Positions 1 to 64,000 of a stretch of 64,000 nucleotides of DNA are shown here, one piece after another. Each line of letters starts with the position of its first letter. Positions within the stretch are counted from its first letter, which is position 1. A model generated the notes under the pieces. The model saw only the letters and a list, made by a program, of their open reading frames with translations. It was not told where the DNA came from and did no database searches. Source of the stretch: Ensifer adhaerens (GTDB taxonomy: Bacteria > Pseudomonadota > Alphaproteobacteria > Rhizobiales > Rhizobiaceae); the NCBI RefSeq assembly GCF_002007205.1, contig NZ_LAZS01000009.1:124001-188000 (forward strand), read 5' to 3'. The position numbers and the translations under genes were made by a program.

Positions 1-134
1 AGGGTCGACTTGCCACAGCCGGACGGCCCGACGAAGACGACGAACTCACCGGTCTTGATGTCGAGGTCGACCCCTTTGATGACCTCGAAGTTGCCATAGG
101 ACTTTCTGACGTCGTTGAGTTGCAGTTCGCTCAT
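1..134 (-). CDS. lacK: ABC transporter ATP-binding protein, 5' part (LacK/UgpC type)
   Basis: Only the first 44 codons are inside the window; the gene runs off the left edge. The visible N-terminus begins [14 protein letters not shown] and reaches a complete Walker A motif (GPSGCGKST), as in the MalK/UgpC/MsmX ATPases that energise CUT1 sugar importers at the cytoplasmic membrane. Its ATG overlaps the stop codon of the upstream hydrolase gene by four bases (ATGA), so it is the last visible gene of the operon. The order binding protein, two permeases, GH2 enzyme, ATPase is that of the lacEFGZK operon of Agrobacterium and Sinorhizobium; the symbol rests on that order. Confidence 0.85.
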
Positions 135-2395
135 GCAGCCGCCGCCTCGTCCGCCACTGCCGAAAGCTCCAGTCTCACGGTTCCAAGCCGCGTCGAGGTT
201 ACCACGACGGCAATGCCGCCGGCAGTACCCGTCGTTTGCAGCCAGAAGCCGGTCGAACCGCCCTGGAAAACTAGGCGCTCAGGCCCGAGCAGTCGGGCGG
301 GGCCGGTGATCGTGACGTCGACCGCGTCATTGAGGAAGGGCAGGATGTTGCCGGCCTGGTCGAGGGCGCGCACGATCACGCGGACGCTGTCGCGCCCTTC
401 AGCCCGAAGCGTCGTGCTGTCGGCCACAACCTCGAGCGTCGTCGGCACCGGATCGGCGGCCATGCGGAGATTGGCAACGGCCTTGCCGTCGATGAAACCG
501 GTGAAGGCGGCGTCTTCCCACTTCATGCCCCAGACGCCGAGCTCGTCCTTGGTAAAGTGACGGTGGTCGATGACGACAGGCGGGTGTGGCAGGTGCGGGA
601 AATTCTGGCGGTCTGGGCCGACGCGCTTGACGAGCGAGCCGTATTTCAGCTCGACCTCGTCGCAATTGGTAAGCACGATCAGCGGCAGCACGCCGCCGAT
701 GTTGCGCTCGCCGCGTGCCCAGAAGGTGACCGGCTTCATCACCACCGCCTCCGACGGTTCGCATTGGCTGGCATAGACATAGGCTGCGAATTTCGGCTGG
801 CGGAACATGTCCATGACACCGTGATAGCAGATCCGGTCGCCGGAACCGAAGTCCTTGTGGGTGTTGTAGTCGAACATGCACCAGCCGACGGCGCCGGAAA
901 TGCTTGGGTCGCCATGGGCGGCGTTCAGCACCTCCAGATGCCGGCGCACGTGCTCCGCCTGCCGTTGCTCCTGATCGTAGATCTTCGTCGGAAACATGTG
1001 GCCGCCGAATTCGGTGATGAGGTAAGGCACCTTGCGGTTAAGCCCGGTGCATTCCTGCTGGGGCCTCAGCGCCGTGCGCGGGCGGTTTGCGCCGGGCAGT
1101 TCCTCGTTGCCGAGGATGAAGTCGTTCATGGTGTAGACGTCTTCGAGGTATTCGCTGTCGGTGATGTAGCGCACGCCGCCAGTCTGGCGCGTCGGGTCGA
1201 GCTCACGGGCGAGCCGGTTGGTCTCGACGTAGAAATCGTGTGAGTCCTGCGACTCGTTGATGCGCACGCCCCAGATGATGATCGAGGGGTGGTTCCAGTC
1301 GCGCTCGATCATGCGGCGAACGTTTTCGATCGCCTCCTGTTTCCAGGCCTCGCCGCCGATATGCTGCCAGCCGGGGATTTCCTCAAAGACCAAGAGGCCG
1401 ATGCGGTCGCAATGGTCGAGGAACCACTTGGACTGTGGATAGTGCGAGGTGCGCACGAGATTGCAGTGCAGCGTGTTCTTCAGGATCTCCGCGTCACGCT
1501 CCTGTGCGGTGCGGCCCATGGCGTAGCCGACATAGGGGAATGCCTGGTGGCGGTTGAGGCCGCGGATCTTGAGTGGCCGGCCGTTGAGTTTGAAGCCATC
1601 CGTGGTGAACTCGGCCGTGCGGAACCCGAAACGCGACGACAGCCGGTCGCTGCCGCGATCGCTGCGCAACTGCGCCTCGACCTCGTAGAGGACGGGGCTG
1701 TCGATATCCCAGAGCGAAAGGCCCTTCAGGCCAGTGATCTCAAGCGTGACGCTCTCGCCGCGGGTCTGGCCGGTCGCTTCTGCGAGCACCTTGCCATTCG
1801 CATCCTTGAGGAACGCGGTGAATGTGCCGGTGAAGGTCAGTCCCTGCGGATTGGCGAGGTCGCAGCGGATCGAGACGGACTTGTTGTCGCTGAGCGCGTC
1901 GCGGGTCTCGATCTTGATGTTGGCGATCGAAATCGCGTCGGTAACTTTCAGCCAGACGTCGCGATAGATGCCGGCATAGGTGAGATAATCGATGCGGCCG
2001 CCGAAGGGCGGGATTTCGGGGTTCTCGCTACCGTCGATCTTCACCGTGATCAGGTTGTCGCCTTCCCGAAGTTTGTCCGTCAGGCGTGCTTCGAAGGGCG
2101 TGTAGCCGTCCTTGTGGGCGACGATCTCCTCCCCGTTGAGGTAGACAACGGCATCGGCCATGGCGGCGTCGAAGACGAGCGAGACTTCGCGACCGTGGAA
2201 CTCGCGGCGCCAGGCAAGCACCTTCTGGTAGGTGAAGGCGCGTTGGTAGGACGTCTCGTCGAAATAGTTGAACGGCAGTTCGACCGCATTGTGCGGCAGG
2301 CTGACGCGCTTGCCTGCCTGCAGGCGGCCGGCGCTGGCGGCAGTGAAGCCCTCGGAGAAGACCCAGGTGTCGTTGAATGGAGTAACAGAACGCAT
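131..2395 (-). CDS. lacZ: Glycoside hydrolase family 2 (beta-galactosidase-type)
   Basis: 754 residues. The N-terminal jelly-roll and Ig-like domains (about 1-265) are followed by the TIM barrel (about 270-600) and C-terminal Ig-like domains. The GH2 acid/base is Glu381 in WGVRINES and the nucleophile is Glu462 in YLITEFGGH. No signal peptide is visible, so the enzyme should act in the cytoplasm on glycosides brought in by the linked ABC transporter. The chosen ATG has an AGGA box six bases upstream; another ATG two codons earlier abuts that box and is less likely. Gene order suggests a LacZ of the rhizobial lac operon, but GH2 also includes beta-glucuronidases, so the substrate is inferred. 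Confidence 0.88.
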
Positions 2396-2403
2396 GATCA
2401 TTC

Positions 2404-3225
2404 CTATTTGACTGAGCCCAGCATTCCCTGGACGAATTGGCGTTGCATGAAGAAGAAGACCGCGAGGGTGGGAAGCGTCGCGAGAATGGTGCCGACCATG
2501 ACGACGCCGTAATCGGGGTAGTAGGCGGAAGCGAGCGAGGAGATGACCAGCGTGATCGTCTTCGTCTCGTTCGACTGCAGCACGATCAGCGGCCAGAGAT
2601 AGTTGTTCCAGGCTGTCATGAAGACGATGATGAAGGCCGCGGCATAGGTCGAGCGCATCACCGGCACATAGATGTAGAGGAAGATCTGCCACTCCTTCAG
2701 CCCGTCGACCTTGGCCGCGTCACGCAGCTCGGATGGGAACGCCTTGGTGGTCTGGCGGAAGTAAAAGACCACGAAGGCCGAGCCGATCGTCGGCAGCACC
2801 ACGGCGAAGTGCGTGTTGATGAGGCCCGCCTTGCCCATCATGATGAAGAGCGGGATCATCAGCGCCGCAAACGGGATCATCATCGTCAACAGCAAAGCGC
2901 TGTAGATCCGGTCGCGGTGGCGCGAGCGGAACACCTCGAAGCCGTAGCCGGCAAGCGACGAGACGGCGAGCGTCAGCACTGTCGCCAGAATGGCGATCTT
3001 GGCGGAATTCCAGAAAACCAGCGGCGCGTTCACCTGGGTGAAGAAGGTGGCGATGTTGGTCGCAAGCGCGCTGCCCGGCATCATCCTGCCCTTAATGATG
3101 TCGATCGACGAATTGGTCGCGCCGAGCAGCATCCAGAGGAAGGGAAAGATCGAGAGAAAGGCCATCAGCCCGACGAAGCCGTAGGTGACGATGGTGCCGG
3201 CGATACGTGTGGTTCCGTTGTTCAT
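2404..3225 (-). CDS. lacG: Sugar ABC transporter permease, MalG type
   Basis: 273 residues with about six hydrophobic segments and the EAA loop (ELRDAAKVDGLKEWQ, about residue 175) that contacts the ATPase in binding-protein-dependent importers. The C-terminus (MLGSVK) is typical of MalG-type CUT1 permeases. Its start overlaps the stop of the partner permease by four bases (ATGA), and the hydrolase gene begins nine bases after its stop, so all are co-transcribed. It is the second membrane half of the importer. Confidence 0.88.
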   Translation of the reverse strand: MNNGTTRIAGTIVTYGFVGLMAFLSIFPFLWMLLGATNSSIDIIKGRMMPGSALATNIATFFTQVNAPLVFWNSAKIAILATVLTLAVSSLAGYGFEVFRSRHRDRIYSALLLTMMIPFAALMIPLFIMMGKAGLINTHFAVVLPTIGSAFVVFYFRQTTKAFPSELRDAAKVDGLKEWQIFLYIYVPVMRSTYAAAFIIVFMTAWNNYLWPLIVLQSNETKTITLVISSLASAYYPDYGVVMVGTILATLPTLAVFFFMQRQFVQGMLGSVK

Positions 3226-4133
3226 CGGTCGCGCTCCCGTGCCGCGAAGAATTGCAGGCAGGCGAGCAGGGCGACGAGCACGACGATCACGTAGGAGACC
3301 GTCGCCGCGTAGCCGAAGTTCGGCATGAAGCGGAAGGTCAGGTTGTAGATGTAGAGCGACAGCGTCAGCGTCGCGTTCGACGGTCCCCCCTTTCCCTCGG
3401 TCAGGTTGTAGACCTCGTCGAAGAGCTGGATCGTGCCGATCGTCGAAATGATCGTGGTGAACAGGATGACGGGCTTCAACAGCGGGATGGTGATGTGGGT
3501 GAAGCGCGCCCAGGCGGGCACCCCATCGATACGCGCGACTTCATAGATCGACTTGTCGATGTTCTGCATCGCCGCGAGGTAGAAGATCATGTTGTAGCCG
3601 GTCCAGCGCCAGGTGATGGCGAGGATGACCAGCACCTTGGCCCAGAAGGGATGTGTCAGCCACGGGATCGGTTCGCCGATGATGCCGATTGCCTCGAGCG
3701 TCGAGTTGACGATGCCGTCATGGGCGAACATGCCCTTGAAGAGCACCGAGTAGGCAACCAGCGACGTGACGCAGGGCAGGAAAATGGCGGTGCGGAAGAA
3801 GCCGCGGCCGACGAGCTTCGGATTGTTGAGCAGCGACGCCAGGATCAGCGCCAGGAGGATCATGATCGGCACCTGCACCACGAAATAGGTCAGCGTGTTC
3901 GTCAGTGCCTTGATGAAGACCGGGTCGTTCCAGAGACGGATGATGTTGGAAAAGCCGGCGAACTTCAGCATCATGCCGCGGCCGGACTGGAACGACATCC
4001 AGAGCGACCAGAGGATCGGATAGATCATGAAGAGGGCGATCAGCCCGAGCGCCGGCGCGACGAAGAGCCAGCCATTGACGTTGTAATATCGGCCGATACC
4101 GCCGCGACGCGCGAGAGCCATCATCATCCTCAT
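3222..4133 (-). CDS. lacF: Sugar ABC transporter permease, MalF type
   Basis: 303 residues, six predicted membrane segments beginning near WLFVAPALGLIALFMIYP, and an EAA-type loop (YEVARIDGVPAW, about residue 200). It forms the transmembrane channel together with the overlapping MalG-type permease. The start is uncertain by a few codons: the first ATG lacks a good ribosome site, while the following ATG ATG ATG run sits just behind an AGG. It lies 65 bases after the binding-protein gene in the same operon. Confidence 0.87.
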   Translation of the reverse strand: MRMMMALARRGGIGRYYNVNGWLFVAPALGLIALFMIYPILWSLWMSFQSGRGMMLKFAGFSNIIRLWNDPVFIKALTNTLTYFVVQVPIMILLALILASLLNNPKLVGRGFFRTAIFLPCVTSLVAYSVLFKGMFAHDGIVNSTLEAIGIIGEPIPWLTHPFWAKVLVILAITWRWTGYNMIFYLAAMQNIDKSIYEVARIDGVPAWARFTHITIPLLKPVILFTTIISTIGTIQLFDEVYNLTEGKGGPSNATLTLSLYIYNLTFRFMPNFGYAATVSYVIVVLVALLACLQFFAARERDR

Positions 4134-4198
4134 GGGTAGCAGGAGCCGTTGGCCGTGGCTTGGTCGCCACGGCCAGGTGCGGTCAGTCGCGGGAGCGA

Positions 4199-5467
4199 TT
4201 ACTGGATCTGGGCGCTGACTTCGGCGTCGATCGCCTTCAGCACCTCGTCAACCGGCGTCCCTTGCGTCAGGGCTGGCAGTTGCGCGGTGACAGCGGTGTC
4301 CGCTTCGTTGGTGAAGACGCCGTAATTGACCGAGGGCACCTTCGCGAGCCAGTCGGAGAAGTTCTGCCAGACCTTTTCGCCGCCGAAGAAGGCATCGGCT
4401 TCGCCGTAGGCGGCCCCGCTGCGGGCGGCGAGCAGCGAGCCGACGGCGCCGCGGTCCGTAAGGATCGTCTGGTAGAAATCGACGTCCTTTGCGTAGACCG
4501 CGTTCAGGAAGTCGATCGCCTCGGCCTTTTCGGCAGAGCTTTCAAGCACGTACCAGCTCGATCCGCCGAGGTTGGATGCATGCGTCGCACCGTCGATCGA
4601 AAGCGCCGGGATCGGCGCAACACCCCATTTGCCCGACTGGTCCGGCTGCGCCTTGACCGTGCCGGTGATCCAGACGCCGGTGATGACGGTCGCGACATCG
4701 CCCGACGTGAAGGTCCCGACCCAGTCGGACCAGCCGGCGGCGGGCTTGTAGATGTTGGCCGACATGATCTTGTTGATCGTCTCCAGCGCCGCCTTCAGCG
4801 CGGCATTGCCGGTGATGTTGGCCTTGCCGTCCTTGTCGAAATACCATTGCCCGGCCGATTGCATGATGATGCGGACAAGCCCGGCATCCGTGGGATCGAG
4901 CCCCATCATCTTCTTGCCGGTCTTGGCTTCGACCTGCTGGCCGATCTCGATGAAGCGATCCCAGGTGATGCCTTGCATGTCCTCCGGCTTGAAGCCCGCC
5001 TGCTCCAGATAGTCCTTGCGGTAGTAGAGACCGGTGACGCCGGAATCGAACGGCATGCCGTAGACCTGGCCGTCCAGCGTCATCAGCTCGACCTTGTAGG
5101 GAGCGAAGCCGGAGTAATCGACGGTGCCGGAGAGCGGCGCAAAGGCGCCGGGGAAGGACTGCAGATATTTCTGCGCGCCGTAGTCCTCGATGAGAACGAT
5201 ATCCGGCAGGGCGTCTGCGGTGCCGGACGAGAGGCCGGTCTGCAATTTCTGCTCGACGTCGGCCTTGGCGAAATCGACGATGTTGAAGGTGACGTCAGGG
5301 TGCGCCTTGGTGTAGCGCGCGCCGGCCTCCTTCATGATCGCGACGTTGAAGTTCGGATCCCAGCACCAGACGGTGATTTCCTTGGCTTGCGCCGCGGTTA
5401 CCGCCATGAGGCTGGCGCCTGCAAGTACGATCGCGGCAAAGCGCGGCAGATAGGTACGCATATCCAT
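4199..5467 (-). CDS. lacE: Periplasmic sugar-binding protein (LacE type)
   Basis: 422 residues. A Sec signal peptide (basic MDMRTYLPR, hydrophobic core, cut after AQA near residue 27) precedes a family 1 extracellular solute-binding domain starting KEITVWCWDP. It should capture the sugar in the periplasm and deliver it to the permease pair downstream. The ATG chosen has a strong GGAGGA box seven bases upstream; the open frame extends further upstream without a ribosome site. It is the first gene of the operon and follows a promoter region carrying an operator-like palindrome. The ligand, probably a beta-galactoside, is inferred from the linked GH2 enzyme. Confidence 0.87.
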   Translation of the reverse strand: MDMRTYLPRFAAIVLAGASLMAVTAAQAKEITVWCWDPNFNVAIMKEAGARYTKAHPDVTFNIVDFAKADVEQKLQTGLSSGTADALPDIVLIEDYGAQKYLQSFPGAFAPLSGTVDYSGFAPYKVELMTLDGQVYGMPFDSGVTGLYYRKDYLEQAGFKPEDMQGITWDRFIEIGQQVEAKTGKKMMGLDPTDAGLVRIIMQSAGQWYFDKDGKANITGNAALKAALETINKIMSANIYKPAAGWSDWVGTFTSGDVATVITGVWITGTVKAQPDQSGKWGVAPIPALSIDGATHASNLGGSSWYVLESSAEKAEAIDFLNAVYAKDVDFYQTILTDRGAVGSLLAARSGAAYGEADAFFGGEKVWQNFSDWLAKVPSVNYGVFTNEADTAVTAQLPALTQGTPVDEVLKAIDAEVSAQIQ

Positions 5468-5561
5468 TGTTTTCTCCTCCCTCGTAATTTCGTTCCCCGA
5501 GACGCTCCTCCTGGTCCCGGCGCGGAGTATTTCGCAAAATTCTGAAGAAGGCAATATTTCA

Positions 5562-5573
5562 GTAAATTTTTAC
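5562..5573. promoter_or_regulatory. Candidate LacI-family operator upstream of the lacE-type gene
   Basis: GTAAATTTTTAC is an inverted repeat with arms GTAAA and TTTAC. It lies 95 bases upstream of the binding-protein start and 23 bases after the stop of the repressor gene. A near-identical element sits upstream of the repressor gene itself (6683-6694). A third partial match (GCAAAATTCTGA) lies 28 bases away at 5534-5545. Its role as operator is inferred from position and duplication. Confidence 0.5.
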
Positions 5574-5595
5574 CACGCGTTTTTTACCGACCGTT

Positions 5596-6624
5596 TTACG
5601 CACCGGGGACGGCGGCTGCCGCCATCGTGCTGCCGCGCCAGACCATCTCGGTTCCGAGGATCACCTTCTTCGCCACGTCTCGCCCGGTCAGCCGCTCGAC
5701 CAGGAGATCGACGGCGGTCTCGCCGATTACTTCGGCGGGGATCTTCACCGTCGAAAGCGGCGGCCCGAGAAACTGGGCGACGGGAATGTCGTTGAAACTG
5801 GCGACGGCGACATCGTCGGGGATACGCAGGCCCATCTCGTGAATGGCGCGGTAGGCGCCGATCGCCATGTTGTCGTTGCAGGTGACGAGGATTTCGGGCG
5901 GGTTGGGTTTCGACAGCATCGCCTTGGCGAGCGTATAGCCGCTGTCCGGCGTCAGCTTTTCGACCATGCACAGTTCCGGATCGTAGAGGCCGGCCTTGGT
6001 CATGAAGTGGATGAAGGCGCGGCAGCGCCGTTCCGAATGGATGTCGTCCTTGTCCCTGAAAGCGTCGATCCAGCCGAGGAAGCCGATGCGGCGGTAGCCC
6101 ATGCCGTAAACGCCGTCAAGCAGGCGTTTCATCGCGATCGAGACGTCGCTCATCACGCTGTCGTCGATGTCATCGTCGGGGGCAAAGTCCGCAAAGACCA
6201 GGTGGCGGCTGTGCCGCCGCAGCCAGTGCACCTCTTCGCCGTAGTGGTGGCCGACGGCGACGACGCCGTTCGCGCCCTGCAAGATCGCCGCCTCCGGCAG
6301 GTTGCCATTGTGGAAGACCTTGACCACCTCGATCTTCAGCGCCTGGCAGCGGTTTTCGATCCCGAGCCGCACGCCGACATAATAGGGATCGATCAGTTCC
6401 TGGGCGGGCTGGAGGAAATGCACCAGTGCGAATTTCAGGCCCTGCAGCGGGCCGGCACCGCGGCCGCGGTTGCGGGGTGTCGCATAGTTCAGCGCCTCGG
6501 CCGTCTCGATGATCGCCTGCCGCTTCTTGGTGGAGATCGAAAGGGTCGGATCGTAATTCAGCACCCGAGAGACTGTTGCCGAAGAGACCCCGACAGCCGA
6601 AGCGATTTCCTTGATTGTGACCAT
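5596..6624 (-). CDS. lacR: LacI-family transcriptional repressor (EbgR/LacR-like)
   Basis: 342 residues. The N-terminal LacI helix-turn-helix is complete (MVTIKEIASAVGVSSATVSR), followed by a type 1 periplasmic-binding-protein fold for the effector. Segments such as DPYYVGVRLGIE and the FNDIPVAQFLGPPLSTVKI region resemble EbgR-type regulators of beta-galactosidase genes. The ATG was chosen because the HTH starts there; the open frame extends 16 codons further without support. It is transcribed in the same direction as the sugar operon downstream, and both have a GTAAAA-type palindrome upstream, which fits repression of the operon and autoregulation. Confidence 0.85.
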   Translation of the reverse strand: MVTIKEIASAVGVSSATVSRVLNYDPTLSISTKKRQAIIETAEALNYATPRNRGRGAGPLQGLKFALVHFLQPAQELIDPYYVGVRLGIENRCQALKIEVVKVFHNGNLPEAAILQGANGVVAVGHHYGEEVHWLRRHSRHLVFADFAPDDDIDDSVMSDVSIAMKRLLDGVYGMGYRRIGFLGWIDAFRDKDDIHSERRCRAFIHFMTKAGLYDPELCMVEKLTPDSGYTLAKAMLSKPNPPEILVTCNDNMAIGAYRAIHEMGLRIPDDVAVASFNDIPVAQFLGPPLSTVKIPAEVIGETAVDLLVERLTGRDVAKKVILGTEMVWRGSTMAAAAVPGA

Positions 6625-6682
6625 GTCCCACGTCCTGCCCGCCGCTGTGTCCCCATTTCGGGCGCGGCGCAATCATTATTTA

Positions 6683-6694
6683 GTAAAATTTTGC
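6683..6694. promoter_or_regulatory. Candidate LacI-family operator upstream of the repressor gene
   Basis: GTAAAATTTTGC matches the element at 5562-5573 in 10 of 12 positions (arms GTAAA and TTTGC). It sits 59 bases upstream of the repressor ATG in a short AT-rich stretch within GC-rich surroundings, where a promoter is expected. Autoregulation is inferred. Confidence 0.45.
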
Positions 6695-6759
6695 CTGGGT
6701 TTTTTCAATCTCTGGGCGTCATATTTCGTTCATCGATCGTGACACAACCACAGCCGCAA

Positions 6760-7647
6760 TCACGCGGCGCGACCGGTTGCCAATGCTTGCGCCTGAAGCT
6801 CTTCGGAAAGGAATGCCCAGAGTGCCGAGATCGGGCGGGACGACAGGCCCTGATCGTCGGCCGCGAAAAGCCCGAGTTCGATCACCGGGGCCGGTGGCAA
6901 GCCCTCTTCGGCCCCGAGCACCCGCATCGTGTTGGGACGAATGTTAAGATCCAGGAGAACGGCGATGCCGAGACCCGCCTCGATCATCGACTGGATGGAG
7001 GAGAGGCTGGCGCTCGTCAGCACCGTGCGCCACGGGCGACCGCCGTCCTTCAGCGCCTCGATCATCTTCTGGCGCCAGGTGCAGATCCCGTCAAAGGTGA
7101 CGAGCGGCAAGGGCCCTTCCGCCGGCAGCTCGAAACCGCGCGCCGCGACCCAGCGGAGCGGCAGCCGCCAGGTGAGGATCGGCTCGCCACGAATCAGGGC
7201 CGGGTCGCCGATCGCGACGTCGAGCCCGCCTTGCGAAAGCTTCTCCGACAACACGGTGCTTTCGGTAACGGTCAATTCGAGCGCCACGTTCGGATGGTAT
7301 TCGGCGAAGCGCTGCAACGCTCTCGGCAGCGAGCCGACGGCAATGTCCTCGATCATGCCGAAGCGGATCGGCCCCTGGACGGCGTGCCCAGCAAGCGCCT
7401 GCCTGGCGCCGGCGCTCAACCCCAGCATTTTCCGGGCGTAGGGCAGGAGCACATGCCCGGCGTCCGTCAGTTCCATGCCTCTGGTGCTGCGGTTCAGAAG
7501 CCGAGCGCCGAGATCGTCCTCAAGGCGGCGCAACTGCATGCTGACGGCGGCCTGGGTTCTTGCGAGCCGTTGGGCCGCGGCGCTGACGCTGCCACAATCG
7601 GTGGTCACGACGAAGGCGCGCAGAAGGGCGATATCGAGGTCATGCAT
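6760..7647 (-). CDS. LysR-family transcriptional regulator
   Basis: 295 residues with an N-terminal LysR winged helix-turn-helix (LLRAFVVTTDCGSVSAAAQRL, RTQAAVSMQLRRLEDDLG) and a C-terminal effector-binding domain. The start MHDLD is where LysR proteins normally begin; the frame is open 80 codons further but that part crosses the divergent promoter. It is divergently transcribed from an EamA exporter gene with 91 bases between them, the classic LysR arrangement, so it probably controls that gene. The effector is unknown. Confidence 0.85.
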   Translation of the reverse strand: MHDLDIALLRAFVVTTDCGSVSAAAQRLARTQAAVSMQLRRLEDDLGARLLNRSTRGMELTDAGHVLLPYARKMLGLSAGARQALAGHAVQGPIRFGMIEDIAVGSLPRALQRFAEYHPNVALELTVTESTVLSEKLSQGGLDVAIGDPALIRGEPILTWRLPLRWVAARGFELPAEGPLPLVTFDGICTWRQKMIEALKDGGRPWRTVLTSASLSSIQSMIEAGLGIAVLLDLNIRPNTMRVLGAEEGLPPAPVIELGLFAADDQGLSSRPISALWAFLSEELQAQALATGRAA

Positions 7648-7662
7648 ATAATGATCTCTTAT
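7648..7662. promoter_or_regulatory. Candidate LysR operator in the divergent promoter
   Basis: ATAA-N7-TTAT forms a 15-base interrupted palindrome directly at the LysR start codon side of the 91-base divergent region. A further AT-rich element (AATTATTA) follows at 7675-7682. This fits the T-N11-A type of LysR site. It is only a pattern match. Confidence 0.35.
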
Positions 7663-7738
7663 GGAGGCATCACAATTATTAGCGTTCTTTATTGTGCCGG
7701 GATTGCTATGTCTGTTCAAGCCCAGGAGGAGAACGGAT

Positions 7739-8638
7739 ATGGCGGAGACGGAGACGACAGCCGATAGCGCGTGGAGCAGGCCGGGAGCAACAGGCGACGC
7801 CAACGGCCGCGTCACGGTCGCCATCGTCTTCTGCCTGCTCTCGATGTCGAGCGTGCAGTTCGGTGCCGCGCTCTCGAAGCCGGCCATGGAAACTGTGGGA
7901 GCCTTTGGAGCAACTTGGCTGCGGCTCTCCTGGGCGGCGGCATTCCTGCTGCTTATCGTCCGGCCGCCTTTCCTCAGCTACAGCCGGGCGCAGTGGCTTT
8001 CCGCGCTTTGCCTCGGCGCGACGATGGCGGTGATGACGCTCTGCTTTTTCGCAGCGATCGCGCGCATCCCGCTCGGCCTTGCGGTGGCAATCGAGTTTCT
8101 CGGCCCTCTGACCGTCGCCGCCATTTTCGGTGGCCGCGGCTGGCGCCTGCTTTGCCCCGTCATCGCCGCCGCCGGCGTGCTTTGCCTTTCCTGGGACGGT
8201 TCGGCCTGGGTGGCGGATACGCGCGGGCTCCTCTTCGCCTTTGGCGCGGCGATCGGCTGGGGTGGTTATATCGTGCTGATGAAGCAGGCGGGCCAGCGCT
8301 TCAGGGGATTGGAAGGGCTTGCCGTTTCGCTGCTGTTTGCCGCGCTATTCGCAACGCCGTTCGGCCTGCACCAGGTGCAATCCGGCTTCTCCTTCGACAT
8401 GCTGCTGATGACGGCCGGGCTCGCCATTCTGGTGCCGCTTTTGCCCTACGCGCTCGAGTTCATGGCGCTCAGGCGCATGCAGCCGTCGGCCTTCGGCATC
8501 CTGATGAGCCTCGAACCGGCGATCGGCGCCGGTGCCGGCTTCGTCGTCCTCGGGCAGGTTCTCTCTCTCAATCAGATCTTCGGCGTCGTGCTCGTGATGA
8601 TCGCCAGCGCCGCCGGGACTTTGCTGGCCAGAGCCTAG
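7739..8638 (+). CDS. EamA/DMT-family exporter, RhtA-like
   Basis: 299 residues, about ten membrane segments arranged as two EamA repeats. The end of the second repeat (MRRMQPSAFGILMSLEPAIG followed by GQVLSLNQIFGVVLVMIAS) resembles the threonine/homoserine exporter RhtA. It is expected to export small metabolites, probably amino acids, across the inner membrane. The ATG was chosen for its AGGAGG box nine bases upstream; the longer open frame has no ribosome site. The divergent LysR gene is its likely regulator, and the pair resembles other LysR-controlled exporters. The substrate is not shown. Confidence 0.82.
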   Translation: MAETETTADSAWSRPGATGDANGRVTVAIVFCLLSMSSVQFGAALSKPAMETVGAFGATWLRLSWAAAFLLLIVRPPFLSYSRAQWLSALCLGATMAVMTLCFFAAIARIPLGLAVAIEFLGPLTVAAIFGGRGWRLLCPVIAAAGVLCLSWDGSAWVADTRGLLFAFGAAIGWGGYIVLMKQAGQRFRGLEGLAVSLLFAALFATPFGLHQVQSGFSFDMLLMTAGLAILVPLLPYALEFMALRRMQPSAFGILMSLEPAIGAGAGFVVLGQVLSLNQIFGVVLVMIASAAGTLLARA

Positions 8639-8839
8639 CGCCGCGCCCCGCTCTCACTCTTCTGAAGGCTCCGGCCGCGTTGTCGGCGGGGTGAGGGACT
8701 TGGGTGCGAGCGGCTACGACCTCGGTCCATTTTCGGCGCCCTTTGTGCACCTCAGGCAAAAAGTGCCCGTTTACAAAAGTAATATTATATGATTTTTTCT
8801 CCTTGGCTGCGTGGAGGCAGCTTTCTTTGGGAGGAAATC
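8639..8839. promoter_or_regulatory. Upstream region of the ytfQ-type operon
   Basis: A 201-base gap with an AT-rich patch (8768-8798, containing the palindrome TAATATTA at 8780-8787) just upstream of the ribosome site GGGAGG. The promoter and the binding site of the FadR-type regulator encoded at the end of the operon are most likely here, but no standard -35/-10 pair at normal spacing was recognised. Confidence 0.35.
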
Positions 8840-9802
8840 ATGACAATCGCCAAGGCACTTGCGAGTGCAACGATCCTTGCTGCCTGTACGTTCGGCAGCG
8901 CATCGGCCGCCGAGCTGGTCGTCGGCTTTTCGCAGATCGGCTCGGAGTCCGGCTGGCGCGCCGCCGAGACGACGCTGACCAAGCAGCAGGCCGAACAGCG
9001 CGGCATCGACCTCAAATTCGCTGATGCGCAGCAGAAGCAGGAAAACCAGATCAAGGCGATCCGGTCCTTCATCGCGCAAGGCGTGAACGCCATTCTCGTG
9101 GCCCCCGTCGTCGCAACCGGCTGGGACGAGGTACTGCAGGAAGCCAAGGACGCGGAAATTCCGGTCATCCTGCTCGACCGCACGGTCGATTCGTCGAAGG
9201 ACCTTTACCTGACGGCGGTGACTTCCGATCTCGTGCACGAGGGCAATGTTGCCGGCAAATGGCTGGTCGACACGACCGCGGGCAAGCCCTGCAACGTGGT
9301 CGAGCTTCAGGGCACGACCGGTTCCTCTCCGGCGATCGACCGCAAGAAGGGCTTTGAACAGGCGCTTTCCGGGCACGACAACCTGAAGATCATCCGCAGC
9401 CAGACCGGTGACTTCACCCGCACCAAGGGCAAGGAAGTCATGGAAAGCTTCCTCAAGGCCGAGGACGGCGGCAAGAACATCTGCGCGCTCTATGCCCATA
9501 ACGACGACATGGCCGTTGGCGCGATCCAGGCGATCAAGGAAGCCGGCCTGAAGCCCGGCAAGGACATCCTTGTCGTCTCCATCGATGCTGTTCCGGATAT
9601 CTTCCAGGCGATGGCCGCCGGCGAGGCCAATGCCACGGTCGAGCTGACGCCGAACATGGCCGGTCCCGCCTTCGACGCACTTGCCGCTTACCAGAAGGAT
9701 GGCACGGCGCCGCCGAAATGGATCCAGACGGAATCGAAACTCTACACTCAGGCCGACGAGCCGCTGAAGGTCTACGAGGAAAAGAAGGGCCTCGGCTACT
9801 GA
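8840..9802 (+). CDS. ytfQ: Periplasmic sugar-binding protein, YtfQ type
   Basis: 320 residues. A Sec signal peptide (MTIAKALASATILAACTFG, cut after SASA near residue 23) precedes a type 1 periplasmic-binding fold (AELVVGFSQIGSESGWR) characteristic of YtfQ, the galactofuranose-binding protein of Escherichia coli. It should bind a sugar and feed the ABC importer encoded next. The ATG has GGGAGG at good spacing; the frame extends 17 codons upstream without a site. A GC-rich hairpin follows the stop, as is common after highly expressed binding-protein genes. Furanose specificity is inferred from the family. Confidence 0.88.
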   Translation: MTIAKALASATILAACTFGSASAAELVVGFSQIGSESGWRAAETTLTKQQAEQRGIDLKFADAQQKQENQIKAIRSFIAQGVNAILVAPVVATGWDEVLQEAKDAEIPVILLDRTVDSSKDLYLTAVTSDLVHEGNVAGKWLVDTTAGKPCNVVELQGTTGSSPAIDRKKGFEQALSGHDNLKIIRSQTGDFTRTKGKEVMESFLKAEDGGKNICALYAHNDDMAVGAIQAIKEAGLKPGKDILVVSIDAVPDIFQAMAAGEANATVELTPNMAGPAFDALAAYQKDGTAPPKWIQTESKLYTQADEPLKVYEEKKGLGY

Positions 9803-9810
9803 TGTCGGCC

Positions 9811-9850
9811 GTGGCCCGCGCTGCTTCTCGCGCGGGCCACGCTCTTTTCC
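9811..9850 (+). terminator. Intercistronic hairpin after the ytfQ-type gene
   Basis: A perfect 10-base stem (GTGGCCCGCG at 9811-9820, CGCGGGCCAC at 9831-9840) with a ten-base loop, followed by GCTCTTTTCC. Because the ATPase gene continues 86 bases later, it probably acts as a partial terminator or 3' stabiliser that raises binding-protein mRNA over the rest of the operon. Confidence 0.65.
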
Positions 9851-9936
9851 ACGTTTTCGGCTGAAGCGTGCCGCTTGCCGCGGCGAGACGCTGTGCTTCA
9901 TGTCCGGCAGATACCAGCATCGCGGAGACGGTATCG

Positions 9937-11451
9937 ATGCAGACCAATGACGACATTCTCCAGGCGATCCGGATCGAAAAGACCTTTCCGGGGACCAGAG
10001 CCCTCGACAAGGTCGATTTTCACCTCAGGCGCGGAGAGGTTCATGCGCTGCTTGGCGAAAACGGCGCCGGCAAGTCGACCCTGATCAAATGTCTGACCGG
10101 CGCCTATCGCCGCGACGGCGGCGCCATCCTGCTCGATGATACCGAGGTCGACCCGCGCGACACGTTCGAGGCCCAGGCGCTCGGCATCGGCACGGTCTAC
10201 CAGGAGGTCAACCTGCTGCCGAACCTGACGGTTGCCGAGAACCTCTTCCTCGGGCGCCAGCCGCGCCGCTTCGGCATGGTCGACGCCCGTGCCATGAATC
10301 GGCGGGCACGGGATCTGCTTGCCGATTATGAACTCGACATCGACGTCACCCGCGATCTCGCCAGCTATTCGGTGGCGATCCAGCAGGTGGTCGCCATTGC
10401 CCGCGCCGTCGATCTCTCCGGCAAGGTGCTGATCCTCGACGAGCCGACGGCGAGCCTCGATGCGCATGAGGTGGCGATGCTGTTCCGCATTATCCGGCGC
10501 CTCAAGGCACGCGGGCTCGGCATCGTCTTCGTCACCCACTTCCTCGAACAGGTCTATGAGATCTCCGATCGGATAACGGTTCTCAGGAACGGGCAACTCG
10601 TCGGAACGCGTGAAACCGCCAGTCTCGATCGCCGCGAGCTGATCGCGATGATGATCGGGCGTGAGCTGGCGGCGGAAATCCACGCGCCGCGCGCTGAGGC
10701 CCAGCAAGGGCCGTTGCGCTACCGCTTTCGCAACTATGGCCGCAAGGGCCGCGTCCGCCCCTTCGACCTCGATGTCCGCGCCGGTGAAGTGGTCGGCATG
10801 GCCGGCCTGCTTGGCTCCGGGCGAACGGAAACGGCGGAGCTTCTCTTCGGCGCCCATCGCGCCGACAGCGGCGAAGCCGAGATCGATGGCCGCGCGGTCG
10901 ATCTTGCGTCACCACGCGCCGCCATCCGCCATCGCTTCGGCTTCTGCCCGGAGGATCGCAAGACTTCAGGCATTGTCGGCGATCTCTCGGTGCGCGAGAA
11001 CATCGTGCTGGCGCTGCAGGCCCGCCGTGGCTGGACCCGGCCGATCTCGCGGGCGGAGCAGAACCGGCTGGCGGACCACTATATCCGCGCGCTCGATATC
11101 CGCACGGCCGATCGGGAGAAGCCGATCAAGCTTCTGTCCGGCGGCAACCAGCAAAAGGCGATCCTCGCGCGCTGGCTCGCGACCGAGCCCGAATTTCTGA
11201 TCCTGGATGAGCCGACGCGCGGCATCGATGTCGGCGCCCATGCGGAAATCGTCAAGCTGATCGAGGCGCTACGCGAGAAGGGCCTGTCCTTGATCGTCGT
11301 CTCCTCGGAAATCGAGGAACTGGTTGCCTACAGCACCCGGGTCATCGTGCTTCGGGACCGGGCCCATGTCGCCGAACTCGACGGCACCCGGATCACGGCC
11401 GATCAGATCGTCGAAGCGATCGCCGCAACCAATGAAAGGAGGACGTCGTGA
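9937..11451 (+). CDS. ytfR: Sugar ABC transporter ATPase, tandem domains, YtfR type
   Basis: 504 residues with two ABC domains as in RbsA/YtfR. The first has Walker A GENGAGKST, Walker B VLILDEPTASLD and a degenerate signature. The second has a degenerate Walker A (GLLGSGRTE), an intact signature (LSGGNQQKA) and Walker B FLILDEPTRGID. This alternation of intact and degenerate sites is normal for the family. It powers the YtfT/YjfF permeases at the cytoplasmic membrane. The start MQTNDD was chosen for a GGAG box about ten bases upstream and the typical N-terminus. Its TGA overlaps the GTG start of the next gene. Confidence 0.9.
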   Translation: MQTNDDILQAIRIEKTFPGTRALDKVDFHLRRGEVHALLGENGAGKSTLIKCLTGAYRRDGGAILLDDTEVDPRDTFEAQALGIGTVYQEVNLLPNLTVAENLFLGRQPRRFGMVDARAMNRRARDLLADYELDIDVTRDLASYSVAIQQVVAIARAVDLSGKVLILDEPTASLDAHEVAMLFRIIRRLKARGLGIVFVTHFLEQVYEISDRITVLRNGQLVGTRETASLDRRELIAMMIGRELAAEIHAPRAEAQQGPLRYRFRNYGRKGRVRPFDLDVRAGEVVGMAGLLGSGRTETAELLFGAHRADSGEAEIDGRAVDLASPRAAIRHRFGFCPEDRKTSGIVGDLSVRENIVLALQARRGWTRPISRAEQNRLADHYIRALDIRTADREKPIKLLSGGNQQKAILARWLATEPEFLILDEPTRGIDVGAHAEIVKLIEALREKGLSLIVVSSEIEELVAYSTRVIVLRDRAHVAELDGTRITADQIVEAIAATNERRTS

Positions 11452-12473
11452 CGTCGTTCCTCAGGCTCTATTTCAACCGGTTGCTGCCGCAACTGATCGC
11501 GCTCGGCATAATCGTTGTGGCGGTGTCGCTGGTTTTTCCCGGCTTCCTCAACCTGCAGATCCAGAACGGCCGCCTCTATGGCAGCCTCGTCGATATCCTC
11601 AACCGCGGCGCGCCCGTGGTGCTTCTGGCGATCGGCATGACGGTCGTCATCGCCACCAAGGGCATCGATCTCTCGGTCGGCGCGGTCATGGCGATCTGCG
11701 GCGCAACGGCCGCCGCGGCGATCACGTCGGGACACTCGCTCGCTGCAACGCTGCTGATCACGCTTGGCGTCGGTATACTTTGCGGTCTCTGGAACGGGGT
11801 GCTGGTGGCGGTGCTCGACATCCAGCCGATCATCGCGACGCTGGTCCTGATGGTCGCCGGGCGCGGCATCGCCCAACTCGTCACCGAAGGCGCGATCCTG
11901 ACCTTCAATGATCCCGGGCTCATCTTCATTGGCAGCGGTTCCTTTGCCGGCCTGCCGATGCCGGTCGTGATCTGGCTGGTCTTCGGCACACTGGTCGCGA
12001 TGCTCGTCCGGCGCACCGCGCTCGGCATGCTGATCGAGGCGGTCGGCATCAATCGCCAGGCGAGCACGCTCTCCGGCGTGCTGACGCCTGTGCTCTTGAT
12101 CGTCGCCTATGTGCTTTCCGGTCTCTGCGCTGCCATCGCCGGCATTATCGCCGCCGCCGATATCCGCGGCGCCGATGCCAACAATGCCGGGCTCTGGCTG
12201 GAGCTTGATGCCATTCTTGCCGTCGTCGTCGGCGGCACGTCGCTGCTCGGCGGCCGCTTCAGCATCGCCGCATCGGTGCTCGGCGCGATCATCATCCAGG
12301 CGATCAACACTGGCATCCTGCTCTCGGGTTTTCCGCCGGAGTTCAACCTGATCATCAAGGCCGCGATCATCGTCTTCATCCTGGTGCTTCAGTCGCCGCG
12401 GTTCCGCACCGCCTTTGCCTTCCTCGTGCCGGCGCGCGGTGCGAGCAAACCGAGCGAGCGAGCCGCAAAATGA
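11448..12473 (+). CDS. ytfT: Sugar ABC transporter permease, YtfT type
   Basis: 341 residues of the branched-chain/ribose permease superfamily (BPD_transp_2), with about eight to ten membrane segments and the diagnostic GIDLSVGAVMAI motif (about residue 73). It starts with GTG overlapping the upstream TGA (GTGA), behind a strong AAGGAGG box. It pairs with the overlapping YjfF-type permease to form the transmembrane channel. Substrate, probably a furanose sugar, is inferred from family and operon order. Confidence 0.88.
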   Translation: MTSFLRLYFNRLLPQLIALGIIVVAVSLVFPGFLNLQIQNGRLYGSLVDILNRGAPVVLLAIGMTVVIATKGIDLSVGAVMAICGATAAAAITSGHSLAATLLITLGVGILCGLWNGVLVAVLDIQPIIATLVLMVAGRGIAQLVTEGAILTFNDPGLIFIGSGSFAGLPMPVVIWLVFGTLVAMLVRRTALGMLIEAVGINRQASTLSGVLTPVLLIVAYVLSGLCAAIAGIIAAADIRGADANNAGLWLELDAILAVVVGGTSLLGGRFSIAASVLGAIIIQAINTGILLSGFPPEFNLIIKAAIIVFILVLQSPRFRTAFAFLVPARGASKPSERAAK

Positions 12474-13438
12474 AGCCGAAATATCTTCCGCTCACGGCGA
12501 CGCTGGTGATCTTCCTGCTTGGATACGTGATTTGCGTGGCACAGTACCCGAACATGCTGTCGACACGGGTGATCGGCAATCTCTTGACCGACAACGCCTT
12601 TCTCGGCATTGCCGCCGTCGGCATGACCTTCGTCATCCTCTCGGGCGGCATCGATCTGTCGATCGGCTCGGTCATCGCCTTCACCGGCGTGTTTCTTGCC
12701 GTGGTGCTGGAACACACGAGCCTTCATCCGCTCATCGCCTTTGCGTTGGTTCTTGCGATCGCGACGCTCTTCGGCGCCGCGATGGGGGCGGTCATCCACT
12801 ATCTGGAGATGCCGGCCTTCATCGTCACGCTTGCCGGCATGTTCCTCGCCCGCGGCATGGCCTTCGTGCTGTCGATCGACAGCATTCCGATCAAGCATCC
12901 CTTCTACGCGACCTTGAAGGGGCTTTACTTCAAGCTGCCGGGTGGCGGGCGCATCACGCTGATCGGCGGGCTGATGCTGCTCGTCTTCGCGGCAGGTATC
13001 CTGATCGCGCACCGAACCCGTTTCGGCACCAATGTCTACGCGCTCGGCGGCGGCACGGCGACGTCGCGGCTGATGGGCGTTCCGGTCGCGGCAACGACGA
13101 TCCGCATCTACGCGCTCTCGGGCCTGCTTGCGGGATTGTCCGGCATTGTCTTTTCGCTCTACACCTCGGCCGGCTATTCGCTTGCCGCCGTCGGCGTCGA
13201 GCTGGATGCAATCACCGCCGTGGTCATCGGCGGGACGCTCCTGACCGGAGGCTCGGGTTTCGTCGCCGGCACGTTGGTCGGCATCCTCATCCAGGGCCTG
13301 ATCCAGACCTACATCACCTTCGACGGATCGCTGTCGAGCTGGTGGACGAAGATCCTGATCGGCCTTTTGCTCTTTGCTTTCATCCTTCTGCAGAAAGGCA
13401 TCATCCTCGTCTCGCGTCACCGCCAGCAGCGGGCGTGA
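12470..13438 (+). CDS. yjfF: Sugar ABC transporter permease, YjfF type
   Basis: 322 residues, BPD_transp_2 family, with the GGIDLSIGSVIAFTG motif (about residue 58) and many hydrophobic segments. Its ATG overlaps the stop of the YtfT-type gene (ATGA). The operon order Q-R-T-F is the same as the ytfQRT-yjfF galactofuranose system of Escherichia coli. The regulator gene follows after 15 bases. Confidence 0.88.
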   Translation: MKPKYLPLTATLVIFLLGYVICVAQYPNMLSTRVIGNLLTDNAFLGIAAVGMTFVILSGGIDLSIGSVIAFTGVFLAVVLEHTSLHPLIAFALVLAIATLFGAAMGAVIHYLEMPAFIVTLAGMFLARGMAFVLSIDSIPIKHPFYATLKGLYFKLPGGGRITLIGGLMLLVFAAGILIAHRTRFGTNVYALGGGTATSRLMGVPVAATTIRIYALSGLLAGLSGIVFSLYTSAGYSLAAVGVELDAITAVVIGGTLLTGGSGFVAGTLVGILIQGLIQTYITFDGSLSSWWTKILIGLLLFAFILLQKGIILVSRHRQQRA

Positions 13439-13453
13439 GGCAGGGGTCGCGCG

Positions 13454-14188
13454 ATGTGGCCGTCCCTCCATCAGCCGCGCAAACGCACGAGCCACCGGCT
13501 CGTCGTCGAGGAACTCGGCCAGGCGGTCGTCGGAGGGGAATTCGCGGTCGGGGACATCCTGCCTGGCGACGTCGAGCTTGCTGCGCGCTTCAACGTCTCC
13601 CGTACGGTGCTGCGCGAGGCGATGAAGACACTCGCCGCCAAGGGGCTCGTCATTGCCCGCGCCCGCATAGGCACCCGCGTCATGCCGCGGGCGAACTGGA
13701 ACCTGTTCGACGGCGACGTGCTTTCCTGGCATTTCCGGGCCGGTGTCGACGAGGCGTTTCTCCGCCATGTCAGCGAGGTTCGCCTGGCGCTTGAGCCTTA
13801 CGCGGCCGGGCTGGCGGCGCGGCGGGCGACGGACGCCGATATCTCCCAGATGATGCGGCTGGCTGTCGCCATGGGCGATGCCGGCCATAGCGCGCAGACG
13901 CTGGCGCGCGCCGACCTCGAGTTCCACCTCCGGCTGCTCGAGGCGTCGCTCAATCCTTTCATGCAGACCGTCGGCAGCCTGATCGAGGCGGCGCTGATCG
14001 GCGTTTTCCGGCTGAGCAATGCTGCAACCGATGGCGCCGAGATCGACCGGGTCGCCGTCGCGCATATCCGCATCGTCGAGCAGATCCGGCTTCGCAACGA
14101 GGAAGGCGCGCGAGACGCCATGGAGCACGTGATCCGCGTCGGGCAGCAGCAGCTGATCGCAAGCTTGAAGGCACTTGGCCGAGCTTAG
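13454..14188 (+). CDS. FadR-subfamily GntR transcriptional regulator
   Basis: 244 residues: an N-terminal winged helix (LAARFNVSRTVLREAMKTLAAKGLV, about 45-70) and a C-terminal all-helical FCD domain (from about 95) that normally binds a carboxylic or sugar-derived ligand with metal help from conserved His/Asp residues. It is the last gene behind the sugar ABC operon, 15 bases after the YjfF-type permease, so it probably regulates that operon in response to a product of the imported sugar. The target site is not identified. Confidence 0.82.
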   Translation: MWPSLHQPRKRTSHRLVVEELGQAVVGGEFAVGDILPGDVELAARFNVSRTVLREAMKTLAAKGLVIARARIGTRVMPRANWNLFDGDVLSWHFRAGVDEAFLRHVSEVRLALEPYAAGLAARRATDADISQMMRLAVAMGDAGHSAQTLARADLEFHLRLLEASLNPFMQTVGSLIEAALIGVFRLSNAATDGAEIDRVAVAHIRIVEQIRLRNEEGARDAMEHVIRVGQQQLIASLKALGRA

Positions 14189-14302
14189 ACGTGCGCGCGG
14201 TGCCGCTTGGCTTCACCGGCCATGTGGGCGTAGGCTGCGGTGGGCGGCGAAGCCACAGGGCGATGCGGCGAGGTCGGAGCCAGAGCGAGCGGAGAGGGCA
14301 AG

Positions 14303-15829
14303 GTGACGGAACAGGATGTTCTGATCGTCGGCGCGGGACCGACCGGCCTTGTGCTTGCCCTCTGGCTGGCGGCCCAGGGCGTGAAGGTCCGGATCATCGA
14401 CAAGAACACTGGCCCCGGCCCGACGTCGCGGGCGATGGTCGTGCATGCGCGAACGCTCGAACTTTACCGACAGCTTGATCTGGCCGATGCGGCGGTCGAG
14501 GCGGGGCACCGCAACCCTTCGGTCAATCTCTGGGCGAAGGGCAGGGTCAGGGCGCGCATATCCTTCAGCCCGACGGGCGGGAAACTGACGCCCTATCCGT
14601 TCGTGCTGGTCTATCCGCAGGACCATCACGAGCGGCTGCTTGAGGCGCGACTGGAGGCCTTGGGCGTGAAGGTCGAACGACAGACCGAGTTGGTCGACTT
14701 CGAACATGACGCCGCCGGGGTGAGCGCCCGCCTGCGGTTGCCGGGTGGCGGCTCGGAGGTCTGCGCGGCGCAGTATCTTGCCGGATGCGACGGGGCGCGC
14801 TCGCCGGTCCGGCACGGGCTGGAGATCGATTTCGCCGGAGGAACCTACGACCAGACCTTTTACGTCGCCGACGTCGAAGCGAGCGGCTCGACGGCCAACG
14901 GGCAAGTCCATATTTCGCTCGAAACCGGTGATTTCGTCGCCTTGCTCGCCTATGCCGAGGGGCGGGGCCGCCTCATCGGTCTGGTGCGGGAGACGCGGGA
15001 GGATGCAGACGCACTCACCTTCGCCGATGTGAGCCATCGCGCCATCGAAAGCCTTCGCCTCACCGTCGACAAGGTCAACTGGTTCTCCACCTACCGTGTG
15101 CATCATCGTGTCGCCGATCGCTTCGGGCGCGGGCGCGTGTTTCTGCTCGGCGACGCTGCGCATGTGCATAGTCCTGTCGGCGGCCAGGGCATGAACACCG
15201 GCATCGGCGACGCCATCAATCTGGCCTGGAAGCTTGCAGCGGTGCTGAAGGGACAGGCGCCGGACCGCCTGCTCGCCAGCTATGAAGGCGAACGGATCGC
15301 ATTTGCCCGCCAGCTTGTCGAAACGACCGACCGGCTGTTCACCTTCGTGACGGCCGAAGGCAGCGTCGCGGATTTCCTGCGCGTCCACGTCGCCCCAGCC
15401 TTGGCTGGTGTCGCCTACCGCGTCGGCGGTGTCAGGGAGTTCCTGTTTCGCATCCTGTCGCAGACGCAGCTCAACTATCGCGGCGGCCCCTTGAGCCGGA
15501 GTGCGCGCGGCCGGGTGCAGGGCGGCGATCGGCTGCCCTGGCTAGGCATCAATGGCCTCGACAATTACGCTTCGCTGGCGGCCATCGCCTGGCAGGTGCA
15601 TATCTATGGCGAGGCGCATAACGACATAAGAGCTTGGTGCGCGGCCAAGCACATGCCGCTTCACGTCTTCCCATGGGGCGAGCAACAGGCCGCCGCCGGC
15701 CTGGCGCGGGATGCCGCCTATCTGTTGCGTCCGGACACCTATGTGGCGGTGGTTGCGGATCGCGCGATGCCGGAAGCCCTCGAAACCTACTTCGCCGAAC
15801 AGGGGATCCGCCTGTCGGCACCGGCTTGA
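14303..15829 (+). CDS. FAD-dependent aromatic hydroxylase (PheA/TfdB family)
   Basis: 508 residues. A Rossmann FAD motif lies at the N-terminus (VGAGPTG, residues 9-15), and the second FAD/ribityl motif GDAAHVHSPVGGQGMN near residue 283. A C-terminal thioredoxin-like domain is typical of phenol and 2,4-dichlorophenol hydroxylases. Such enzymes use NAD(P)H and O2 to hydroxylate an aromatic ring. The GTG start has GGAG eight bases upstream; an ATG 21 codons earlier lacks a good site. It follows the FadR-type regulator by 114 bases on the same strand, but no ring-cleavage gene is nearby, so its pathway is unclear. Confidence 0.8.
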   Translation: MTEQDVLIVGAGPTGLVLALWLAAQGVKVRIIDKNTGPGPTSRAMVVHARTLELYRQLDLADAAVEAGHRNPSVNLWAKGRVRARISFSPTGGKLTPYPFVLVYPQDHHERLLEARLEALGVKVERQTELVDFEHDAAGVSARLRLPGGGSEVCAAQYLAGCDGARSPVRHGLEIDFAGGTYDQTFYVADVEASGSTANGQVHISLETGDFVALLAYAEGRGRLIGLVRETREDADALTFADVSHRAIESLRLTVDKVNWFSTYRVHHRVADRFGRGRVFLLGDAAHVHSPVGGQGMNTGIGDAINLAWKLAAVLKGQAPDRLLASYEGERIAFARQLVETTDRLFTFVTAEGSVADFLRVHVAPALAGVAYRVGGVREFLFRILSQTQLNYRGGPLSRSARGRVQGGDRLPWLGINGLDNYASLAAIAWQVHIYGEAHNDIRAWCAAKHMPLHVFPWGEQQAAAGLARDAAYLLRPDTYVAVVADRAMPEALETYFAEQGIRLSAPA

Positions 15830-15933
15830 GATTTCCCGAGACGGCCGCGGTGTGCCGCCGATGTTTGGTCGCAAGGGGCGTCAAGCCGAGACGAGAGACA
15901 CGATCCCTTTGTGGGCATGAACTCGACCGGCCG

Positions 15934-18900
15934 TCAGTGGCCGGCCGGCGTCTCGACCTTGCCTTCCGCTGCTTCGCCTTCAACGGCCGGATGCCGGGAA
16001 ATGCCCACGAGCTTGTGGCCGCGTTCCCGCAGCCACTGGAAGGCGACGTAGAGCGCCGGGATGACGAAGATGCCGACGAGCGCTGCGGCAAGCATGCCGC
16101 CAGCGACACCGGTGCCGACCGCGCGACGGCTGAGCTCGCCGGCGCCCTTGGCGACCACCAGCGGCACCAGGCCAACGATGAAGGCGAAGCTCGTCATCAT
16201 CACGGCGCGGAAGCGGGCGCGCGCGCCCTCGATCGCCGCATCGACGATGCTCGCTCCAGCCTCGCGGTGCGCCTTGGCGAACTCGACGATCAGGATCGCG
16301 TTCTTCGAGGCGAGCGCGATCAGCACGACGAGGCCGATCTGGGCGTAGATGTCGAAGGACAGGCCCGCGACGAGCACGGACAAGAGCGCACCCGAGACGC
16401 CGAAGGCAACCGACAGGAGCACCGGCACGGGGATCGTCCAGCTTTCGTAGAGCGCGACGAGGAAGAGGTAGGCGAACAGCACGGCCATCGCCAGGATGGC
16501 GGTGGTCTTGCCGGCCGCCTCCAGTTCCTGCAGCGCCGTTCCGGTCCATTCGTAGCTGTAGCCGGGCGGCAGGGTCGAGGCCGACAATGCTTCCATGGCC
16601 GCAAGCGCCTCGCCCGAGGAGTGGCCGGCGGAAGGCTGGCCGTTCAGCGTAATCGAGCGATAATTGTTGTAGCGCACGATCGACTGTGGGCCGACGATAT
16701 AGTCGACCTTGGCGACCGAGGCGACGGGCACCATGTCGCCGCTCGTATTGCGCACGTGCAGGCGCTGGATGTCGTCGACGGCGTTGCGGTCGGCTTGCGC
16801 CGCCTGCATCGTCACCTTCCAGGTGCGGCCGAACAGGTTGAAGTCGTTGACATAGTAGCTGCCGAGCGTGCCCTGCAGCGTGGTGAAGAGATCGCTGACC
16901 GAGACGCCGAGGGCCTGCAGGCGGTCGCGGTCGATATCGAGATAGAGCTGCGGCGAGCTTGCCGAATAGGTGGTGAAGGTCGGCCCGAGCGCCGGGTTCT
17001 GGTTGGCGGCGATGATCAGCCCGCCCGCCGTTGCCGACAGATCGGCGACGGAACGGCCCTGCAGGTCGAGCAACTGGTACTCGAAGCCCGAGCCGGTGCC
17101 GAGGCCCATGATCGGCGGCAGGTTGAAGGCGAAGATCTGCGCGCCGCGGATCGCCTGGCCCTTGACCATGGTCGTGCGGATCGCCGCCTCGACGCCGGCC
17201 GCATCGCTCAGGCGCTCCGCAAAGGGTTTCATCGTGACGATCGCGAAGGCCGAGTTGGACTTCGACAAACCGTCGAGGAAGGAGTAGCCGGTGACGGTGA
17301 TGACGTTGGCAACGCCCTCGATGCCGCCGAGCATCGTCTCGACCTGTTTCACGACTTCGTCGGTACGGTTGTAGGAGGCGCCTTCCGGCAGACGGATTTC
17401 CGTGAAGAAAGCGCCCTGGTCTTCCGCCGGCAGGAAGCCGGTCGGCACGACCTTGAAGAGGAAGCCCGTGGCGACGAAGGCGACGGCCAGCAGTGCGAGC
17501 CCGATGATGGCGCGCCGGGCGATGTGTCCGGCGACAAAGGCATAGCCGTCGCGCCCCTTGTCGATGGTGCGCGAGATGTAACCGAGGATGCCGCGCTTCG
17601 GCCCATGATGGGGTTTCAAGAGCACCGCGCAGAGCGCCGGGCTCAAGGTTAGCGCGTTGATCGCCGAGATCACCATCGACACCGAGACGGCGACGGCAAA
17701 CTGCTGGAAGAGCTGGCCGCTCAGACCCGGGATAAAGGCGACGGGCACGAAGACGGAGAGCAGCACGAGGGTGATGGCGACAATGGCGCCGGTGATTTCG
17801 CCCATCGCCCGCCTTGCCGCTTCCGCAGCCGATAGGCCTGGATTTTCCTCCATTACCCGCTCGACGTTTTCGACCACCACGATCGCGTCGTCTACGACGA
17901 TGCCGATCGCCAGCACCATGGCGAGCAGCGACACGGTGTTGAGCGAGAAGCCCATGGCGAGCAGCACGGCGAAGGTGCCGATGAGTGCGACAGGAACGGC
18001 AACGAGCGGGATCAGCGTCGCCCGCCAGTTTCCGAGGAACAGGAAGACGATGATGATGACGAGGATGAAGGCTTCAAAGAGCGTCTCCTCGACGTTGTCG
18101 ACGCTGGCTTCGACGAACTGCGCCGTGTCGTAGGCGACCGAATAGGTGAGGCCCGGCGGGAAGGACTTCGACAACCGCTCCATCGCATCCTGCACGCCCT
18201 TGGCGGCGGCAAGCGCGTTGGCGCCTGGCGCCTGGTAGGTGCCGATCATGGCGACGGGCTTGCCGTTGATCCGGGCGTTCGAATCCGAGCTTGCGGCGCC
18301 GAGGTCTACGCGCGCGACGTCGCGGATGCGCACATAGGACCCGTCGGGCCTTGCGCGCAAAACCACGTCCTCGAATTGCTTGGGATCGGTCAGGCGCCCT
18401 TGCGTCTGCAGGTTCAATTGGAACAGCGGGTCGTCGGTCATCGGCTGGGCGCCGATGCGGCCGATGGCGGCCTGGACGTTCTGGGCCTTCAGCGCGTTGA
18501 TCACATCGGTCGGCGTCAGGTCGAGGCTGGTCATCCGGTCGATGTCGAGCACGACGCGCATCGAGTAGTCCTGGGCGCCGAAGAGCTGGGCATCGCCGAC
18601 GCCGGGCACGCGCTTGACCGTATCGAGCACGTTGATCGTCGCGTAGTTGGACAGGAACAGGCTATCGAAGTCCTGTTTCTCGTCGGCCGCATAGATGGTG
18701 ACCACCTGCATCAGCGCCGAGGACTTCTTGCGCACGCTGACGCCGCTCTGCTTGACCTCGGAGGGCAGGCCGGCCTCGGCGAGCGACACGCGGTTCTGCA
18801 CGTTGACGGTGGCGATATCAGGATCGGTGCCGACGGCGAAGGTGACGGTCAGCGTATAGGAGCCGTCGGCGCCGCTCGTCGATTTCATGTAGAGCATGTC

Positions 18901-19122
18901 GTCGACGCCGACGACTTTGCTTTCGATCGGCTGGGCGACGGTGGTTTCGACCACGTCGGCGCCGGCGCCGGGATAACTGGCGGTGACGCTCACCTGCGGC
19001 GGTACGATGTCGGGGAATTGCGCAATCGGCAGACGGGTGAGCGCAAGCAGACCCGCCAGCGTCAGCACGATGGAAATGACCGTGGCGAAGCGCGGGCGAT
19101 CGATAAAGATCTCTGAAATCAT
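15934..19122 (-). CDS. RND multidrug efflux transporter, HAE1 family (AcrB/MexB-like)
   Basis: 1062 residues, the standard length, with the expected pattern: one N-terminal membrane segment ([20 protein letters not shown]), a large periplasmic loop, segments TM2-TM6, a second loop and TM8-TM12. TM4 carries the proton-relay aspartates in [16 protein letters not shown]. It should exchange protons for amphiphilic drugs or metabolites from the periplasm. It begins three bases after the adaptor-protein stop, so the two are one operon. No outer-membrane channel gene is present, so it probably borrows a TolC-like protein encoded elsewhere. Confidence 0.92.
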
Positions 19123-19125
19123 CGC

Positions 19126-20238
19126 TTAGCCACCTGCTGCCGTGGCGGCATCGACGGTGATGCCCGGGCGAACCTTGCCGGCGCCCTCGGTGATGACGTT
19201 TTCGCCTTCCTTGAGACCCTTGCTGATGACCGCCTGGCCGCGGGCGTTGCGCGCCACGTCGATACGGCGAAGCTCCACCTTGGAGCTGGCGTCGACCACC
19301 AGGACGAAGGCACCCTGCTGGTCACGCTGAACCGCTTGCTGCGGCACGGCGAGCACGTCCTGCTTGTCGGATTGTTCGAGCATCACCCGCACCAGCGCGC
19401 CGTCGAGCAGGATGCTGTCCGGATTGGGGAACTCGGCGCGCACGGTCACCGTGTCCGTCCCTTGCGAGACGTTGCTGGCGATGAAGTTGATCGTGCCTTT
19501 TTGCTTGTACTCCGTGCCATTCGGAAGGCCGAGCCCGACATTGGCGCCGCCGCTGATCTCGCCCTTCAGCACCCGTTCGCGATAGGTGAGGTAAAGTGCG
19601 GTCGCCACCGGAAACTGGACATAGATCGGGTCGAGCCGGGTCAGCGTCACGAGCGGGCCGCTGTCCGGGCCGACGAGGGCGCCGACATCGGCCGCCGTCA
19701 GACCGACGATACCGTCGAAAGGCGCTGTGATCTTCGTATAGGAGAGGTTGAGGTCGGCGTTGTCCTTGCTGCCCTTCAGCCGGATCAGGTCCCCTTCGGC
19801 TTTCCTGACCTGCGCGTGCGCTTCGTCGACCTTGGCTTGGCTGATCGTCTTGCTGGTGAGGAGCTGCTCGGCGCGGTCGCGCTCGAGGATCGCGAATTCC
19901 TTGGCGGCTTCGGCCGCCTCGATCTGCCCTTCGATCTCCTGCACGGCGGCGCGGTAGGCGCCGTCCTCGACCCGGTAAAGTTCCGTCCCAGCCGTGACCT
20001 TCTGCCCTTCGGTGAAGTTGACCGCTTCGAGGAAACCCGAAACGCGGGCGCGAATGTCGACCTTCTGGATTGCCGTGACCTTGCCCGTCAGATCCACGCT
20101 CTCGCGCAGGTCCATGATGGTGGCCGGGGCCACGACCACGGCCGGCGCCTGCTGCGCAAATGCCGTTTGCGCGGAAAACCCGATCGCGACAAGCAACGCT
20201 GATGATAGTGAAAAGGCCGGAATTCGCGAACGACGCAT
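19126..20238 (-). CDS. RND efflux periplasmic adaptor protein (MexA/AcrA-like)
   Basis: 370 residues. A signal peptide (MRRSRIPAF to about AFA, residue 30) is followed by a lipoyl/barrel-sandwich half-motif, a helical hairpin (about 95-170), the second lipoyl half and beta-barrel and membrane-proximal domains. It bridges the RND pump and an outer-membrane channel. There is no lipobox cysteine, so it is probably soluble or Sec-anchored rather than a lipoprotein. The start was chosen for AGGGGGAA eight bases upstream. It is the first gene of the operon, with no linked regulator gene. Confidence 0.9.
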   Translation of the reverse strand: MRRSRIPAFSLSSALLVAIGFSAQTAFAQQAPAVVVAPATIMDLRESVDLTGKVTAIQKVDIRARVSGFLEAVNFTEGQKVTAGTELYRVEDGAYRAAVQEIEGQIEAAEAAKEFAILERDRAEQLLTSKTISQAKVDEAHAQVRKAEGDLIRLKGSKDNADLNLSYTKITAPFDGIVGLTAADVGALVGPDSGPLVTLTRLDPIYVQFPVATALYLTYRERVLKGEISGGANVGLGLPNGTEYKQKGTINFIASNVSQGTDTVTVRAEFPNPDSILLDGALVRVMLEQSDKQDVLAVPQQAVQRDQQGAFVLVVDASSKVELRRIDVARNARGQAVISKGLKEGENVITEGAGKVRPGITVDAATAAGG

Positions 20239-20301
20239 GCAACGTTCCCCCTGAACGAAACAGCTGGAGATAAGATCAGTCCTTGGCAGTGCATTGAAAT
20301 C

Positions 20302-20313
20302 AGAACATGTTCT
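20302..20313. promoter_or_regulatory. Perfect palindrome, candidate efflux operator
   Basis: AGAACATGTTCT reads the same on both strands and lies 64 bases upstream of the efflux adaptor gene. Multidrug efflux operons are usually repressed from such sites by a TetR- or MarR-type protein; none is encoded nearby, so the regulator would act from elsewhere. Confidence 0.4.
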
Positions 20314-20589
20314 CCGCGCCAAGTCACGCAATCAAAGGTTGATTTAAGCGAGGGCTTGCAAAGATGACGCAAATACCCGCGAGGGGCGCGTTCAGAGAGA
20401 ACTTGTCACAAAAGCAATGATTTGCCGGGCCGCTTCGGCTCAGGGCAGGGGGACGCTTCGGCCTGATTTTGTCGGGTTTCGGTTGAGGGAGCTGCGTGGA
20501 GGCGAACGTTTTACGTGTGCCACATCGTCACAATTGACGGGGCGGGTCTGCAACCTCCGGTGACAGTTTCGCGAAACCGTCGGACAGAC

Positions 20590-20614
20590 GGGCCCCGGCG
20601 CGATGCCGGGACCC
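20590..20614 (-). terminator. Hairpin after katG
   Basis: GGGCCCCGGC (20590-20599) can pair with GCCGGGACCC (20605-20614) with one mismatch and a five-base loop. It lies 30 bases beyond the katG stop. No T-tract follows on the minus strand, so it is a weak intrinsic terminator or a processing stop. Confidence 0.4.
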
Positions 20615-20643
20615 GAGGTCGGTATGGTTGCCGGACCGAGCCG

Positions 20644-23288
<2,645 letters not shown>

Positions 23289-25544
23289 GTGGCTGAGACA
23301 GAAATTGGGGCCGGCAAAGGCCGTCGCAAAGCGCTTTGGGCTGCAGTCGCGGTTATCGCGATCGCGGCCGCCGGTGTGGTCGGCGGCAAGTTCATGCTTG
23401 AAAAGGCGGTCGGAACCTTCATCGCCGAACGCGGTGGCAAGGCCGGCTCGGTCGAAGCGGATTTCTTCGGGCGCATTCATCTGCGTGACGTCACGTTGCC
23501 CTTCGCCGACGGCGTCAGCGCGCGCATCGCGGCAATCGACGGGCGTCCGAAGATCTTCTCGCTAAGCGGCAAGCTCGATGTGAAGGGCCTTGAACTCGAC
23601 CTCAAGGCGGCCAAGCTATCCGTGCCCGAGGCGACACTGGAAGATCCCGACTTCTTGGCAGCCGGCCTGACGGCAAAGGGCGAAAAGGCTGATTTGCTGA
23701 AGCGCATCGAGCGCTTCGCGGCAAAGCAGGTCGCCGCGCCGGAAGTCGCCGTCGTCCAGAACGTTGCCGGTTCCGAGCAGAAGACGGTCTACAAGGATGT
23801 TCGGCTCGATGAGATCGCCGGCGGCCGCGTCGCGCGCTATTCGGCGAGCGCTGCCACCTTTGCCTTTACCATGGACGTTCCGGACGGCGAAGGCGCGACG
23901 AAGCGGGAAAAGATGGACGGCACCATGGGCGCCGTCACCGGTGAGGGCTTCGATGTGGCCTACATGGCCCGGATCTACACGCAAAAGGCCGGTCCTGAAG
24001 ACAAGGAGCCGAAGCTGCTCTATGGCCCGATCTCGGTGAAGAACCTCGCCTTCTCCGACAGCAAGTCGCGCTTCGGCTACGACGAGGTGCGCAGCAGCGG
24101 CCTCAGCGTCCGCATGCCGACCGAACCGCTGGTCGAAACGCTCGAGCAACTCCAGGCTGTCACCGACCCGGAAGCCCTGCCGCCGGCGGAACGCCAGGCA
24201 TTCTTCAAGCGCATCCTTTCGCTTGTCGACATGCTGGCAAAGGGCGACATGGAACTGCTCGGCCTGAAGATGGAAGTGCCGGAGCAGGACAGTGCTGAGG
24301 GCAAGCTTGTGAAGCTCGCCGTCGACAAGATGGCGTTCCAGCTCAACGGCCGCAGCTTCGACGGCACGATGAACGGTGTCACCGCGGGCGAGGGGACCGA
24401 CTACTTCAAGTTTGCCGAAGCCAGCATCAAGGGTTTCTCCTGGGCTCCGACCATGGAGGCGCTGACGAAGCTCGCGGGCCTGAAGGAGGAAGAATTCGAG
24501 ACCTTCCCCTACACCACGCTGATGCCGGAATTCGGCACGATCCGCATCGCCGGGCTCGACGTGGACATGCCCGGCACCGACCCGGCGGCCGTGACGGACA
24601 GCGAAGCCGTCGAGGACGACCAGAGCGCGACCGAAACCGAAGCCGATCCGTCGGTCAGCGCCGAACAGGCGCCGGAAGCCGAGCAGGTGCCGGATGACGC
24701 GACGGACGGCGAAGCTGCCAGCGACGCGGAAGTTCCCGGCGATGCGGCAGTTCCTGGCGATGTGGCGGAAGACCCGATGGCCGAGACACCTGCCGATGAG
24801 GCCGCGGTGCCAGCAGAAGAGGCTACGGTGCCTGCCGATGAGGCCGCGGTGCCTTCCGTTCCGGAACGCGTTCGCTTCACGCTCGACACCTATGAAATCG
24901 CGCTGACCAAGCCGCGCAACGGTATCCCGACGGACGTCCGCGTCAGCTACCGCGACCTCAGCGTTCCGATCCCTGCGGACACGCAGGAAGAGGGCTTCAA
25001 GACGCTGCGCAAGATCGGTCTCGACAAGCTGGTCTTCTCGTCCAACGTCGAACTGTCGTGGGATGAGCCCAACGAGAACCTCGTCATCAAGGACATCTCG
25101 CTCGATGGCAAGGACATGGGCAGCTTCTCCTTCGCAGGCCTGATGGGCGGCGTCTCGAAGGACTTCTTCTCCGGCGATCTCAACGCTGCGCAGATCGGGC
25201 TCTTCGGCCTGACCGCGCGGGAGGCGAAACTCACGCTGGAAGACAAGGGTATCGTTGCCAAGGGCATCAAGCTCTACGCTGAAGAGAACCACATGACCGA
25301 GGAAAGCGTGCGCGGCCTGCTGGTGCTGATGACGAGCGCCGGCGTCCAGCATTTTGCCGCCACGCAGCCGAAACTGCAGGACGTGGCAACGGCGTTTACC
25401 CAGTTCATCAGCAAGCCCGGCACCTTCACGCTGACGGTCAAGGCCAAGGAGCCGGCCGGCCTCGGAGCCCTCGAATTGATGGGGGCGGCGGAGAACCCGG
25501 CGCTTCTGCTCGACAAGGTCGACCTCGAAGCCACAGCGCAGTAA
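23289..25544 (+). CDS. Large membrane-anchored envelope protein of unknown function
   Basis: 751 residues, GTG start with AAGGA eight bases upstream. One N-terminal membrane segment (LWAAVAVIAIAAAGVVGG, about 15-32) is followed by a long region of beta-rich segments (GKLDVKGLELDLKAAKLSVPE and similar) that recalls AsmA/DUF748-type periplasmic proteins, though I do not recognise the family firmly. Residues about 435-527 are a low-complexity, strongly acidic Ala/Glu/Asp/Pro linker encoded partly by near-exact repeats. A second folded part follows to the C-terminus. It stands alone, with a strong hairpin terminator behind it. An envelope-facing structural or lipid-related role is only a guess. 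Confidence 0.6.
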   Translation: MAETEIGAGKGRRKALWAAVAVIAIAAAGVVGGKFMLEKAVGTFIAERGGKAGSVEADFFGRIHLRDVTLPFADGVSARIAAIDGRPKIFSLSGKLDVKGLELDLKAAKLSVPEATLEDPDFLAAGLTAKGEKADLLKRIERFAAKQVAAPEVAVVQNVAGSEQKTVYKDVRLDEIAGGRVARYSASAATFAFTMDVPDGEGATKREKMDGTMGAVTGEGFDVAYMARIYTQKAGPEDKEPKLLYGPISVKNLAFSDSKSRFGYDEVRSSGLSVRMPTEPLVETLEQLQAVTDPEALPPAERQAFFKRILSLVDMLAKGDMELLGLKMEVPEQDSAEGKLVKLAVDKMAFQLNGRSFDGTMNGVTAGEGTDYFKFAEASIKGFSWAPTMEALTKLAGLKEEEFETFPYTTLMPEFGTIRIAGLDVDMPGTDPAAVTDSEAVEDDQSATETEADPSVSAEQAPEAEQVPDDATDGEAASDAEVPGDAAVPGDVAEDPMAETPADEAAVPAEEATVPADEAAVPSVPERVRFTLDTYEIALTKPRNGIPTDVRVSYRDLSVPIPADTQEEGFKTLRKIGLDKLVFSSNVELSWDEPNENLVIKDISLDGKDMGSFSFAGLMGGVSKDFFSGDLNAAQIGLFGLTAREAKLTLEDKGIVAKGIKLYAEENHMTEESVRGLLVLMTSAGVQHFAATQPKLQDVATAFTQFISKPGTFTLTVKAKEPAGLGALELMGAAENPALLLDKVDLEATAQ
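24791..24853 (+). repeat. Direct repeat in the acidic linker
   Basis: A 21-base unit (beginning TGCCGATGAGG and ending GCGGTGCC) occurs at 24791-24811 and again at 24833-24853, with a diverged copy between. Each encodes PADEAAVP-type octads or heptads. The period is 42 bases. Expansion or contraction by slippage is likely between strains. Confidence 0.85.
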
Positions 25545-25553
25545 AAACCTATC

Positions 25554-25580
25554 GCGGGCCGCGTCAACGACGCGGCCCGC
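25554..25580 (+). terminator. Strong hairpin terminator
   Basis: A perfect 12-base stem (GCGGGCCGCGTC with GACGCGGCCCGC) with a three-base loop, ten bases after the stop of the 751-residue protein, followed by AGCGTTTC. The T-tract is short but the stem is very stable. Confidence 0.7.
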
Positions 25581-25800
25581 AGCGTTTCAGGCTTCACCAC
25601 GCCGACATGGGTTCGCACCGAAGCGGTCGTTTCGGGCTAAATGTGAGCAGAAGGTACAAGAAATCGACCGCCGCTGCCGACATGTTTCCTCTCGATGATT
25701 GGCAGTCTGCGCAGGTACACGGGGCGGCTATCGCCCGCGTGCCGAAGCGGTCTGCCGGAAACAACGTGCTCCATCGCCCGGAGGCGAGGGTGGATAGACA

Positions 25801-26691
25801 ATGACAGAGCCAAACGGTGTTGGAGCATGTTTTGGCGAGCCGAACGCTCCGTTTCTCGTCGCGCGCCCGGTCCGCGACGCCCGCTTCTCGGTAACGCGGC
25901 TGCAGTGCCGGTTGAACGGGGCGCCAGGTCGCCTTGTGTCCTTGCCCGCCGACGATGCCTATTTTCTGATGTTTTATTTCGACGACGCTGCCCATTGCGA
26001 CGTGTTGCCCGACGGCGGCGGCGGTCAAGTGCGGCGCTACAGGCAGGGGTCGATCTGCCTTGTCGACCTGGCGCAAGGTGCCAGCGTCCGGCTCGTCAGC
26101 GATCTCGACTCGCTTGGCTTTCGTCTGCCGCGGGCGCTGTTTCGCGAAGTGGCCGGGTATTCGAACGCCCCGACGTTGACCAGCCTGCGCTGCCGCCGTG
26201 GTGAAATCGACGACGTGATGCTGAACCTTGCCCAGGCTCTGCTGCCGCTCTTTGCAGGAGACGGCCGTGGCGCCGATCCGGTCCTGGGTCATATCGCCGT
26301 CGCCATCTGCGCGCATCTCCTGCATGCCTACCCGGACCGGGCGACAGCCTCGGGCGAAAGCGCTCTGTCCGTGTGGCAGGAGAAGGCCGCGAAGGACTTC
26401 ATGATTGATCATTGGAACGAGGATTTCCCGTCCGCCGCTGCGGCGGCGGCCGCCGGCGTGCCGGAGGACGGTTTCATTACGGGATTCCAGGCGGTCGCCG
26501 GCAGGACGCCGCAACAATGGCTGATGCGATATCGGATCAGCCGCGCCAAGCGCTATCTGATCGAGGGCGATGGAACGCCCGCGAATATCGCGCGCCGATG
26601 CGGCTTTGCCGACGAGGAGCGCTTCGCGGAAGCGTTTCGCGCGGTAACGGGCGTCTCCCCTTCCGTTTGGCGTGCGCGTTGGCTGCAATGA
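25801..26691 (+). CDS. AraC-family regulator, first of three tandem paralogues
   Basis: 296 residues. The N-terminal part (about 1-185) is a divergent ligand or dimer domain shared with the next two genes, and the C-terminal 100 residues form the AraC/XylS double helix-turn-helix ending NIARRCGFADEERFAEAFRAVTGVSPSVWR. The first HTH is degenerate, with an alanine run (SAAAAAAAGV) where a helix normally is. It precedes two paralogues of nearly the same length, so local duplication is likely. Its target is probably the XapX-DoxX-MFS-hydrolase genes downstream, by position only. Confidence 0.8.
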   Translation: MTEPNGVGACFGEPNAPFLVARPVRDARFSVTRLQCRLNGAPGRLVSLPADDAYFLMFYFDDAAHCDVLPDGGGGQVRRYRQGSICLVDLAQGASVRLVSDLDSLGFRLPRALFREVAGYSNAPTLTSLRCRRGEIDDVMLNLAQALLPLFAGDGRGADPVLGHIAVAICAHLLHAYPDRATASGESALSVWQEKAAKDFMIDHWNEDFPSAAAAAAAGVPEDGFITGFQAVAGRTPQQWLMRYRISRAKRYLIEGDGTPANIARRCGFADEERFAEAFRAVTGVSPSVWRARWLQ

Positions 26692-26811
26692 CGAACGCCC
26701 ATCTGACCCTTGACGCAGCGTCAACGAATTGCCGCTGTTTCACGACGGCTCGCCATTGTAGGATCCGCGGCACTGTTCCAACCGGTGCAGGAAAGCGGGA
26801 GATGGCGACCG

Positions 26812-27720
26812 ATGGCCTTGCTTGACGGATTGAACACAGGCGATCGTGCGCCAAGTCCCACGGTCAGGTCGATCAGCGCCGGCGACATAACGGTCACAAG
26901 GACTTTTTCCGATCGGTTCGACCTGGAGGTCGCGCCGGAGATGCCGGTCTCGGACGCCTTCAACGTCATCGTCGAGATGCGTGACTTCGAGGCGCATCGG
27001 CTGTGGCGCCGTGGCGAACTCGTCTTCGAGGGCGGAGACGCGAAGGCCTCGATCGCGATCACGGATCTGCGCGACCAATGGCGATGCCACCATCTCTCTC
27101 CTTTCGACAATGTCCGCTTTGAGATCCCCTTCACCTCGATGCGCGCTTTTGCCGAGGGAACGGGCCGGGGCGAATACGTGTCGCTGTCGCCGGTCAGGGG
27201 GCGAGCCGATCCCGTCATGTTCGGCCTTGCCCAGGCGTTGCTGCCCTCGCTCGACGAGCCCGAGCACGCCAACCGGCTTTTCATCGAGCAGATCAATCTG
27301 GCCGCGCTTGCCCATCTCAGCCAGACCTATGGCGGGCTGCATTTTCCCACCGACAAGAAGGGCACACTCGCACCCTGGCAGGAAAAGCTGGCGACCGAGT
27401 TTCTGGTCGCGTCCTTCAACGTGCCCTTCTCCATCGGCGACCTGGCCGCCCGATGCCAGCTCTCGCGCAGCTATTTCAACAAGGCGTTCAAGGAGAGCTT
27501 CGGGTGCACACCCTCGAAGTGGTTGACCGAGTATCGCGTCGCTCGCGTCAAGGAGTGCCTGTCGCAGGACGTCTCCCTCGCCGAAATCGCGATCAGTTGC
27601 GGCTTTGCCGACCAGAGCCACATGACCAGGGTTTTCACCAGCCACACGGGCGAGACGCCCGCGCGCTTCAGGCGGAGAAACCGGTCCTCCGGCATTGCCG
27701 TCGATCGCTCGGCACAATAG
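26812..27720 (+). CDS. AraC-family regulator, second tandem paralogue
   Basis: 302 residues with an intact C-terminal AraC domain: first HTH IGDLAARCQLSRSYFNKAFK, second SLAEIAISCGFADQSHMTRVF. The N-terminal domain shares blocks with its neighbours (FGLAQALLPSL, APWQEKLATEFL). The ATG was chosen over an upstream TTG because GGGAG lies upstream and it gives the same length as the paralogues. It lies 120 bases after the first AraC gene on the same strand. The inducer is unknown. Confidence 0.8.
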   Translation: MALLDGLNTGDRAPSPTVRSISAGDITVTRTFSDRFDLEVAPEMPVSDAFNVIVEMRDFEAHRLWRRGELVFEGGDAKASIAITDLRDQWRCHHLSPFDNVRFEIPFTSMRAFAEGTGRGEYVSLSPVRGRADPVMFGLAQALLPSLDEPEHANRLFIEQINLAALAHLSQTYGGLHFPTDKKGTLAPWQEKLATEFLVASFNVPFSIGDLAARCQLSRSYFNKAFKESFGCTPSKWLTEYRVARVKECLSQDVSLAEIAISCGFADQSHMTRVFTSHTGETPARFRRRNRSSGIAVDRSAQ

Positions 27721-27956
27721 CGGGTAAAGAGGGCGCGCCCTCGCGCAGATTGTTCAAAACACATGAACAACGTGCAAGAATGATGCGGCGGCCCGGGCGA
27801 TGATGAAGCTGCTCGCAGCGGACCATCCGGCGAGCCTTAGAATGAACGGCGCCGAGGCTTCCCATGCGCACCGCGTTCGCTCGTCTCTTTCGGCGCGCGG
27901 CTTCGATGGTGGCATCGGGGTTGGGAGGTCGGTTCGGACAAGGAGCGAAGACGAAA

Positions 27957-28862
27957 ATGGATGCCTCCGCTGCCTCGGTTGGACCGCAGCCACGCGATAG
28001 TCTCGGATGCTCGCTCGATCGTCTCGACGACGACCGGATGATCGAAGGCCGCGACATGGTCTTCTATCGCAAGCGATCGGCCCTTGGACCGCCCGACAGG
28101 GTCGCCACGCCCGCCAATGGGCGCGGATATCTGATCGGACTATCGCTCGCCGCAGGCCACAAGCGCCGCGTCCATGGCGCGCATCATTCGACCGTCCAGG
28201 AATATGCATCCAATTCCATCTATGTCAGGAATTTCGCCGACGACTACAAAGCGGACTTGAGCGGATCCTTTGACTTCGCCTTGCTCGAGATCGGCCGCGG
28301 CGGGCTCGACCGCATTGCCGATGCTGCAAATGTCGCAGGCGTCAGCGAATTGCGCGCGCTTGCCGGTCCTGCCGACCCGGTTCTCGGTGGCTTGCTGTGC
28401 GCCCTGTTTGCGAGCGTCGACGGTCGCACGGACCGCAGTGCGCTCTTCGTCGACCAGCTCTCGGTGGCGATCGGCGTGCATGTGGTTCGCCAGTACGGCA
28501 ACGGTCGCGGCGATGCGGCTTCCGGCGGCAGGCGACTGTCGCAGCGCTGCCAGGCAAAGATCCGCGATCTCGTGCGCGATCGCCTAGACGGCGAGTTGAC
28601 CGTCGAGGAACTGGCCGCGACCTGCAATCTGTCGCAGGCGACGTTCCTCAGGGCGTTCCGGGAGACGCTTGGGAGCACGCCCTATCGCTGGCTTTTGAAC
28701 CAGAGGATCGAGAAGGCCAAGGATCTGTTGCAGTTCACCCAGACGCCGCTCAGCGAAATCGCCACGGCCTGTGGCTTTTCGGACCAGAGCCATTTTACCC
28801 GCGCCTTCGTGCAGGCGGCGGGGGCAACGCCCCGCCTGTGGCGCCGCAGCCGACAAGCCTAG
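27957..28862 (+). CDS. AraC-family regulator, third tandem paralogue
   Basis: 301 residues from the ATG preceded by AGGAG (27941-27945); an ATG 31 codons upstream gives an Arg/Ala-rich extension and has no site. The C-terminal AraC domain is intact (TVEELAATCNLSQATFLRAFR, PLSEIATACGFSDQSHFTRAF). The N-terminal domain carries the same spaced blocks as the other two. It is the last of the three and closest to the XapX-DoxX-MFS-hydrolase cluster, 244 bases away, so it is the best candidate for controlling it. Confidence 0.8.
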   Translation: MDASAASVGPQPRDSLGCSLDRLDDDRMIEGRDMVFYRKRSALGPPDRVATPANGRGYLIGLSLAAGHKRRVHGAHHSTVQEYASNSIYVRNFADDYKADLSGSFDFALLEIGRGGLDRIADAANVAGVSELRALAGPADPVLGGLLCALFASVDGRTDRSALFVDQLSVAIGVHVVRQYGNGRGDAASGGRRLSQRCQAKIRDLVRDRLDGELTVEELAATCNLSQATFLRAFRETLGSTPYRWLLNQRIEKAKDLLQFTQTPLSEIATACGFSDQSHFTRAFVQAAGATPRLWRRSRQA

Positions 28863-29106
28863 GCCTACCAGTCGGTATAGTTGTGCGGCCAAGCGGCTCG
28901 GATCAGATTGTCGGTCTCCGGCATGGCGAGCGAAATTTTCAAAAATCCACCTTTGGCGACAAGAACCGGTCGCCGGTCGGCGGCATAGTTGAAGCCCTCC
29001 AGACGGAGTTCGATTTCAACAGCAAGAGGTCACGACATCTGGATTTTACGCTCCGGCCGCGTTGAAACGGCGCGGAGCGACCTTGTCATCCGCAAAGGAG
29101 TTGGCG

Positions 29107-29394
29107 GTGAAGATGTATCTTCTTTCGCTGGGCGCCGGTCTGCTCGTCGGGGTCATCTATTCTCTCTTGAACGTGCGCTCGCCAGCGCCGCCGGTGATTG
29201 CGCTCGTGGGGCTGCTCGGCATTCTGATCGGCGAGCAGTCGGTGCCGCTGCTCAAGCGCATCTTCGCGGGCGAGCCGATCAATGTCAGCTGGTTTAATCG
29301 CCAGTGCATGCCGCATGTGTTCGGACATCTGCCGGGCGCTCAGACAACGACCGGCAAGGCGATCGACGAGACTGCTCGGGATGAAAGGGCCTGA
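29107..29394 (+). CDS. XapX-domain small membrane protein
   Basis: 95 residues. The first 60 are the XapX domain: a membrane segment (LLSLGAGLLVGVIYSLLNV), the motif RSPAPP, and a second segment (VIALVGLLGILIGEQ), followed by a short cytoplasmic tail. The family has no known function but often sits with oxidoreductases or regulators. GTG was taken as the start because AAAGGAG lies six bases upstream; an ATG two codons later is possible. It begins a plus-strand cluster behind the AraC genes. Confidence 0.75.
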   Translation: MKMYLLSLGAGLLVGVIYSLLNVRSPAPPVIALVGLLGILIGEQSVPLLKRIFAGEPINVSWFNRQCMPHVFGHLPGAQTTTGKAIDETARDERA

Positions 29395-29539
29395 CGATGC
29401 CGACACTTGATCGCGCTGGTCCGGCAGCCACCGCGAGACGGCGATCACTCCGTCGCCTGGCCGAAAGACCGACGAGGGCGGCTCTGCCGCCCGTTTGTTG
29501 AAGGCCGCCTGACAAGGAAACAAATCAAGGATACAAAGA

Positions 29540-29995
29540 TTGAGCCTCTCCTCCCTCGAAAACCGTATCGTCGCTCGCTTCCGGCCGGGCCCTTCTGGTA
29601 ACCGCGTCATGTTTCTGGGGCTGCTGGCGCTCTGCTCCGCCTACATACAGGGACCGTTGACCAAGATATTCGACTTCCCGGGTGCGCTGGCCGAGATGGA
29701 CCACTTCGGTCTGCATCCGGCGCCGCTCTTTGCTGTCGGGGTCATCGTTTTCGAGCTTGCGATGTCCGCGCTCATTCTCTCAGGGGTCTATCGCTGGGCG
29801 GCGGCAGGCGCGCTTGCCGCCTTCACGTTTGCGGCCACCTTTCTCGCGTTCCGCTTCTGGGAGCTGCCGCCCGGCATGGAGCGTGCGATGACGACCAACG
29901 GCTTCTTCGAACATATCGGTCTAGCCGGCGCATTCGTGCTCGTTGCGTTGTATGATCTGCGCGAACGCGTATCCGCGGGGAGGGCCGGCCAGTGA
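29540..29995 (+). CDS. DoxX-family membrane protein
   Basis: 151 residues with about four membrane segments, the first around MFLGLLALCSAYIQGPLTKIFDF, which carries the DoxX-type start. The TTG start has AAGGA eight bases upstream; the first ATG (29609) would remove the N-terminal 23 residues. DoxX proteins are small quinone- or redox-linked membrane proteins of poorly known function. The stop overlaps the GTG of the MFS gene by four bases, so the two are translated together. Confidence 0.75.
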   Translation: MSLSSLENRIVARFRPGPSGNRVMFLGLLALCSAYIQGPLTKIFDFPGALAEMDHFGLHPAPLFAVGVIVFELAMSALILSGVYRWAAAGALAAFTFAATFLAFRFWELPPGMERAMTTNGFFEHIGLAGAFVLVALYDLRERVSAGRAGQ

Positions 29996-31593
29996 CGCAG
30001 GCAGCGACCAGCAATGCCGGCACCTTCGCGCCCTTGCGCCAGAAGGTCTTTGCCGTGCTTTGGGTGGCGACGATCATCGGCAACACCGGCAGCTTCATCC
30101 GCGATGTCGCGAGCTCCTGGCTCGTCACCGACCTGTCGGCAACGCCCGCCGCCGTGTCGATGATCCAGGCGGCCGCGACGCTGCCGATCTTTCTGCTCGC
30201 CATTCCCGCCGGCGTGCTCTCGGATATTCTCGACCGGCGCAAGTTCCTGATCGTCGTGCAGTTCCTGCTCGCCTCCGCGAGCCTCTGCCTGTTGCTGCTT
30301 TCCGCCTCCGGGCTGCAATCGGTGACCTCGCTGATCGCGCTCACCTTTGTCGGCGGCATCGGTGCGGCTCTGGTTGCGCCCACCTGGCAGGCGATCGTAC
30401 CGGAGCTCGTGTCGCGGCAGGACGTCAAGGGCGCGGTCGCGCTGAACTCGCTTGGCATCAACATCTCCCGCGCGATCGGTCCGGCGCTTGGCGGCCTGCT
30501 GCTTGCCTGGTTCGGCGCAGCCGTGACCTATGGCGTCGACGTCATCAGCTATGTCTTCGTCATAGCCGCTCTTGCCTGGTGGCGGCGGCAGGTGCCGGAG
30601 GACGACGTGCTTGCCGAGCGCTTCCTCGGCGCCTTCCGCGCCGGTTTGCGTTATGCGCGCGCCAGCCGTGAGCTGCATGTGGTGCTTTTGCGTGCGGCGG
30701 TGTTCTTCGCCTTTTCGAGCGCGATCTGGGCGCTGCTGCCGCTGATCGCCCGTCAGCTCCTTGGCGGTGGCGCCAGCTTCTACGGCATCCTGCTCGGCGC
30801 CGTCGGCGCGGGCGCGATCGGTGGCGCGCTGGTGATGCCGCGCCTGCGGGCCCGGACGGATGCCGACGGGCTGTTGCTTTTGTCCGCGATCCTTACCGCC
30901 GCCGTCATGGGCGTGCTCTCCTTCGCGCCGGCGCAATGGGTGGCGGTGGCGGCGCTGCTCGTCTGCGGTGCCGCCTGGATCACGGCGCTGACGACGCTGA
31001 ACAGCACCGCGCAATCGATCCTTCCCAATTGGGTGCGCGGCCGCACGCTCGCCGTCTATCTGACCGTTTTCAACGGTGCGATGACCGGCGGCAGCCTAGC
31101 CTGGGGCGCGACCGCCGAGGCGATCGGCGTGCCCTTTACCCTGGCGGTGGCGGCCATCGGCCTTCTCTGCGTCGGGCTGGCCTTCCACGCCATGAAACTG
31201 CCGAAAGGCGAGGCGGACCTGGTGCCTTCCAACCATTGGCCGGAGCCCCTGACCAGCGAGCCGGTCGAACACGACCGCGGCCCGGTTCTCGTCCTGATCG
31301 AATACACGGTCGACAAGGCGGATCGGTCCGAGTTCCTGAAGGCGCTGGCCCGCCTGTCGCACGAGCGGCGGCGCGACGGTGCCTATGGCTGGGGCGTGAC
31401 CGAGGATGCTGCCGATCCCGGACGGCTGGTCGAATGGTTCATGGTCGAATCCTGGGCGGAGCATCTGCGCCAGCACAAGCGCGTCTCCAAGGCCGATGCC
31501 GACATTCAGGACGATGTTCGCCGCTATCACAGGGGACCGGCCGCGCCGGTCGTCAACCACTTTCTCGCGATCAACCACCCCCATCTCGGTTGA
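29992..31593 (+). CDS. MFS transporter with C-terminal monooxygenase-like domain
   Basis: 533 residues. The first about 400 form a twelve-segment MFS exporter of the MFS_3 (EntS-like) group, including the DILDRRKFL loop. After residue about 420 comes a soluble domain (LVLIEYTVDKADRSEFLKAL and VEWFMVESWAEHLRQHKRV) resembling the ferredoxin-like ABM/dimeric alpha-beta barrel fold. The fusion suggests export coupled to, or regulated by, small-molecule binding in the cytoplasm. GTG start overlaps the DoxX stop (GTGA). The substrate is unknown. Confidence 0.82.
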   Translation: MTQAATSNAGTFAPLRQKVFAVLWVATIIGNTGSFIRDVASSWLVTDLSATPAAVSMIQAAATLPIFLLAIPAGVLSDILDRRKFLIVVQFLLASASLCLLLLSASGLQSVTSLIALTFVGGIGAALVAPTWQAIVPELVSRQDVKGAVALNSLGINISRAIGPALGGLLLAWFGAAVTYGVDVISYVFVIAALAWWRRQVPEDDVLAERFLGAFRAGLRYARASRELHVVLLRAAVFFAFSSAIWALLPLIARQLLGGGASFYGILLGAVGAGAIGGALVMPRLRARTDADGLLLLSAILTAAVMGVLSFAPAQWVAVAALLVCGAAWITALTTLNSTAQSILPNWVRGRTLAVYLTVFNGAMTGGSLAWGATAEAIGVPFTLAVAAIGLLCVGLAFHAMKLPKGEADLVPSNHWPEPLTSEPVEHDRGPVLVLIEYTVDKADRSEFLKALARLSHERRRDGAYGWGVTEDAADPGRLVEWFMVESWAEHLRQHKRVSKADADIQDDVRRYHRGPAAPVVNHFLAINHPHLG

Positions 31594-31679
31594 CGCGGAC
31601 CGCACGTCCCGGCGCGGATCCCGCGCCGGGGAGCACATCTTGAAGACATACACCCAACCCAAACAAAGGAACCGTTCCC

Positions 31680-32510
31680 ATGACCGAGAACTTCGTCAGG
31701 ACTGAAGACGGCGTCGATATCTTCTACAAGGATTGGGGCTCGGGCCAGCCCATCGTCTTTCACCACGGCTGGCCGCTTTCGGCGGACGACTGGGATACGC
31801 AGATGCTCTACTTCGTCAGCAAGGGCTACCGCGTCATCGCCCATGACCGCCGCGGCCATGGCCGTTCGACGCAGGTGAGCGAGGGCCACGACATTGCACA
31901 CTACGCGAAGGATGTTGCGGCGCTGACCACCAAGCTCGGCCTCAGCGATGCCATCCATATCGGCCACTCCACCGGTGGCGGCGAAGCCGTGGCTTACGTG
32001 GCGCGCCACGGCGGCGGCAGGGTTTCCAAGCTGATCATCGTCGGCGCCGTGCCGCCGATCATGGTCAAGACGGAGAACAACCCGGGCGGCCTGCCGATCG
32101 AGGTGTTCGACGGCTTCCGGGCGGCGCTTGCCGCCAACCGCGCCCAGTTCTTCCTCGACGTTCCGGCCGGCCCGTTCTACGGCTACAACCGCCCGGGTGC
32201 CGAGGTATCGGAAGGCGTCATCCGGAACTGGTGGCGCCAGGGCATGATGGGCAGCGCCAAGGCGCACTACGAAGGCATCAAGGCCTTCTCCGAAACCGAC
32301 TTCACCGAAGACCTGAAGGCGATCGACGTGCCGACGCTGGTCATGCATGGCGACGACGACCAGATCGTGCCGATCGACGACAGCGCACGACTGTCTGTCA
32401 AGCTCCTGAGGAACGGCACGCTCAAGGTCTATGAAGGTTATCCACATGGCATGTTGACAACCCATGCCGATGTCATCAATCCCGACCTGCTCGCCTTCAT
32501 TAAGGCCTAA
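31680..32510 (+). CDS. Alpha/beta hydrolase, cofactor-free chloroperoxidase type
   Basis: 276 residues, cytoplasmic. The nucleophile elbow GHSTGGGE gives Ser97; the acid is in HGDDDQIVP (about 225) and the base in YPHGM (about 256). The oxyanion stretch HHGWPLSADDW and DRRGHGRS are typical of the non-haem haloperoxidase/esterase group, whose in vivo role is generally ester or lactone hydrolysis or perhydrolysis. AAGGAA precedes the ATG. It lies 86 bases after the MFS gene and before a strong terminator, closing the cluster. Confidence 0.87.
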   Translation: MTENFVRTEDGVDIFYKDWGSGQPIVFHHGWPLSADDWDTQMLYFVSKGYRVIAHDRRGHGRSTQVSEGHDIAHYAKDVAALTTKLGLSDAIHIGHSTGGGEAVAYVARHGGGRVSKLIIVGAVPPIMVKTENNPGGLPIEVFDGFRAALAANRAQFFLDVPAGPFYGYNRPGAEVSEGVIRNWWRQGMMGSAKAHYEGIKAFSETDFTEDLKAIDVPTLVMHGDDDQIVPIDDSARLSVKLLRNGTLKVYEGYPHGMLTTHADVINPDLLAFIKA

Positions 32511-32516
32511 AGCTCG

Positions 32517-32554
32517 GGCACGGTCCGCGATGTCCGGGTATTGCGGACCGTGCC
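32517..32554 (+). terminator. Hairpin terminator after the hydrolase gene
   Basis: A perfect 12-base stem (GGCACGGTCCGC with GCGGACCGTGCC) and a 14-base loop, six bases after the hydrolase stop. There is no clear T-tract. It marks the end of the XapX-DoxX-MFS-hydrolase cluster. Confidence 0.6.
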
Positions 32555-32612
32555 GGGACAACGCTACTGCATGTTTCCGCAACTCGTTGCCGGTTCTGCA
32601 GATGGGACATGC

Positions 32613-32669
32613 AGCGCTTCGAAGCGCTACAGCGCCTTTATGCGCCTGAGACGGCGCTCGGCGCTGTAG
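32613..32669. repeat. Structured intergenic palindromic repeat, rhizobial type
   Basis: It starts with the perfect 16-base palindrome AGCGCTTCGAAGCGCT (32613-32628), overlapped by an inverted pair CTACAGCGCC (32627-32636) and GGCGCTGTAG (32660-32669) enclosing a smaller GCGCC/GGCGC hairpin. The CGCTTCGAAGCGCTACAGCGCC wording is like short mosaic repeats that recur between genes in Sinorhizobium and Rhizobium genomes. Only one copy was seen in this window, so the repeat claim rests on general knowledge. Confidence 0.5.
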
Positions 32670-32735
32670 TGCCGGCGCCGCATTGACAGCGGTGCGCTGC
32701 CGCGCCGGTCGCCCGGAAATCCATCGTGAGTGTCT

Positions 32736-33377
32736 TCAGCGCGGGCGTTTCGGCCGGCGAACGGCCCGGATGACGCCACTTGGACCGCCGCCACAGAAGA
32801 AGCGGTCGCCCCCGTCGGACTCCAGCCCCGAGACCCCTGTTCCGGATGGCATGACGAGCGTTTCCAGCACTGTTCCCGTTTCCGGGTCGATGCGCCTGAT
32901 GTCGCTCTCGTCGCCTTCCCAGGTGCCGTGCCACAGTTCGCCGTCGACCCAGGTCACGCCGGTCACGACCCGCTTGGATTCGATCGTGCGCAGGATCGCG
33001 CCGGTCTCGGGATCGATCTGGTGAATCTTTCTGTCCCGGTACTGTCCGACCCAGAGCGTGCCTTCGGCCCAGGCGAGGCCGGAATCGCCGCCTCGGCCGG
33101 GCGCGGGGATCGTCGCCAAGACCCGGCCGGTTTCGGGATCGACCTTCTGGATGCGATCCTCGGCGATCTGGAACAGGTGCTTGCCGTCGAAGGCAGTGCC
33201 GGCATGTGCCGCGACATCGAGCGAGCGAACCGGCGCGCCATTTGCCGGGTCGAAGGCGTTGATGGTGTCGCCAGCGCCGTACCACACGTTGCGTCCGTCG
33301 AAGGTGACACCGTGGACTTGGGCTGCCCCGGGGAACGGGCCATATTCTTGGAGGATTTCTGCTTCGGATCGTTTCAT
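32736..33377 (-). CDS. Beta-propeller protein (SMP-30/YncE/glutamine cyclotransferase-like)
   Basis: 213 residues built of repeated blades such as DPETGRVLATI, DPETGAILRTI and DPETGTVLETL, spaced roughly 40-45 residues apart. No signal peptide is seen, so it should be cytoplasmic. The blades suggest a sugar-lactone or small-molecule binding propeller, but catalytic residues cannot be assigned. It begins ten bases after the stop of the HTH regulator and is co-transcribed with it. The open frame upstream lies inside the regulator gene and was not used. Confidence 0.7.
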   Translation of the reverse strand: MKRSEAEILQEYGPFPGAAQVHGVTFDGRNVWYGAGDTINAFDPANGAPVRSLDVAAHAGTAFDGKHLFQIAEDRIQKVDPETGRVLATIPAPGRGGDSGLAWAEGTLWVGQYRDRKIHQIDPETGAILRTIESKRVVTGVTWVDGELWHGTWEGDESDIRRIDPETGTVLETLVMPSGTGVSGLESDGGDRFFCGGGPSGVIRAVRRPKRPR

Positions 33378-33387
33378 GGGCCTGATC

Positions 33388-34608
33388 CTATTCGTTTGGC
33401 AAAGGGCCGGGGAGTAACAAGACTGTCGGGAAAGCGGCAACGGGCGGCACGATCCAGCGCCTGGCCCGCCCGCGCCCGATCGGCAGAACCTTGCCTTGCG
33501 CGGCGAGTTCTTCAAGTGCCCGTTGCACGGTGCGCGCGCTGGCGTCGAGTGCGATCGCGAGCGCCGAACTGGACCAGGCCTCGCCGTCCGCCAGCAGCGC
33601 CCGCATCGTCGCATGCCGCTCGTCGACGGGCGGTGCAAGGACGACGACCTTGTGCTTGCCGTGCGGTACCAGCCGGAAGCCTTCGCTGGTCGCCTTGATA
33701 TCCGCCAGCGGGCGCAGTTCCTCGCGCAGCCGGCCGATTTCGACGCGCAACCTTGCCCGATGGGATTCGTCGACATGCCGTGCGCCGAAGGCCCTTGCGA
33801 GCAAGGCACGGCGCGAGACGTCTCCTGGCCAGGTTTCGCCGAGCGCGCGCGCCAGCGCAAAGAGCACCGGACGGGTGGCAAGCGAGCACACCGTCGCTTC
33901 CCGACGGACAAGGTTCCGGCAGGCATCGACGACCAGGGCGCCGGATGCAAGAAGCTGCTCGACCTCGTGAAGCCGCAGCGAGCGTTCTTCCCCATCCGTC
34001 AGGAGGCGGGCGGCCGGCGCTTCGAGGACGGCAGCCGCGTTTTCTACCTCCAGGATCAGAGCCGGAATGCCGCTCGCGGTTGCGGCGTCCATCGCCCGCC
34101 TGAAGGCTGCGGCTGCGGCCTCGGTTCGCAACCGGCGCACGGCGATGCCGGCGAGCGCCAGTTCGTGGGCGGCCCTCGGCGGCGGTGTCAGCCGCACCGT
34201 ATCGATGCCGGCAAGCAGGCGCTCAGCCTCGTCCAGCCGGCCGATGAGCAGCAGCCGCCGCGCGCCAAGATTGCTGGCGTGGGCGGCATTGAGGTAGTCG
34301 CCATGGGTTTCGAGCGTTAAACGGGCAGCGTCGAGCGCTTTCATCGGCCAGGAAAGATCGCGGGAGACGATGGCGATCTCCGCCTCGGCGACGATGCAGC
34401 GCGCTCGCGCCACGGGCTGCCGTGGGCCGAAAGCGCGTGCGGCGCTCTTCAACAGGGCCTTGGCGCGGACGAAGTCTCCAAGCTGGGCCATGGCGATGCC
34501 GCGCAGCGCCAGTGCCGGCGGATCGTCGCGCAACGCCACCCGCTTCAGCGCGCCGAGCGGATCGCCTGCGGCCAGCGCCCGCGCCGCGGCGGTGATCAGC
34601 GAATCCAT
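33388..34608 (-). CDS. Helix-turn-helix regulator with TPR-like N-terminus
   Basis: 406 residues. Residues 1-270 are helical, alanine-rich repeats (ALALRGIAMAQLGDFVRAKALL, ARRLLLIGRLDEAERLLAG) of TPR type. The C-terminal part has a winged helix-turn-helix (SSSALAIALDASARTVQRALEELAAQGKVLPIGRGR, about 340-380). The family resembles rhizobial HTH proteins found beside propeller proteins. The start MDSLITAAARA is where the conserved repeats begin; the open frame runs 54 codons further without support. It probably controls its operon or the divergent MFS gene. Confidence 0.72.
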   Translation of the reverse strand: MDSLITAAARALAAGDPLGALKRVALRDDPPALALRGIAMAQLGDFVRAKALLKSAARAFGPRQPVARARCIVAEAEIAIVSRDLSWPMKALDAARLTLETHGDYLNAAHASNLGARRLLLIGRLDEAERLLAGIDTVRLTPPPRAAHELALAGIAVRRLRTEAAAAAFRRAMDAATASGIPALILEVENAAAVLEAPAARLLTDGEERSLRLHEVEQLLASGALVVDACRNLVRREATVCSLATRPVLFALARALGETWPGDVSRRALLARAFGARHVDESHRARLRVEIGRLREELRPLADIKATSEGFRLVPHGKHKVVVLAPPVDERHATMRALLADGEAWSSSALAIALDASARTVQRALEELAAQGKVLPIGRGRARRWIVPPVAAFPTVLLLPGPLPNE

Positions 34609-34927
34609 CGAAATCCCGTCACACTTGTCACTCCCGCAAGCCGTGTGCCAGCCTTTATCTATCTCTCCGGTGGCAACGGACAACAGAGAGAAGCTTTGTC
34701 GCACAATCAAGCGGAAACAGCCGGACGCGCGTCTCGAAGGCTGCGTCGACCGTGAATCTGCAATTATCATGAAATTCTTGCGAAGCTCGTGTCGGATTGG
34801 CGACGGACGGAGCGTCTTTCACAGGGGCGGAGAAGGGGAGAGATCCCGACGTGGTCCGCCGTGCGACCAGGTTGCAGATTTATCGGCGTGGCCGGATGTC
34901 CGGCCGGGCGGCTTAAAGGAGATTGCA
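34609..34927. promoter_or_regulatory. Divergent promoter region, HTH regulator and MFS gene
   Basis: 319 bases between two divergent genes with no supported coding sequence. An AT-rich patch around 34760-34775 is the likeliest promoter area. AAGGAG at 34916-34921 is the ribosome site of the MFS gene. No operator palindrome was recognised. Confidence 0.4.
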
Positions 34928-36142
34928 ATGACCAATTCGCATTACCGTTGGGTCATCGTGGCGGCAGGCGGCCTGCTCGGCTGTCTGGCGATCGGCGCCA
35001 TGTTTTCGCTTCCGGTGTTCCTGCTGCCGATCTCGCGCGAGACCGGGTGGTCGGTGACAGGCGTTTCGAGCGCCATGACCATCGGTTTCCTGGCCATGGC
35101 CTTTGCCAGCATCGCCTGGGGCAGCCTTTCCGACCGTTGGGGCGCGCGTCCGATCGTGCTCATCGGCTCGGTGCTCTTGGCCGTCAGCCTGATGGCAGCA
35201 AGCTGGGCGACCTCGCTGATCGCCTTCCAGATCCTCTTCGGCGTCGTCGTCGGCACCGCGACGGCGGCGATCTTCGCGCCGATGATGGCCTGCGTCACCG
35301 GCTGGTTTGACACGCATCGGAGCCTCGCCGTCTCCCTCGTCTCGGCCGGCATGGGCATGGCGCCGATGACGATGTCGCCCTTTGCCGCCTGGCTGGTTTC
35401 CGCCTACGACTGGAGAACCGCGCTACAGATCATCGCGCTGGTCGTTGCCGTCATCATGATCCCGCTCTCGTTTCTCGTCCGCCAGGCGCCGGCACTTGCC
35501 GGGGACGCTGCCGCGGCCTCGCCCGAGCAAGAGCCGCAGTCATCGATGACGACCAGCCAGGTGCTGAAATCGCCGCTCTTCATCATCCTGCTCCTGACCA
35601 ACTTCTTCTGCTGCGCCACCCATTCCGGCCCGATCTTCCATACGGTGAGCTACGCCATCACCTGCGGTATTCCTGTCATGGCTGCTGTGTCGATCTACAG
35701 CGTCGAGGGGCTCGCCGGCATGGGCGGCCGCGTCGTCTTCGGTCTGCTCGGCGATCGCTTCGGAGCCAAGCGCGTTCTCGTTCTAGGGTTGCTCGCCCAG
35801 GCCTTCGGAGCGCTCGCCTATGTCTTTGCCGCCGGGCTCGGCTCGTTCTACGCGGTCGCCGCGCTGTTCGGCTTCATCTATGCGGGCGTCATGCCGCTCT
35901 ATGCGGTGCTTGCCCGCGAGAATTTCCCCTTGCGGATGATGGGGACGGTAATCGGCGGAACGGCCATGGCCGGCAGCCTCGGCATGGCGACGGGACCGGT
36001 TGCCGGCGGCCTAATCTACGATGCGATGGCGAGCTATACCTGGCTCTATGTCGGCTCCTGGGGCATCGGGCTTGGCGCATTCCTGATCGCGCTCACCTTC
36101 AGGCCGGCACCGCGCTACCAGCCGGCGGTTGCTGCGGCGTAA
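34928..36142 (+). CDS. MFS transporter, OFA/monocarboxylate type
   Basis: 404 residues, twelve membrane segments, with the MFS loop motif SDRWGARPIVL between TM2 and TM3 and GDRFGAKRVL between TM8 and TM9. The overall pattern fits the OFA/MCT-like group that carries carboxylates, but the substrate is not shown. The ATG has AAGGAG at good spacing; the open frame upstream is not supported. It is divergent from the TPR/HTH regulator, a likely regulatory pair. Confidence 0.82.
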   Translation: MTNSHYRWVIVAAGGLLGCLAIGAMFSLPVFLLPISRETGWSVTGVSSAMTIGFLAMAFASIAWGSLSDRWGARPIVLIGSVLLAVSLMAASWATSLIAFQILFGVVVGTATAAIFAPMMACVTGWFDTHRSLAVSLVSAGMGMAPMTMSPFAAWLVSAYDWRTALQIIALVVAVIMIPLSFLVRQAPALAGDAAAASPEQEPQSSMTTSQVLKSPLFIILLLTNFFCCATHSGPIFHTVSYAITCGIPVMAAVSIYSVEGLAGMGGRVVFGLLGDRFGAKRVLVLGLLAQAFGALAYVFAAGLGSFYAVAALFGFIYAGVMPLYAVLARENFPLRMMGTVIGGTAMAGSLGMATGPVAGGLIYDAMASYTWLYVGSWGIGLGAFLIALTFRPAPRYQPAVAAA

Positions 36143-36160
36143 TATGAGTGCGCTGACAGA

Positions 36161-36192
36161 GAAAAAGGGCTCCACCTGGGAAGGCGGAGCCC
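36161..36192 (-). terminator. Intrinsic terminator of the CynX-type MFS gene
   Basis: Read on the minus strand, GGGCTCC and GGAGCCC (36186-36192 and 36167-36173) form a seven-base stem with a 12-base loop, followed directly by CTTTTTCTC. This is a standard Rho-independent terminator 44 bases beyond the MFS stop. Confidence 0.75.
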
Positions 36193-36235
36193 GTTCGGGT
36201 CGTTGTAGGCCATAGCCGAGCGATACGTGTCCGTC

Positions 36236-37540
36236 TCAGCGTTCGTCGATTCTCACCGTCCGTGCGCCGACATGGAGCGCCCGGCCGGCGCCGAGGCCCA
36301 TGATCGCCACGCCGATGCCGAGTGCGATGAAGAGGACGGCGCTGGCGGCGAAGCTGCCGGTCCAGCTGCGGATGAAGCCGACGAGCAAGGGGCCGATGGC
36401 GGCGAGCACGTAGCCGACGCCCTGGGCCATGCCGGAGAGGTGCGCTGCCACATGGGAATCGGGGGAGCGCAGTACGATGAGGGTCATCGCCGCGGCGATC
36501 AGGCCGCCCTGGCCGACGCCCTGCAGCACCGCCCAGACGAGCACCGTCGAAAGCGGCGCGAAGAGGATGCCGATCAGCGCGATGACGGCGGCGGCCACCA
36601 GCGCCACGCAGACCGCCCGCTGGTCCCGGCGCCGGACGGCGAAGGAGGGCACAGCAAGGCAGGTGACGACCTGCATCATAATCGAGATCGAGACGACCGC
36701 ACCGGCGGTTGCCGCATCGAGACCACGCTCCCTTAGGATCGGTGCCATCCAGCCGAAGACGCAATAGGCAAGTGCCGATTGCAGTCCCATGAACAGCGTC
36801 ACCTGCCAGGCAAGCCGATCGCGCCAGAGACCGACGACGCGGAAACCGCTGTGGCGGGCTTGCGCCTTGCCGCGCAGTGCCTGCGGCGCCCAGATCAAAA
36901 GCACGACCAAAGCCGGGATCGCCCAGGCGGCAAGTGCACCGGACCAGGAACCGACGACATGGTGTTCGATCGTGAGCGTCAGCCCGGCCGCACTGGCAGC
37001 ACCCGCGCAGAGCGCCATGGTGTAGAGGCCCGTCATCATCGCGGCCCGGTCGGGAAAGTCGCGTTTGACGAGGCCGGGAAGCAGCACATTGCCGATCGCG
37101 ATCGCGGCACCCGCTGCAAAGGTCGAAAGGAAAAGCAGCGGCACGGATTGAACGCCGCGCAGGCCCGTGCCGAGCGTCAGGAGGACGAGTACGCCGAGGA
37201 GGGTGCGCTCGGCGCCGAAACGTTGGGCGAGCTTCGGCGCAAGCGGGGCGAAGAGCCCGAGGCAAAGCACCGGCAGGGTGGTGAGCACGCTGGCGCCGGC
37301 GGTGGAAAGGCCGGTCGCCTGCATCACCTCGGGTAGCAGCACCGAGAGGCTTGAAAACAGCGGCCTGAGATTGAAGGCGATGAGGACGAGGCTGGCGCCG
37401 AGCAGGATGCGGGCGCTGCGGCTCAAGGTCGGCGGCTGCGGCGCCGGCAGGCTGTCGGCCTCGGCGTCGATGAGCTGGTCCTCGAGCTCCAGCCCTTCGG
37501 CGGCCTCGGCCTTGTGCGGTTCACGGAAGCTCTGGTTCAT
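36236..37540 (-). CDS. MFS transporter, CynX/NimT family
   Basis: 434 residues. A 40-residue acidic cytoplasmic N-terminus precedes twelve membrane segments starting ARILLGASLVLIAFNLRPLF; the phrase FNLRP and the following SSLSVLLPEV are typical of the CynX/NimT (cyanate or nitroimidazole efflux) group. The ATG overlaps the stop of the upstream GntR gene by four bases, so the regulator and transporter are one transcript. The substrate is not known; members are found as exporters of toxic small molecules. Confidence 0.85.
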   Translation of the reverse strand: MNQSFREPHKAEAAEGLELEDQLIDAEADSLPAPQPPTLSRSARILLGASLVLIAFNLRPLFSSLSVLLPEVMQATGLSTAGASVLTTLPVLCLGLFAPLAPKLAQRFGAERTLLGVLVLLTLGTGLRGVQSVPLLFLSTFAAGAAIAIGNVLLPGLVKRDFPDRAAMMTGLYTMALCAGAASAAGLTLTIEHHVVGSWSGALAAWAIPALVVLLIWAPQALRGKAQARHSGFRVVGLWRDRLAWQVTLFMGLQSALAYCVFGWMAPILRERGLDAATAGAVVSISIMMQVVTCLAVPSFAVRRRDQRAVCVALVAAAVIALIGILFAPLSTVLVWAVLQGVGQGGLIAAAMTLIVLRSPDSHVAAHLSGMAQGVGYVLAAIGPLLVGFIRSWTGSFAASAVLFIALGIGVAIMGLGAGRALHVGARTVRIDER

Positions 37541-38214
37541 TGGGAAAGGAGCCGTTCGAGTTCAGCAAGGACGGGGGCCATGAAGGATCGGACTGCGGCC
37601 GCAGCCTTGTCCGGATCACCGGTCGCGATGGCCTCGACGATCGCCGCATGGGCCCGGTCGTCCGGCTCCGGCAGATCGCCTGACAGCGTCGAGTGGATGG
37701 TTTCGAGGATGGCCGATGTGAAGAAATCATAGAGCTCGACGATGGCCCTGTTGCCGGAGGCCTCGACGATCGATCGGTGGAAGGCGATGTCACGCCGGCC
37801 GAAGGCATCGCGTCCGCCATTTGCAACGTTGCCGCGCGCGTTCAGCAGGCGGATCATGCGTTCGAGGTCTTCGGGCGTATGACGCAGCGCCGCCAGTCTT
37901 GCAGCTTCCACATCAAGGGCCGCGCGCGCTTCCCACTGGTCGCGCAAGCCCGATCGCTTGACGCGGTCGAGCGCGCCCGAGGTATCGACCGTCGAGCGGA
38001 CATAGGTGCCGGAACCCTGGCGGGCGTCGAGAAGGCCCTTCGAGATCAGCACCCGAACGGCCTCACGCACGGTACCACGGCTCACCGCCAGAAGTTCGGT
38101 CAGCGCCGTCTCGTTGGGAATGCGTTCGCCGATGGCCCAGCGGCCGCTCAAGATTTCCACCCTGAGGCTTTCGGCCGTGCTCTCGGTGAGATTGGTGCGA
38201 TTGATCGGTTGCAT
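37537..38214 (-). CDS. FadR-subfamily GntR regulator of the CynX-type transporter
   Basis: 225 residues. The GntR winged helix is at residues about 10-70 (ALTELLAVSRGTVREAVRVLISKGLL), followed by an FCD domain with the metal-site pattern DIAFHRSIVEASGN. The gene overlaps the downstream transporter (ATGA), so it almost certainly controls it. A near-perfect 21-base palindrome lies 11 bases upstream of the start codon, consistent with autoregulation from the ribosome-site region. Confidence 0.85.
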   Translation of the reverse strand: MQPINRTNLTESTAESLRVEILSGRWAIGERIPNETALTELLAVSRGTVREAVRVLISKGLLDARQGSGTYVRSTVDTSGALDRVKRSGLRDQWEARAALDVEAARLAALRHTPEDLERMIRLLNARGNVANGGRDAFGRRDIAFHRSIVEASGNRAIVELYDFFTSAILETIHSTLSGDLPEPDDRAHAAIVEAIATGDPDKAAAAVRSFMAPVLAELERLLSQ

Positions 38215-38224
38215 CGTCTGCTCA

Positions 38225-38245
38225 TCAAGTCATCAGATGATTTGA
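38225..38245. promoter_or_regulatory. Palindromic operator of the GntR regulator
   Basis: TCAA-g-TCATC-a-GATGA-t-TTGA is an almost perfect 21-base palindrome centred at 38235; the core TCATCAGATGA is exact. It overlaps the 5' leader of the GntR gene. Binding by that protein is inferred. Confidence 0.6.
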
Positions 38246-38453
38246 GGCTTAGGCTCGCGCACCACGGGAGTCAAGCACGGCAATGGATGCCGAAGCCATC
38301 AAACCTGGCGAAACGCACGCCAATCGGTTGGCCCCGCGCGGGGCGCAAAGCATCCCTGATGCGAGCGCTAGCTACCAAGGCGCGCCGGATGCCGGCGCAC
38401 CAGGAGTCGTCTGGATTGTAGCCAGGGCGCTTAGTGCCGAGAGCCCGGCGATC

Positions 38454-38795
38454 TCAGTTGAGCTTGAGATCGAGGCCGGGATGCAGTTTCTTGAGGTTCG
38501 GCAGCGACTTCGACTGCCAGGGGATCTCCGAGGTCCCGCGCACCGTCAATTGCACGTTCGGGCGGTTGCGCGCCTCGATCGTCAGCTTGGCGAGCAGGTT
38601 GATCCCGGACGAGTTCAGGAATTGCAGTTCGGTGAGGTCGATCGTGACGTGCTCAGGCTCGGTTTCCAGTACGCCCATCACCGTCGAGAAGATCGGGGCA
38701 TAGGCTTCCGTTCCCGGCAACCGCATGGTGCCTTCGAAATGAATATCGTTGCCTTCGGACCAAACGCGATACTCTTCTTCGTCCTTGTTTTCCAT
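38454..38795 (-). CDS. STAS-type protein (slr1659-like anti-sigma antagonist fold)
   Basis: 113 residues, cytoplasmic. Strand and helix order and the segment [21 protein letters not shown] match a STAS fold, where the Ser of the NSSG turn (Ser62 or Ser63) is the usual phosphorylation site in anti-sigma-factor antagonists. It starts 13 bases after the stop of the HATPase gene and ends a five-gene operon with a PP2C phosphatase. By family logic the HATPase would phosphorylate it and the phosphatase would remove the phosphate. Its own partner is not in view; it could be the STAS-methyltransferase or an unlinked protein. Confidence 0.72.
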
Positions 38796-38808
38796 GTTCA
38801 CCGGCTCA

Positions 38809-39369
38809 TCAGTTCGAGAGGTCTGGGACCGCAATGGAGGCATAGGTCTCCAAGGAGGTTTCGCCGTCGTCACCCTGAGCGCCAAAAACCCAAGCGAAAC
38901 GAACGCCATAATCGCTCATCAGCGTCAAAAGACCAAGCCCCGAGCCGCTCTTGCCGAGCCCGGTTGCGTTTGCCTCGATACGCTCGATGAGCAAGTCGCC
39001 GGGATCGCCGTCGGCGATCTCGGAAAGCAGTTCCTGGAAGCGGGCGGCCGCTTCGTTGTCGATCACATTCGACACCTTCGTGCGGAAGCTGTGGCCCTCG
39101 AGGGCAGCCTCGACGACGACAGAACCGGAGGCGCGGAACTTCACGGCATTCTCGACCAGCTCGTTGGTCAGGTAGCCGATATTGTGGCGCACTTCCCGAT
39201 AGGTGTTGCGCGAGGCGCGGTAGCGCAGCGCCGCCAGTTCGGCGACGAAATCCGAAGCCATGGCGCAATGCTTCCAGCTGAGATCGAGCGGCCCGTCGTA
39301 GAGACGCAGCCGGGTCATCTTCTGGTGGGCACCGATCGTCAGGTCCGCCAGTCCGTAGAGCGTGGTCAT
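38809..39369 (-). CDS. HATPase-domain protein (slr1658-like, anti-sigma kinase fold)
   Basis: 186 residues. A GHKL ATPase is visible: N-box [10 protein letters not shown] (69-78, Glu70 and Asn74) and G-box [14 protein letters not shown] (138-151). There is no phospho-accepting His domain, so it is of the soluble SpoIIAB/RsbW-like type that phosphorylates STAS proteins on Ser. It starts five bases after the phosphatase stop and is followed 13 bases on by the STAS gene. It is the intact kinase candidate of the operon. Confidence 0.75.
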
Positions 39370-39373
39370 CTGA

Positions 39374-41734
39374 TCACCTGTGTCTCATGACGACGAGCGT
39401 GATGTCGTCATATATCTTCTGCTTGCCGATATGCGCCATCAGGTCGTCGATGATGCCCGCTTTGACGTCCTCGGCGCTTTGTCCGTAAAACTTTCCGGCG
39501 CTTGCGCACAGCCGCTCGATGCCGAACAGTTCGCCCTTGGCGTTCGCCGCCTCGGTCACGCCGTCCGTGTGTAGCACGATCATGTCGCCGCGGCCGAAGG
39601 ATATCTCGCGGGTGGCGACGAAGCGCGAAATATCCGATTCGAGACCGATCGGCAGGCCGAGGTCCAGCGTGTCGATCCGCTCGATTTCGGCACCCTTGCG
39701 CACCACGATCAGCTCCTCGTGCTGCCCCGACAGCGTCAGGCGGCCGTGGTCGTAGTCGAGGAAGGCTAGCGACAGGTGCTTGTCGGTGTTGGTGCGCACG
39801 ATGTTCTTGTAGATGGCGCGGTTGAGGCGGTTGAGGAACTGCTCCGGCTCCATGTCGCCGGCTTCCTGCAGGGCGCGGGCGACCGACTGCACCATCAGCA
39901 TCAGCACACCGCTTTCAAGGCCATGACCGGTCACGTCGCCGATGCCGATCTTAAGCCGCTCGCCGTCACGCAGCACGTCGTAGTAGTCGCCTCCCACCTC
40001 GTCGGCCGGCCGCATATAGGCGGCGATCTCGAGGTCGGCGATTTCCGCGAGCTCGCCGGCCTTCGGCAGCACCATCATCTGGATCTGCTTGGCGACGGCG
40101 AGTTCGGCCCCAAGGCGCAGGTTCTCACTGCGCAGTTGGGTATTCAGCGTCGAAATCTGGTGGTTGGCGTCCTCGAGCTGCTTGGTGCGTTCGGTCACCA
40201 GGTTTTCGAGGTTCTCGGTGTGGTAGCTGATCTCTTCGGCCATGCGGTTGAAGGCGATGGCGGCTTCACCGACTTCGTCGCGCGTCGTAATGGGCACACG
40301 GACGGAATAATCCTTCGCTTCGATGCGGGTCGCCGCTCCGGCGAGCGCGCTGATGCCGCGGGTAACGCGCTTGGAAATGCCGAACACGGCGAGCGTGACG
40401 AACAGCAGCGAAGCGAGCAGGGCCAGGATCTGATAGATGAGGATGCGGTTCGTCGCTTCAGAGATACTCGCCTGCGCCGCAAACAGTGAGGCATAGATTT
40501 CCCGCTCCGGCACGACGATGCCAATCGACATGGTCTCGCGGCGCACCGGACCGGACACCCAGAAGTTCTCTGGCTCGAGCTGCTTCAGGAGAATGAGATA
40601 GGGGACCTTCTCACCGCCCTCGTCGAGTAGTACCCGCTGAATGGCGCCATCGGAGCCAAGCGGCAGCTCTGTGATCGCGGGCTGTACGCTGCGGCGCAGC
40701 GAGCGCTCCAACCCCGTGACGCCTTGTCCACCAGTGTCGCTCGACCGCTGCAGGCCGATTACCTTTTCGCCGACTGGATTGATGGCAAGCACATTGCCGT
40801 CGGACATCACAAGAAATCCGAAGCCACTGTCGCCGACTTTGACGCTTTCGACAACCTCGGCCAGTTGATCGAGCGTGATATCGGTTCCGGTCGCTCCGGC
40901 GACACCCTTGCGGTCGGGCGTCCAGAGCGGCTGGAAGAAACTGACGATCAGTTTGCCCGAGGCGGCATCGGTGTAAGGTTGCGTTTGCGTGGTATCGGCT
41001 GCAACGGGCCTGAGGTTCGGATGCTTCGCCCATTCCTCCCAGGACTCGTAGAGGCCGGGGAAGAAGAAGCTCCAGAAGTTGGCTTCGTTGTGACCGGGGT
41101 AGAGACGGTCGAACGTCTGCGCCTGATCGGCATAGGGCGCCATCCGCAAGATCGGCCGTTCTTTTGGCCCGACATAGTACATCTGCAGTTTGGAGCGGCC
41201 GTGCGCAAGCAGGGCGGGAGCAACCAGATCGAGAACGGCGCTGTTCTCGATATCGGTCTGCACCTCGGGTAGCGGCCGGTGGTCGGGGCCAAGGAGATAG
41301 CTCCAAACGCTTACGCTCGAGAGCTGTCCCGGAAGGTTCTGCGCCCACCCACCTTTGGGATCGTAAGTGACGGTAACGGATTCCGGTGCATGCCGGGCAA
41401 GTGCCTCCCCCACGTCGGACCTGCGCACGGGGCGGTCGATCTGCGCTTGCAGCACGCCCGCGAGCGTGGCGACGTCGGCGTGAACCTGGCCGAGCAGAAG
41501 ATTAACCCGCGCGGCGGTCGAAACCGCGTAGGTGAGCATGTAATCTTCGTTGGCCTTTTGCAGGCCCTGTCCGACCTCCGTCGTCGCGTCACGCGACAAT
41601 CTTTGAACGTTCCAGAGCGCCAGACCGCCTGTTAGCAGGAGGTCGAAGAGCACGGCGCTGCCGACCACCAGCACGAACTTGGCGCGAAAGGATCTCAAAC
41701 CAAACCAGGGACGTTGGATATTGCTTGCGCTCAT
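39374..41734 (-). CDS. Membrane sensor PP2C (SpoIIE-type) phosphatase
   Basis: 786 residues. One membrane segment near residue 25, a periplasmic double-Cache-like sensor (about 45-420), a second segment (ILIYQILALLASLLFVTLAV, about 425-448), a HAMP domain, a coiled coil, then the phosphatase (about 540-786). The metal-binding motifs are complete: DEVGGDYYDV, IGDVTGHGLESG, LHTDGVTEAAN and YDDITLVV. It should sense a periplasmic ligand and dephosphorylate STAS proteins in the cytoplasm, like SiaA of Pseudomonas or RsbU-type phosphatases. Its ATG overlaps the stop of the STAS-methyltransferase gene. Confidence 0.87.
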   Translation of the reverse strand: MSASNIQRPWFGLRSFRAKFVLVVGSAVLFDLLLTGGLALWNVQRLSRDATTEVGQGLQKANEDYMLTYAVSTAARVNLLLGQVHADVATLAGVLQAQIDRPVRRSDVGEALARHAPESVTVTYDPKGGWAQNLPGQLSSVSVWSYLLGPDHRPLPEVQTDIENSAVLDLVAPALLAHGRSKLQMYYVGPKERPILRMAPYADQAQTFDRLYPGHNEANFWSFFFPGLYESWEEWAKHPNLRPVAADTTQTQPYTDAASGKLIVSFFQPLWTPDRKGVAGATGTDITLDQLAEVVESVKVGDSGFGFLVMSDGNVLAINPVGEKVIGLQRSSDTGGQGVTGLERSLRRSVQPAITELPLGSDGAIQRVLLDEGGEKVPYLILLKQLEPENFWVSGPVRRETMSIGIVVPEREIYASLFAAQASISEATNRILIYQILALLASLLFVTLAVFGISKRVTRGISALAGAATRIEAKDYSVRVPITTRDEVGEAAIAFNRMAEEISYHTENLENLVTERTKQLEDANHQISTLNTQLRSENLRLGAELAVAKQIQMMVLPKAGELAEIADLEIAAYMRPADEVGGDYYDVLRDGERLKIGIGDVTGHGLESGVLMLMVQSVARALQEAGDMEPEQFLNRLNRAIYKNIVRTNTDKHLSLAFLDYDHGRLTLSGQHEELIVVRKGAEIERIDTLDLGLPIGLESDISRFVATREISFGRGDMIVLHTDGVTEAANAKGELFGIERLCASAGKFYGQSAEDVKAGIIDDLMAHIGKQKIYDDITLVVMRHR

Positions 41735-42906
41735 AGTGGTTTGCGCCCGGACGCCGCCCAGATCGGCCAGCCCGCATAGCCCTTCGGATGCAGCGCAGCG
41801 AAGATGTGATCCCGGAAGCCTTGGCGGAACCGCTCGATGAATTCGGGTGCTTCGCCGTGTCTCATCGCCATGTCCGCAAACATCTTCTCCCAGCCGGCGA
41901 TGATATCGGCGAAATCCTGTGGGTCACCATCCAGATTGGTGACCATGAAGGATTCGACCAGGATGTCGTCGAAGCCCGTGTCGGCAAGATAGCGCCGGCT
42001 CTTTGGCCCGAACTCCACATCTATCTCGAAATTACTCAAAAGCCGTGCGAGCTCATTGTAGGTCCATTGGATGCTTTGCGCCCGCGGCTCGCCGAGGCAG
42101 TGCGAGTTCTTCTCGTTGGTGATGTAGACCCGGCCGCCCGGCTTCACGATCCTGTAGAGTTCCTTGAGAAGCAGCTCCGGCTGATTGAAGACCTGCACCG
42201 AGTGGCGGCAGGCCACGAAGTCGAACTGGTTGTCCTCAAGCAGCATCTCCGACGCGTCGCCGTAGGTGTATTCGATACCCGTCACGCCGAACTCGGCGGC
42301 CACCTTTCGGGCATAGGCGAGGCTCGGCTTGGAGTGGTCGAGCGCGACGATCCGCGCCGGCTGGAACTCCTTCTGCGCAAGCACGGCGAAATCGCCGATG
42401 CCGCAGCAGATGTCGGCCACGGCGATGCCGGGCCGCATGCCGTGGCGCGGCAGGATAGTGCGCTCGTGGCGCCAGGTCAATTTCGTCTGCGCGCGGAGAA
42501 TTGGAATGAAGCTCGTATCCTCGAAGTAGTCCTGGCCGGGATAGAACATCGAATCATAGACCTCGACGGAGATCTGCGGCTCGATCGTGCTCAGGTGCCG
42601 GAACATGCGCGTCGTCCAGCTGACGACGCTTGACGTGACGATGACCAGACGCAGGTCCGATCGCTCGCGGCAGGCGTCGAGGGCGACCCGGATGAAGGCC
42701 TGGAAGGCCGTGTTGTTCATCTGGATGAGGCGCTTCACATCGATATAGAGAACGCCGCGCACCGCATCGATCGCTTCCCTCAGCGCATGGATGCTCTCGG
42801 CGATTTCATCGATCGAACGCGGTCGAATCGTTCCGGCAAGCGAGAAGATCTGGCTGTTCGGGTCAAAACCGACCTTGAAACGCTGAGGAAGGCCCGCCGC
42901 GATCAA
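41731..42906 (-). CDS. STAS-like / SAM-dependent methyltransferase fusion
   Basis: 391 residues. Residues about 10-120 look like a STAS-type domain (VLYIDVKRLIQMNNTAFQAF); the usual phospho-Ser turn reads MNNT, so Asn or Thr replaces Ser. Residues about 130-390 are a class I methyltransferase with motif I VADICCGIGDF (164-173) and the acidic post-I residue in VALDHS (Asp190). The TTG start is supported by AAGGA eight bases upstream and a TTGA overlap with the preceding gene; no other start fits. The fusion implies that partner switching controls a methyltransferase. Its substrate is unknown; UbiE-like similarity would be generic. Confidence 0.72.
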   Translation of the reverse strand: MIAAGLPQRFKVGFDPNSQIFSLAGTIRPRSIDEIAESIHALREAIDAVRGVLYIDVKRLIQMNNTAFQAFIRVALDACRERSDLRLVIVTSSVVSWTTRMFRHLSTIEPQISVEVYDSMFYPGQDYFEDTSFIPILRAQTKLTWRHERTILPRHGMRPGIAVADICCGIGDFAVLAQKEFQPARIVALDHSKPSLAYARKVAAEFGVTGIEYTYGDASEMLLEDNQFDFVACRHSVQVFNQPELLLKELYRIVKPGGRVYITNEKNSHCLGEPRAQSIQWTYNELARLLSNFEIDVEFGPKSRRYLADTGFDDILVESFMVTNLDGDPQDFADIIAGWEKMFADMAMRHGEAPEFIERFRQGFRDHIFAALHPKGYAGWPIWAASGRKPL

Positions 42907-43421
42907 CTCACCATTCCTTCAAGAGGAAGATCCACGATCAGGGTGATAGCCGGAGCCGCATCCTCGTCAAGCCGGAGGCGGGCGTCGTAGTTCACAGCGA
43001 GGTCCAGAAGCACCGATTCCCGGCTGGGGGCAAGGTCGTTGGAAATGGCGTCGAGATAGCGGGCCTGGGCATCGCTCTCACGGGTTTTCGATACCGCTTC
43101 ACGATAGAAGCGCGCCTGGCCCGGCGGGCAGGGGAAGCTCAGCTGAACCCGCTCCGTGGCGCCTTGGCGATAGATCGACAACCCGATCTTGCCGTCGGTG
43201 GTGCCGCCGCGAAATGAAACCTCGAGAAGCTCGTTGAGCGCGGAGGAAAAGAAGTTCGAATGCCGTACCGGATCGGTCCGGTTGTGGCTGATCATACGCG
43301 CGAGGTAGCTCGAAACATGGTCGCAATGGTGCCAGTCCGAGAGGAAATCTTCCATCTCCATATCGAACTGAAGCAAGGGCTCGAAAGCCGTCTCCGTGGT
43401 CTTGTTGACACTAGCACCCAT
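42903..43421 (-). CDS. Degenerate HATPase-like protein (SiaB/DUF6272-like)
   Basis: 172 residues. The helix NFFSSALNELLEVSF resembles the N-box of anti-sigma kinases (compare [10 protein letters not shown] in the operon's other ATPase), but the metal-binding Asn is replaced (LEVSF) and no glycine-rich G-box is visible. It may be a SiaB-like kinase with unusual motifs or a pseudokinase that only binds STAS partners. It heads the five-gene operon; the ATG has GGAGG ten bases upstream. An upstream extension of the frame has no ribosome site. A STAS-methyltransferase gene overlaps its stop. Confidence 0.62.
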   Translation of the reverse strand: MGASVNKTTETAFEPLLQFDMEMEDFLSDWHHCDHVSSYLARMISHNRTDPVRHSNFFSSALNELLEVSFRGGTTDGKIGLSIYRQGATERVQLSFPCPPGQARFYREAVSKTRESDAQARYLDAISNDLAPSRESVLLDLAVNYDARLRLDEDAAPAITLIVDLPLEGMVS

Positions 43422-43567
43422 GCAGCAATGCCCTCCGCACCCCGAACTCTGCCACGGCCATAAACCACTTTCTATAATGATTTCTAACCACGTACCCCCC
43501 GGATCTCGCATCAAACAACCCAGGTTTTGCCCCGCGCCGCATGAGGTGCAACGCATAGATGCGTAGG

Positions 43568-45244
43568 CTACAGCGTCGCCATTGCCGATGAGCGTCGAAG
43601 ATACGCGCCGATCGCGTCTGCAGGCATGGGCATGCCCAGGAAATAACCCTGCAGGCGGTCGCAACCCTCTTTTCGAAGCCAGACGGCCTGCCCGATCGTC
43701 TCGACGCCCTCGGCGGTCACGCGCATGCCAAGACCGTGGGCAAGGCCGATGATCGACCGGACGATCGTCTGGCTCTTTTCGTCGCTCTCCAGATCCTTGA
43801 TGAAGTAGCGGTCGATCTTGATCGTATCGAAGGGGAAGTTCTTGAGGTAGCTGAGCGACGAATAGAAGGTGCCGAAATCGTCGAGGGAGATCTGGATACC
43901 GAGCACGTTGAGCGTGTTCAGCGTGTCGAGGTTGTTGGTCGTGCGTTCAAGCAGCACCGATTCTGTGACCTCGAGCTCAAGCCGGTCGGCCCTCAAACCT
44001 GCCATGTCGATCGCCTGGGCGATCCGGTCTGTCAGGCCCTCGCGCAGGAACTCCGCCGGCGACAGGTTGACGGCGACGGTGAAGTGCGACGGCCAGGTGG
44101 CAGCCTGCCGGCAGGCCTCCTCCAGCACCCATTGGCCGATCTCGTTCATCAGGCCGTCGGCTTCCGCCATCGGGATGAAGACGTTGGGCGGGATCGTGCC
44201 CACCAGCGGATGGTGCCAGCGCACCAGTGCCTCGAAGCCGACGATCGAAAATGGCGGCTCGACGAGCGGCTGGTACTCGATCGAAAACTGCTTGTCCTGC
44301 AGCGCAGTGCGCAGACTGCGGCGCAGCATCTCGCGCTGTTCGAGCACGATCAACATGGAGCGGCTGAAGGTCTTTGCCCGGCCCCGTCCGTCCTTCTTGG
44401 CGGCATAAAGCGCGATGTCCGCCGCCTTCATCAGTTGTTCGATGTCGTTTCCGTCATTCGGCGCAATGGCAATGCCGATGCTGGCGCCGACGAAGACGGA
44501 GATGCCGTCGATCGTGAAAGGTTCGCTGAACGCCTGGATCAGGGTTTCGGCGAGATATTCGGCGTCCGCCGGCTGGTCGCTGTGGCGCTGGATGACGGCG
44601 AACTCGTCGCCGGCGAGGCGATAGGCGACTTCACCGTCGCGAAGGGTGCCGCGGATGCGCTCGGCGGCCATTTTCAAGACCGCGTCGCCGGCGCCGTGGC
44701 CGAGCGTGTCGTTGACCGGCTTGAAATCGTCGAGGTCGATCTGCATCAGCGCCAGCTTCTCGCCCGGCGTCGGCAGGATGCTTTGCAGATCGTCGCTGAA
44801 CTGCCGCCGGTTGGGCAGGCCGGTCAGCACGTCGTGCGTCGCCTGGTGCAGGAGCAGCGCGCGCTCGCTTTCGCCATGGCTGCCGACCTCGCGGCGGGTC
44901 GAGCGGCCGCTCGTTTCGAGCACGCCGATGCCACGCATGGCGCGGAAGACGAGCAGCGTGCGCCGTGATTTGGTGGTGGCGTCGACGACTTCGACGCTGC
45001 GCGGCACGCCGTGAGCGATGACGGATTCAACCGCGGCCTTCGACACCGGCGCAAGCAATTCGGGATAGAGATGCCACAAGGTGGCATCGACGAGCGTGCC
45101 GACCTCGTAGGTTTCCTGCAGCGCCGGCGAGGCGCCGGTCAGATGAAAGGCTTCGTCATAGAACGAGAGGACTTCGTCCAGATGGGCCGCAACGGGATCT
45201 TGCACTGAAGCTGAAGCAGACAAGGTTGCGTCAGTGTCCGGCAT
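43568..45244 (-). CDS. Diguanylate cyclase/phosphodiesterase (PAS-like-GGDEF-EAL)
   Basis: 558 residues, cytoplasmic. An N-terminal PAS-like sensor (about 15-125) is followed by GGDEF (about 150-305; active-site loop LAGDEFAVI, Ala for first Gly, still compatible with activity) and EAL (about 320-550; GFEALVRWHHP, NLSPAEF, DDFGTFYSSLSYL, KIDRYFI, TAEGVET). Key EAL metal ligands appear present, so it may make or break cyclic di-GMP. AAAGG precedes the start. It lies 146 bases upstream of the partner-switching operon on the same strand, an arrangement that recalls siaABCD, where the phospho-switch controls a diguanylate cyclase. Confidence 0.87.
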   Translation of the reverse strand: MPDTDATLSASASVQDPVAAHLDEVLSFYDEAFHLTGASPALQETYEVGTLVDATLWHLYPELLAPVSKAAVESVIAHGVPRSVEVVDATTKSRRTLLVFRAMRGIGVLETSGRSTRREVGSHGESERALLLHQATHDVLTGLPNRRQFSDDLQSILPTPGEKLALMQIDLDDFKPVNDTLGHGAGDAVLKMAAERIRGTLRDGEVAYRLAGDEFAVIQRHSDQPADAEYLAETLIQAFSEPFTIDGISVFVGASIGIAIAPNDGNDIEQLMKAADIALYAAKKDGRGRAKTFSRSMLIVLEQREMLRRSLRTALQDKQFSIEYQPLVEPPFSIVGFEALVRWHHPLVGTIPPNVFIPMAEADGLMNEIGQWVLEEACRQAATWPSHFTVAVNLSPAEFLREGLTDRIAQAIDMAGLRADRLELEVTESVLLERTTNNLDTLNTLNVLGIQISLDDFGTFYSSLSYLKNFPFDTIKIDRYFIKDLESDEKSQTIVRSIIGLAHGLGMRVTAEGVETIGQAVWLRKEGCDRLQGYFLGMPMPADAIGAYLRRSSAMATL

Positions 45245-45775
45245 GCTTGCCTTTCCCTCTCTATTTCGAACGCGCCGGAAGAATGTAAAAGCCCGCTCCA
45301 ACGGCGCTCCGGTTCGGCTCGTCCTTCTGCAAAGCTACCGCGTCGCCCGCCCGGGTCAATGCCAATAGGCTGCTTGCGATCTTACCTGTGGAAACCTCGC
45401 TTCGGAGCATGGCGAGCGCTGCTCGATATCCTTTGCCCCACACGGTTGTATATAAGCTTCCTCTTGTATCATTTGCCATCATTGCATGCAATTTGGGGCG
45501 GAACAGCTGTGGGCGTTTGGGCTCCGCCTGCACGCATGTTCCATTGTGGGACGCCATATCAACAGGGGTTTCGGGTGTCTACTGCGGCCGGTCGCGGTTA
45601 AGCAAACGGCAGATACGCCCGGGCAACGGGGCCGTCGGGTTCCGTTTAAATATCGGTTAACCATAAAGGAAGTTTTCAGGGGATTATGTGGCTTCACCCA
45701 TCCCGAGATCACCCGGAATTAACAACCACGGGCGAGTTGGCCACCGGGGTTGCCGGTGGCCAATCGCTATTAGAC
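45245..45775. other. Intergenic region upstream of the GGDEF-EAL gene
   Basis: 531 bases with GC content lower than the surroundings in parts (45440-45490). It holds the terminator of the adenine deaminase operon at its right end and presumably the promoter of the GGDEF-EAL gene. A 73-98 codon minus-strand frame ends 16 bases before that gene but has no ribosome site and no recognisable product. A small RNA cannot be excluded. Confidence 0.4.
45737..45763 (-). terminator. Terminator of the adenine deaminase operon
   Basis: TTGGCCACCGG pairs perfectly with CCGGTGGCCAA (11-base stem, five-base loop), 13 bases beyond the deaminase stop on the minus strand. No long T-tract follows, but the stem is strong. 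Confidence 0.65.
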
Positions 45776-47572
45776 TCAGTGCGTGCTCAGAATCACGTCG
45801 GTCTTCTGGAAGGTCCGGACGTCGATCAGGCCCTTGTCGGAAATCCGGAGTTCCGGAATGACGACGAGCGCCAGCAGCGAGTGCTGCATATAGGCGTTGT
45901 TGAGCCGGCAGCCGCAGGCGCGCATCGCCTCGACGATCGCAGCGGCCTTTTCGGCGACGATTTCCGCCCGCTGATCCGACATCAGGCCGGCAACGGGAAG
46001 TTCGACCAGGGCCAGCTCGCGGCCTTCCTTGAAGACGACGATGCCGCCGCCAACCTCGTGCAACCGGTTGGCGGCCTTGGCCATGTCCGCCTTGTTCGTG
46101 CCGACGACGATCATGTGGTGGCTGTCATGGGCGACCGTGCTGGCCATAGCGCAATCGCTGTCATAGCCGAAGCCGGAGACGAAGGCGTTGACCACGTCGC
46201 CGGTGCCGCGGTGGCGTTCGACGAGCGCGATCTGGCAGATGTCGTTGCCTCGGTCCATCTGCACGAGACCGTTATCGATCGCGACGTCGGCTTCCAGCGC
46301 CCGCGTCGGCGCCTGGTTTTCGACGACGCCGATCACGTTCACGCGTGCCCGTGTCGCCCGCGCATTCGAGGGGATGTCGAAATCCGCGGCAGCCAGCATC
46401 CGGCCGAGATGCACAGTGTTGCAGGCGCTTTCCGGATAGACATAGGCCGGGATATCGCGCACCAGCGTGCCGCCTTCGGCCAGGAGTTCGCCGCGGGCAA
46501 AGACCATCTCGATCGGCAGCGCGGCAAGGTCCGACGTGACGATCAGGTCTGCCCGGCGACCCGGTGCGATCGAGCCGAGTTCGCGCTCGAGGCCGAAATG
46601 CTGGGCGGTGTTGAGCGTCGCCATCTGTATGGCGGTAATCGGCTTCAGTCCTTGCGCGATCGCGTGGCGCACCACGCGGTTCATGTGGCCGTCGTGTACC
46701 AGCGTGCCGGAATGGCTGTCGTCCGTGCAGAGCAGGAAGTTGCGCGGATCAAGGCCGGATTCCGTCACCGCCTTGATCTGCGCGGCAACATCGTACCAGG
46801 CCGAACCGAGCCGCAGCATGGCGCGCATGCCCTGGCGCACGCGGGCGATCGCGTCGTCGACCGTCGTGCCTTCATGATCGTCCGCTGGCCCGCCGGCGGC
46901 ATAGGCGTGGAATTCGCGGCCGAGATGGGGGGAGGCATAGTGCCCGCCGACGGTGAGCCGCGCATCCTGAGTGGCGGCGATCTCGGCCATCATCTTCGGG
47001 TCGTTTCCGGCAACGCCGGGGAAGTTCATCATTTCGCCAAGGCCCATGATGTTCGGCCAGGCGAGCGCCTCGGCGACATCCTGAGCCGAAAGCTCGGCGC
47101 CGGCGGTCTCGAGCCCCGGCGCGCTCGGTACGCAGCTCGGCACCTGCACCAGCACGTTGACCGGCAGGCTTTGGGCCTCCTCATTCATCAGTCGGACGCC
47201 GGCAAGGCCGAGCACATTGGCGATCTCGTGCGGGTCGATGAACATCGTGGTGGTCCCGTGCGGGATGACCGCGCGGGCAAATTCGGTGACGGTGACGAGA
47301 CCGCTCTCCACATGCATGTGGGCATCGCAGAGGCCGGGAACGAGATAGCGCCCAGCGGCGTCGACGACCTTGGTGCCTTCGCCGATCGTGTGGCTGGCAT
47401 CCGGACCGACATAGGCGAATCGGCCGGCTTTGACGGCGATATCGGTTCCGGGGATGATTTCGCCGGAGTAGACGTTGACCCATTTGCCGTTGCGAATCAC
47501 AAGATCGGCGGGCTTGCGGCCCATGGCGACGTCGACCAGTTCGGGTGCGGTCTTCGACCAGGATTGAAGCAT
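45776..47572 (-). CDS. ade: Adenine deaminase
   Basis: 598 residues, the usual length. It converts adenine to hypoxanthine plus ammonia in purine salvage. Amidohydrolase metal motifs are seen: His-Met-His at 85-87 (DAHMHVES), DPHEIANV at 113-120, and LCTDDSHSG further on. The C-terminal adenine-deaminase domain (from about 420) is present. AAGGAA lies eight bases before the ATG. It is the last gene of an operon that also encodes a purine permease and a second deaminase-like protein, under the divergent LysR regulator. Confidence 0.93.
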   Translation of the reverse strand: MLQSWSKTAPELVDVAMGRKPADLVIRNGKWVNVYSGEIIPGTDIAVKAGRFAYVGPDASHTIGEGTKVVDAAGRYLVPGLCDAHMHVESGLVTVTEFARAVIPHGTTTMFIDPHEIANVLGLAGVRLMNEEAQSLPVNVLVQVPSCVPSAPGLETAGAELSAQDVAEALAWPNIMGLGEMMNFPGVAGNDPKMMAEIAATQDARLTVGGHYASPHLGREFHAYAAGGPADDHEGTTVDDAIARVRQGMRAMLRLGSAWYDVAAQIKAVTESGLDPRNFLLCTDDSHSGTLVHDGHMNRVVRHAIAQGLKPITAIQMATLNTAQHFGLERELGSIAPGRRADLIVTSDLAALPIEMVFARGELLAEGGTLVRDIPAYVYPESACNTVHLGRMLAAADFDIPSNARATRARVNVIGVVENQAPTRALEADVAIDNGLVQMDRGNDICQIALVERHRGTGDVVNAFVSGFGYDSDCAMASTVAHDSHHMIVVGTNKADMAKAANRLHEVGGGIVVFKEGRELALVELPVAGLMSDQRAEIVAEKAAAIVEAMRACGCRLNNAYMQHSLLALVVIPELRISDKGLIDVRTFQKTDVILSTH

Positions 47573-47598
47573 GACTGTTTCCTTCGGATGGGCGATGT

Positions 47599-47623
47599 CG
47601 GCGCCCTTGCATTAAGGGCGCCG
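47599..47623 (-). terminator. Intercistronic hairpin between permease and deaminase genes
   Basis: A ten-base stem (CGGCGCCCTT with AAGGGCGCCG) and five-base loop sit in the 67-base gap between the NCS2 permease stop and the deaminase start. No T-tract follows on the minus strand, so it more likely adjusts mRNA stability or read-through than stops transcription. Confidence 0.45.
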
Positions 47624-47639
47624 TCGGATTTTCTGCCGG

Positions 47640-49040
47640 TTACTGGGTCTGGGCGACGAGCGTTGCGGCAAGCAGTGCCACGAACCACATGACCGGTCTT
47701 ACATCGCGCGCCCGGCCGCAGACCAGCTTGACCAGCACGTAGGCGATGATCGCAAGCGACAGGCCCAGCGTAATCGAGAAGGTGAGCGGGATCAGGACGA
47801 TCGCCAGGAAGGCCGGGATCGCCTCGTCGAGCGCGCTCCAGCGAATGTTGCTGATCGGTTCGGACATGAAGAGCCCGGTGAGGATCAAGACGGGTGCTGT
47901 CGCAACCGCGGGCACCAGCGACAAGAGCGGCGACAGGAACAGGAAGGGCACGAAGAGCAGACCCGCGACCAGCGCGACGAGACCTGTCCGCCCGCCCTGC
48001 TGAATGCCGGCGCCGGATTCGAGATAGACGGTCGCCGGGCTTGTTCCGAGCGGCGCGGAGATCAGTGCTGCAATCGCGTCGACATGCATGGATTCGCGGA
48101 TATTGCGCGGCATGCCGTTTTCATCCTTGAGGTCGGCAGCTTCCGCGAGGCCGAGGAAGGTCGAGAGCGCCTCGATGAAATTGGTGAACAGGAAGACGAA
48201 GATGAACGGCAGGTAGATCAGGTTCAGTGCGCCCAAGAGATCGATCTGGCCGACGAAGCTGAAATCCGGTGCGGCGGAGAAGCCGCTCCAGTTGACCAGC
48301 GTGTGCACGTCAGGCGTCTCCGGCGAGAAGGCGCTGCCGTCGCCCCACCAGCGGCCGATCGGGATCGCAAGGATCGTCGTCAGGATCATACCGGCCATCA
48401 TCGCACCGGGAACGCGGCGCACCACCAGCGCGACCGTCAGTATGAAGCCGGCGATGAAGGTGAGCGTGACCGGGTTGAACTGCGTCAGCCCGACGATCGT
48501 GTCGGGGTTGGCGACGATGAACTTGGCGTTTTCCAGGCCGATCAGCGCGATGAAGAGGCCGATACCGCAGGCGATGCCATAGCGCAGATCGACCGGGATC
48601 GCCTCGATGATCGTCTGGCGCAGGTTGAAGAAGGCCATGACGGTGAAGAGCACGCCGGCCCAGAAGACGCAGCCGAGCGCGATTTCAAGCGGCACCTTGG
48701 CGCCGACCACCATGGTGTAGGCAAAGAGCGCGTTGATGCCCATGCCGGGTGCCACCAGAATGGGGCTGCGCGCATAAAGTCCCATGGCGCAGCTGCCGAT
48801 AAAACTGACGAGCACGGTCGCGGTCACGCCTGCCGAAAACGGAATGCCGGCATGCGAAAGGATCGAGGGATTGACGACAATGACGTAGGAGGCCGCGAGA
48901 AAGGTCGTGAGCCCCGCAAGGATTTCGGTGCGGAGGGTGGAGCCGAAACGCGAAATCTGGAAGTAGCGGTCGAGGAGCGCGCCGAGCCAGGATGTCTCCC
49001 GGCCCGGCGCCGCCTCCACGGTCTTGTTCTGAATGTTCAT
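47640..49040 (-). CDS. NCS2-family purine permease (AzgA/GhxP-like)
   Basis: 466 residues with about 13 membrane segments. The N-terminus (YFQISRFGSTLRTEILAGLTTF), the segment APGMGINALFAY, and the late ATVYLESGAGIQQGGRTGL stretch are typical of the AzgA subgroup of NCS2 proton symporters for adenine, guanine and hypoxanthine. It should import the purine for the two flanking deaminases. Gaps to both neighbours are about 60 bases with hairpins, so it is co-transcribed but possibly at adjusted levels. Confidence 0.9.
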   Translation of the reverse strand: MNIQNKTVEAAPGRETSWLGALLDRYFQISRFGSTLRTEILAGLTTFLAASYVIVVNPSILSHAGIPFSAGVTATVLVSFIGSCAMGLYARSPILVAPGMGINALFAYTMVVGAKVPLEIALGCVFWAGVLFTVMAFFNLRQTIIEAIPVDLRYGIACGIGLFIALIGLENAKFIVANPDTIVGLTQFNPVTLTFIAGFILTVALVVRRVPGAMMAGMILTTILAIPIGRWWGDGSAFSPETPDVHTLVNWSGFSAAPDFSFVGQIDLLGALNLIYLPFIFVFLFTNFIEALSTFLGLAEAADLKDENGMPRNIRESMHVDAIAALISAPLGTSPATVYLESGAGIQQGGRTGLVALVAGLLFVPFLFLSPLLSLVPAVATAPVLILTGLFMSEPISNIRWSALDEAIPAFLAIVLIPLTFSITLGLSLAIIAYVLVKLVCGRARDVRPVMWFVALLAATLVAQTQ

Positions 49041-49065
49041 TTTGTTCCCCTTTTTTGAAACGGCA

Positions 49066-49092
49066 GAGGGGGCCGGTATGACCGGCCCCCTC
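49066..49092 (-). terminator. Intercistronic hairpin before the permease gene
   Basis: GAGGGGGCCGGT pairs perfectly with ACCGGCCCCCTC (12-base stem, three-base loop), eight bases after the stop of the second deaminase. A run CAAAAAAGGGG follows, giving no T-tract on the minus strand. It likely attenuates or stabilises the operon mRNA. Confidence 0.5.
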
Positions 49093-49100
49093 CCTGAGCA

Positions 49101-50900
49101 TTATTCCGCGGCTTCGGCGCGCTCGTCCCCGCCTGCCGGTGCGAACGGCGAGATCACCTTCAGCCGGACGCAGTCGACGACACCCAGATCGGTGATCGCA
49201 TATTCCGGGATCGCCGTAATCTGCAACACGAACATGTACATGAAGGGCCAGGGCAGCGGGCAGCCGAGCGCGCGGGCCGCATCGTCGAGCTGATCCTCCA
49301 GCGCCGCCATCTCGGCCGGTTCGATGTCGGAGACGATGCCGCCGATCGGCAGGTGCAGGAAGGCTTCGACCTTGCCGTTCCTGACCACCACCTGGCCGCC
49401 ATTGTTGGCGATCAGGTGGTTGATGGCGATGCGCATGTCCTCGAGATCGGCGCCGATGCAGATGATGTTGTTGTCGTCAGGCGCGGTGGAGCTGGCGATC
49501 GCGCCTTGCTTGAGGCCGAAGCCGGAGGTAAAGGCGACCGGGCGGTTCTGGGTCTTGCCGTAGCGCTCGACGACCGTGACGTATTGCACGTCCCGCGCGG
49601 GATCGGCGAGGACCTGGCCGTCCTTGACCGCGAGCGTGACATCGCGGCGGGTGCGCACGAAGATCTTTTCCGGGGTGACGGCGATCGCCATCGCGTCCGC
49701 CGTGTCGCCGGCGCCTTCATAGGCGACCTTGAGGTCGCCGGGCTGGAGCGGTTTTACCTTGACCGAGTTGAGGAGGGCGACGCTGCGTTCCGGCGGCGTC
49801 AGCTCGATCGCCATCTTGCCGTTCCGGGCGACCACTTCGCCCTTGGCGACGACGGTCTCGATGTTGAAATTGCGCAGGTCGTTAACGAGCAGGATGTCGG
49901 CGGCGCGGCCGGGCGAGATCGAGCCCACCTTGTCGTCGATGCGGAGCGCATCGGCGCCGTTGATCGTCGCCATCTGGATCGCCGCCATCGGCGAAATGCC
50001 CATGGCGATCGCCATGCGCACCATGTTGTCGAGATGGCCGCGCTTCAGGATGTCGCTCGCCACCACGTCATCGGTGCAGAAGCTGATGCGGCGAAGCGCC
50101 TTAGCGCCCATTTCCGTGACGATGCGCAGGTTGTCGGCGAGGAAGTGAGAGATCGAGGATTCGCGCACGACGACATGCATGCCGGCGCGCAGCTTTTCGA
50201 GCATTTCCTCGGGCGTATAGCTCTCATGGTCGGCGCGGACGCCCGACTGCTGGTAGCCGTTGAGCCTTGCGCCACGCGTCATCGGGCAGCAGCCGAGCAC
50301 CGGGAGCCGGCTCTTTTCGGCAAGTTCCAGCGCCGCCAGCACGTCGGCGTCTTCCTCCTGGATGAATTCGCGTACCGTCTCCCAGATGCCGACGCATTCC
50401 GGCCAGTGGTGCGTCGCCTTGTGATCGGCCGGGCTGAAATAGTGGCCGACGGTCGAGCGCGGCATGGTGTAGGGCGTCTTGCACGGCGCGCCCCAGAACA
50501 CCTTGAGCGGCGTCTGCTTCGCCTCGTCGAGGAACTCGCGTGCCGCAGCCGGGCCGCCGACGACGATGATCTGGTCGAGGCCGGTGACGATCGAGGTGGT
50601 GCCGAGCGGGACGACGGCCTTGGCAAAGCTCGTCAGCGACATCTTCGAGCATTCGACATGCAGGTGCCCGTCGATCATGCCCGGTGCCAGATACTTGCCC
50701 GTGGCGTCGACGATTTTCGTTGCCGGGCCGATATAGTCGGAGATGTCACCGACGGCGATGATGCGTTCGCCGTAGATGGCGACGTCGGCCTGATAGATCT
50801 CTTCGGAGACGACGTTGACCAGACGACCGCCGCGGATCGCCAATGTTGCCTTGCCGCCGGTGCCGGATGCGGCGCGAATGAATTCTCTGATATCGCTCAC
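49101..50900 (-). CDS. Divergent adenine deaminase paralogue
   Basis: 599 residues from a GTG with AGAGG five bases upstream; an ATG 13 codons earlier has no good site. It has the same architecture as the neighbouring adenine deaminase: His-Leu-His at 79-81 (DGHLHVEC), a TDD segment (SFCTDDVVASD) and the adenine-deaminase C-terminal domain. However, where the true enzyme has DPHEIANV this one reads TGLDQIIVV (106-114). Loss of that conserved motif suggests a changed metal site or substrate, perhaps another purine or an N-acyl ring. It is the first gene of the operon, and its start faces the LysR gene. Confidence 0.8.
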   Translation of the reverse strand: MSDIREFIRAASGTGGKATLAIRGGRLVNVVSEEIYQADVAIYGERIIAVGDISDYIGPATKIVDATGKYLAPGMIDGHLHVECSKMSLTSFAKAVVPLGTTSIVTGLDQIIVVGGPAAAREFLDEAKQTPLKVFWGAPCKTPYTMPRSTVGHYFSPADHKATHHWPECVGIWETVREFIQEEDADVLAALELAEKSRLPVLGCCPMTRGARLNGYQQSGVRADHESYTPEEMLEKLRAGMHVVVRESSISHFLADNLRIVTEMGAKALRRISFCTDDVVASDILKRGHLDNMVRMAIAMGISPMAAIQMATINGADALRIDDKVGSISPGRAADILLVNDLRNFNIETVVAKGEVVARNGKMAIELTPPERSVALLNSVKVKPLQPGDLKVAYEGAGDTADAMAIAVTPEKIFVRTRRDVTLAVKDGQVLADPARDVQYVTVVERYGKTQNRPVAFTSGFGLKQGAIASSTAPDDNNIICIGADLEDMRIAINHLIANNGGQVVVRNGKVEAFLHLPIGGIVSDIEPAEMAALEDQLDDAARALGCPLPWPFMYMFVLQITAIPEYAITDLGVVDCVRLKVISPFAPAGGDERAEAAE

Positions 50901-50950
50901 TGGAACCTCTTCTCCCTTAGCTCCAGTGAATATTCCCAATTCCGGACCGT

Positions 50951-50996
50951 TTGCACAATGGGCCGAAACAGGCTAGTTTCTGAACATATCGTGCAA
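50951..50996. promoter_or_regulatory. Inverted TTGCAC/GTGCAA pair, candidate LysR operator
   Basis: TTGCAC (50951-50956) and its exact complement GTGCAA (50991-50996) lie 40 bases apart in the 112-base divergent promoter between the deaminase operon and the LysR gene. The spacing is about four helical turns, as expected for a tetrameric LysR regulator. Inferred from position only. Confidence 0.45.
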
Positions 50997-51012
50997 GATT
51001 TTGGACGAAATT

Positions 51013-51954
51013 ATGGATCTTTCGCTCATCGACTGCTTCGTGAAAGTTGCAGATTCCCGTTCGATTTCAGCGGCTTCGCGCCGCCATCGCCTGCCGAAAT
51101 CGACGCTCAGCCACAAGATTCGGCAGTTGGAGGACGAGTTCGGCATCGAACTCTTCGTGCGCGAGGGGCACCAGTTGCACGTGACCGATGCCGGCGCCGA
51201 ATTTCTGCGCTATGCCCGTCTGATCCAGTCGAACTGCGACGATGCGGCAACGGCGATGGCGGAGATGCGCCAGGAGGTGGCGGGCACGCTGCGCGTGGGC
51301 TCGACCGGCGAATTCGGCACGACGATCACCTCGGAACTGCTCTACGCCTTTCGCCAGCAATATCCGCAGGTCAATCTCGACGTCGTGTTCCTGACCTCGC
51401 GCCAGCCCTTCTCCGATGTCACCGAGCAGGCGCTCGACGGCATCTTTCACTGGGGCGAGCCGTCCGATGTCGACTATATCAGTCGCAGACTTTCGGTCTC
51501 GTCCTATGGTCTCTTCGCCAGCCCGCAATACATCGCCCGGCATGGGCAGCCGGATAATCCGGATGCGCTTGCCGGCCACCGCGGCCTCGTCTTCCGCCAG
51601 CCGACGCGGCTGCAGTCCTGGTATCTGACGCAGCCTGGCGAAGACGAGGTGGACCTGCTGCCGACGGCGACCTGCACCACCAACGACTACTGGACGATCA
51701 AGTATTTCGCCGTCGCCGGCGAGGGCATCGCCTATCTGCCTGATTTCTTCGTCGAGACAGAGCGGCAGGCGGGCCTGCTGGAGCCGGTGCTATCGGACTG
51801 GCGCTCGCCGCAGACGGCGATCAACCTCATCTATTCGCGCCGCCGCCACGTCTCGAAGCGCTTCAAGGCCTTCGTCGATTTCTGCATCGATTTCTACCGC
51901 GACCGGGACCGGGTGAAGATCCCGCGCTACTACGTGGAGCGCGTCAGCCTTTAG
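51013..51954 (+). CDS. LysR-family regulator of the purine operon
   Basis: 313 residues. N-terminal LysR helix-turn-helix (MDLSLIDCFVKVADSRSISAASRRHRL, then STLSHKIRQLEDEFGIELF) and a C-terminal substrate-binding domain (from about 90). The ATG at the conserved LysR N-terminus was preferred to a TTG four codons earlier. It is divergent from the deaminase-permease-deaminase operon with 112 bases between, so it is the likely regulator; a purine or breakdown product would be the natural effector. Confidence 0.85.
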   Translation: MDLSLIDCFVKVADSRSISAASRRHRLPKSTLSHKIRQLEDEFGIELFVREGHQLHVTDAGAEFLRYARLIQSNCDDAATAMAEMRQEVAGTLRVGSTGEFGTTITSELLYAFRQQYPQVNLDVVFLTSRQPFSDVTEQALDGIFHWGEPSDVDYISRRLSVSSYGLFASPQYIARHGQPDNPDALAGHRGLVFRQPTRLQSWYLTQPGEDEVDLLPTATCTTNDYWTIKYFAVAGEGIAYLPDFFVETERQAGLLEPVLSDWRSPQTAINLIYSRRRHVSKRFKAFVDFCIDFYRDRDRVKIPRYYVERVSL

Positions 51955-52003
51955 CGCTGAGAAACGGTGTCCGGTCCGCGGGCGTGCGATTCAAGCGGCG
52001 TCC

Positions 52004-52966
52004 CTACCCGAGCAGGGAAGGCAGGACGCTCGCACCGTCGACATTGCCGCCGCAAAGCAGGATGACGTTGGTCCGGCCGGCACATCTCTCCGCAACCTGC
52101 CGGAAGCCGGCAAGCGCCAGCGCCGCCGCACCTTCCACCAGCATATGCTCGTCGAGAAGCAGGTCTCGCATCGCCGCCGCGATCTCCGCTTCCGTGCAGG
52201 TCACGACCTCATCGATCACGGCCATCGACAGCCCGAGCGTCACGCTGTCCTCATCCAACCCGCCCGCAACCGCCTCGGCCAGCGTGTCGAGATGCTCGGT
52301 TTCGACCACGCGGCCAGCCGTCATCGAAGCGGCAAGCGCTGCCGAGTGCGCCGCCGAAACACCGATGATGCGGGTGAGCGGGCTAAAACTCTTCAGCACC
52401 GAGCCTATGCCGCTGATCAGCCCGCCGCCGCCCATGGCGACGAAGACATTGTCGATACGTTCGGCCTGCTCCATGAGTTCAAGCGCGATCGTACCCTGTC
52501 CGGCGATGATGTCAGGGTCGTTGTAGGGCGAGACGTAAACAAGCCTTTCGGTTGCGGCCAGCTTTTGCGCATGCTGCTCGGCAAGCCCGGTTTCGGCCCC
52601 GTGCAGTACGACGTCGACACCATAGGCGCGGATGCGCTCCAGCTTCGCCGGTTTGACGATCTCCGGCAGCACGACCGTCAGCTTCTGGCCGATCGCGCTT
52701 GCCGCATGGGCAGCGCCGATGCCGTGATTGCCGGAGGAGGCGGTGATCACCTGCTGGTCTCTTGGCAGCGAGGTTATCTTGCTCGCAGCACCTCGGATCT
52801 TGAAGGGGCCGGTCAGCTGCAGGTTTTCCGCCTTGAACAGCACCGTCGAGGCTGTCTGCCGCCCGATCGTGCGCGACGGGATCAGTGGCGTCTCGTAGAT
52901 GAAGGGGCGGATGCGCTGGCGCGCCCCGACGGAGCGTGCGGCCGTTTCGAGGACGTCGTTGGTCAT
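52004..52966 (-). CDS. PLP-dependent hydroxyamino acid dehydratase (threonine dehydratase family)
   Basis: 320 residues, fold type II PLP enzyme. The PLP lysine is Lys56 in GPFKIRGA; the phosphate-binding and substrate loops SSGNHG and the glycine-rich GGGGLISG are present. There is no C-terminal ACT domain, so it is a catabolic, unregulated type. It overlaps the ornithine-cyclodeaminase-family gene by four bases. That pairing is known from EutB/EutC of ectoine breakdown and from BhcB/BhcD of the beta-hydroxyaspartate cycle, where the dehydratase makes iminosuccinate from 3-hydroxyaspartate. Serine or threonine dehydration is the alternative. Confidence 0.82.
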   Translation of the reverse strand: MTNDVLETAARSVGARQRIRPFIYETPLIPSRTIGRQTASTVLFKAENLQLTGPFKIRGAASKITSLPRDQQVITASSGNHGIGAAHAASAIGQKLTVVLPEIVKPAKLERIRAYGVDVVLHGAETGLAEQHAQKLAATERLVYVSPYNDPDIIAGQGTIALELMEQAERIDNVFVAMGGGGLISGIGSVLKSFSPLTRIIGVSAAHSAALAASMTAGRVVETEHLDTLAEAVAGGLDEDSVTLGLSMAVIDEVVTCTEAEIAAAMRDLLLDEHMLVEGAAALALAGFRQVAERCAGRTNVILLCGGNVDGASVLPSLLG

Positions 52967-53940
52967 GGGGCCGTTCCTTGCGTGCGGCCGAGCAGGCCGA
53001 GTTCGTCAAGCACGGTGCGGGCGATGGCGATGTCCTGCGTCGCGATCCCCGTGAGGTCGGCGATGGTGATGTCGTTTTCCGAACGCCGACCTTCGGCCGC
53101 ACCGGAAAGGACAGCGCCGAGCGCGACACAGCGTTCCTCCTGGATCACCCCGGCCCGAGCCGCTGCGGAAATTTCCCCATGGTCGAGGCATTGCTCGGCG
53201 AGATCGACAAAGAGGCGGTCGGCGCGGGCAACGAGGGAAGTTTCGAGTTCCTGCTTGCCGGGTGCGTCCGCGCCCATGGCGGTGATATGGGTGCCGGGCG
53301 CGATCCATTCCGATCGGATCAGCGGCTCCTTCGATGGCGTCGTGGTGACGATCGCATCGGACTGGCGGCAGAGCGTTTCGCGGTCAGTTGTCGCCTCAAT
53401 GGACAGGTCGAGGTCTGCGAGGTCGGCAAGCACGGCGTTCGCCCGTTCCATTGATCGCCCCCAGACCGTGAACCGCAATGGACGATCCGAGATGGAGGCA
53501 AGCGCCCGGATCTGGATGCGCGCCTGCGTGCCGGTGCCGACGATCCCGATCGAGCAGGCGTCCTTGCGCCAGAGCGCCGTGGTCGCGATCGCACCGCCGA
53601 GACCGGTGCGAAGATCGGTGAGCAGGCCCTTGTCCTCGAGCACGGCCACCACGTCGCCGGTCTCCGAGGATACCGCGACCATCATGCCGGTGCTCGACGA
53701 CAGTCCCTTGGCCGGATTGTCGTAGAAGCCGGAGGCGATCTTCACGACGAAGATCGGATCGCCTTCGATGTAGCCGTATTTGATGTGGCAATCCGCATTC
53801 CGACCGGGAAGCGGCAGATAGCCGACCGGCGGCAGATTGGCGCGACCGTCGGTGACGGCGATATAGGCGTCGCGGACGGCCGGTGCCGCGAGCGTCAGCA
53901 ACGGCAGCTCGGCCAGTCTTTCTCGATCGATGACGATCAT
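52963..53940 (-). CDS. Ornithine cyclodeaminase/mu-crystallin family imine reductase
   Basis: 325 residues with the dinucleotide-binding core GIVGTGTQARIQIRAL (about 125-140) and the family segments KIASGFYDNPAKGLSSSTG and DLRTGLGGAIAT. Members reduce imines or cyclise ornithine; BhcD reduces iminosuccinate to aspartate. It overlaps both its neighbours (four bases each), lying between the PAS-HTH regulator and the dehydratase, so the three form one translation-coupled unit. A reductase acting on the dehydratase product is the simplest reading. Ornithine cyclodeaminase activity is less likely in this context. Confidence 0.82.
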   Translation of the reverse strand: MIVIDRERLAELPLLTLAAPAVRDAYIAVTDGRANLPPVGYLPLPGRNADCHIKYGYIEGDPIFVVKIASGFYDNPAKGLSSSTGMMVAVSSETGDVVAVLEDKGLLTDLRTGLGGAIATTALWRKDACSIGIVGTGTQARIQIRALASISDRPLRFTVWGRSMERANAVLADLADLDLSIEATTDRETLCRQSDAIVTTTPSKEPLIRSEWIAPGTHITAMGADAPGKQELETSLVARADRLFVDLAEQCLDHGEISAAARAGVIQEERCVALGAVLSGAAEGRRSENDITIADLTGIATQDIAIARTVLDELGLLGRTQGTAP

Positions 53941-54584
53941 GGCGCGCTCCCCTGGCTCAGATATTTGTAGACGGTCGCCCGGCCCATGCCGAGGATGCGC
54001 GAGATGTAGGAGGCGGCATTCTTGCCGCCGAAGGCGCCATCAGCGGAAAGGGCGATCACCAGCGCCTGCTTGTCGTTGCGGCTCAGGCTCGAGACTGTCA
54101 GCCCGCGCGCCACGGTCCATTGCTGGACATATTCGTTGACGCGCTCGTGCCAGTCTTCCTTGAACAGGCTCTCCGGCTTGTCGGCATCGACCGGGACGCG
54201 GACGAGCGCGTTGAGCGTGCGGAGTGCTGCGTGAAAGTCCGAGACGTCGGCATTGATGCAGAGTACGCCGATTGCTTTCCCCACGGAGTCCCGCAGTACG
54301 GCGCTGATCGCCTTGATCGAGCGGCCGTCCCAATTGACCTTCTCGTAGGGGCCGATGATCGCATCGCCTTGGCTGAAGCCGATTTCGCTCAGCAGCGAAG
54401 CTTCGCCGATCTCGCGCCTAGAGAAGTTGCCAGCGATATGGACGACGGTTTCAGTCGCCAGATCGTGCAGCACGACCTCGGCATAGGGCTGGAACAGCAA
54501 GGCGATCGCGTCGCAGACCAGGCAATGGGGGCGGAGTTCTGGGGTCACGGCGTTCCTCTTCTTCGATAGCAATCCATAAATCAT
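53937..54584 (-). CDS. PAS-HTH transcriptional regulator (YheO/DauR type)
   Basis: 215 residues. The N-terminal YheO-like PAS domain (about 15-120) is followed by a linker and a C-terminal helix-turn-helix (KNAASYISRILGMGRATVYKYL, about 188-209). DauR, which controls D-arginine use in Pseudomonas, has this build and also sits with an ornithine-cyclodeaminase-family gene. The gene overlaps the reductase gene and is first in the unit. An inverted repeat of AGTCTATA type lies just upstream, a likely autoregulatory site. The effector is unknown. Confidence 0.8.
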   Translation of the reverse strand: MIYGLLSKKRNAVTPELRPHCLVCDAIALLFQPYAEVVLHDLATETVVHIAGNFSRREIGEASLLSEIGFSQGDAIIGPYEKVNWDGRSIKAISAVLRDSVGKAIGVLCINADVSDFHAALRTLNALVRVPVDADKPESLFKEDWHERVNEYVQQWTVARGLTVSSLSRNDKQALVIALSADGAFGGKNAASYISRILGMGRATVYKYLSQGSAP

Positions 54585-54597
54585 GCGTAGACGAAAA

Positions 54598-54620
54598 AGT
54601 CTATATTGGATTTATAGTCT
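54598..54620. promoter_or_regulatory. Inverted repeat upstream of the PAS-HTH regulator
   Basis: AGTCTATA-N7-TATAGTCT: the arms are complementary in seven of eight positions. It starts 14 bases before the regulator start codon in a locally AT-rich stretch. An operator for the encoded regulator, possibly overlapping the promoter, is inferred. Confidence 0.5.
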
Positions 54621-54641
54621 GAGTTTCGCCCTATACGACAA

Positions 54642-54672
54642 CAGCGGCGTGCGATGGGCTCGCACGCCGCTG
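54642..54672 (-). terminator. Strong hairpin between tctA and the regulator gene
   Basis: CAGCGGCGTGCG pairs perfectly with CGCACGCCGCTG (12-base stem, seven-base loop), 29 bases after the tctA stop. TTGTCGTATAGGG follows on the minus strand. It should end or strongly attenuate the transporter transcript, leaving the regulator unit with its own promoter. Confidence 0.65.
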
Positions 54673-54701
54673 TCCAAGCAGCCGACAGGGAGGTGGAGCA
54701 G

Positions 54702-56207
54702 CTAGCTCGTGGCGGTCTTGACGACTTTTGTCCGCCTCCAGCCGGCGATGAACGGCATCACGGCCATGGCGCCGGCCAGGATCCACAGAATGATCGAGAT
54801 CTTGCTCTGGAACAGGATCGAGATGTCGCCACCACTGATCGCCAGCGCATTGCGCAGGTTCACCTCCATGACATGGCCGAGCACGAAGCCGAGAATGATC
54901 GGCGCCATGTCGAAGCCGGCCTTTCGAAGCAGCCAGCCGATGATGCCGATGCCGAGCATCAGCAGGATCGAGAACACCGAGGCGTGGGTGGAATAAACGC
55001 CGACGACCGAGAGCACGAGGATGCCCGGAACCAGCAGCCAGTTCGGCACCGTCAAGACGCGGGCGAAGATGTTGACGAGCGGCAGGTTGAGGAGAAGCAA
55101 AAGCACGTTGCCGATGAACAGCGAGGCGACGAGACCGCCGACCACTTCCGGCCGCTCGGTGATCAGCATCGGGCCGGGCTGAATGTTGTAGAGCATCAGC
55201 GCGCCGAGCATGACGGCGGTCGTGCCGGAACCGGGCACGCCCAGCGTCAGCATCGGCACGAAGGCGCCGCAGGCCGTGGCGTTGTTGGCCGCTTCCGGTG
55301 CCGTGAGGCCACGCACGTCGCCCTTGCCGAAGGTGCCCTCGGTATCGGAGATGCGCTTTTCCGTGGTGTAGGAGACGGCACTCGAAACCGAGGCGCCGGT
55401 GCCGGGCAGCACGCCGACGATGAAGCCGATGACGGAGCCGCGCAGCGTCGCGCCAACAGACTTGCGGATGTCGTCGAGGCGGGCGGTCATGCGACCGAGT
55501 TCGCGGATGACGGTCACGCCGCTTGCCTGGTGTTCGAGGATCAGCAGCGCCTCGGACACGGAGAACAGGCCGATGACCAGCACGACGAATTCGATGCCGT
55601 CGCCGAGTTCCGGCTCGTTGAAGGTGAAGCGGTAGGCGCCTGAGGTGGCGTCGAGACCGACGGTCGCAAGCATCAGGCCGAGCGTGCAGCCGATCAGCGT
55701 CTTTACCGGCTGGCTACCGACCATGGAACCAAGGGTCGCGAAGGCGAACACCATCAGCACGAAGTATTCGGCCGGGCCGAAGCCGATGGCGAGGCCCGCA
55801 AGCAGCGGCGCGAACAGCGCCAGCCCGACGGCGCCGAAGACCCCGCCGACGAAAGAGGAGAGGCCGGAGAGCATCAAAGCTTCGCCGGCGCGGCCCTGGC
55901 GGGCCATCGGGTTGCCGTCGAGCGCCGTCATGACGGCGCCGGCATCGCCCGGTACGTTGAGAAGGATCGAGGAAATGCGGCCGCCATATTCGGCCCCGCA
56001 ATAGACGGCGGCGAGCAGGATCATCGTGCTTTCGGCCGGCAGTCCCATCGTATAGGCGATCGGGATCAGCAGCGCGATGCCGTTGATCGGTCCGATCGCC
56101 GGAAGCGCGCCGACCAGCGTGCCGATGAAGCAGCCTGCAAGACCGATCAGCAAGTTCTGCATCGTCAGGGCGACGGTAAAACCGTTCCAGAGATAATCGA
56201 GATTCAT
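54702..56207 (-). CDS. tctA: Tripartite tricarboxylate transporter, large permease TctA
   Basis: 501 residues with about 11-12 membrane segments. Family landmarks are the early GALPAIGPINGIALLIP, the glycine-rich GVLPGTGASVSSAVSYTTEK and LGVPGSGTTAVMLGAL. It is the proton- or sodium-driven channel of the TTT system, working with TctB in the inner membrane and TctC in the periplasm. The ATG preceded by GGAG at eight bases was preferred to a GTG three codons upstream. The order C-B-A in one operon is standard. Confidence 0.92.
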   Translation of the reverse strand: MNLDYLWNGFTVALTMQNLLIGLAGCFIGTLVGALPAIGPINGIALLIPIAYTMGLPAESTMILLAAVYCGAEYGGRISSILLNVPGDAGAVMTALDGNPMARQGRAGEALMLSGLSSFVGGVFGAVGLALFAPLLAGLAIGFGPAEYFVLMVFAFATLGSMVGSQPVKTLIGCTLGLMLATVGLDATSGAYRFTFNEPELGDGIEFVVLVIGLFSVSEALLILEHQASGVTVIRELGRMTARLDDIRKSVGATLRGSVIGFIVGVLPGTGASVSSAVSYTTEKRISDTEGTFGKGDVRGLTAPEAANNATACGAFVPMLTLGVPGSGTTAVMLGALMLYNIQPGPMLITERPEVVGGLVASLFIGNVLLLLLNLPLVNIFARVLTVPNWLLVPGILVLSVVGVYSTHASVFSILLMLGIGIIGWLLRKAGFDMAPIILGFVLGHVMEVNLRNALAISGGDISILFQSKISIILWILAGAMAVMPFIAGWRRTKVVKTATS

Positions 56208-56231
56208 TGAGATCACTCCATAACCGGCGGG

Positions 56232-56690
56232 TCAGCCGAACAATTGGCCGGTGGGCAGATAGACGTCGAGCAGGTAGGAAAAGACGAACCACCAGAGGGC
56301 CGCCTGTCCGACGCCGCCGATCAGCGCGAGACGCAGCGGCGCGCCGAAGATCCAGCCGACGCTGAAGGTCAGCAGGAAGATCGAGGCGGCGAAGCCGGCC
56401 GGCTCCAGAAGCAGTGCCGATGCGAGAAGCAGGAGCGGTACCGCGACGATCTTCACGAGAAGCTGTCCCGTCGGGAAGGCTTCGGCCGTCCCGGGATTTT
56501 TCAGATAGAAGAGGCACAGCACGGCAAGGATGATGGCGAGCAGCATCGGCACGACGCGTGGGCCAAGCGGATCGGACGCAAAGGCATATTCGATCTGGCT
56601 GCCGCCGATGCCGTAGGCAATCGCCAGTGCGAGCATCAAGAGCCCGCCGATCCTGCCGATGCGGGAGGATGAGGAAGTGGTGTCTGACAT
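56232..56690 (-). CDS. tctB: Tripartite tricarboxylate transporter, small permease TctB
   Basis: 152 residues with four membrane segments (GGLLMLALAIAYGIGG near residue 17; later pairs about 50-140), matching the TctB family. It stabilises or couples TctA to the binding protein. The start MSDTTSSSS has GGGAA upstream and lies 129 bases after the TctC stop, beyond a stable hairpin; the frame extends upstream without a site. TctA starts 24 bases after its stop. Confidence 0.88.
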   Translation of the reverse strand: MSDTTSSSSRIGRIGGLLMLALAIAYGIGGSQIEYAFASDPLGPRVVPMLLAIILAVLCLFYLKNPGTAEAFPTGQLLVKIVAVPLLLLASALLLEPAGFAASIFLLTFSVGWIFGAPLRLALIGGVGQAALWWFVFSYLLDVYLPTGQLFG

Positions 56691-56784
56691 GGTTCGGTTC
56701 CCGATGTTTACGTCAGGGAACGGGTCTTCAATCCGACCGGATGAGACGACCGGCAGGGGGAGCCCGTAAAGTGGTGGCAAACAA

Positions 56785-56811
56785 GCGGAGCGGGAGACTG
56801 TCCCGCTCCGC
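56785..56811 (-). terminator. Hairpin after the tctC gene
   Basis: A perfect 11-base stem (GCGGAGCGGGA with TCCCGCTCCGC) and five-base loop, eight bases after the binding-protein stop, followed by TTGTTTG on the minus strand. Such partial terminators usually keep binding-protein mRNA more abundant than permease mRNA. Confidence 0.65.
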
Positions 56812-56819
56812 CTTCCGGC

Positions 56820-57791
56820 TTACATGCCGGCTTCCTTGGCGATGATCTTGAAGCGCGCCACGTCGGCCTTGACCTGCTGGTCGAAGGCATCGCCCACCTG
56901 GGTATATTCGTAGAGGCCGCGCGCCTCGCGCTCTTTCACGAATTCCGGCGTCGATACGAGCTTGGTGAAGGCATCGGCCCACCATTTGTAGTCGGCGTCG
57001 GAGACCTCCTTGCCGACATAATAGCCGCGCCAGACCGGCCATTCGATGTCGACGCCCTGCTCCTTGGCGGTCGGTACTTCGGCAAGTTCCCCCGGCAGGC
57101 GCGATGGCGCCATGACGGCGAGCACCCGGACCTTGCCGGCCGCATGATGCTTGGACATTTCCGCCGCATCGCCGGCGCCGACCTTGACGTGGCCGCCTTC
57201 GAGCGCTGTCAGCACCGCGCCGCCGCCTTCGAGCGCGACGTAGCGCATCTGCTTCGGCTCCTGTCCTGCCGCCTTTGCCAGGAGCGAGCCCTTCATCCAG
57301 TCCTGCGAGCCGACGGCGCCGCCGCCGGCGACCGAAAAGTCGGTCGGATTTGCCTTGTAGGCGGCGATCAGTTCCTCGAGGGTCTTGTAAGGCGAATCGG
57401 CGGCGACCACGAGCACGCCGTAGTCGGCGCCGAGCGCGCCGAGCCAGCGCACGGCGGTCTCGTCATACAGGCCGAACTTGCCCTGGGCGATGAGAAGCGC
57501 CGAGCCGGATGAGGCAGCGGTGATCAGGTTGCCGTCGGCGCCGCGCTTGCCGATGACATGGTTGTAGGCAACGGCACCGACGCCGCCTTCCATGTAGGTG
57601 ACGGCCATCGGCTTGCCGATGATCTTGGCTTCGAGCAGCGCATTGGCGGCAAGCCGGCAGGTGAGGTCGAAGCCGCCGCCGGGCTTGGCGCCGGCCAGGC
57701 ACTCGGGCTTCGAGGGTTCGGCACCGGCCGGCGATGCAACGGCGGCTAAAAGGCCGGCCGCCAGAAGGGTCTTCACAAAGGTTCGGGTCAT
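56820..57791 (-). CDS. tctC: Tripartite tricarboxylate transporter binding protein TctC
   Basis: 323 residues. A signal peptide (MTRTFVKTLLAAGLLAAVASPAGA, cut near residue 24) is followed by the TctC/BugD-type fold: CLAGAKPGGGFDLTCRL and MEGGVGAVAYNHV are the ligand-cradle motifs. It captures an organic acid in the periplasm. GGAG-rich sequence precedes the start. It is first in the operon and divergent from the two-component genes, which therefore probably control its expression. The ligand (citrate, another tricarboxylate or dicarboxylate) is not determined. Confidence 0.9.
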   Translation of the reverse strand: MTRTFVKTLLAAGLLAAVASPAGAEPSKPECLAGAKPGGGFDLTCRLAANALLEAKIIGKPMAVTYMEGGVGAVAYNHVIGKRGADGNLITAASSGSALLIAQGKFGLYDETAVRWLGALGADYGVLVVAADSPYKTLEELIAAYKANPTDFSVAGGGAVGSQDWMKGSLLAKAAGQEPKQMRYVALEGGGAVLTALEGGHVKVGAGDAAEMSKHHAAGKVRVLAVMAPSRLPGELAEVPTAKEQGVDIEWPVWRGYYVGKEVSDADYKWWADAFTKLVSTPEFVKEREARGLYEYTQVGDAFDQQVKADVARFKIIAKEAGM

Positions 57792-58070
57792 GGTCTCTCT
57801 CCCATCCATGAGTTGTTCTTTCGAAGGCGCTGCCGCGCTTCCGCCCGAGCGTGACATCCAGGATCCTGACGGCATCGAGCAGCATTGACGGACCGCGTGG
57901 GCGGCCGCCTGAAAATGCCTCGGCGATGATTGTCCTCCAGATCCTGGCCGCATCTCCCGTTGTCGCGATCAGGCAACCCTCTTTCCTCCCCGAACCTGTC
58001 ACCACGCTGTCACGAAAGCGGTCATATCCGCCGGGTTGATCGGTGAAATCTTCCGTGTCACTGCTTGCCC
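57792..58070. promoter_or_regulatory. Divergent promoter between tctC and the response regulator
   Basis: 279 bases with no supported gene. It must hold the promoters of the transport operon (minus) and of the sensor operon (plus), and the response-regulator binding sites. No clear direct repeats of OmpR-type spacing were recognised. Confidence 0.45.
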
Positions 58071-58745
58071 ATGCGCATCTTTCTGGTGGAGGACACGAGG
58101 GATGTCGGGGAGGCAATCAGCCGGCGACTGGAAAAGGTCGGGCACACCGTCGATTGGCAGACGGACGGTCAAGCCGCCGCCGACATACTCGAATTTACCG
58201 ATTATGATCTCGTGATCCTCGACGTCATGTTGCCGGGGCTCGACGGGTTCGAGATCCTGCGCCATCTGCGATCCAGGCGAAAGACGACGCCGGTGCTGGT
58301 GCTGACAGCCCGTTCCGAAATCGAGGACCGCGTCGGCGCGCTCGATCTCGGCGCCGACGACTATCTCGTCAAGCCGTTCGATTTCCGCGAACTTGAAGCC
58401 CGCACGCGCGTGCTGCTGCGCCGCCGCCAGGGCGATCCGACCAATCTGATCGAGTGCGGCGATCTGGTGCTCGACCGCAACAGCCGCTCGGTGCGGGTCG
58501 GCAACCGTGAGGTGCAGCTCAAGCGCCGCGAGATCACGCTACTCGAAGTGCTTGCCGCGCGGCCGGGCCGGGTCTTCAGCAAGGACGAACTGCTCGACCG
58601 GCTCTTCGGCTTCGACGAGAACGTCAACTCCAACGCCGTCGAACTCTATGTCGGAAGGTTGCGCAAGAAGATCGAGGGCTCGTCGGTGCGCATCGTCACC
58701 ATCCGCGGCCTCGGCTATCAACTGGTGACCGATGAAGCGGCGTGA
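58071..58745 (+). CDS. tctD: OmpR-family response regulator, TctD type
   Basis: 224 residues. Receiver domain with the acidic pair Glu7-Asp8, phospho-acceptor Asp51 (VILDVMLPG) and the conserved Lys in DDYLVKPF, followed by an OmpR winged helix (NSNAVELYVGRLRKKIEG, RGLGYQL). The ATG was preferred to a TTG two codons earlier. The stop overlaps the kinase gene by 14 bases. TctD controls tricarboxylate transport in Salmonella; the divergent tctCBA operon makes the same role likely. Confidence 0.88.
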   Translation: MRIFLVEDTRDVGEAISRRLEKVGHTVDWQTDGQAAADILEFTDYDLVILDVMLPGLDGFEILRHLRSRRKTTPVLVLTARSEIEDRVGALDLGADDYLVKPFDFRELEARTRVLLRRRQGDPTNLIECGDLVLDRNSRSVRVGNREVQLKRREITLLEVLAARPGRVFSKDELLDRLFGFDENVNSNAVELYVGRLRKKIEGSSVRIVTIRGLGYQLVTDEAA

Positions 58746-60117
58746 GACCTCCCTCTTCTGGCGGCTGGTGCTACGCGTGGCGCTGGTGCTGTGCGGCGGT
58801 GCGGCGCTGCTTTCCGCCGCCGCCTGGTACTACGCCCGCGCCGCCGCCGACGATGCCTACGACCGGCTGCTGCTCGGCGCGGCGATCCAGATCACCGCGA
58901 ACATGACGGTGGACGCGGGCAATCTGGGCGTGACGCTGCCGTCGTCGGCCTTCGAGCTGCTTGGCCTGGCCGAGCGCGACCGTATTTTCTATCGCGTGGT
59001 CGGCCCTGATGGTCGAACCCTGACCGGCTACGACGATCTCGACACCGGCGTCGACGTCACCGCGGCGCGGACCGGGCCGGTGTTCCTGACGACGGAATAC
59101 CGCAACGTTCCGGTCCGCGTGGCCGTGGTCTCGCGGGCGCTATCGGATCCGTCCTTTTCCGGCTGGGCCTATGTGGTCATGGCGCAGACGACCGAAGCGC
59201 GGCGCGCGCTTGCCGGCGAACTGACGAGCCGCGCCATGATCCTTGTCGGCATCATGAGCCTGCTTGCGCTTGCCGGTACCGTGCTTGCCATCCGCTATTC
59301 GCTGCTGCCCGTCGATGCGCTCGCCGCGGCGCTGCGCGCCCGCGATCCTCAGGACCTGACCCCGGTCGATGCCGACATGCCAAGGGAGCTCAAACCCTTC
59401 GTCGGGTCGATCAATCACTTCATGGGCCGCCTCGACGAGCGCGTCACCTTGCTTCAGCGTTTCATCGCCGATGCGGCGCATCAGATACGCACACCGCTGA
59501 CGGCCCTTTCGGCGCAGGTCGACATGCTCGAAGACGACGACCTCGACGTCAACCGCAAGCGGCATCTCGGGCGCGTGCGGGACCGCGTCAGCCAGCTGGC
59601 GCGTCTCACCAACCAGTTGCTCAGCCATGCCATGGTCATCCACCGGTCCGATTCCGTGCGCTTCAAGCCCGTCGACCTTGGCGATATCGCCCGGAAGGCT
59701 TTCCGCTCGACGGTGCCGATTACAGTCGACCCGGACGTCGTCGTTTCCTTCGAGGACAGTGCCGAGCCGGTCTTCGTGCGCGGCGATGCGGTGAGCCTGC
59801 GTGAGGCGATAGCCAATATCATCGACAACGCGCTGCAGCATGGTGTCGAGCAACGGCTGGCCGTGCGCGTGAGGCGCGAGGATGACCGGGCCCTGGTGGA
59901 GGTCGCCGACGACGGTCCCGGCATTCCGCCGGACGAATGGTCCGCCGTCACGGCGCGGTTCGTCAGTACCAAGACGGGGGAGGGAAGCATGGGGCTTGGT
60001 TTTGCAATCGCTGCGGAGGTGGCGGTGGCGCATCGCGGCACGGTCCGGTTTCTGGAAAAAGGCGAGGGCGACTTCACCGTTGTTCTCGATATTCCCCTTT
60101 ATCAGGAGGGAACATGA
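58732..60117 (+). CDS. tctE: Sensor histidine kinase, TctE type
   Basis: 461 residues. Two membrane segments (about 10-33 and 167-188) flank a periplasmic 2CSK-type sensor of about 130 residues; a HAMP-like linker leads to the HisKA H-box FIADAAHQIRTPLTA (His250) and a HATPase with N-box NIIDNALQHG, G1 DDGPGIPP and G2 GSMGLGFAIA. It phosphorylates the response regulator encoded just upstream. Its stop overlaps the start of a periplasmic binding-protein gene (ATGA), suggesting that a soluble sensor works with it. Confidence 0.9.
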   Translation: MKRRETSLFWRLVLRVALVLCGGAALLSAAAWYYARAAADDAYDRLLLGAAIQITANMTVDAGNLGVTLPSSAFELLGLAERDRIFYRVVGPDGRTLTGYDDLDTGVDVTAARTGPVFLTTEYRNVPVRVAVVSRALSDPSFSGWAYVVMAQTTEARRALAGELTSRAMILVGIMSLLALAGTVLAIRYSLLPVDALAAALRARDPQDLTPVDADMPRELKPFVGSINHFMGRLDERVTLLQRFIADAAHQIRTPLTALSAQVDMLEDDDLDVNRKRHLGRVRDRVSQLARLTNQLLSHAMVIHRSDSVRFKPVDLGDIARKAFRSTVPITVDPDVVVSFEDSAEPVFVRGDAVSLREAIANIIDNALQHGVEQRLAVRVRREDDRALVEVADDGPGIPPDEWSAVTARFVSTKTGEGSMGLGFAIAAEVAVAHRGTVRFLEKGEGDFTVVLDIPLYQEGT

Positions 60118-61220
60118 GCATGTGGCGGCAGTTCGGGCCACTGGCGCTCGGCGCGATCCTGGGCCTTGCCAGCCCGGCCGGTGCGGTCGAGGGAACGCGG
60201 GCCTTCTTTCCGGCGCTCGAGGCCGAGCGCGGCCGGCTCGTCATCAACGGCGCGACCGACATCGAGGCGATGGAGCCGCTGATCCGCGATTTTCAGGAGA
60301 CGGCGCGGGATGTCGCCATCGACTATACGGACTACGTGACCAACGATCTCTATCGGGACGCCGACATCGCCTGCCGATTGCAGCAGCTCTTCGGCGATCT
60401 GCTGCTGTCGTCCTCCGTCGACCAGTTGGTGAAGCTTGCAAACGACGGTTGTGCCTTGGCGCATGTCTCGCCGGCAACCCGCGGCGTGCCGGCCTGGGCG
60501 AACTGGCGCGACGAGGTCTTCGGCTTTACCTTCGAACCCTCGGTCATGGTCTATCACAAGGATTTCGTGCCGCCCGAGGACGTGCCGCATACCCATGGCG
60601 AATTGACGGATCTGCTGCGCTTCAAGCCGGACTATTATCGCGGCCGCATCGGCACCTACGACCTGCGCCAGTCCGGCATCGGCTACCTGCTCGCCTTTCT
60701 CGACGCGCAGCAGGCCTCGACCACCTACGGCCGGCTGCTCGAAAGTCTCAGCCGCGCGCAGGCGGTGCTGCGCTGCTGCAACAATGCGGTGTTGTCTGAA
60801 CTCGACAGCGGCAATGTCTATATCGGCTACAACATCCTCGGCTCCTACGCCTATGCCGCGGCGCGACGCAATGACAAGCTCAGGATCGTGCTGCCGCGCG
60901 ACTACACGCTGATCCTCAGCCGCGGCGCGCTGATTCCGGTCGGTGCCAAGCGCCGGGATCTCGCCGGTCGTTTTCTCGATTATCTGCTGTCCGAACGAGG
61001 ACAGGACATGGCACGGCGGGAGGCGTTTTTCTTTTCGCGAGGCGGCGCCTTGCCCGCCGAGGTCGACGGGCCGGCGAAGCTGGTGGAGTCGGGCATCGGC
61101 CGGCCGATCCGGATCGGCCCGGCATTGCTTGCTGCGCAGGACCGGCTGCAACGCTCGCGCTTTATCGAAGACTGGACCAAGCTGATCGTCGATACGCCGG
61201 TTCGGCTGCGCCCGAATTGA
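60114..61220 (+). CDS. Periplasmic binding protein co-encoded with the TctDE-like system (PgtC-like)
   Basis: 368 residues. A signal peptide (MSMWRQFGPLALGAILGLASPAGA) is followed by an ABC-type (SBP_bac family) binding fold with GATDIEAMEPLIRDF and the late YTLILSRGALIPVGAKR segment. No permease or ATPase gene accompanies it. It has CAGGAGG before the start and overlaps the kinase stop. In the pgtABC system of Salmonella the third protein, PgtC, is a binding-protein-like periplasmic regulator of the kinase; this gene has that position. A sensory rather than transport role is inferred. Confidence 0.75.
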   Translation: MSMWRQFGPLALGAILGLASPAGAVEGTRAFFPALEAERGRLVINGATDIEAMEPLIRDFQETARDVAIDYTDYVTNDLYRDADIACRLQQLFGDLLLSSSVDQLVKLANDGCALAHVSPATRGVPAWANWRDEVFGFTFEPSVMVYHKDFVPPEDVPHTHGELTDLLRFKPDYYRGRIGTYDLRQSGIGYLLAFLDAQQASTTYGRLLESLSRAQAVLRCCNNAVLSELDSGNVYIGYNILGSYAYAAARRNDKLRIVLPRDYTLILSRGALIPVGAKRRDLAGRFLDYLLSERGQDMARREAFFFSRGGALPAEVDGPAKLVESGIGRPIRIGPALLAAQDRLQRSRFIEDWTKLIVDTPVRLRPN

Positions 61221-61264
61221 AGGGCGCCGCCTGCGGTGAACGTTGGCATTGCAATCGTGCGGGC

Positions 61265-61774
61265 CTATCGCCTGCCGCTGCGCCAGGCGCACAGCATGTG
61301 GTCGAGCGACAGCCTGCCGGGACCGGAGGCCATCAGAGCGAGTGCCATGGCGGCCCAGGTGATGTGGATCGGCCAGCCGTCCGGCACGGTCAGTTGCACG
61401 ACGATCGTCATGACCAGCAGGCCGAGGGCCGCAAAGCGCGTCCCCAGACCGAAGACAAGCAAAATGGGGAGAACGATTTCCGCCGAGCCGGCGGCGAAGG
61501 CCATGACGGCCGGAGCCGGATAGGGATAGGGACCGCCCGGCAGATGCAGCCGGAATTCCGAGTTGAAAAGCAGGAGCGCCACGTCGTTCAATTGCAGGAA
61601 CCCGTCCCACTTGCTCATGCCGGATCGGAAGAACGGAACGGCGAGGCCGAAGCGCAGGACAAGCTGCGCGAGCCAGAGCGGCGCGAGCGCGCCGACGACG
61701 CGGTTCGCCCGACGGGTCCATTGCGACAGGTCGGCGGAATTGCCGTTCTGCGAAAGTCTGGATGCGGACATCAT
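61265..61774 (-). CDS. DoxX-family membrane protein of the bufferin operon (BufD-like)
   Basis: 169 residues, four to five membrane segments; the first carries LRFGLAVPFFRSGMSKWDGF, the DoxX signature region. GGAGG lies seven bases before the ATG. It starts three bases after the stop of the DUF2063 gene and ends the operon. DoxX-type proteins are regular fourth members of DUF2282-DUF692-DUF2063 clusters, where their function (quinone-linked redox or membrane delivery) is unknown. Confidence 0.8.
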   Translation of the reverse strand: MMSASRLSQNGNSADLSQWTRRANRVVGALAPLWLAQLVLRFGLAVPFFRSGMSKWDGFLQLNDVALLLFNSEFRLHLPGGPYPYPAPAVMAFAAGSAEIVLPILLVFGLGTRFAALGLLVMTIVVQLTVPDGWPIHITWAAMALALMASGPGRLSLDHMLCAWRSGRR

Positions 61775-61777
61775 GGT

Positions 61778-62581
61778 TCATCCTCCGTGATGAATGGCCG
61801 TGAAGGCACCGGCGTCGAGCGCCGTGGCGATGGCTGCGCTAAGGTCGAGTGTTGGGCAAAGCCGCCCCGCCTCCGTTGCCGCCACGGCGAGGGGAACGCC
61901 TGTCAGCAGCCGTGAAAGCAGGAGATCCGCTCCTGGTGCGAGGTGGCGAACGACGACCTCCAGGTCGGGCCGGGTGATCAGTGCGCTCTCCGGCGCGGAC
62001 GTTTCGATGCGCCCCACCGGCCCGCTCCTGCGGTTGGCGGCGAAGATCGTAACGGCCGGATAATCGGAACGGACAAGCCTGGTTGCCGGATGCGCTTCGA
62101 ACAGGACGTCGCCGAGCCGCTCGGGCGCAATCAGCGAAAGTGCCGCAGGCGGAAGCCCCGCGGCATCTCCGGCGTGATAGGCGTCGAGCCAGGCGCGTTC
62201 GATCCGCGCCACGTCGGGGAGCCAAGGCATCGATTGCGCGTGTTCGTAGCGGGCAATGAAATCGGGAAAGTCGCGGCCATATTCGAAAAGCAGCGGCGAG
62301 GTCGGCGGCGTTTCGCGCACATGAAAGCGCGCCATGGCGCGAAAGAAGGCCTCGCCGGTAATACGCGCAGTCGCCGTGAAGGTCGCCGCCAACGCCTCGA
62401 TCAGGCTAACGGTGACGTTGTTGCGGTAGACGTTGAAGCGCTTCACTGCCGCCTTGCCGTTCGGGCCGGCGACCAGCGCCGGCGTCGGCCGGTCAGGTGC
62501 CAAGAGCGGCGGCACGAAGCCGGCGGCATAACTGCCGACGCAGCCGGCGGGCATGGGGTGCGTTCCGTCAGGCGACGGCAT
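61778..62581 (-). CDS. bufC: DUF2063 protein, MNIO partner (BufC-like)
   Basis: 267 residues. The N-terminal DUF2063 domain (about 15-125) has FNVYRNNVTVSLIEALAATF and FFRAMARFHV, both family hallmarks; the rest is a smaller alpha/beta domain. In bufferin and related systems this protein binds the precursor and the DUF692 enzyme so that the core cysteines can be modified. The start overlaps the end of the DUF692 gene by 14 bases; an internal ATG nine codons later is possible. The products are cytoplasmic. Confidence 0.85.
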   Translation of the reverse strand: MPSPDGTHPMPAGCVGSYAAGFVPPLLAPDRPTPALVAGPNGKAAVKRFNVYRNNVTVSLIEALAATFTATARITGEAFFRAMARFHVRETPPTSPLLFEYGRDFPDFIARYEHAQSMPWLPDVARIERAWLDAYHAGDAAGLPPAALSLIAPERLGDVLFEAHPATRLVRSDYPAVTIFAANRRSGPVGRIETSAPESALITRPDLEVVVRHLAPGADLLLSRLLTGVPLAVAATEAGRLCPTLDLSAAIATALDAGAFTAIHHGG

Positions 62582-63509
62582 GGATCTTCTCCCGCAGCGT
62601 CCGCTGCCCGTGGGCGTCGAGGATCACCTGCGCGGCCATGGCCTCGCGTTTCAAGACCGGCCAATCCGGAATGGCGCTGTCCCACTCGATCAGCGTCGGG
62701 ATGGCGCCGATCCTGCCGATGACGATATCGTAGAGTTTCCAGACGGCGTCGGCAACCGGCCCGTCATGGCTGTCGATCAGGAGCAGGTCGCCCTCGTCGT
62801 CTTGCTGCTCGGCGTGCCCGGCAAGGTGGATTTCTCCGACATGTTCCAGTGGGAAGTCATCGAGATAGGCAAGCGCCGAATAGCCCTGGTTGGTGGCGGA
62901 AACGAAGACGTTGTTGATGTCGAGCAGCAGCCCGCAGCCGGTGCGCTTCACCAGTTCTCGGATGAATGCCGTCTCGCTCATCGTCGAATCCTGGAAGGTG
63001 ACGTAGGTTGACGGGTTTTCGAGCAGCAGCCGGCGGCCGATCGCTTCCTGGACCTCGTCGATGTGCTCGGCAACGCGGGCAAGAGTTGCCTCGGTATAGG
63101 GCAACGGCAAAAGGTCGTTGTAAAAGGTGGTCTCGTGCGTCGACCAGGCGAGGTGCTCGGAAACGAGCGCCGGTTCGTAGCGGTCGACCAGCGCCTTGAA
63201 GCGGGAGAGGTGCGCCTTGTCGAGCGGCTGCGGACCGCCGATTGACATGCAGACACCATGCAGAGACACCGGAAAATCCTGGCGAATGCGGGCGAGCGCC
63301 GCATGCGGCGGTCCGCCGGCACCCATGTAGTTCTCCGCATGAATTTCGAAGAAGCCGCCGCAGGCATCATCGGCAAGGATCGCCTGGAGGTGCTGGTGCT
63401 TGAAGCTCGTTCCGGCGAGCCCGGCGATTTCGTGTTTCGGCAGGCGAGGGCCTACCGGGGCAAGTCTGCTGCCGTCGTCCGTTGATGTGCGCATTGCCAA
63501 TCCCGTCAT
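62568..63509 (-). CDS. bufB: DUF692 multinuclear non-haem iron oxygenase (BufB-like MNIO)
   Basis: 313 residues of TIM-barrel type. DUF692 landmarks with iron-ligand candidates: FFEIHAENYMG, VSEHLAWST, LLLENPSTYV, LLDINNVFVSATN, EIHLAGH, IDSHDGPV and IEWDSAIP. MNIO enzymes bind two or three irons and convert Cys residues of a precursor peptide into heterocycles; for bufferins these are thiooxazole-type groups that bind copper. The start may be this ATG or one five codons later. It follows the precursor gene by 111 bases containing a hairpin. Confidence 0.9.
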   Translation of the reverse strand: MTGLAMRTSTDDGSRLAPVGPRLPKHEIAGLAGTSFKHQHLQAILADDACGGFFEIHAENYMGAGGPPHAALARIRQDFPVSLHGVCMSIGGPQPLDKAHLSRFKALVDRYEPALVSEHLAWSTHETTFYNDLLPLPYTEATLARVAEHIDEVQEAIGRRLLLENPSTYVTFQDSTMSETAFIRELVKRTGCGLLLDINNVFVSATNQGYSALAYLDDFPLEHVGEIHLAGHAEQQDDEGDLLLIDSHDGPVADAVWKLYDIVIGRIGAIPTLIEWDSAIPDWPVLKREAMAAQVILDAHGQRTLREKIHAVA

Positions 63510-63571
63510 AATCCTGAGACCCTGGATGGCGGGCGGGAACGTCCCCGGACCGCTACCCCTTGAAAACCGAG

Positions 63572-63608
63572 GCGGAACGGGACGCGATCGCCCCGCGCCC
63601 CGTTCCGC
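63572..63608 (-). terminator. Attenuator-like hairpin between bufA and bufB
   Basis: A perfect ten-base stem (GCGGAACGGG at 63572-63581, CCCGTTCCGC at 63599-63608) with a 17-base loop, followed on the minus strand by CTCGGTTTTC. It lies 12 bases after the precursor stop and probably lets through only part of the transcripts, so that precursor exceeds enzyme. Confidence 0.65.
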
Positions 63609-63620
63609 AACTGTGATCGA

Positions 63621-63947
63621 TCAGGAAGGTATGTCGCGGGAAAGCGCCTCGGGCGAACCCATGCGGCCGTCGGGCAGCTTCATCGTCGTGCAGGTACCGC
63701 CGTCGACGAATTTCCAGGCATTGCCCTGATAGTCGACGGTGGACGTTGCCTGGCACGTCGTGCCCGGGCCGGCGGCGCAATCGTTCTGGCCCTTGAGCGC
63801 GACGCCGAAGCATTTCTCCTTGCCCGCATCCATGGCGGACTTGACCTGCGCTTCAGTCAGTGGGCTCGCAACCGCGAGCGACGACAGGGCGGCGGCCACT
63901 GCGCTTGCCAGCATTGCGCTGCTGATCGTGGACTTCATGGACATCAT
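63621..63947 (-). CDS. bufA: Bufferin precursor, DUF2282 exported peptide (BufA-like)
   Basis: 108 residues. A long signal peptide (about 1-28, ending LAVAS) is followed by the DUF2282 core with four cysteines at 46, 57, 65 and 86 ([33 protein letters not shown]). This is the pattern of bufferin-1 precursors: the central cysteines are modified in the cytoplasm by the MNIO enzyme and the product is exported to the periplasm to sequester copper. GGAG lies five bases before the ATG; ATGs one and three codons later are possible. It is the first gene of the operon. Confidence 0.87.
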
Positions 63948-64000
63948 ATTGTCTCCGTGTTGAACTGTTCCCGTGCGTCCTGTCTGAGGCGCACATCGGG

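Follow-up and report, generated by a model that had tools for sequence, protein, structure and literature searches.

Partner switches are known mainly for sigma factors and, in Pseudomonas, for one diguanylate cyclase. Six minus-strand genes at 38454-45244 of a window of Ensifer adhaerens DNA (the whole 64-kb stretch that was analysed), all lying where the initial annotation had placed them, possess the anatomy of such a switch: phosphatase (PP2C), kinase and STAS protein are all present, with catalytic motifs and phosphosite intact. As that annotation also held, no sigma factor is found among the six genes, and the locus raises the question of what the switch controls. On balance, and judged from sequence, the answer is probably a methyltransferase: the cluster would be an slr1658/slr1659-type partner switch based on a phosphorylated STAS protein, with the methyltransferase as effector connected through a phospho-dead STAS domain and a pseudo-ATPase.

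Organization of the gene cluster

The genes and domains of the cluster are as follows.

38454..38795, minus strand: STAS protein, slr1659 superfamily, 113 aa (NCBIfam NF047705)
38809..39369, minus strand: GHKL-type ATPase and predicted Ser kinase, slr1658 superfamily, 186 aa (NCBIfam NF047703)
39374..41734, minus strand: sensor phosphatase, 786 aa, with TM, periplasmic dCache-like sensor, TM, HAMP and SpoIIE PP2C (Pfam)
40229-40378, minus strand: HAMP domain of the phosphatase (Pfam)
39380-39964, minus strand: SpoIIE PP2C domain of the phosphatase (Pfam)
41731..42906, minus strand: STAS-methyltransferase fusion, 391 aa (Pfam, NCBIfam, profile comparison)
about 41734-42486, minus strand: class I SAM methyltransferase domain of the fusion, with the SAM motif DICCGIGDF at 42388-42414
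42903..43421, minus strand: degenerate slr1658-like ATPase, 172 aa, predicted pseudo-kinase (NCBIfam, profile comparison)
43568..45244, minus strand: GGDEF-EAL gene, 558 aa, lineage-specific partner of the cluster (Pfam)

The five genes from 38454 to 43421 overlap or lie at most 13 bases apart. The genes of the degenerate ATPase and the fusion overlap by 4 bp, as do those of the fusion and the sensor phosphatase, and gaps of 4 bp and 13 bp separate the phosphatase from the canonical ATPase and the latter from the small STAS gene. The GGDEF-EAL gene is located 146 bp upstream of the degenerate ATPase on the same strand. Both the compact spacing and this distance agree with what had been described. 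The fusion starts with TTG; for the degenerate ATPase the ATG start was chosen, and a longer TTG start also exists.

Sensor phosphatase and canonical ATPase-STAS pair

The Cache-HAMP-PP2C architecture proposed for the phosphatase was recovered by Pfam (SpoIIE, E 1.2e-38; HAMP, E 8.8e-12), with dCache_1 (E 1.2e-7, 31.9 bits) under its cut-off of 45. Two hydrophobic TM stretches are present, and the Asp-containing motifs GGDYYD, GDVTGHG, TDGVTEA and DDIT are retained in 89 of 89 sequences. Its genome has no other SpoIIE match at E <= 0.001.

The 186-aa ATPase is a member of the slr1658 family (NF047703, 167.6 bits, cut-off 100). It contains a 10-residue N box (39136-39165), of which N69, E70, E73, N74, A75, K77 and F78 are found in all 89 sequences, and a G2 box, SGLGLL (38926-38943), both Gly residues of which are kept in 88 of 89. 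Classical GHKL proteins carry Asp in the G1 box, where this ATPase carries Asn, so that its earlier description as an intact GHKL ATPase stands for the N and G2 boxes and fails for the G1 box. No solved structural relative of the slr1658 ATPase was found by sequence at E up to 0.1. The 113-aa protein belongs to the slr1659 family (NF047705, 132.2 bits, cut-off 100) and also matches Pfam STAS (E 2.4e-5). Its NSSG turn, noted from the outset, is kept in 89 of 89 sequences, and the predicted phosphoacceptor is Ser62 in FLNSSG (codon 38610-38612). This residue is equated by motif with T68 of SiaC, which lies in the peptide LLYLNTSSIK (PMC7647112).

The second ATPase-STAS pair and its methyltransferase

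The 172-aa protein has no Pfam match at E up to 1. Against slr1658 (NF047703) it scores 38.5 bits (E 7.6e-10) and the STAS part of the fusion scores 34.8 bits against slr1659 (E 1.7e-8), both below the cut-off of 100; by score, the two are thus divergent relatives of these families, not members. Profile-profile comparison relates the 172-aa protein to the canonical ATPase (E 8.3e-7, probability 91.6) and the fusion STAS to the small STAS protein (E 6.1e-8, probability 94.7), which is good though not overwhelming evidence. By their profiles, the two atypical proteins are a degraded duplicate of the canonical pair, a relation that the initial annotation had not noticed. The STAS nature earlier assigned to the 113- and 391-residue proteins holds on these matches.

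The degradation affects functional positions. The distinction first drawn between a degenerate and an intact ATPase proved right: in all 89 degenerate ATPases the position of the N-box Asn is occupied by V, I, T, M or L, and the Gly box of G2 has been lost. In the fusion, N64-N65-T66-A67 aligns opposite N61-S62-S63-G64 of the small STAS protein, which places Asn65 (codon 42712-42714) where the phospho-Ser would be. Among 89 fusions this position holds N in 84, A in 2, S in 2 (L074 and L081) and M in 1, and the adjoining Thr66 is found in 59. Because of these Ser and Thr residues, the loss of phosphorylation in the fusion STAS is not absolute.

The C-terminal part of the fusion is a class I SAM methyltransferase (UbiE-like) domain (Methyltransf_11, E 1.3e-18, 67.8 bits, cut-off 21.2), and the initial reading of the protein as a STAS-like/methyltransferase fusion is confirmed, by Pfam for this part and at the profile level for STAS. 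Residues D165, C167, C168, G169, G171, D172 and F173 of the SAM motif are invariant in 89 of 89 fusions, and further along H, P, G, Y, A, G, W and P of HPKGYAGWP are invariant in 34 rows. UbiE/MenG and other named equivalogs were tried and rejected (the top score, 63.4 bits, falls short of the cut-offs of 158 and 216), and among the matches listed (25 of 51 NCBIfam families) none reached the cut-off of a named methyltransferase function. Among solved structures, the closest are various methyltransferases (3mgg, phosphoethanolamine N-methyltransferases and others), and they fix no substrate. Identity of the methyltransferase part falls straight from 73% to 35% in 60 rows sampled down 282 matching plasmid records, a gap across which the chemistry of the fusion is not readable.

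Distribution and inheritance of the cluster

The gene order is conserved well beyond this strain, a check proposed at the start. One scan kept 80 loci, and every one of them has the five genes in this order, which makes the cluster more than a chance arrangement; the order recurs in three genomes that belong to a different family of the class. In this outlying family the fusion (59-61% identity) is conserved to the same degree as the small STAS protein (61%) and the phosphatase (58-59%), and more than the canonical ATPase (48-50%) or the degenerate ATPase (32-36%). Distribution is patchy: a match to the 172-aa protein is missing from 73 of 81 genomes sampled in the window's own family. In the class sample, the same 4 of 385 genomes contain both the slr1658 family and the N-terminal part of the fusion; in the phylum sample, the degenerate ATPase gives no score against slr1658 in two of six fusion genomes (G029 and G689). 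The tree agrees with a single origin of the degenerate ATPases (100/100) and with their inheritance alongside the canonical ones (86/91); it carries a long-branch warning, and the branch of one degenerate row, L106, is very long. Sinorhizobium meliloti 1021 possesses all six genes on pSymB, under what we take to be the locus tags SMb20447-SMb20452. Among the papers listed from searches of the mostly open-access literature, none was recognisable as a description of the rhizobial locus.

Candidate outputs of the proposed switch

Cyclic di-GMP had been suggested as a possible output, and the neighbouring gene invites this reading. Its product contains GGDEF (E 1e-44) and EAL (E 3.6e-71) domains; in 82 of 88 loci the gene lies immediately upstream in the same orientation, and AGDEF and EAL motifs are intact in 84 of 84 sequences. 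Within the scan of 80 loci, 79 have it immediately ahead of the cluster on the same strand, and in one it is turned around at a distance of about 1.7 kb. The STAS proteins might gate this enzyme, as a STAS-like protein does SiaD (PMC8457831), with the methyltransferase as a side branch or feedback, and in the distant genome G509 a simple slr1658/slr1659 pair adjoins a diguanylate cyclase. However, the gene is inverted in one of the 88 loci and has no match beside the cluster in five; three of these five, the outlying genomes (93-97% complete), contain the five genes of the cluster without a detectable GGDEF domain anywhere. Cyclic di-GMP is thus not an obligatory output and was rejected as a general rule. 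In the outlying genomes a soluble phosphatase (PP2C) stands where the GGDEF-EAL gene would be, and its coiled coil resembles that of the G509 cyclase; a query with this helix matched nothing at E <= 0.01 in the genome of the window, whose GGDEF-EAL protein moreover is not SiaD by score. A cyclic di-GMP switch is therefore unlikely, and the best reading of the GGDEF-EAL gene is an add-on of most Rhizobiales copies rather than the core output.

An unlinked target, such as a sigma factor, an AraC-type regulator or another enzyme, might be controlled by the canonical pair instead, with the degenerate pair and the methyltransferase as a buffer or scaffold. Sigma factors are the targets of classical switches (abstract of PMC11619594), and an AraC-type regulator is encountered, in two positions, in the flanks (up to 10 kb per side) of 49 of 88 loci. 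The best match to that regulator in the window's genome is 31% identical and lies on a different contig, so that this regulator was dropped as a fixed part for the window, and a scaffold would leave the invariant SAM motif unexplained; this arrangement is improbable. That motif, unchanged while the attached STAS domain and partner ATPase degenerate, would also suit a SAM sensor, in which SAM occupancy sets STAS-ATPase binding and the periplasmic signal is integrated with the methyl-donor state, and the lack of a substrate inferable from structures or relatives fits such a role. The conserved C-terminal half with HPKGYAGWP, however, looks more like an acceptor pocket, and a pure sensor is quite improbable.

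Proposed mechanism

For the methyltransferase-output switch, the anatomy, the retention and loss of motifs and the joint inheritance are observed, and from them we infer phosphorylation, binding partners, competition and methylation as follows. A periplasmic ligand would signal along the dCache-HAMP stalk to the PP2C domain, and this domain would remove the phosphate from Ser62 of the small STAS protein, to be restored by the slr1658-type ATPase. The second pair may be an old copy of the same module turned adaptor, consisting of a STAS domain mostly without phosphoacceptor, fused to the SAM methyltransferase, and an ATPase without nucleotide motifs. Competition is the most likely wiring. Either the canonical kinase or the pseudo-kinase, or both, would hold the phospho-dead STAS-methyltransferase in the place of the sigma factor of classical switches, and dephosphorylated small STAS protein would displace it; in this way the signal would determine methyltransferase activity.

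The coiled-coil helix that the soluble PP2C seems to share with the head of the diguanylate cyclase beside the distant slr1658/slr1659 pair may point to a docking helix for STAS proteins of the slr1659 type. A wider reading is possible, at somewhat less than even chances: a class of methylation-output switches in which a duplicated pair became an adaptor carrying the methyltransferase while the other pair senses, with exchangeable neighbour modules and a general docking helix. If true, partner switches would gain a new output, a methyltransferase, in a form shared by the 80 rhizobial loci examined, and a clear example of how a pseudo-kinase and phospho-dead substrate become an adaptor.

Comparison with known systems

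The earlier proposal of an expanded Sia system is not supported, and SiaABCD orthology was rejected by family scores in Pfam and NCBIfam. The phosphatase scores 133.4 bits against the SiaA equivalog NF038263 (residues 425-784 only; cut-off 700), the ATPase 19.2 bits against the SiaB family NF038262 (cut-off 85) and the GGDEF protein 103.5 bits against the SiaD equivalog NF038266 (GGDEF part only; cut-off 290). Searched at E up to 1 against both Pfam and NCBIfam, the small STAS protein shows no match to DUF1987, the SiaC family. The cluster shares with SiaABCD of Pseudomonas aeruginosa the logic of sensor PP2C, kinase and STAS-like phosphoprotein and, in most copies, a nearby GGDEF protein, there the known target SiaD (PMC8457831); it differs in the added phospho-dead STAS-methyltransferase and pseudo-ATPase. 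Likeness to RsbU/RsbV/RsbW lies in the roles of PP2C, STAS antagonist and GHKL kinase (abstract of PMC11619594), whereas the kinase and STAS protein come from other subfamilies and, with no sigma factor among the six genes, the methyltransferase is proposed in the effector's place. In family terms the likeness is to Slr1658 and Slr1659 of Synechocystis: the ATPase and STAS genes are adjacent, and both canonical proteins pass the curated cut-offs. Disruption of slr1658 in Synechocystis led to poorer recovery from iron limitation and higher expression of a Pgr5-like gene (PMC7555055). The one simple set examined, that of G509, has a single pair without methyltransferase, to which the rhizobial cluster adds the degenerate pair and the fusion.

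Structure of the cluster and its protein families

The six genes are listed below in order of transcription, and their coordinates, overlaps and gaps, as recomputed, agree with the initial annotation.

Genes of the cluster
43568-45244, minus strand: GGDEF-EAL gene, first
42903-43421, minus strand: degenerate slr1658-like ATPase, 172 amino acids, second
41731-42906, minus strand: STAS-methyltransferase fusion, 391 amino acids, third
39374-41734, minus strand: sensor phosphatase, 786 amino acids, fourth
38809-39369, minus strand: ATPase, 186 amino acids, fifth
38454-38795, minus strand: STAS protein, 113 amino acids, last

By curated cut-offs, the 186-residue (canonical) ATPase belongs to the slr1658 superfamily (167.6 bits vs 100) and the 113-residue (small) STAS protein to the slr1659 superfamily (132.2 bits vs 100). 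The 172-residue protein and the STAS part of the fusion match the same two models under the cut-offs (E 7.6e-10 and 1.7e-8, respectively), and profile comparisons with the canonical ATPase (E 8.3e-7) and the small STAS protein (E 6.1e-8) back both relationships. Judged by these matches and comparisons, the operon carries a kinase/STAS pair twice, in a canonical version and in a divergent version to which a methyltransferase is joined. Both families have only two matches in the window's genome, all cluster members, and the sensor phosphatase is its single SpoIIE-type match (E <= 0.001). The kinship with the Pseudomonas Sia switch assumed initially is not borne out, as Sia models score far under their cut-offs and no SiaC-type match was obtained.

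Among 120 relatives listed, the fusion is named methyltransferase by the sources, with no mention of STAS, and its closest named relatives are from Ensifer. Many public records of the 172-residue protein (window 42903-43421; protein records P0243 and P0246; locus L136, 4581-5099) read 'ubiquinone biosynthesis methyltransferase UbiE'. Despite this name on its relatives, no Pfam model matches the window's protein, and the label was probably carried over from the adjoining gene.

Upstream of the cluster (45776-50939), a permease-like gene lies between two adenine-deaminase-like genes, the first of which, the one given a family test, matches Pfam Adenine_deam_C. An AraC-type regulator occurs in the examined flanks of 49 of 88 loci (e.g. 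L026, 14498-15664), in 45 at >= 45% identity, at distances between 19 bp and about 5.8 kb. In 31 loci it lies downstream and is encoded on the opposite strand; in 18 it lies upstream, on the cluster's own strand. The window's genome contains nothing that matches it closely.

Distribution of the cluster

The gene order extends to other Rhizobiales. Scanning genome contigs with the fusion alignment gave 270 relatives, and in the best 80, all Rhizobiales by record title apart from one titled only 'Bacterium', the five genes from the 172-residue protein to the small STAS protein follow in identical order (80/80). GGDEF-EAL precedes them on the same strand in 79 of these 80; in the lone exception, L028, it is inverted and about 1.7 kb away. 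Ensifer aridi LMR001 carries the whole five-gene cluster twice, on different contigs (L026, L028). All six genes are present on pSymB of Sinorhizobium meliloti 1021, and an annotated S. meliloti pSymB has the same gene order.

Within the same family, 8 of 81 sampled genomes match the 172-residue protein and 73 do not. In these eight loci, which extend about 1.5 kb either side, the fusion and the start of the phosphatase always follow, with GGDEF-EAL in front in six. Across the class, the N-terminal part of the fusion is found in 4 of 385 genomes; the same four hold slr1658, and each has a second copy that scores under the cut-off. In the phylum samples the fusion part occurs in 6 of 398 genomes, and 10 of 396 match slr1658, seven over the cut-off: the six fusion genomes and G509, a Magnetococcus-like genome (identical protein record P0121); the remaining three are weak partial matches. 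The degenerate copies of genomes G029 and G689 gave no score against slr1658 in this search.

Conserved and lost motifs

Motifs were compared in 89 sequences (88 loci and the window), which are non-independent, with near-copies and two S. meliloti strains. Invariant in all are N61-S62-S63-G64 of the small STAS protein; N69, E70, E73, N74, A75, K77 and F78 of the canonical ATPase (G144 and G146 in 88); four Asp-containing motifs of the phosphatase; and D165, C167, C168, G169, G171, D172, F173 and D190 of the fusion. GHKL ATPases bind metal through the N-box Asn. Position 68 of the 172-residue protein, which the profile comparison sets against that Asn, is V in 75, I in 5, T in 5, M in 2 and L in 2, and N in none of the 89, and the Gly-rich G2 box is lost. 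Position 65 of the fusion STAS, aligned to S62, is N in 84, A in 2, S in 2 (L074 and L081) and M in 1; position 66 is T in 59, otherwise A, V, M, I or L. In SiaC, phosphorylated T68 comes after the Asn of LLYLNTSSIK (PMC7647112), and by this analogy S62 is the likely phosphosite of the small STAS protein.

Phylogenetic analysis

In the slr1658 tree (17 canonical, 17 degenerate and 10 outside proteins), each set forms one group (support 86/91, 100/100 and 98/95, respectively), which fits the second copy having arisen once and both having been inherited together since; long branches make the relative age of the two pairs unreadable from this tree. In genomes G155, G366 and G444, from another family of the class, identity to the window over aligned parts is 61% for the small STAS protein, 59-61% for the fusion, 58-59% for the phosphatase, 48-50% for the canonical ATPase and 32-36% for the 172-residue protein. 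The periplasmic sensor retains 49-92% identity over 12 loci tested and 67 invariant residues in the 89 sequences, which suggests one ligand class.

Loci without GGDEF-EAL and a shared helix

Five loci hold the five genes without adjoining GGDEF-EAL: those of G155, G366 and G444, and of G033 and G064 from the same family as the window. In exactly these 5 of 88 (E 1e-20), a soluble SpoIIE phosphatase bearing a coiled coil at its N terminus sits upstream, divergently oriented. GGDEF matches number 15 in G033, 26 in G064 and 31 in the window's genome, and none was found genome-wide in G155, G366 and G444 (93-97% complete). Near the G033 cluster (L105, 9146-15179) lie a soluble PP2C, a cNMP-binding PP2C and a ClpB/ClpV-like AAA protein, followed by genes that by eye resemble type VI secretion parts.

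In G509 a simple set comprises slr1658 and slr1659, a PstS-like binding protein and a membrane phosphatase that matches SiaA weakly (50.8 bits vs cut-off 700); a diguanylate cyclase precedes the set. The PstS-like periplasmic protein, between slr1659 and the phosphatase (L129, 6351-7229), is perhaps the ligand carrier for that sensor. The coiled coil of the L105 soluble phosphatase, searched in five genomes (E <= 0.01), has a single match in its own genome (G033) and one in each of G064, G155 and G509; the window's genome gave none. The G509 match is the diguanylate cyclase (E 4.2e-5), which contains two copies of the helix motif. With pieces picked by eye beforehand, 2000 full and 2000 heptad-preserving shuffles never reached the scores of copy 1 against copy 2 or against the phosphatase helix; for copy 2 against that helix, one full and no heptad shuffle did. 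The SiaD stalk has two SiaC-binding motifs (PMC8457831). We infer that the shared helix docks slr1659-type STAS proteins; this putative helix is not seen in the window's proteins.

Proposed mechanism

The most likely course leads from a signal through a Ser62 switch to methyltransferase output, with interactions and chemistry that we infer beside motif states and co-inheritance that are observed. The signal would act on the sensor phosphatase, which together with the kinase would set the Ser62 state of the small STAS protein. Once dephosphorylated, this protein would either compete with the methyltransferase's phospho-dead STAS for an ATPase or free the phospho-dead STAS-methyltransferase from the pseudo-ATPase. 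On either route the output would be methyltransferase activity.

Cyclic di-GMP is a rival output, in keeping with the GGDEF-EAL gene in front of most loci; it is unlikely to be a necessary one, since the genomes of the other family keep the five genes with no GGDEF match. Two further rivals to methyltransferase output are a SAM-sensing role for the methyltransferase domain and a switch acting on an unlinked target.

No description of a pseudo-pair with a methyltransferase was found in the open-access literature searched. The partner switch as a kind is already known, and a regulatory role of slr1658 has been described in Synechocystis (PMC7555055).
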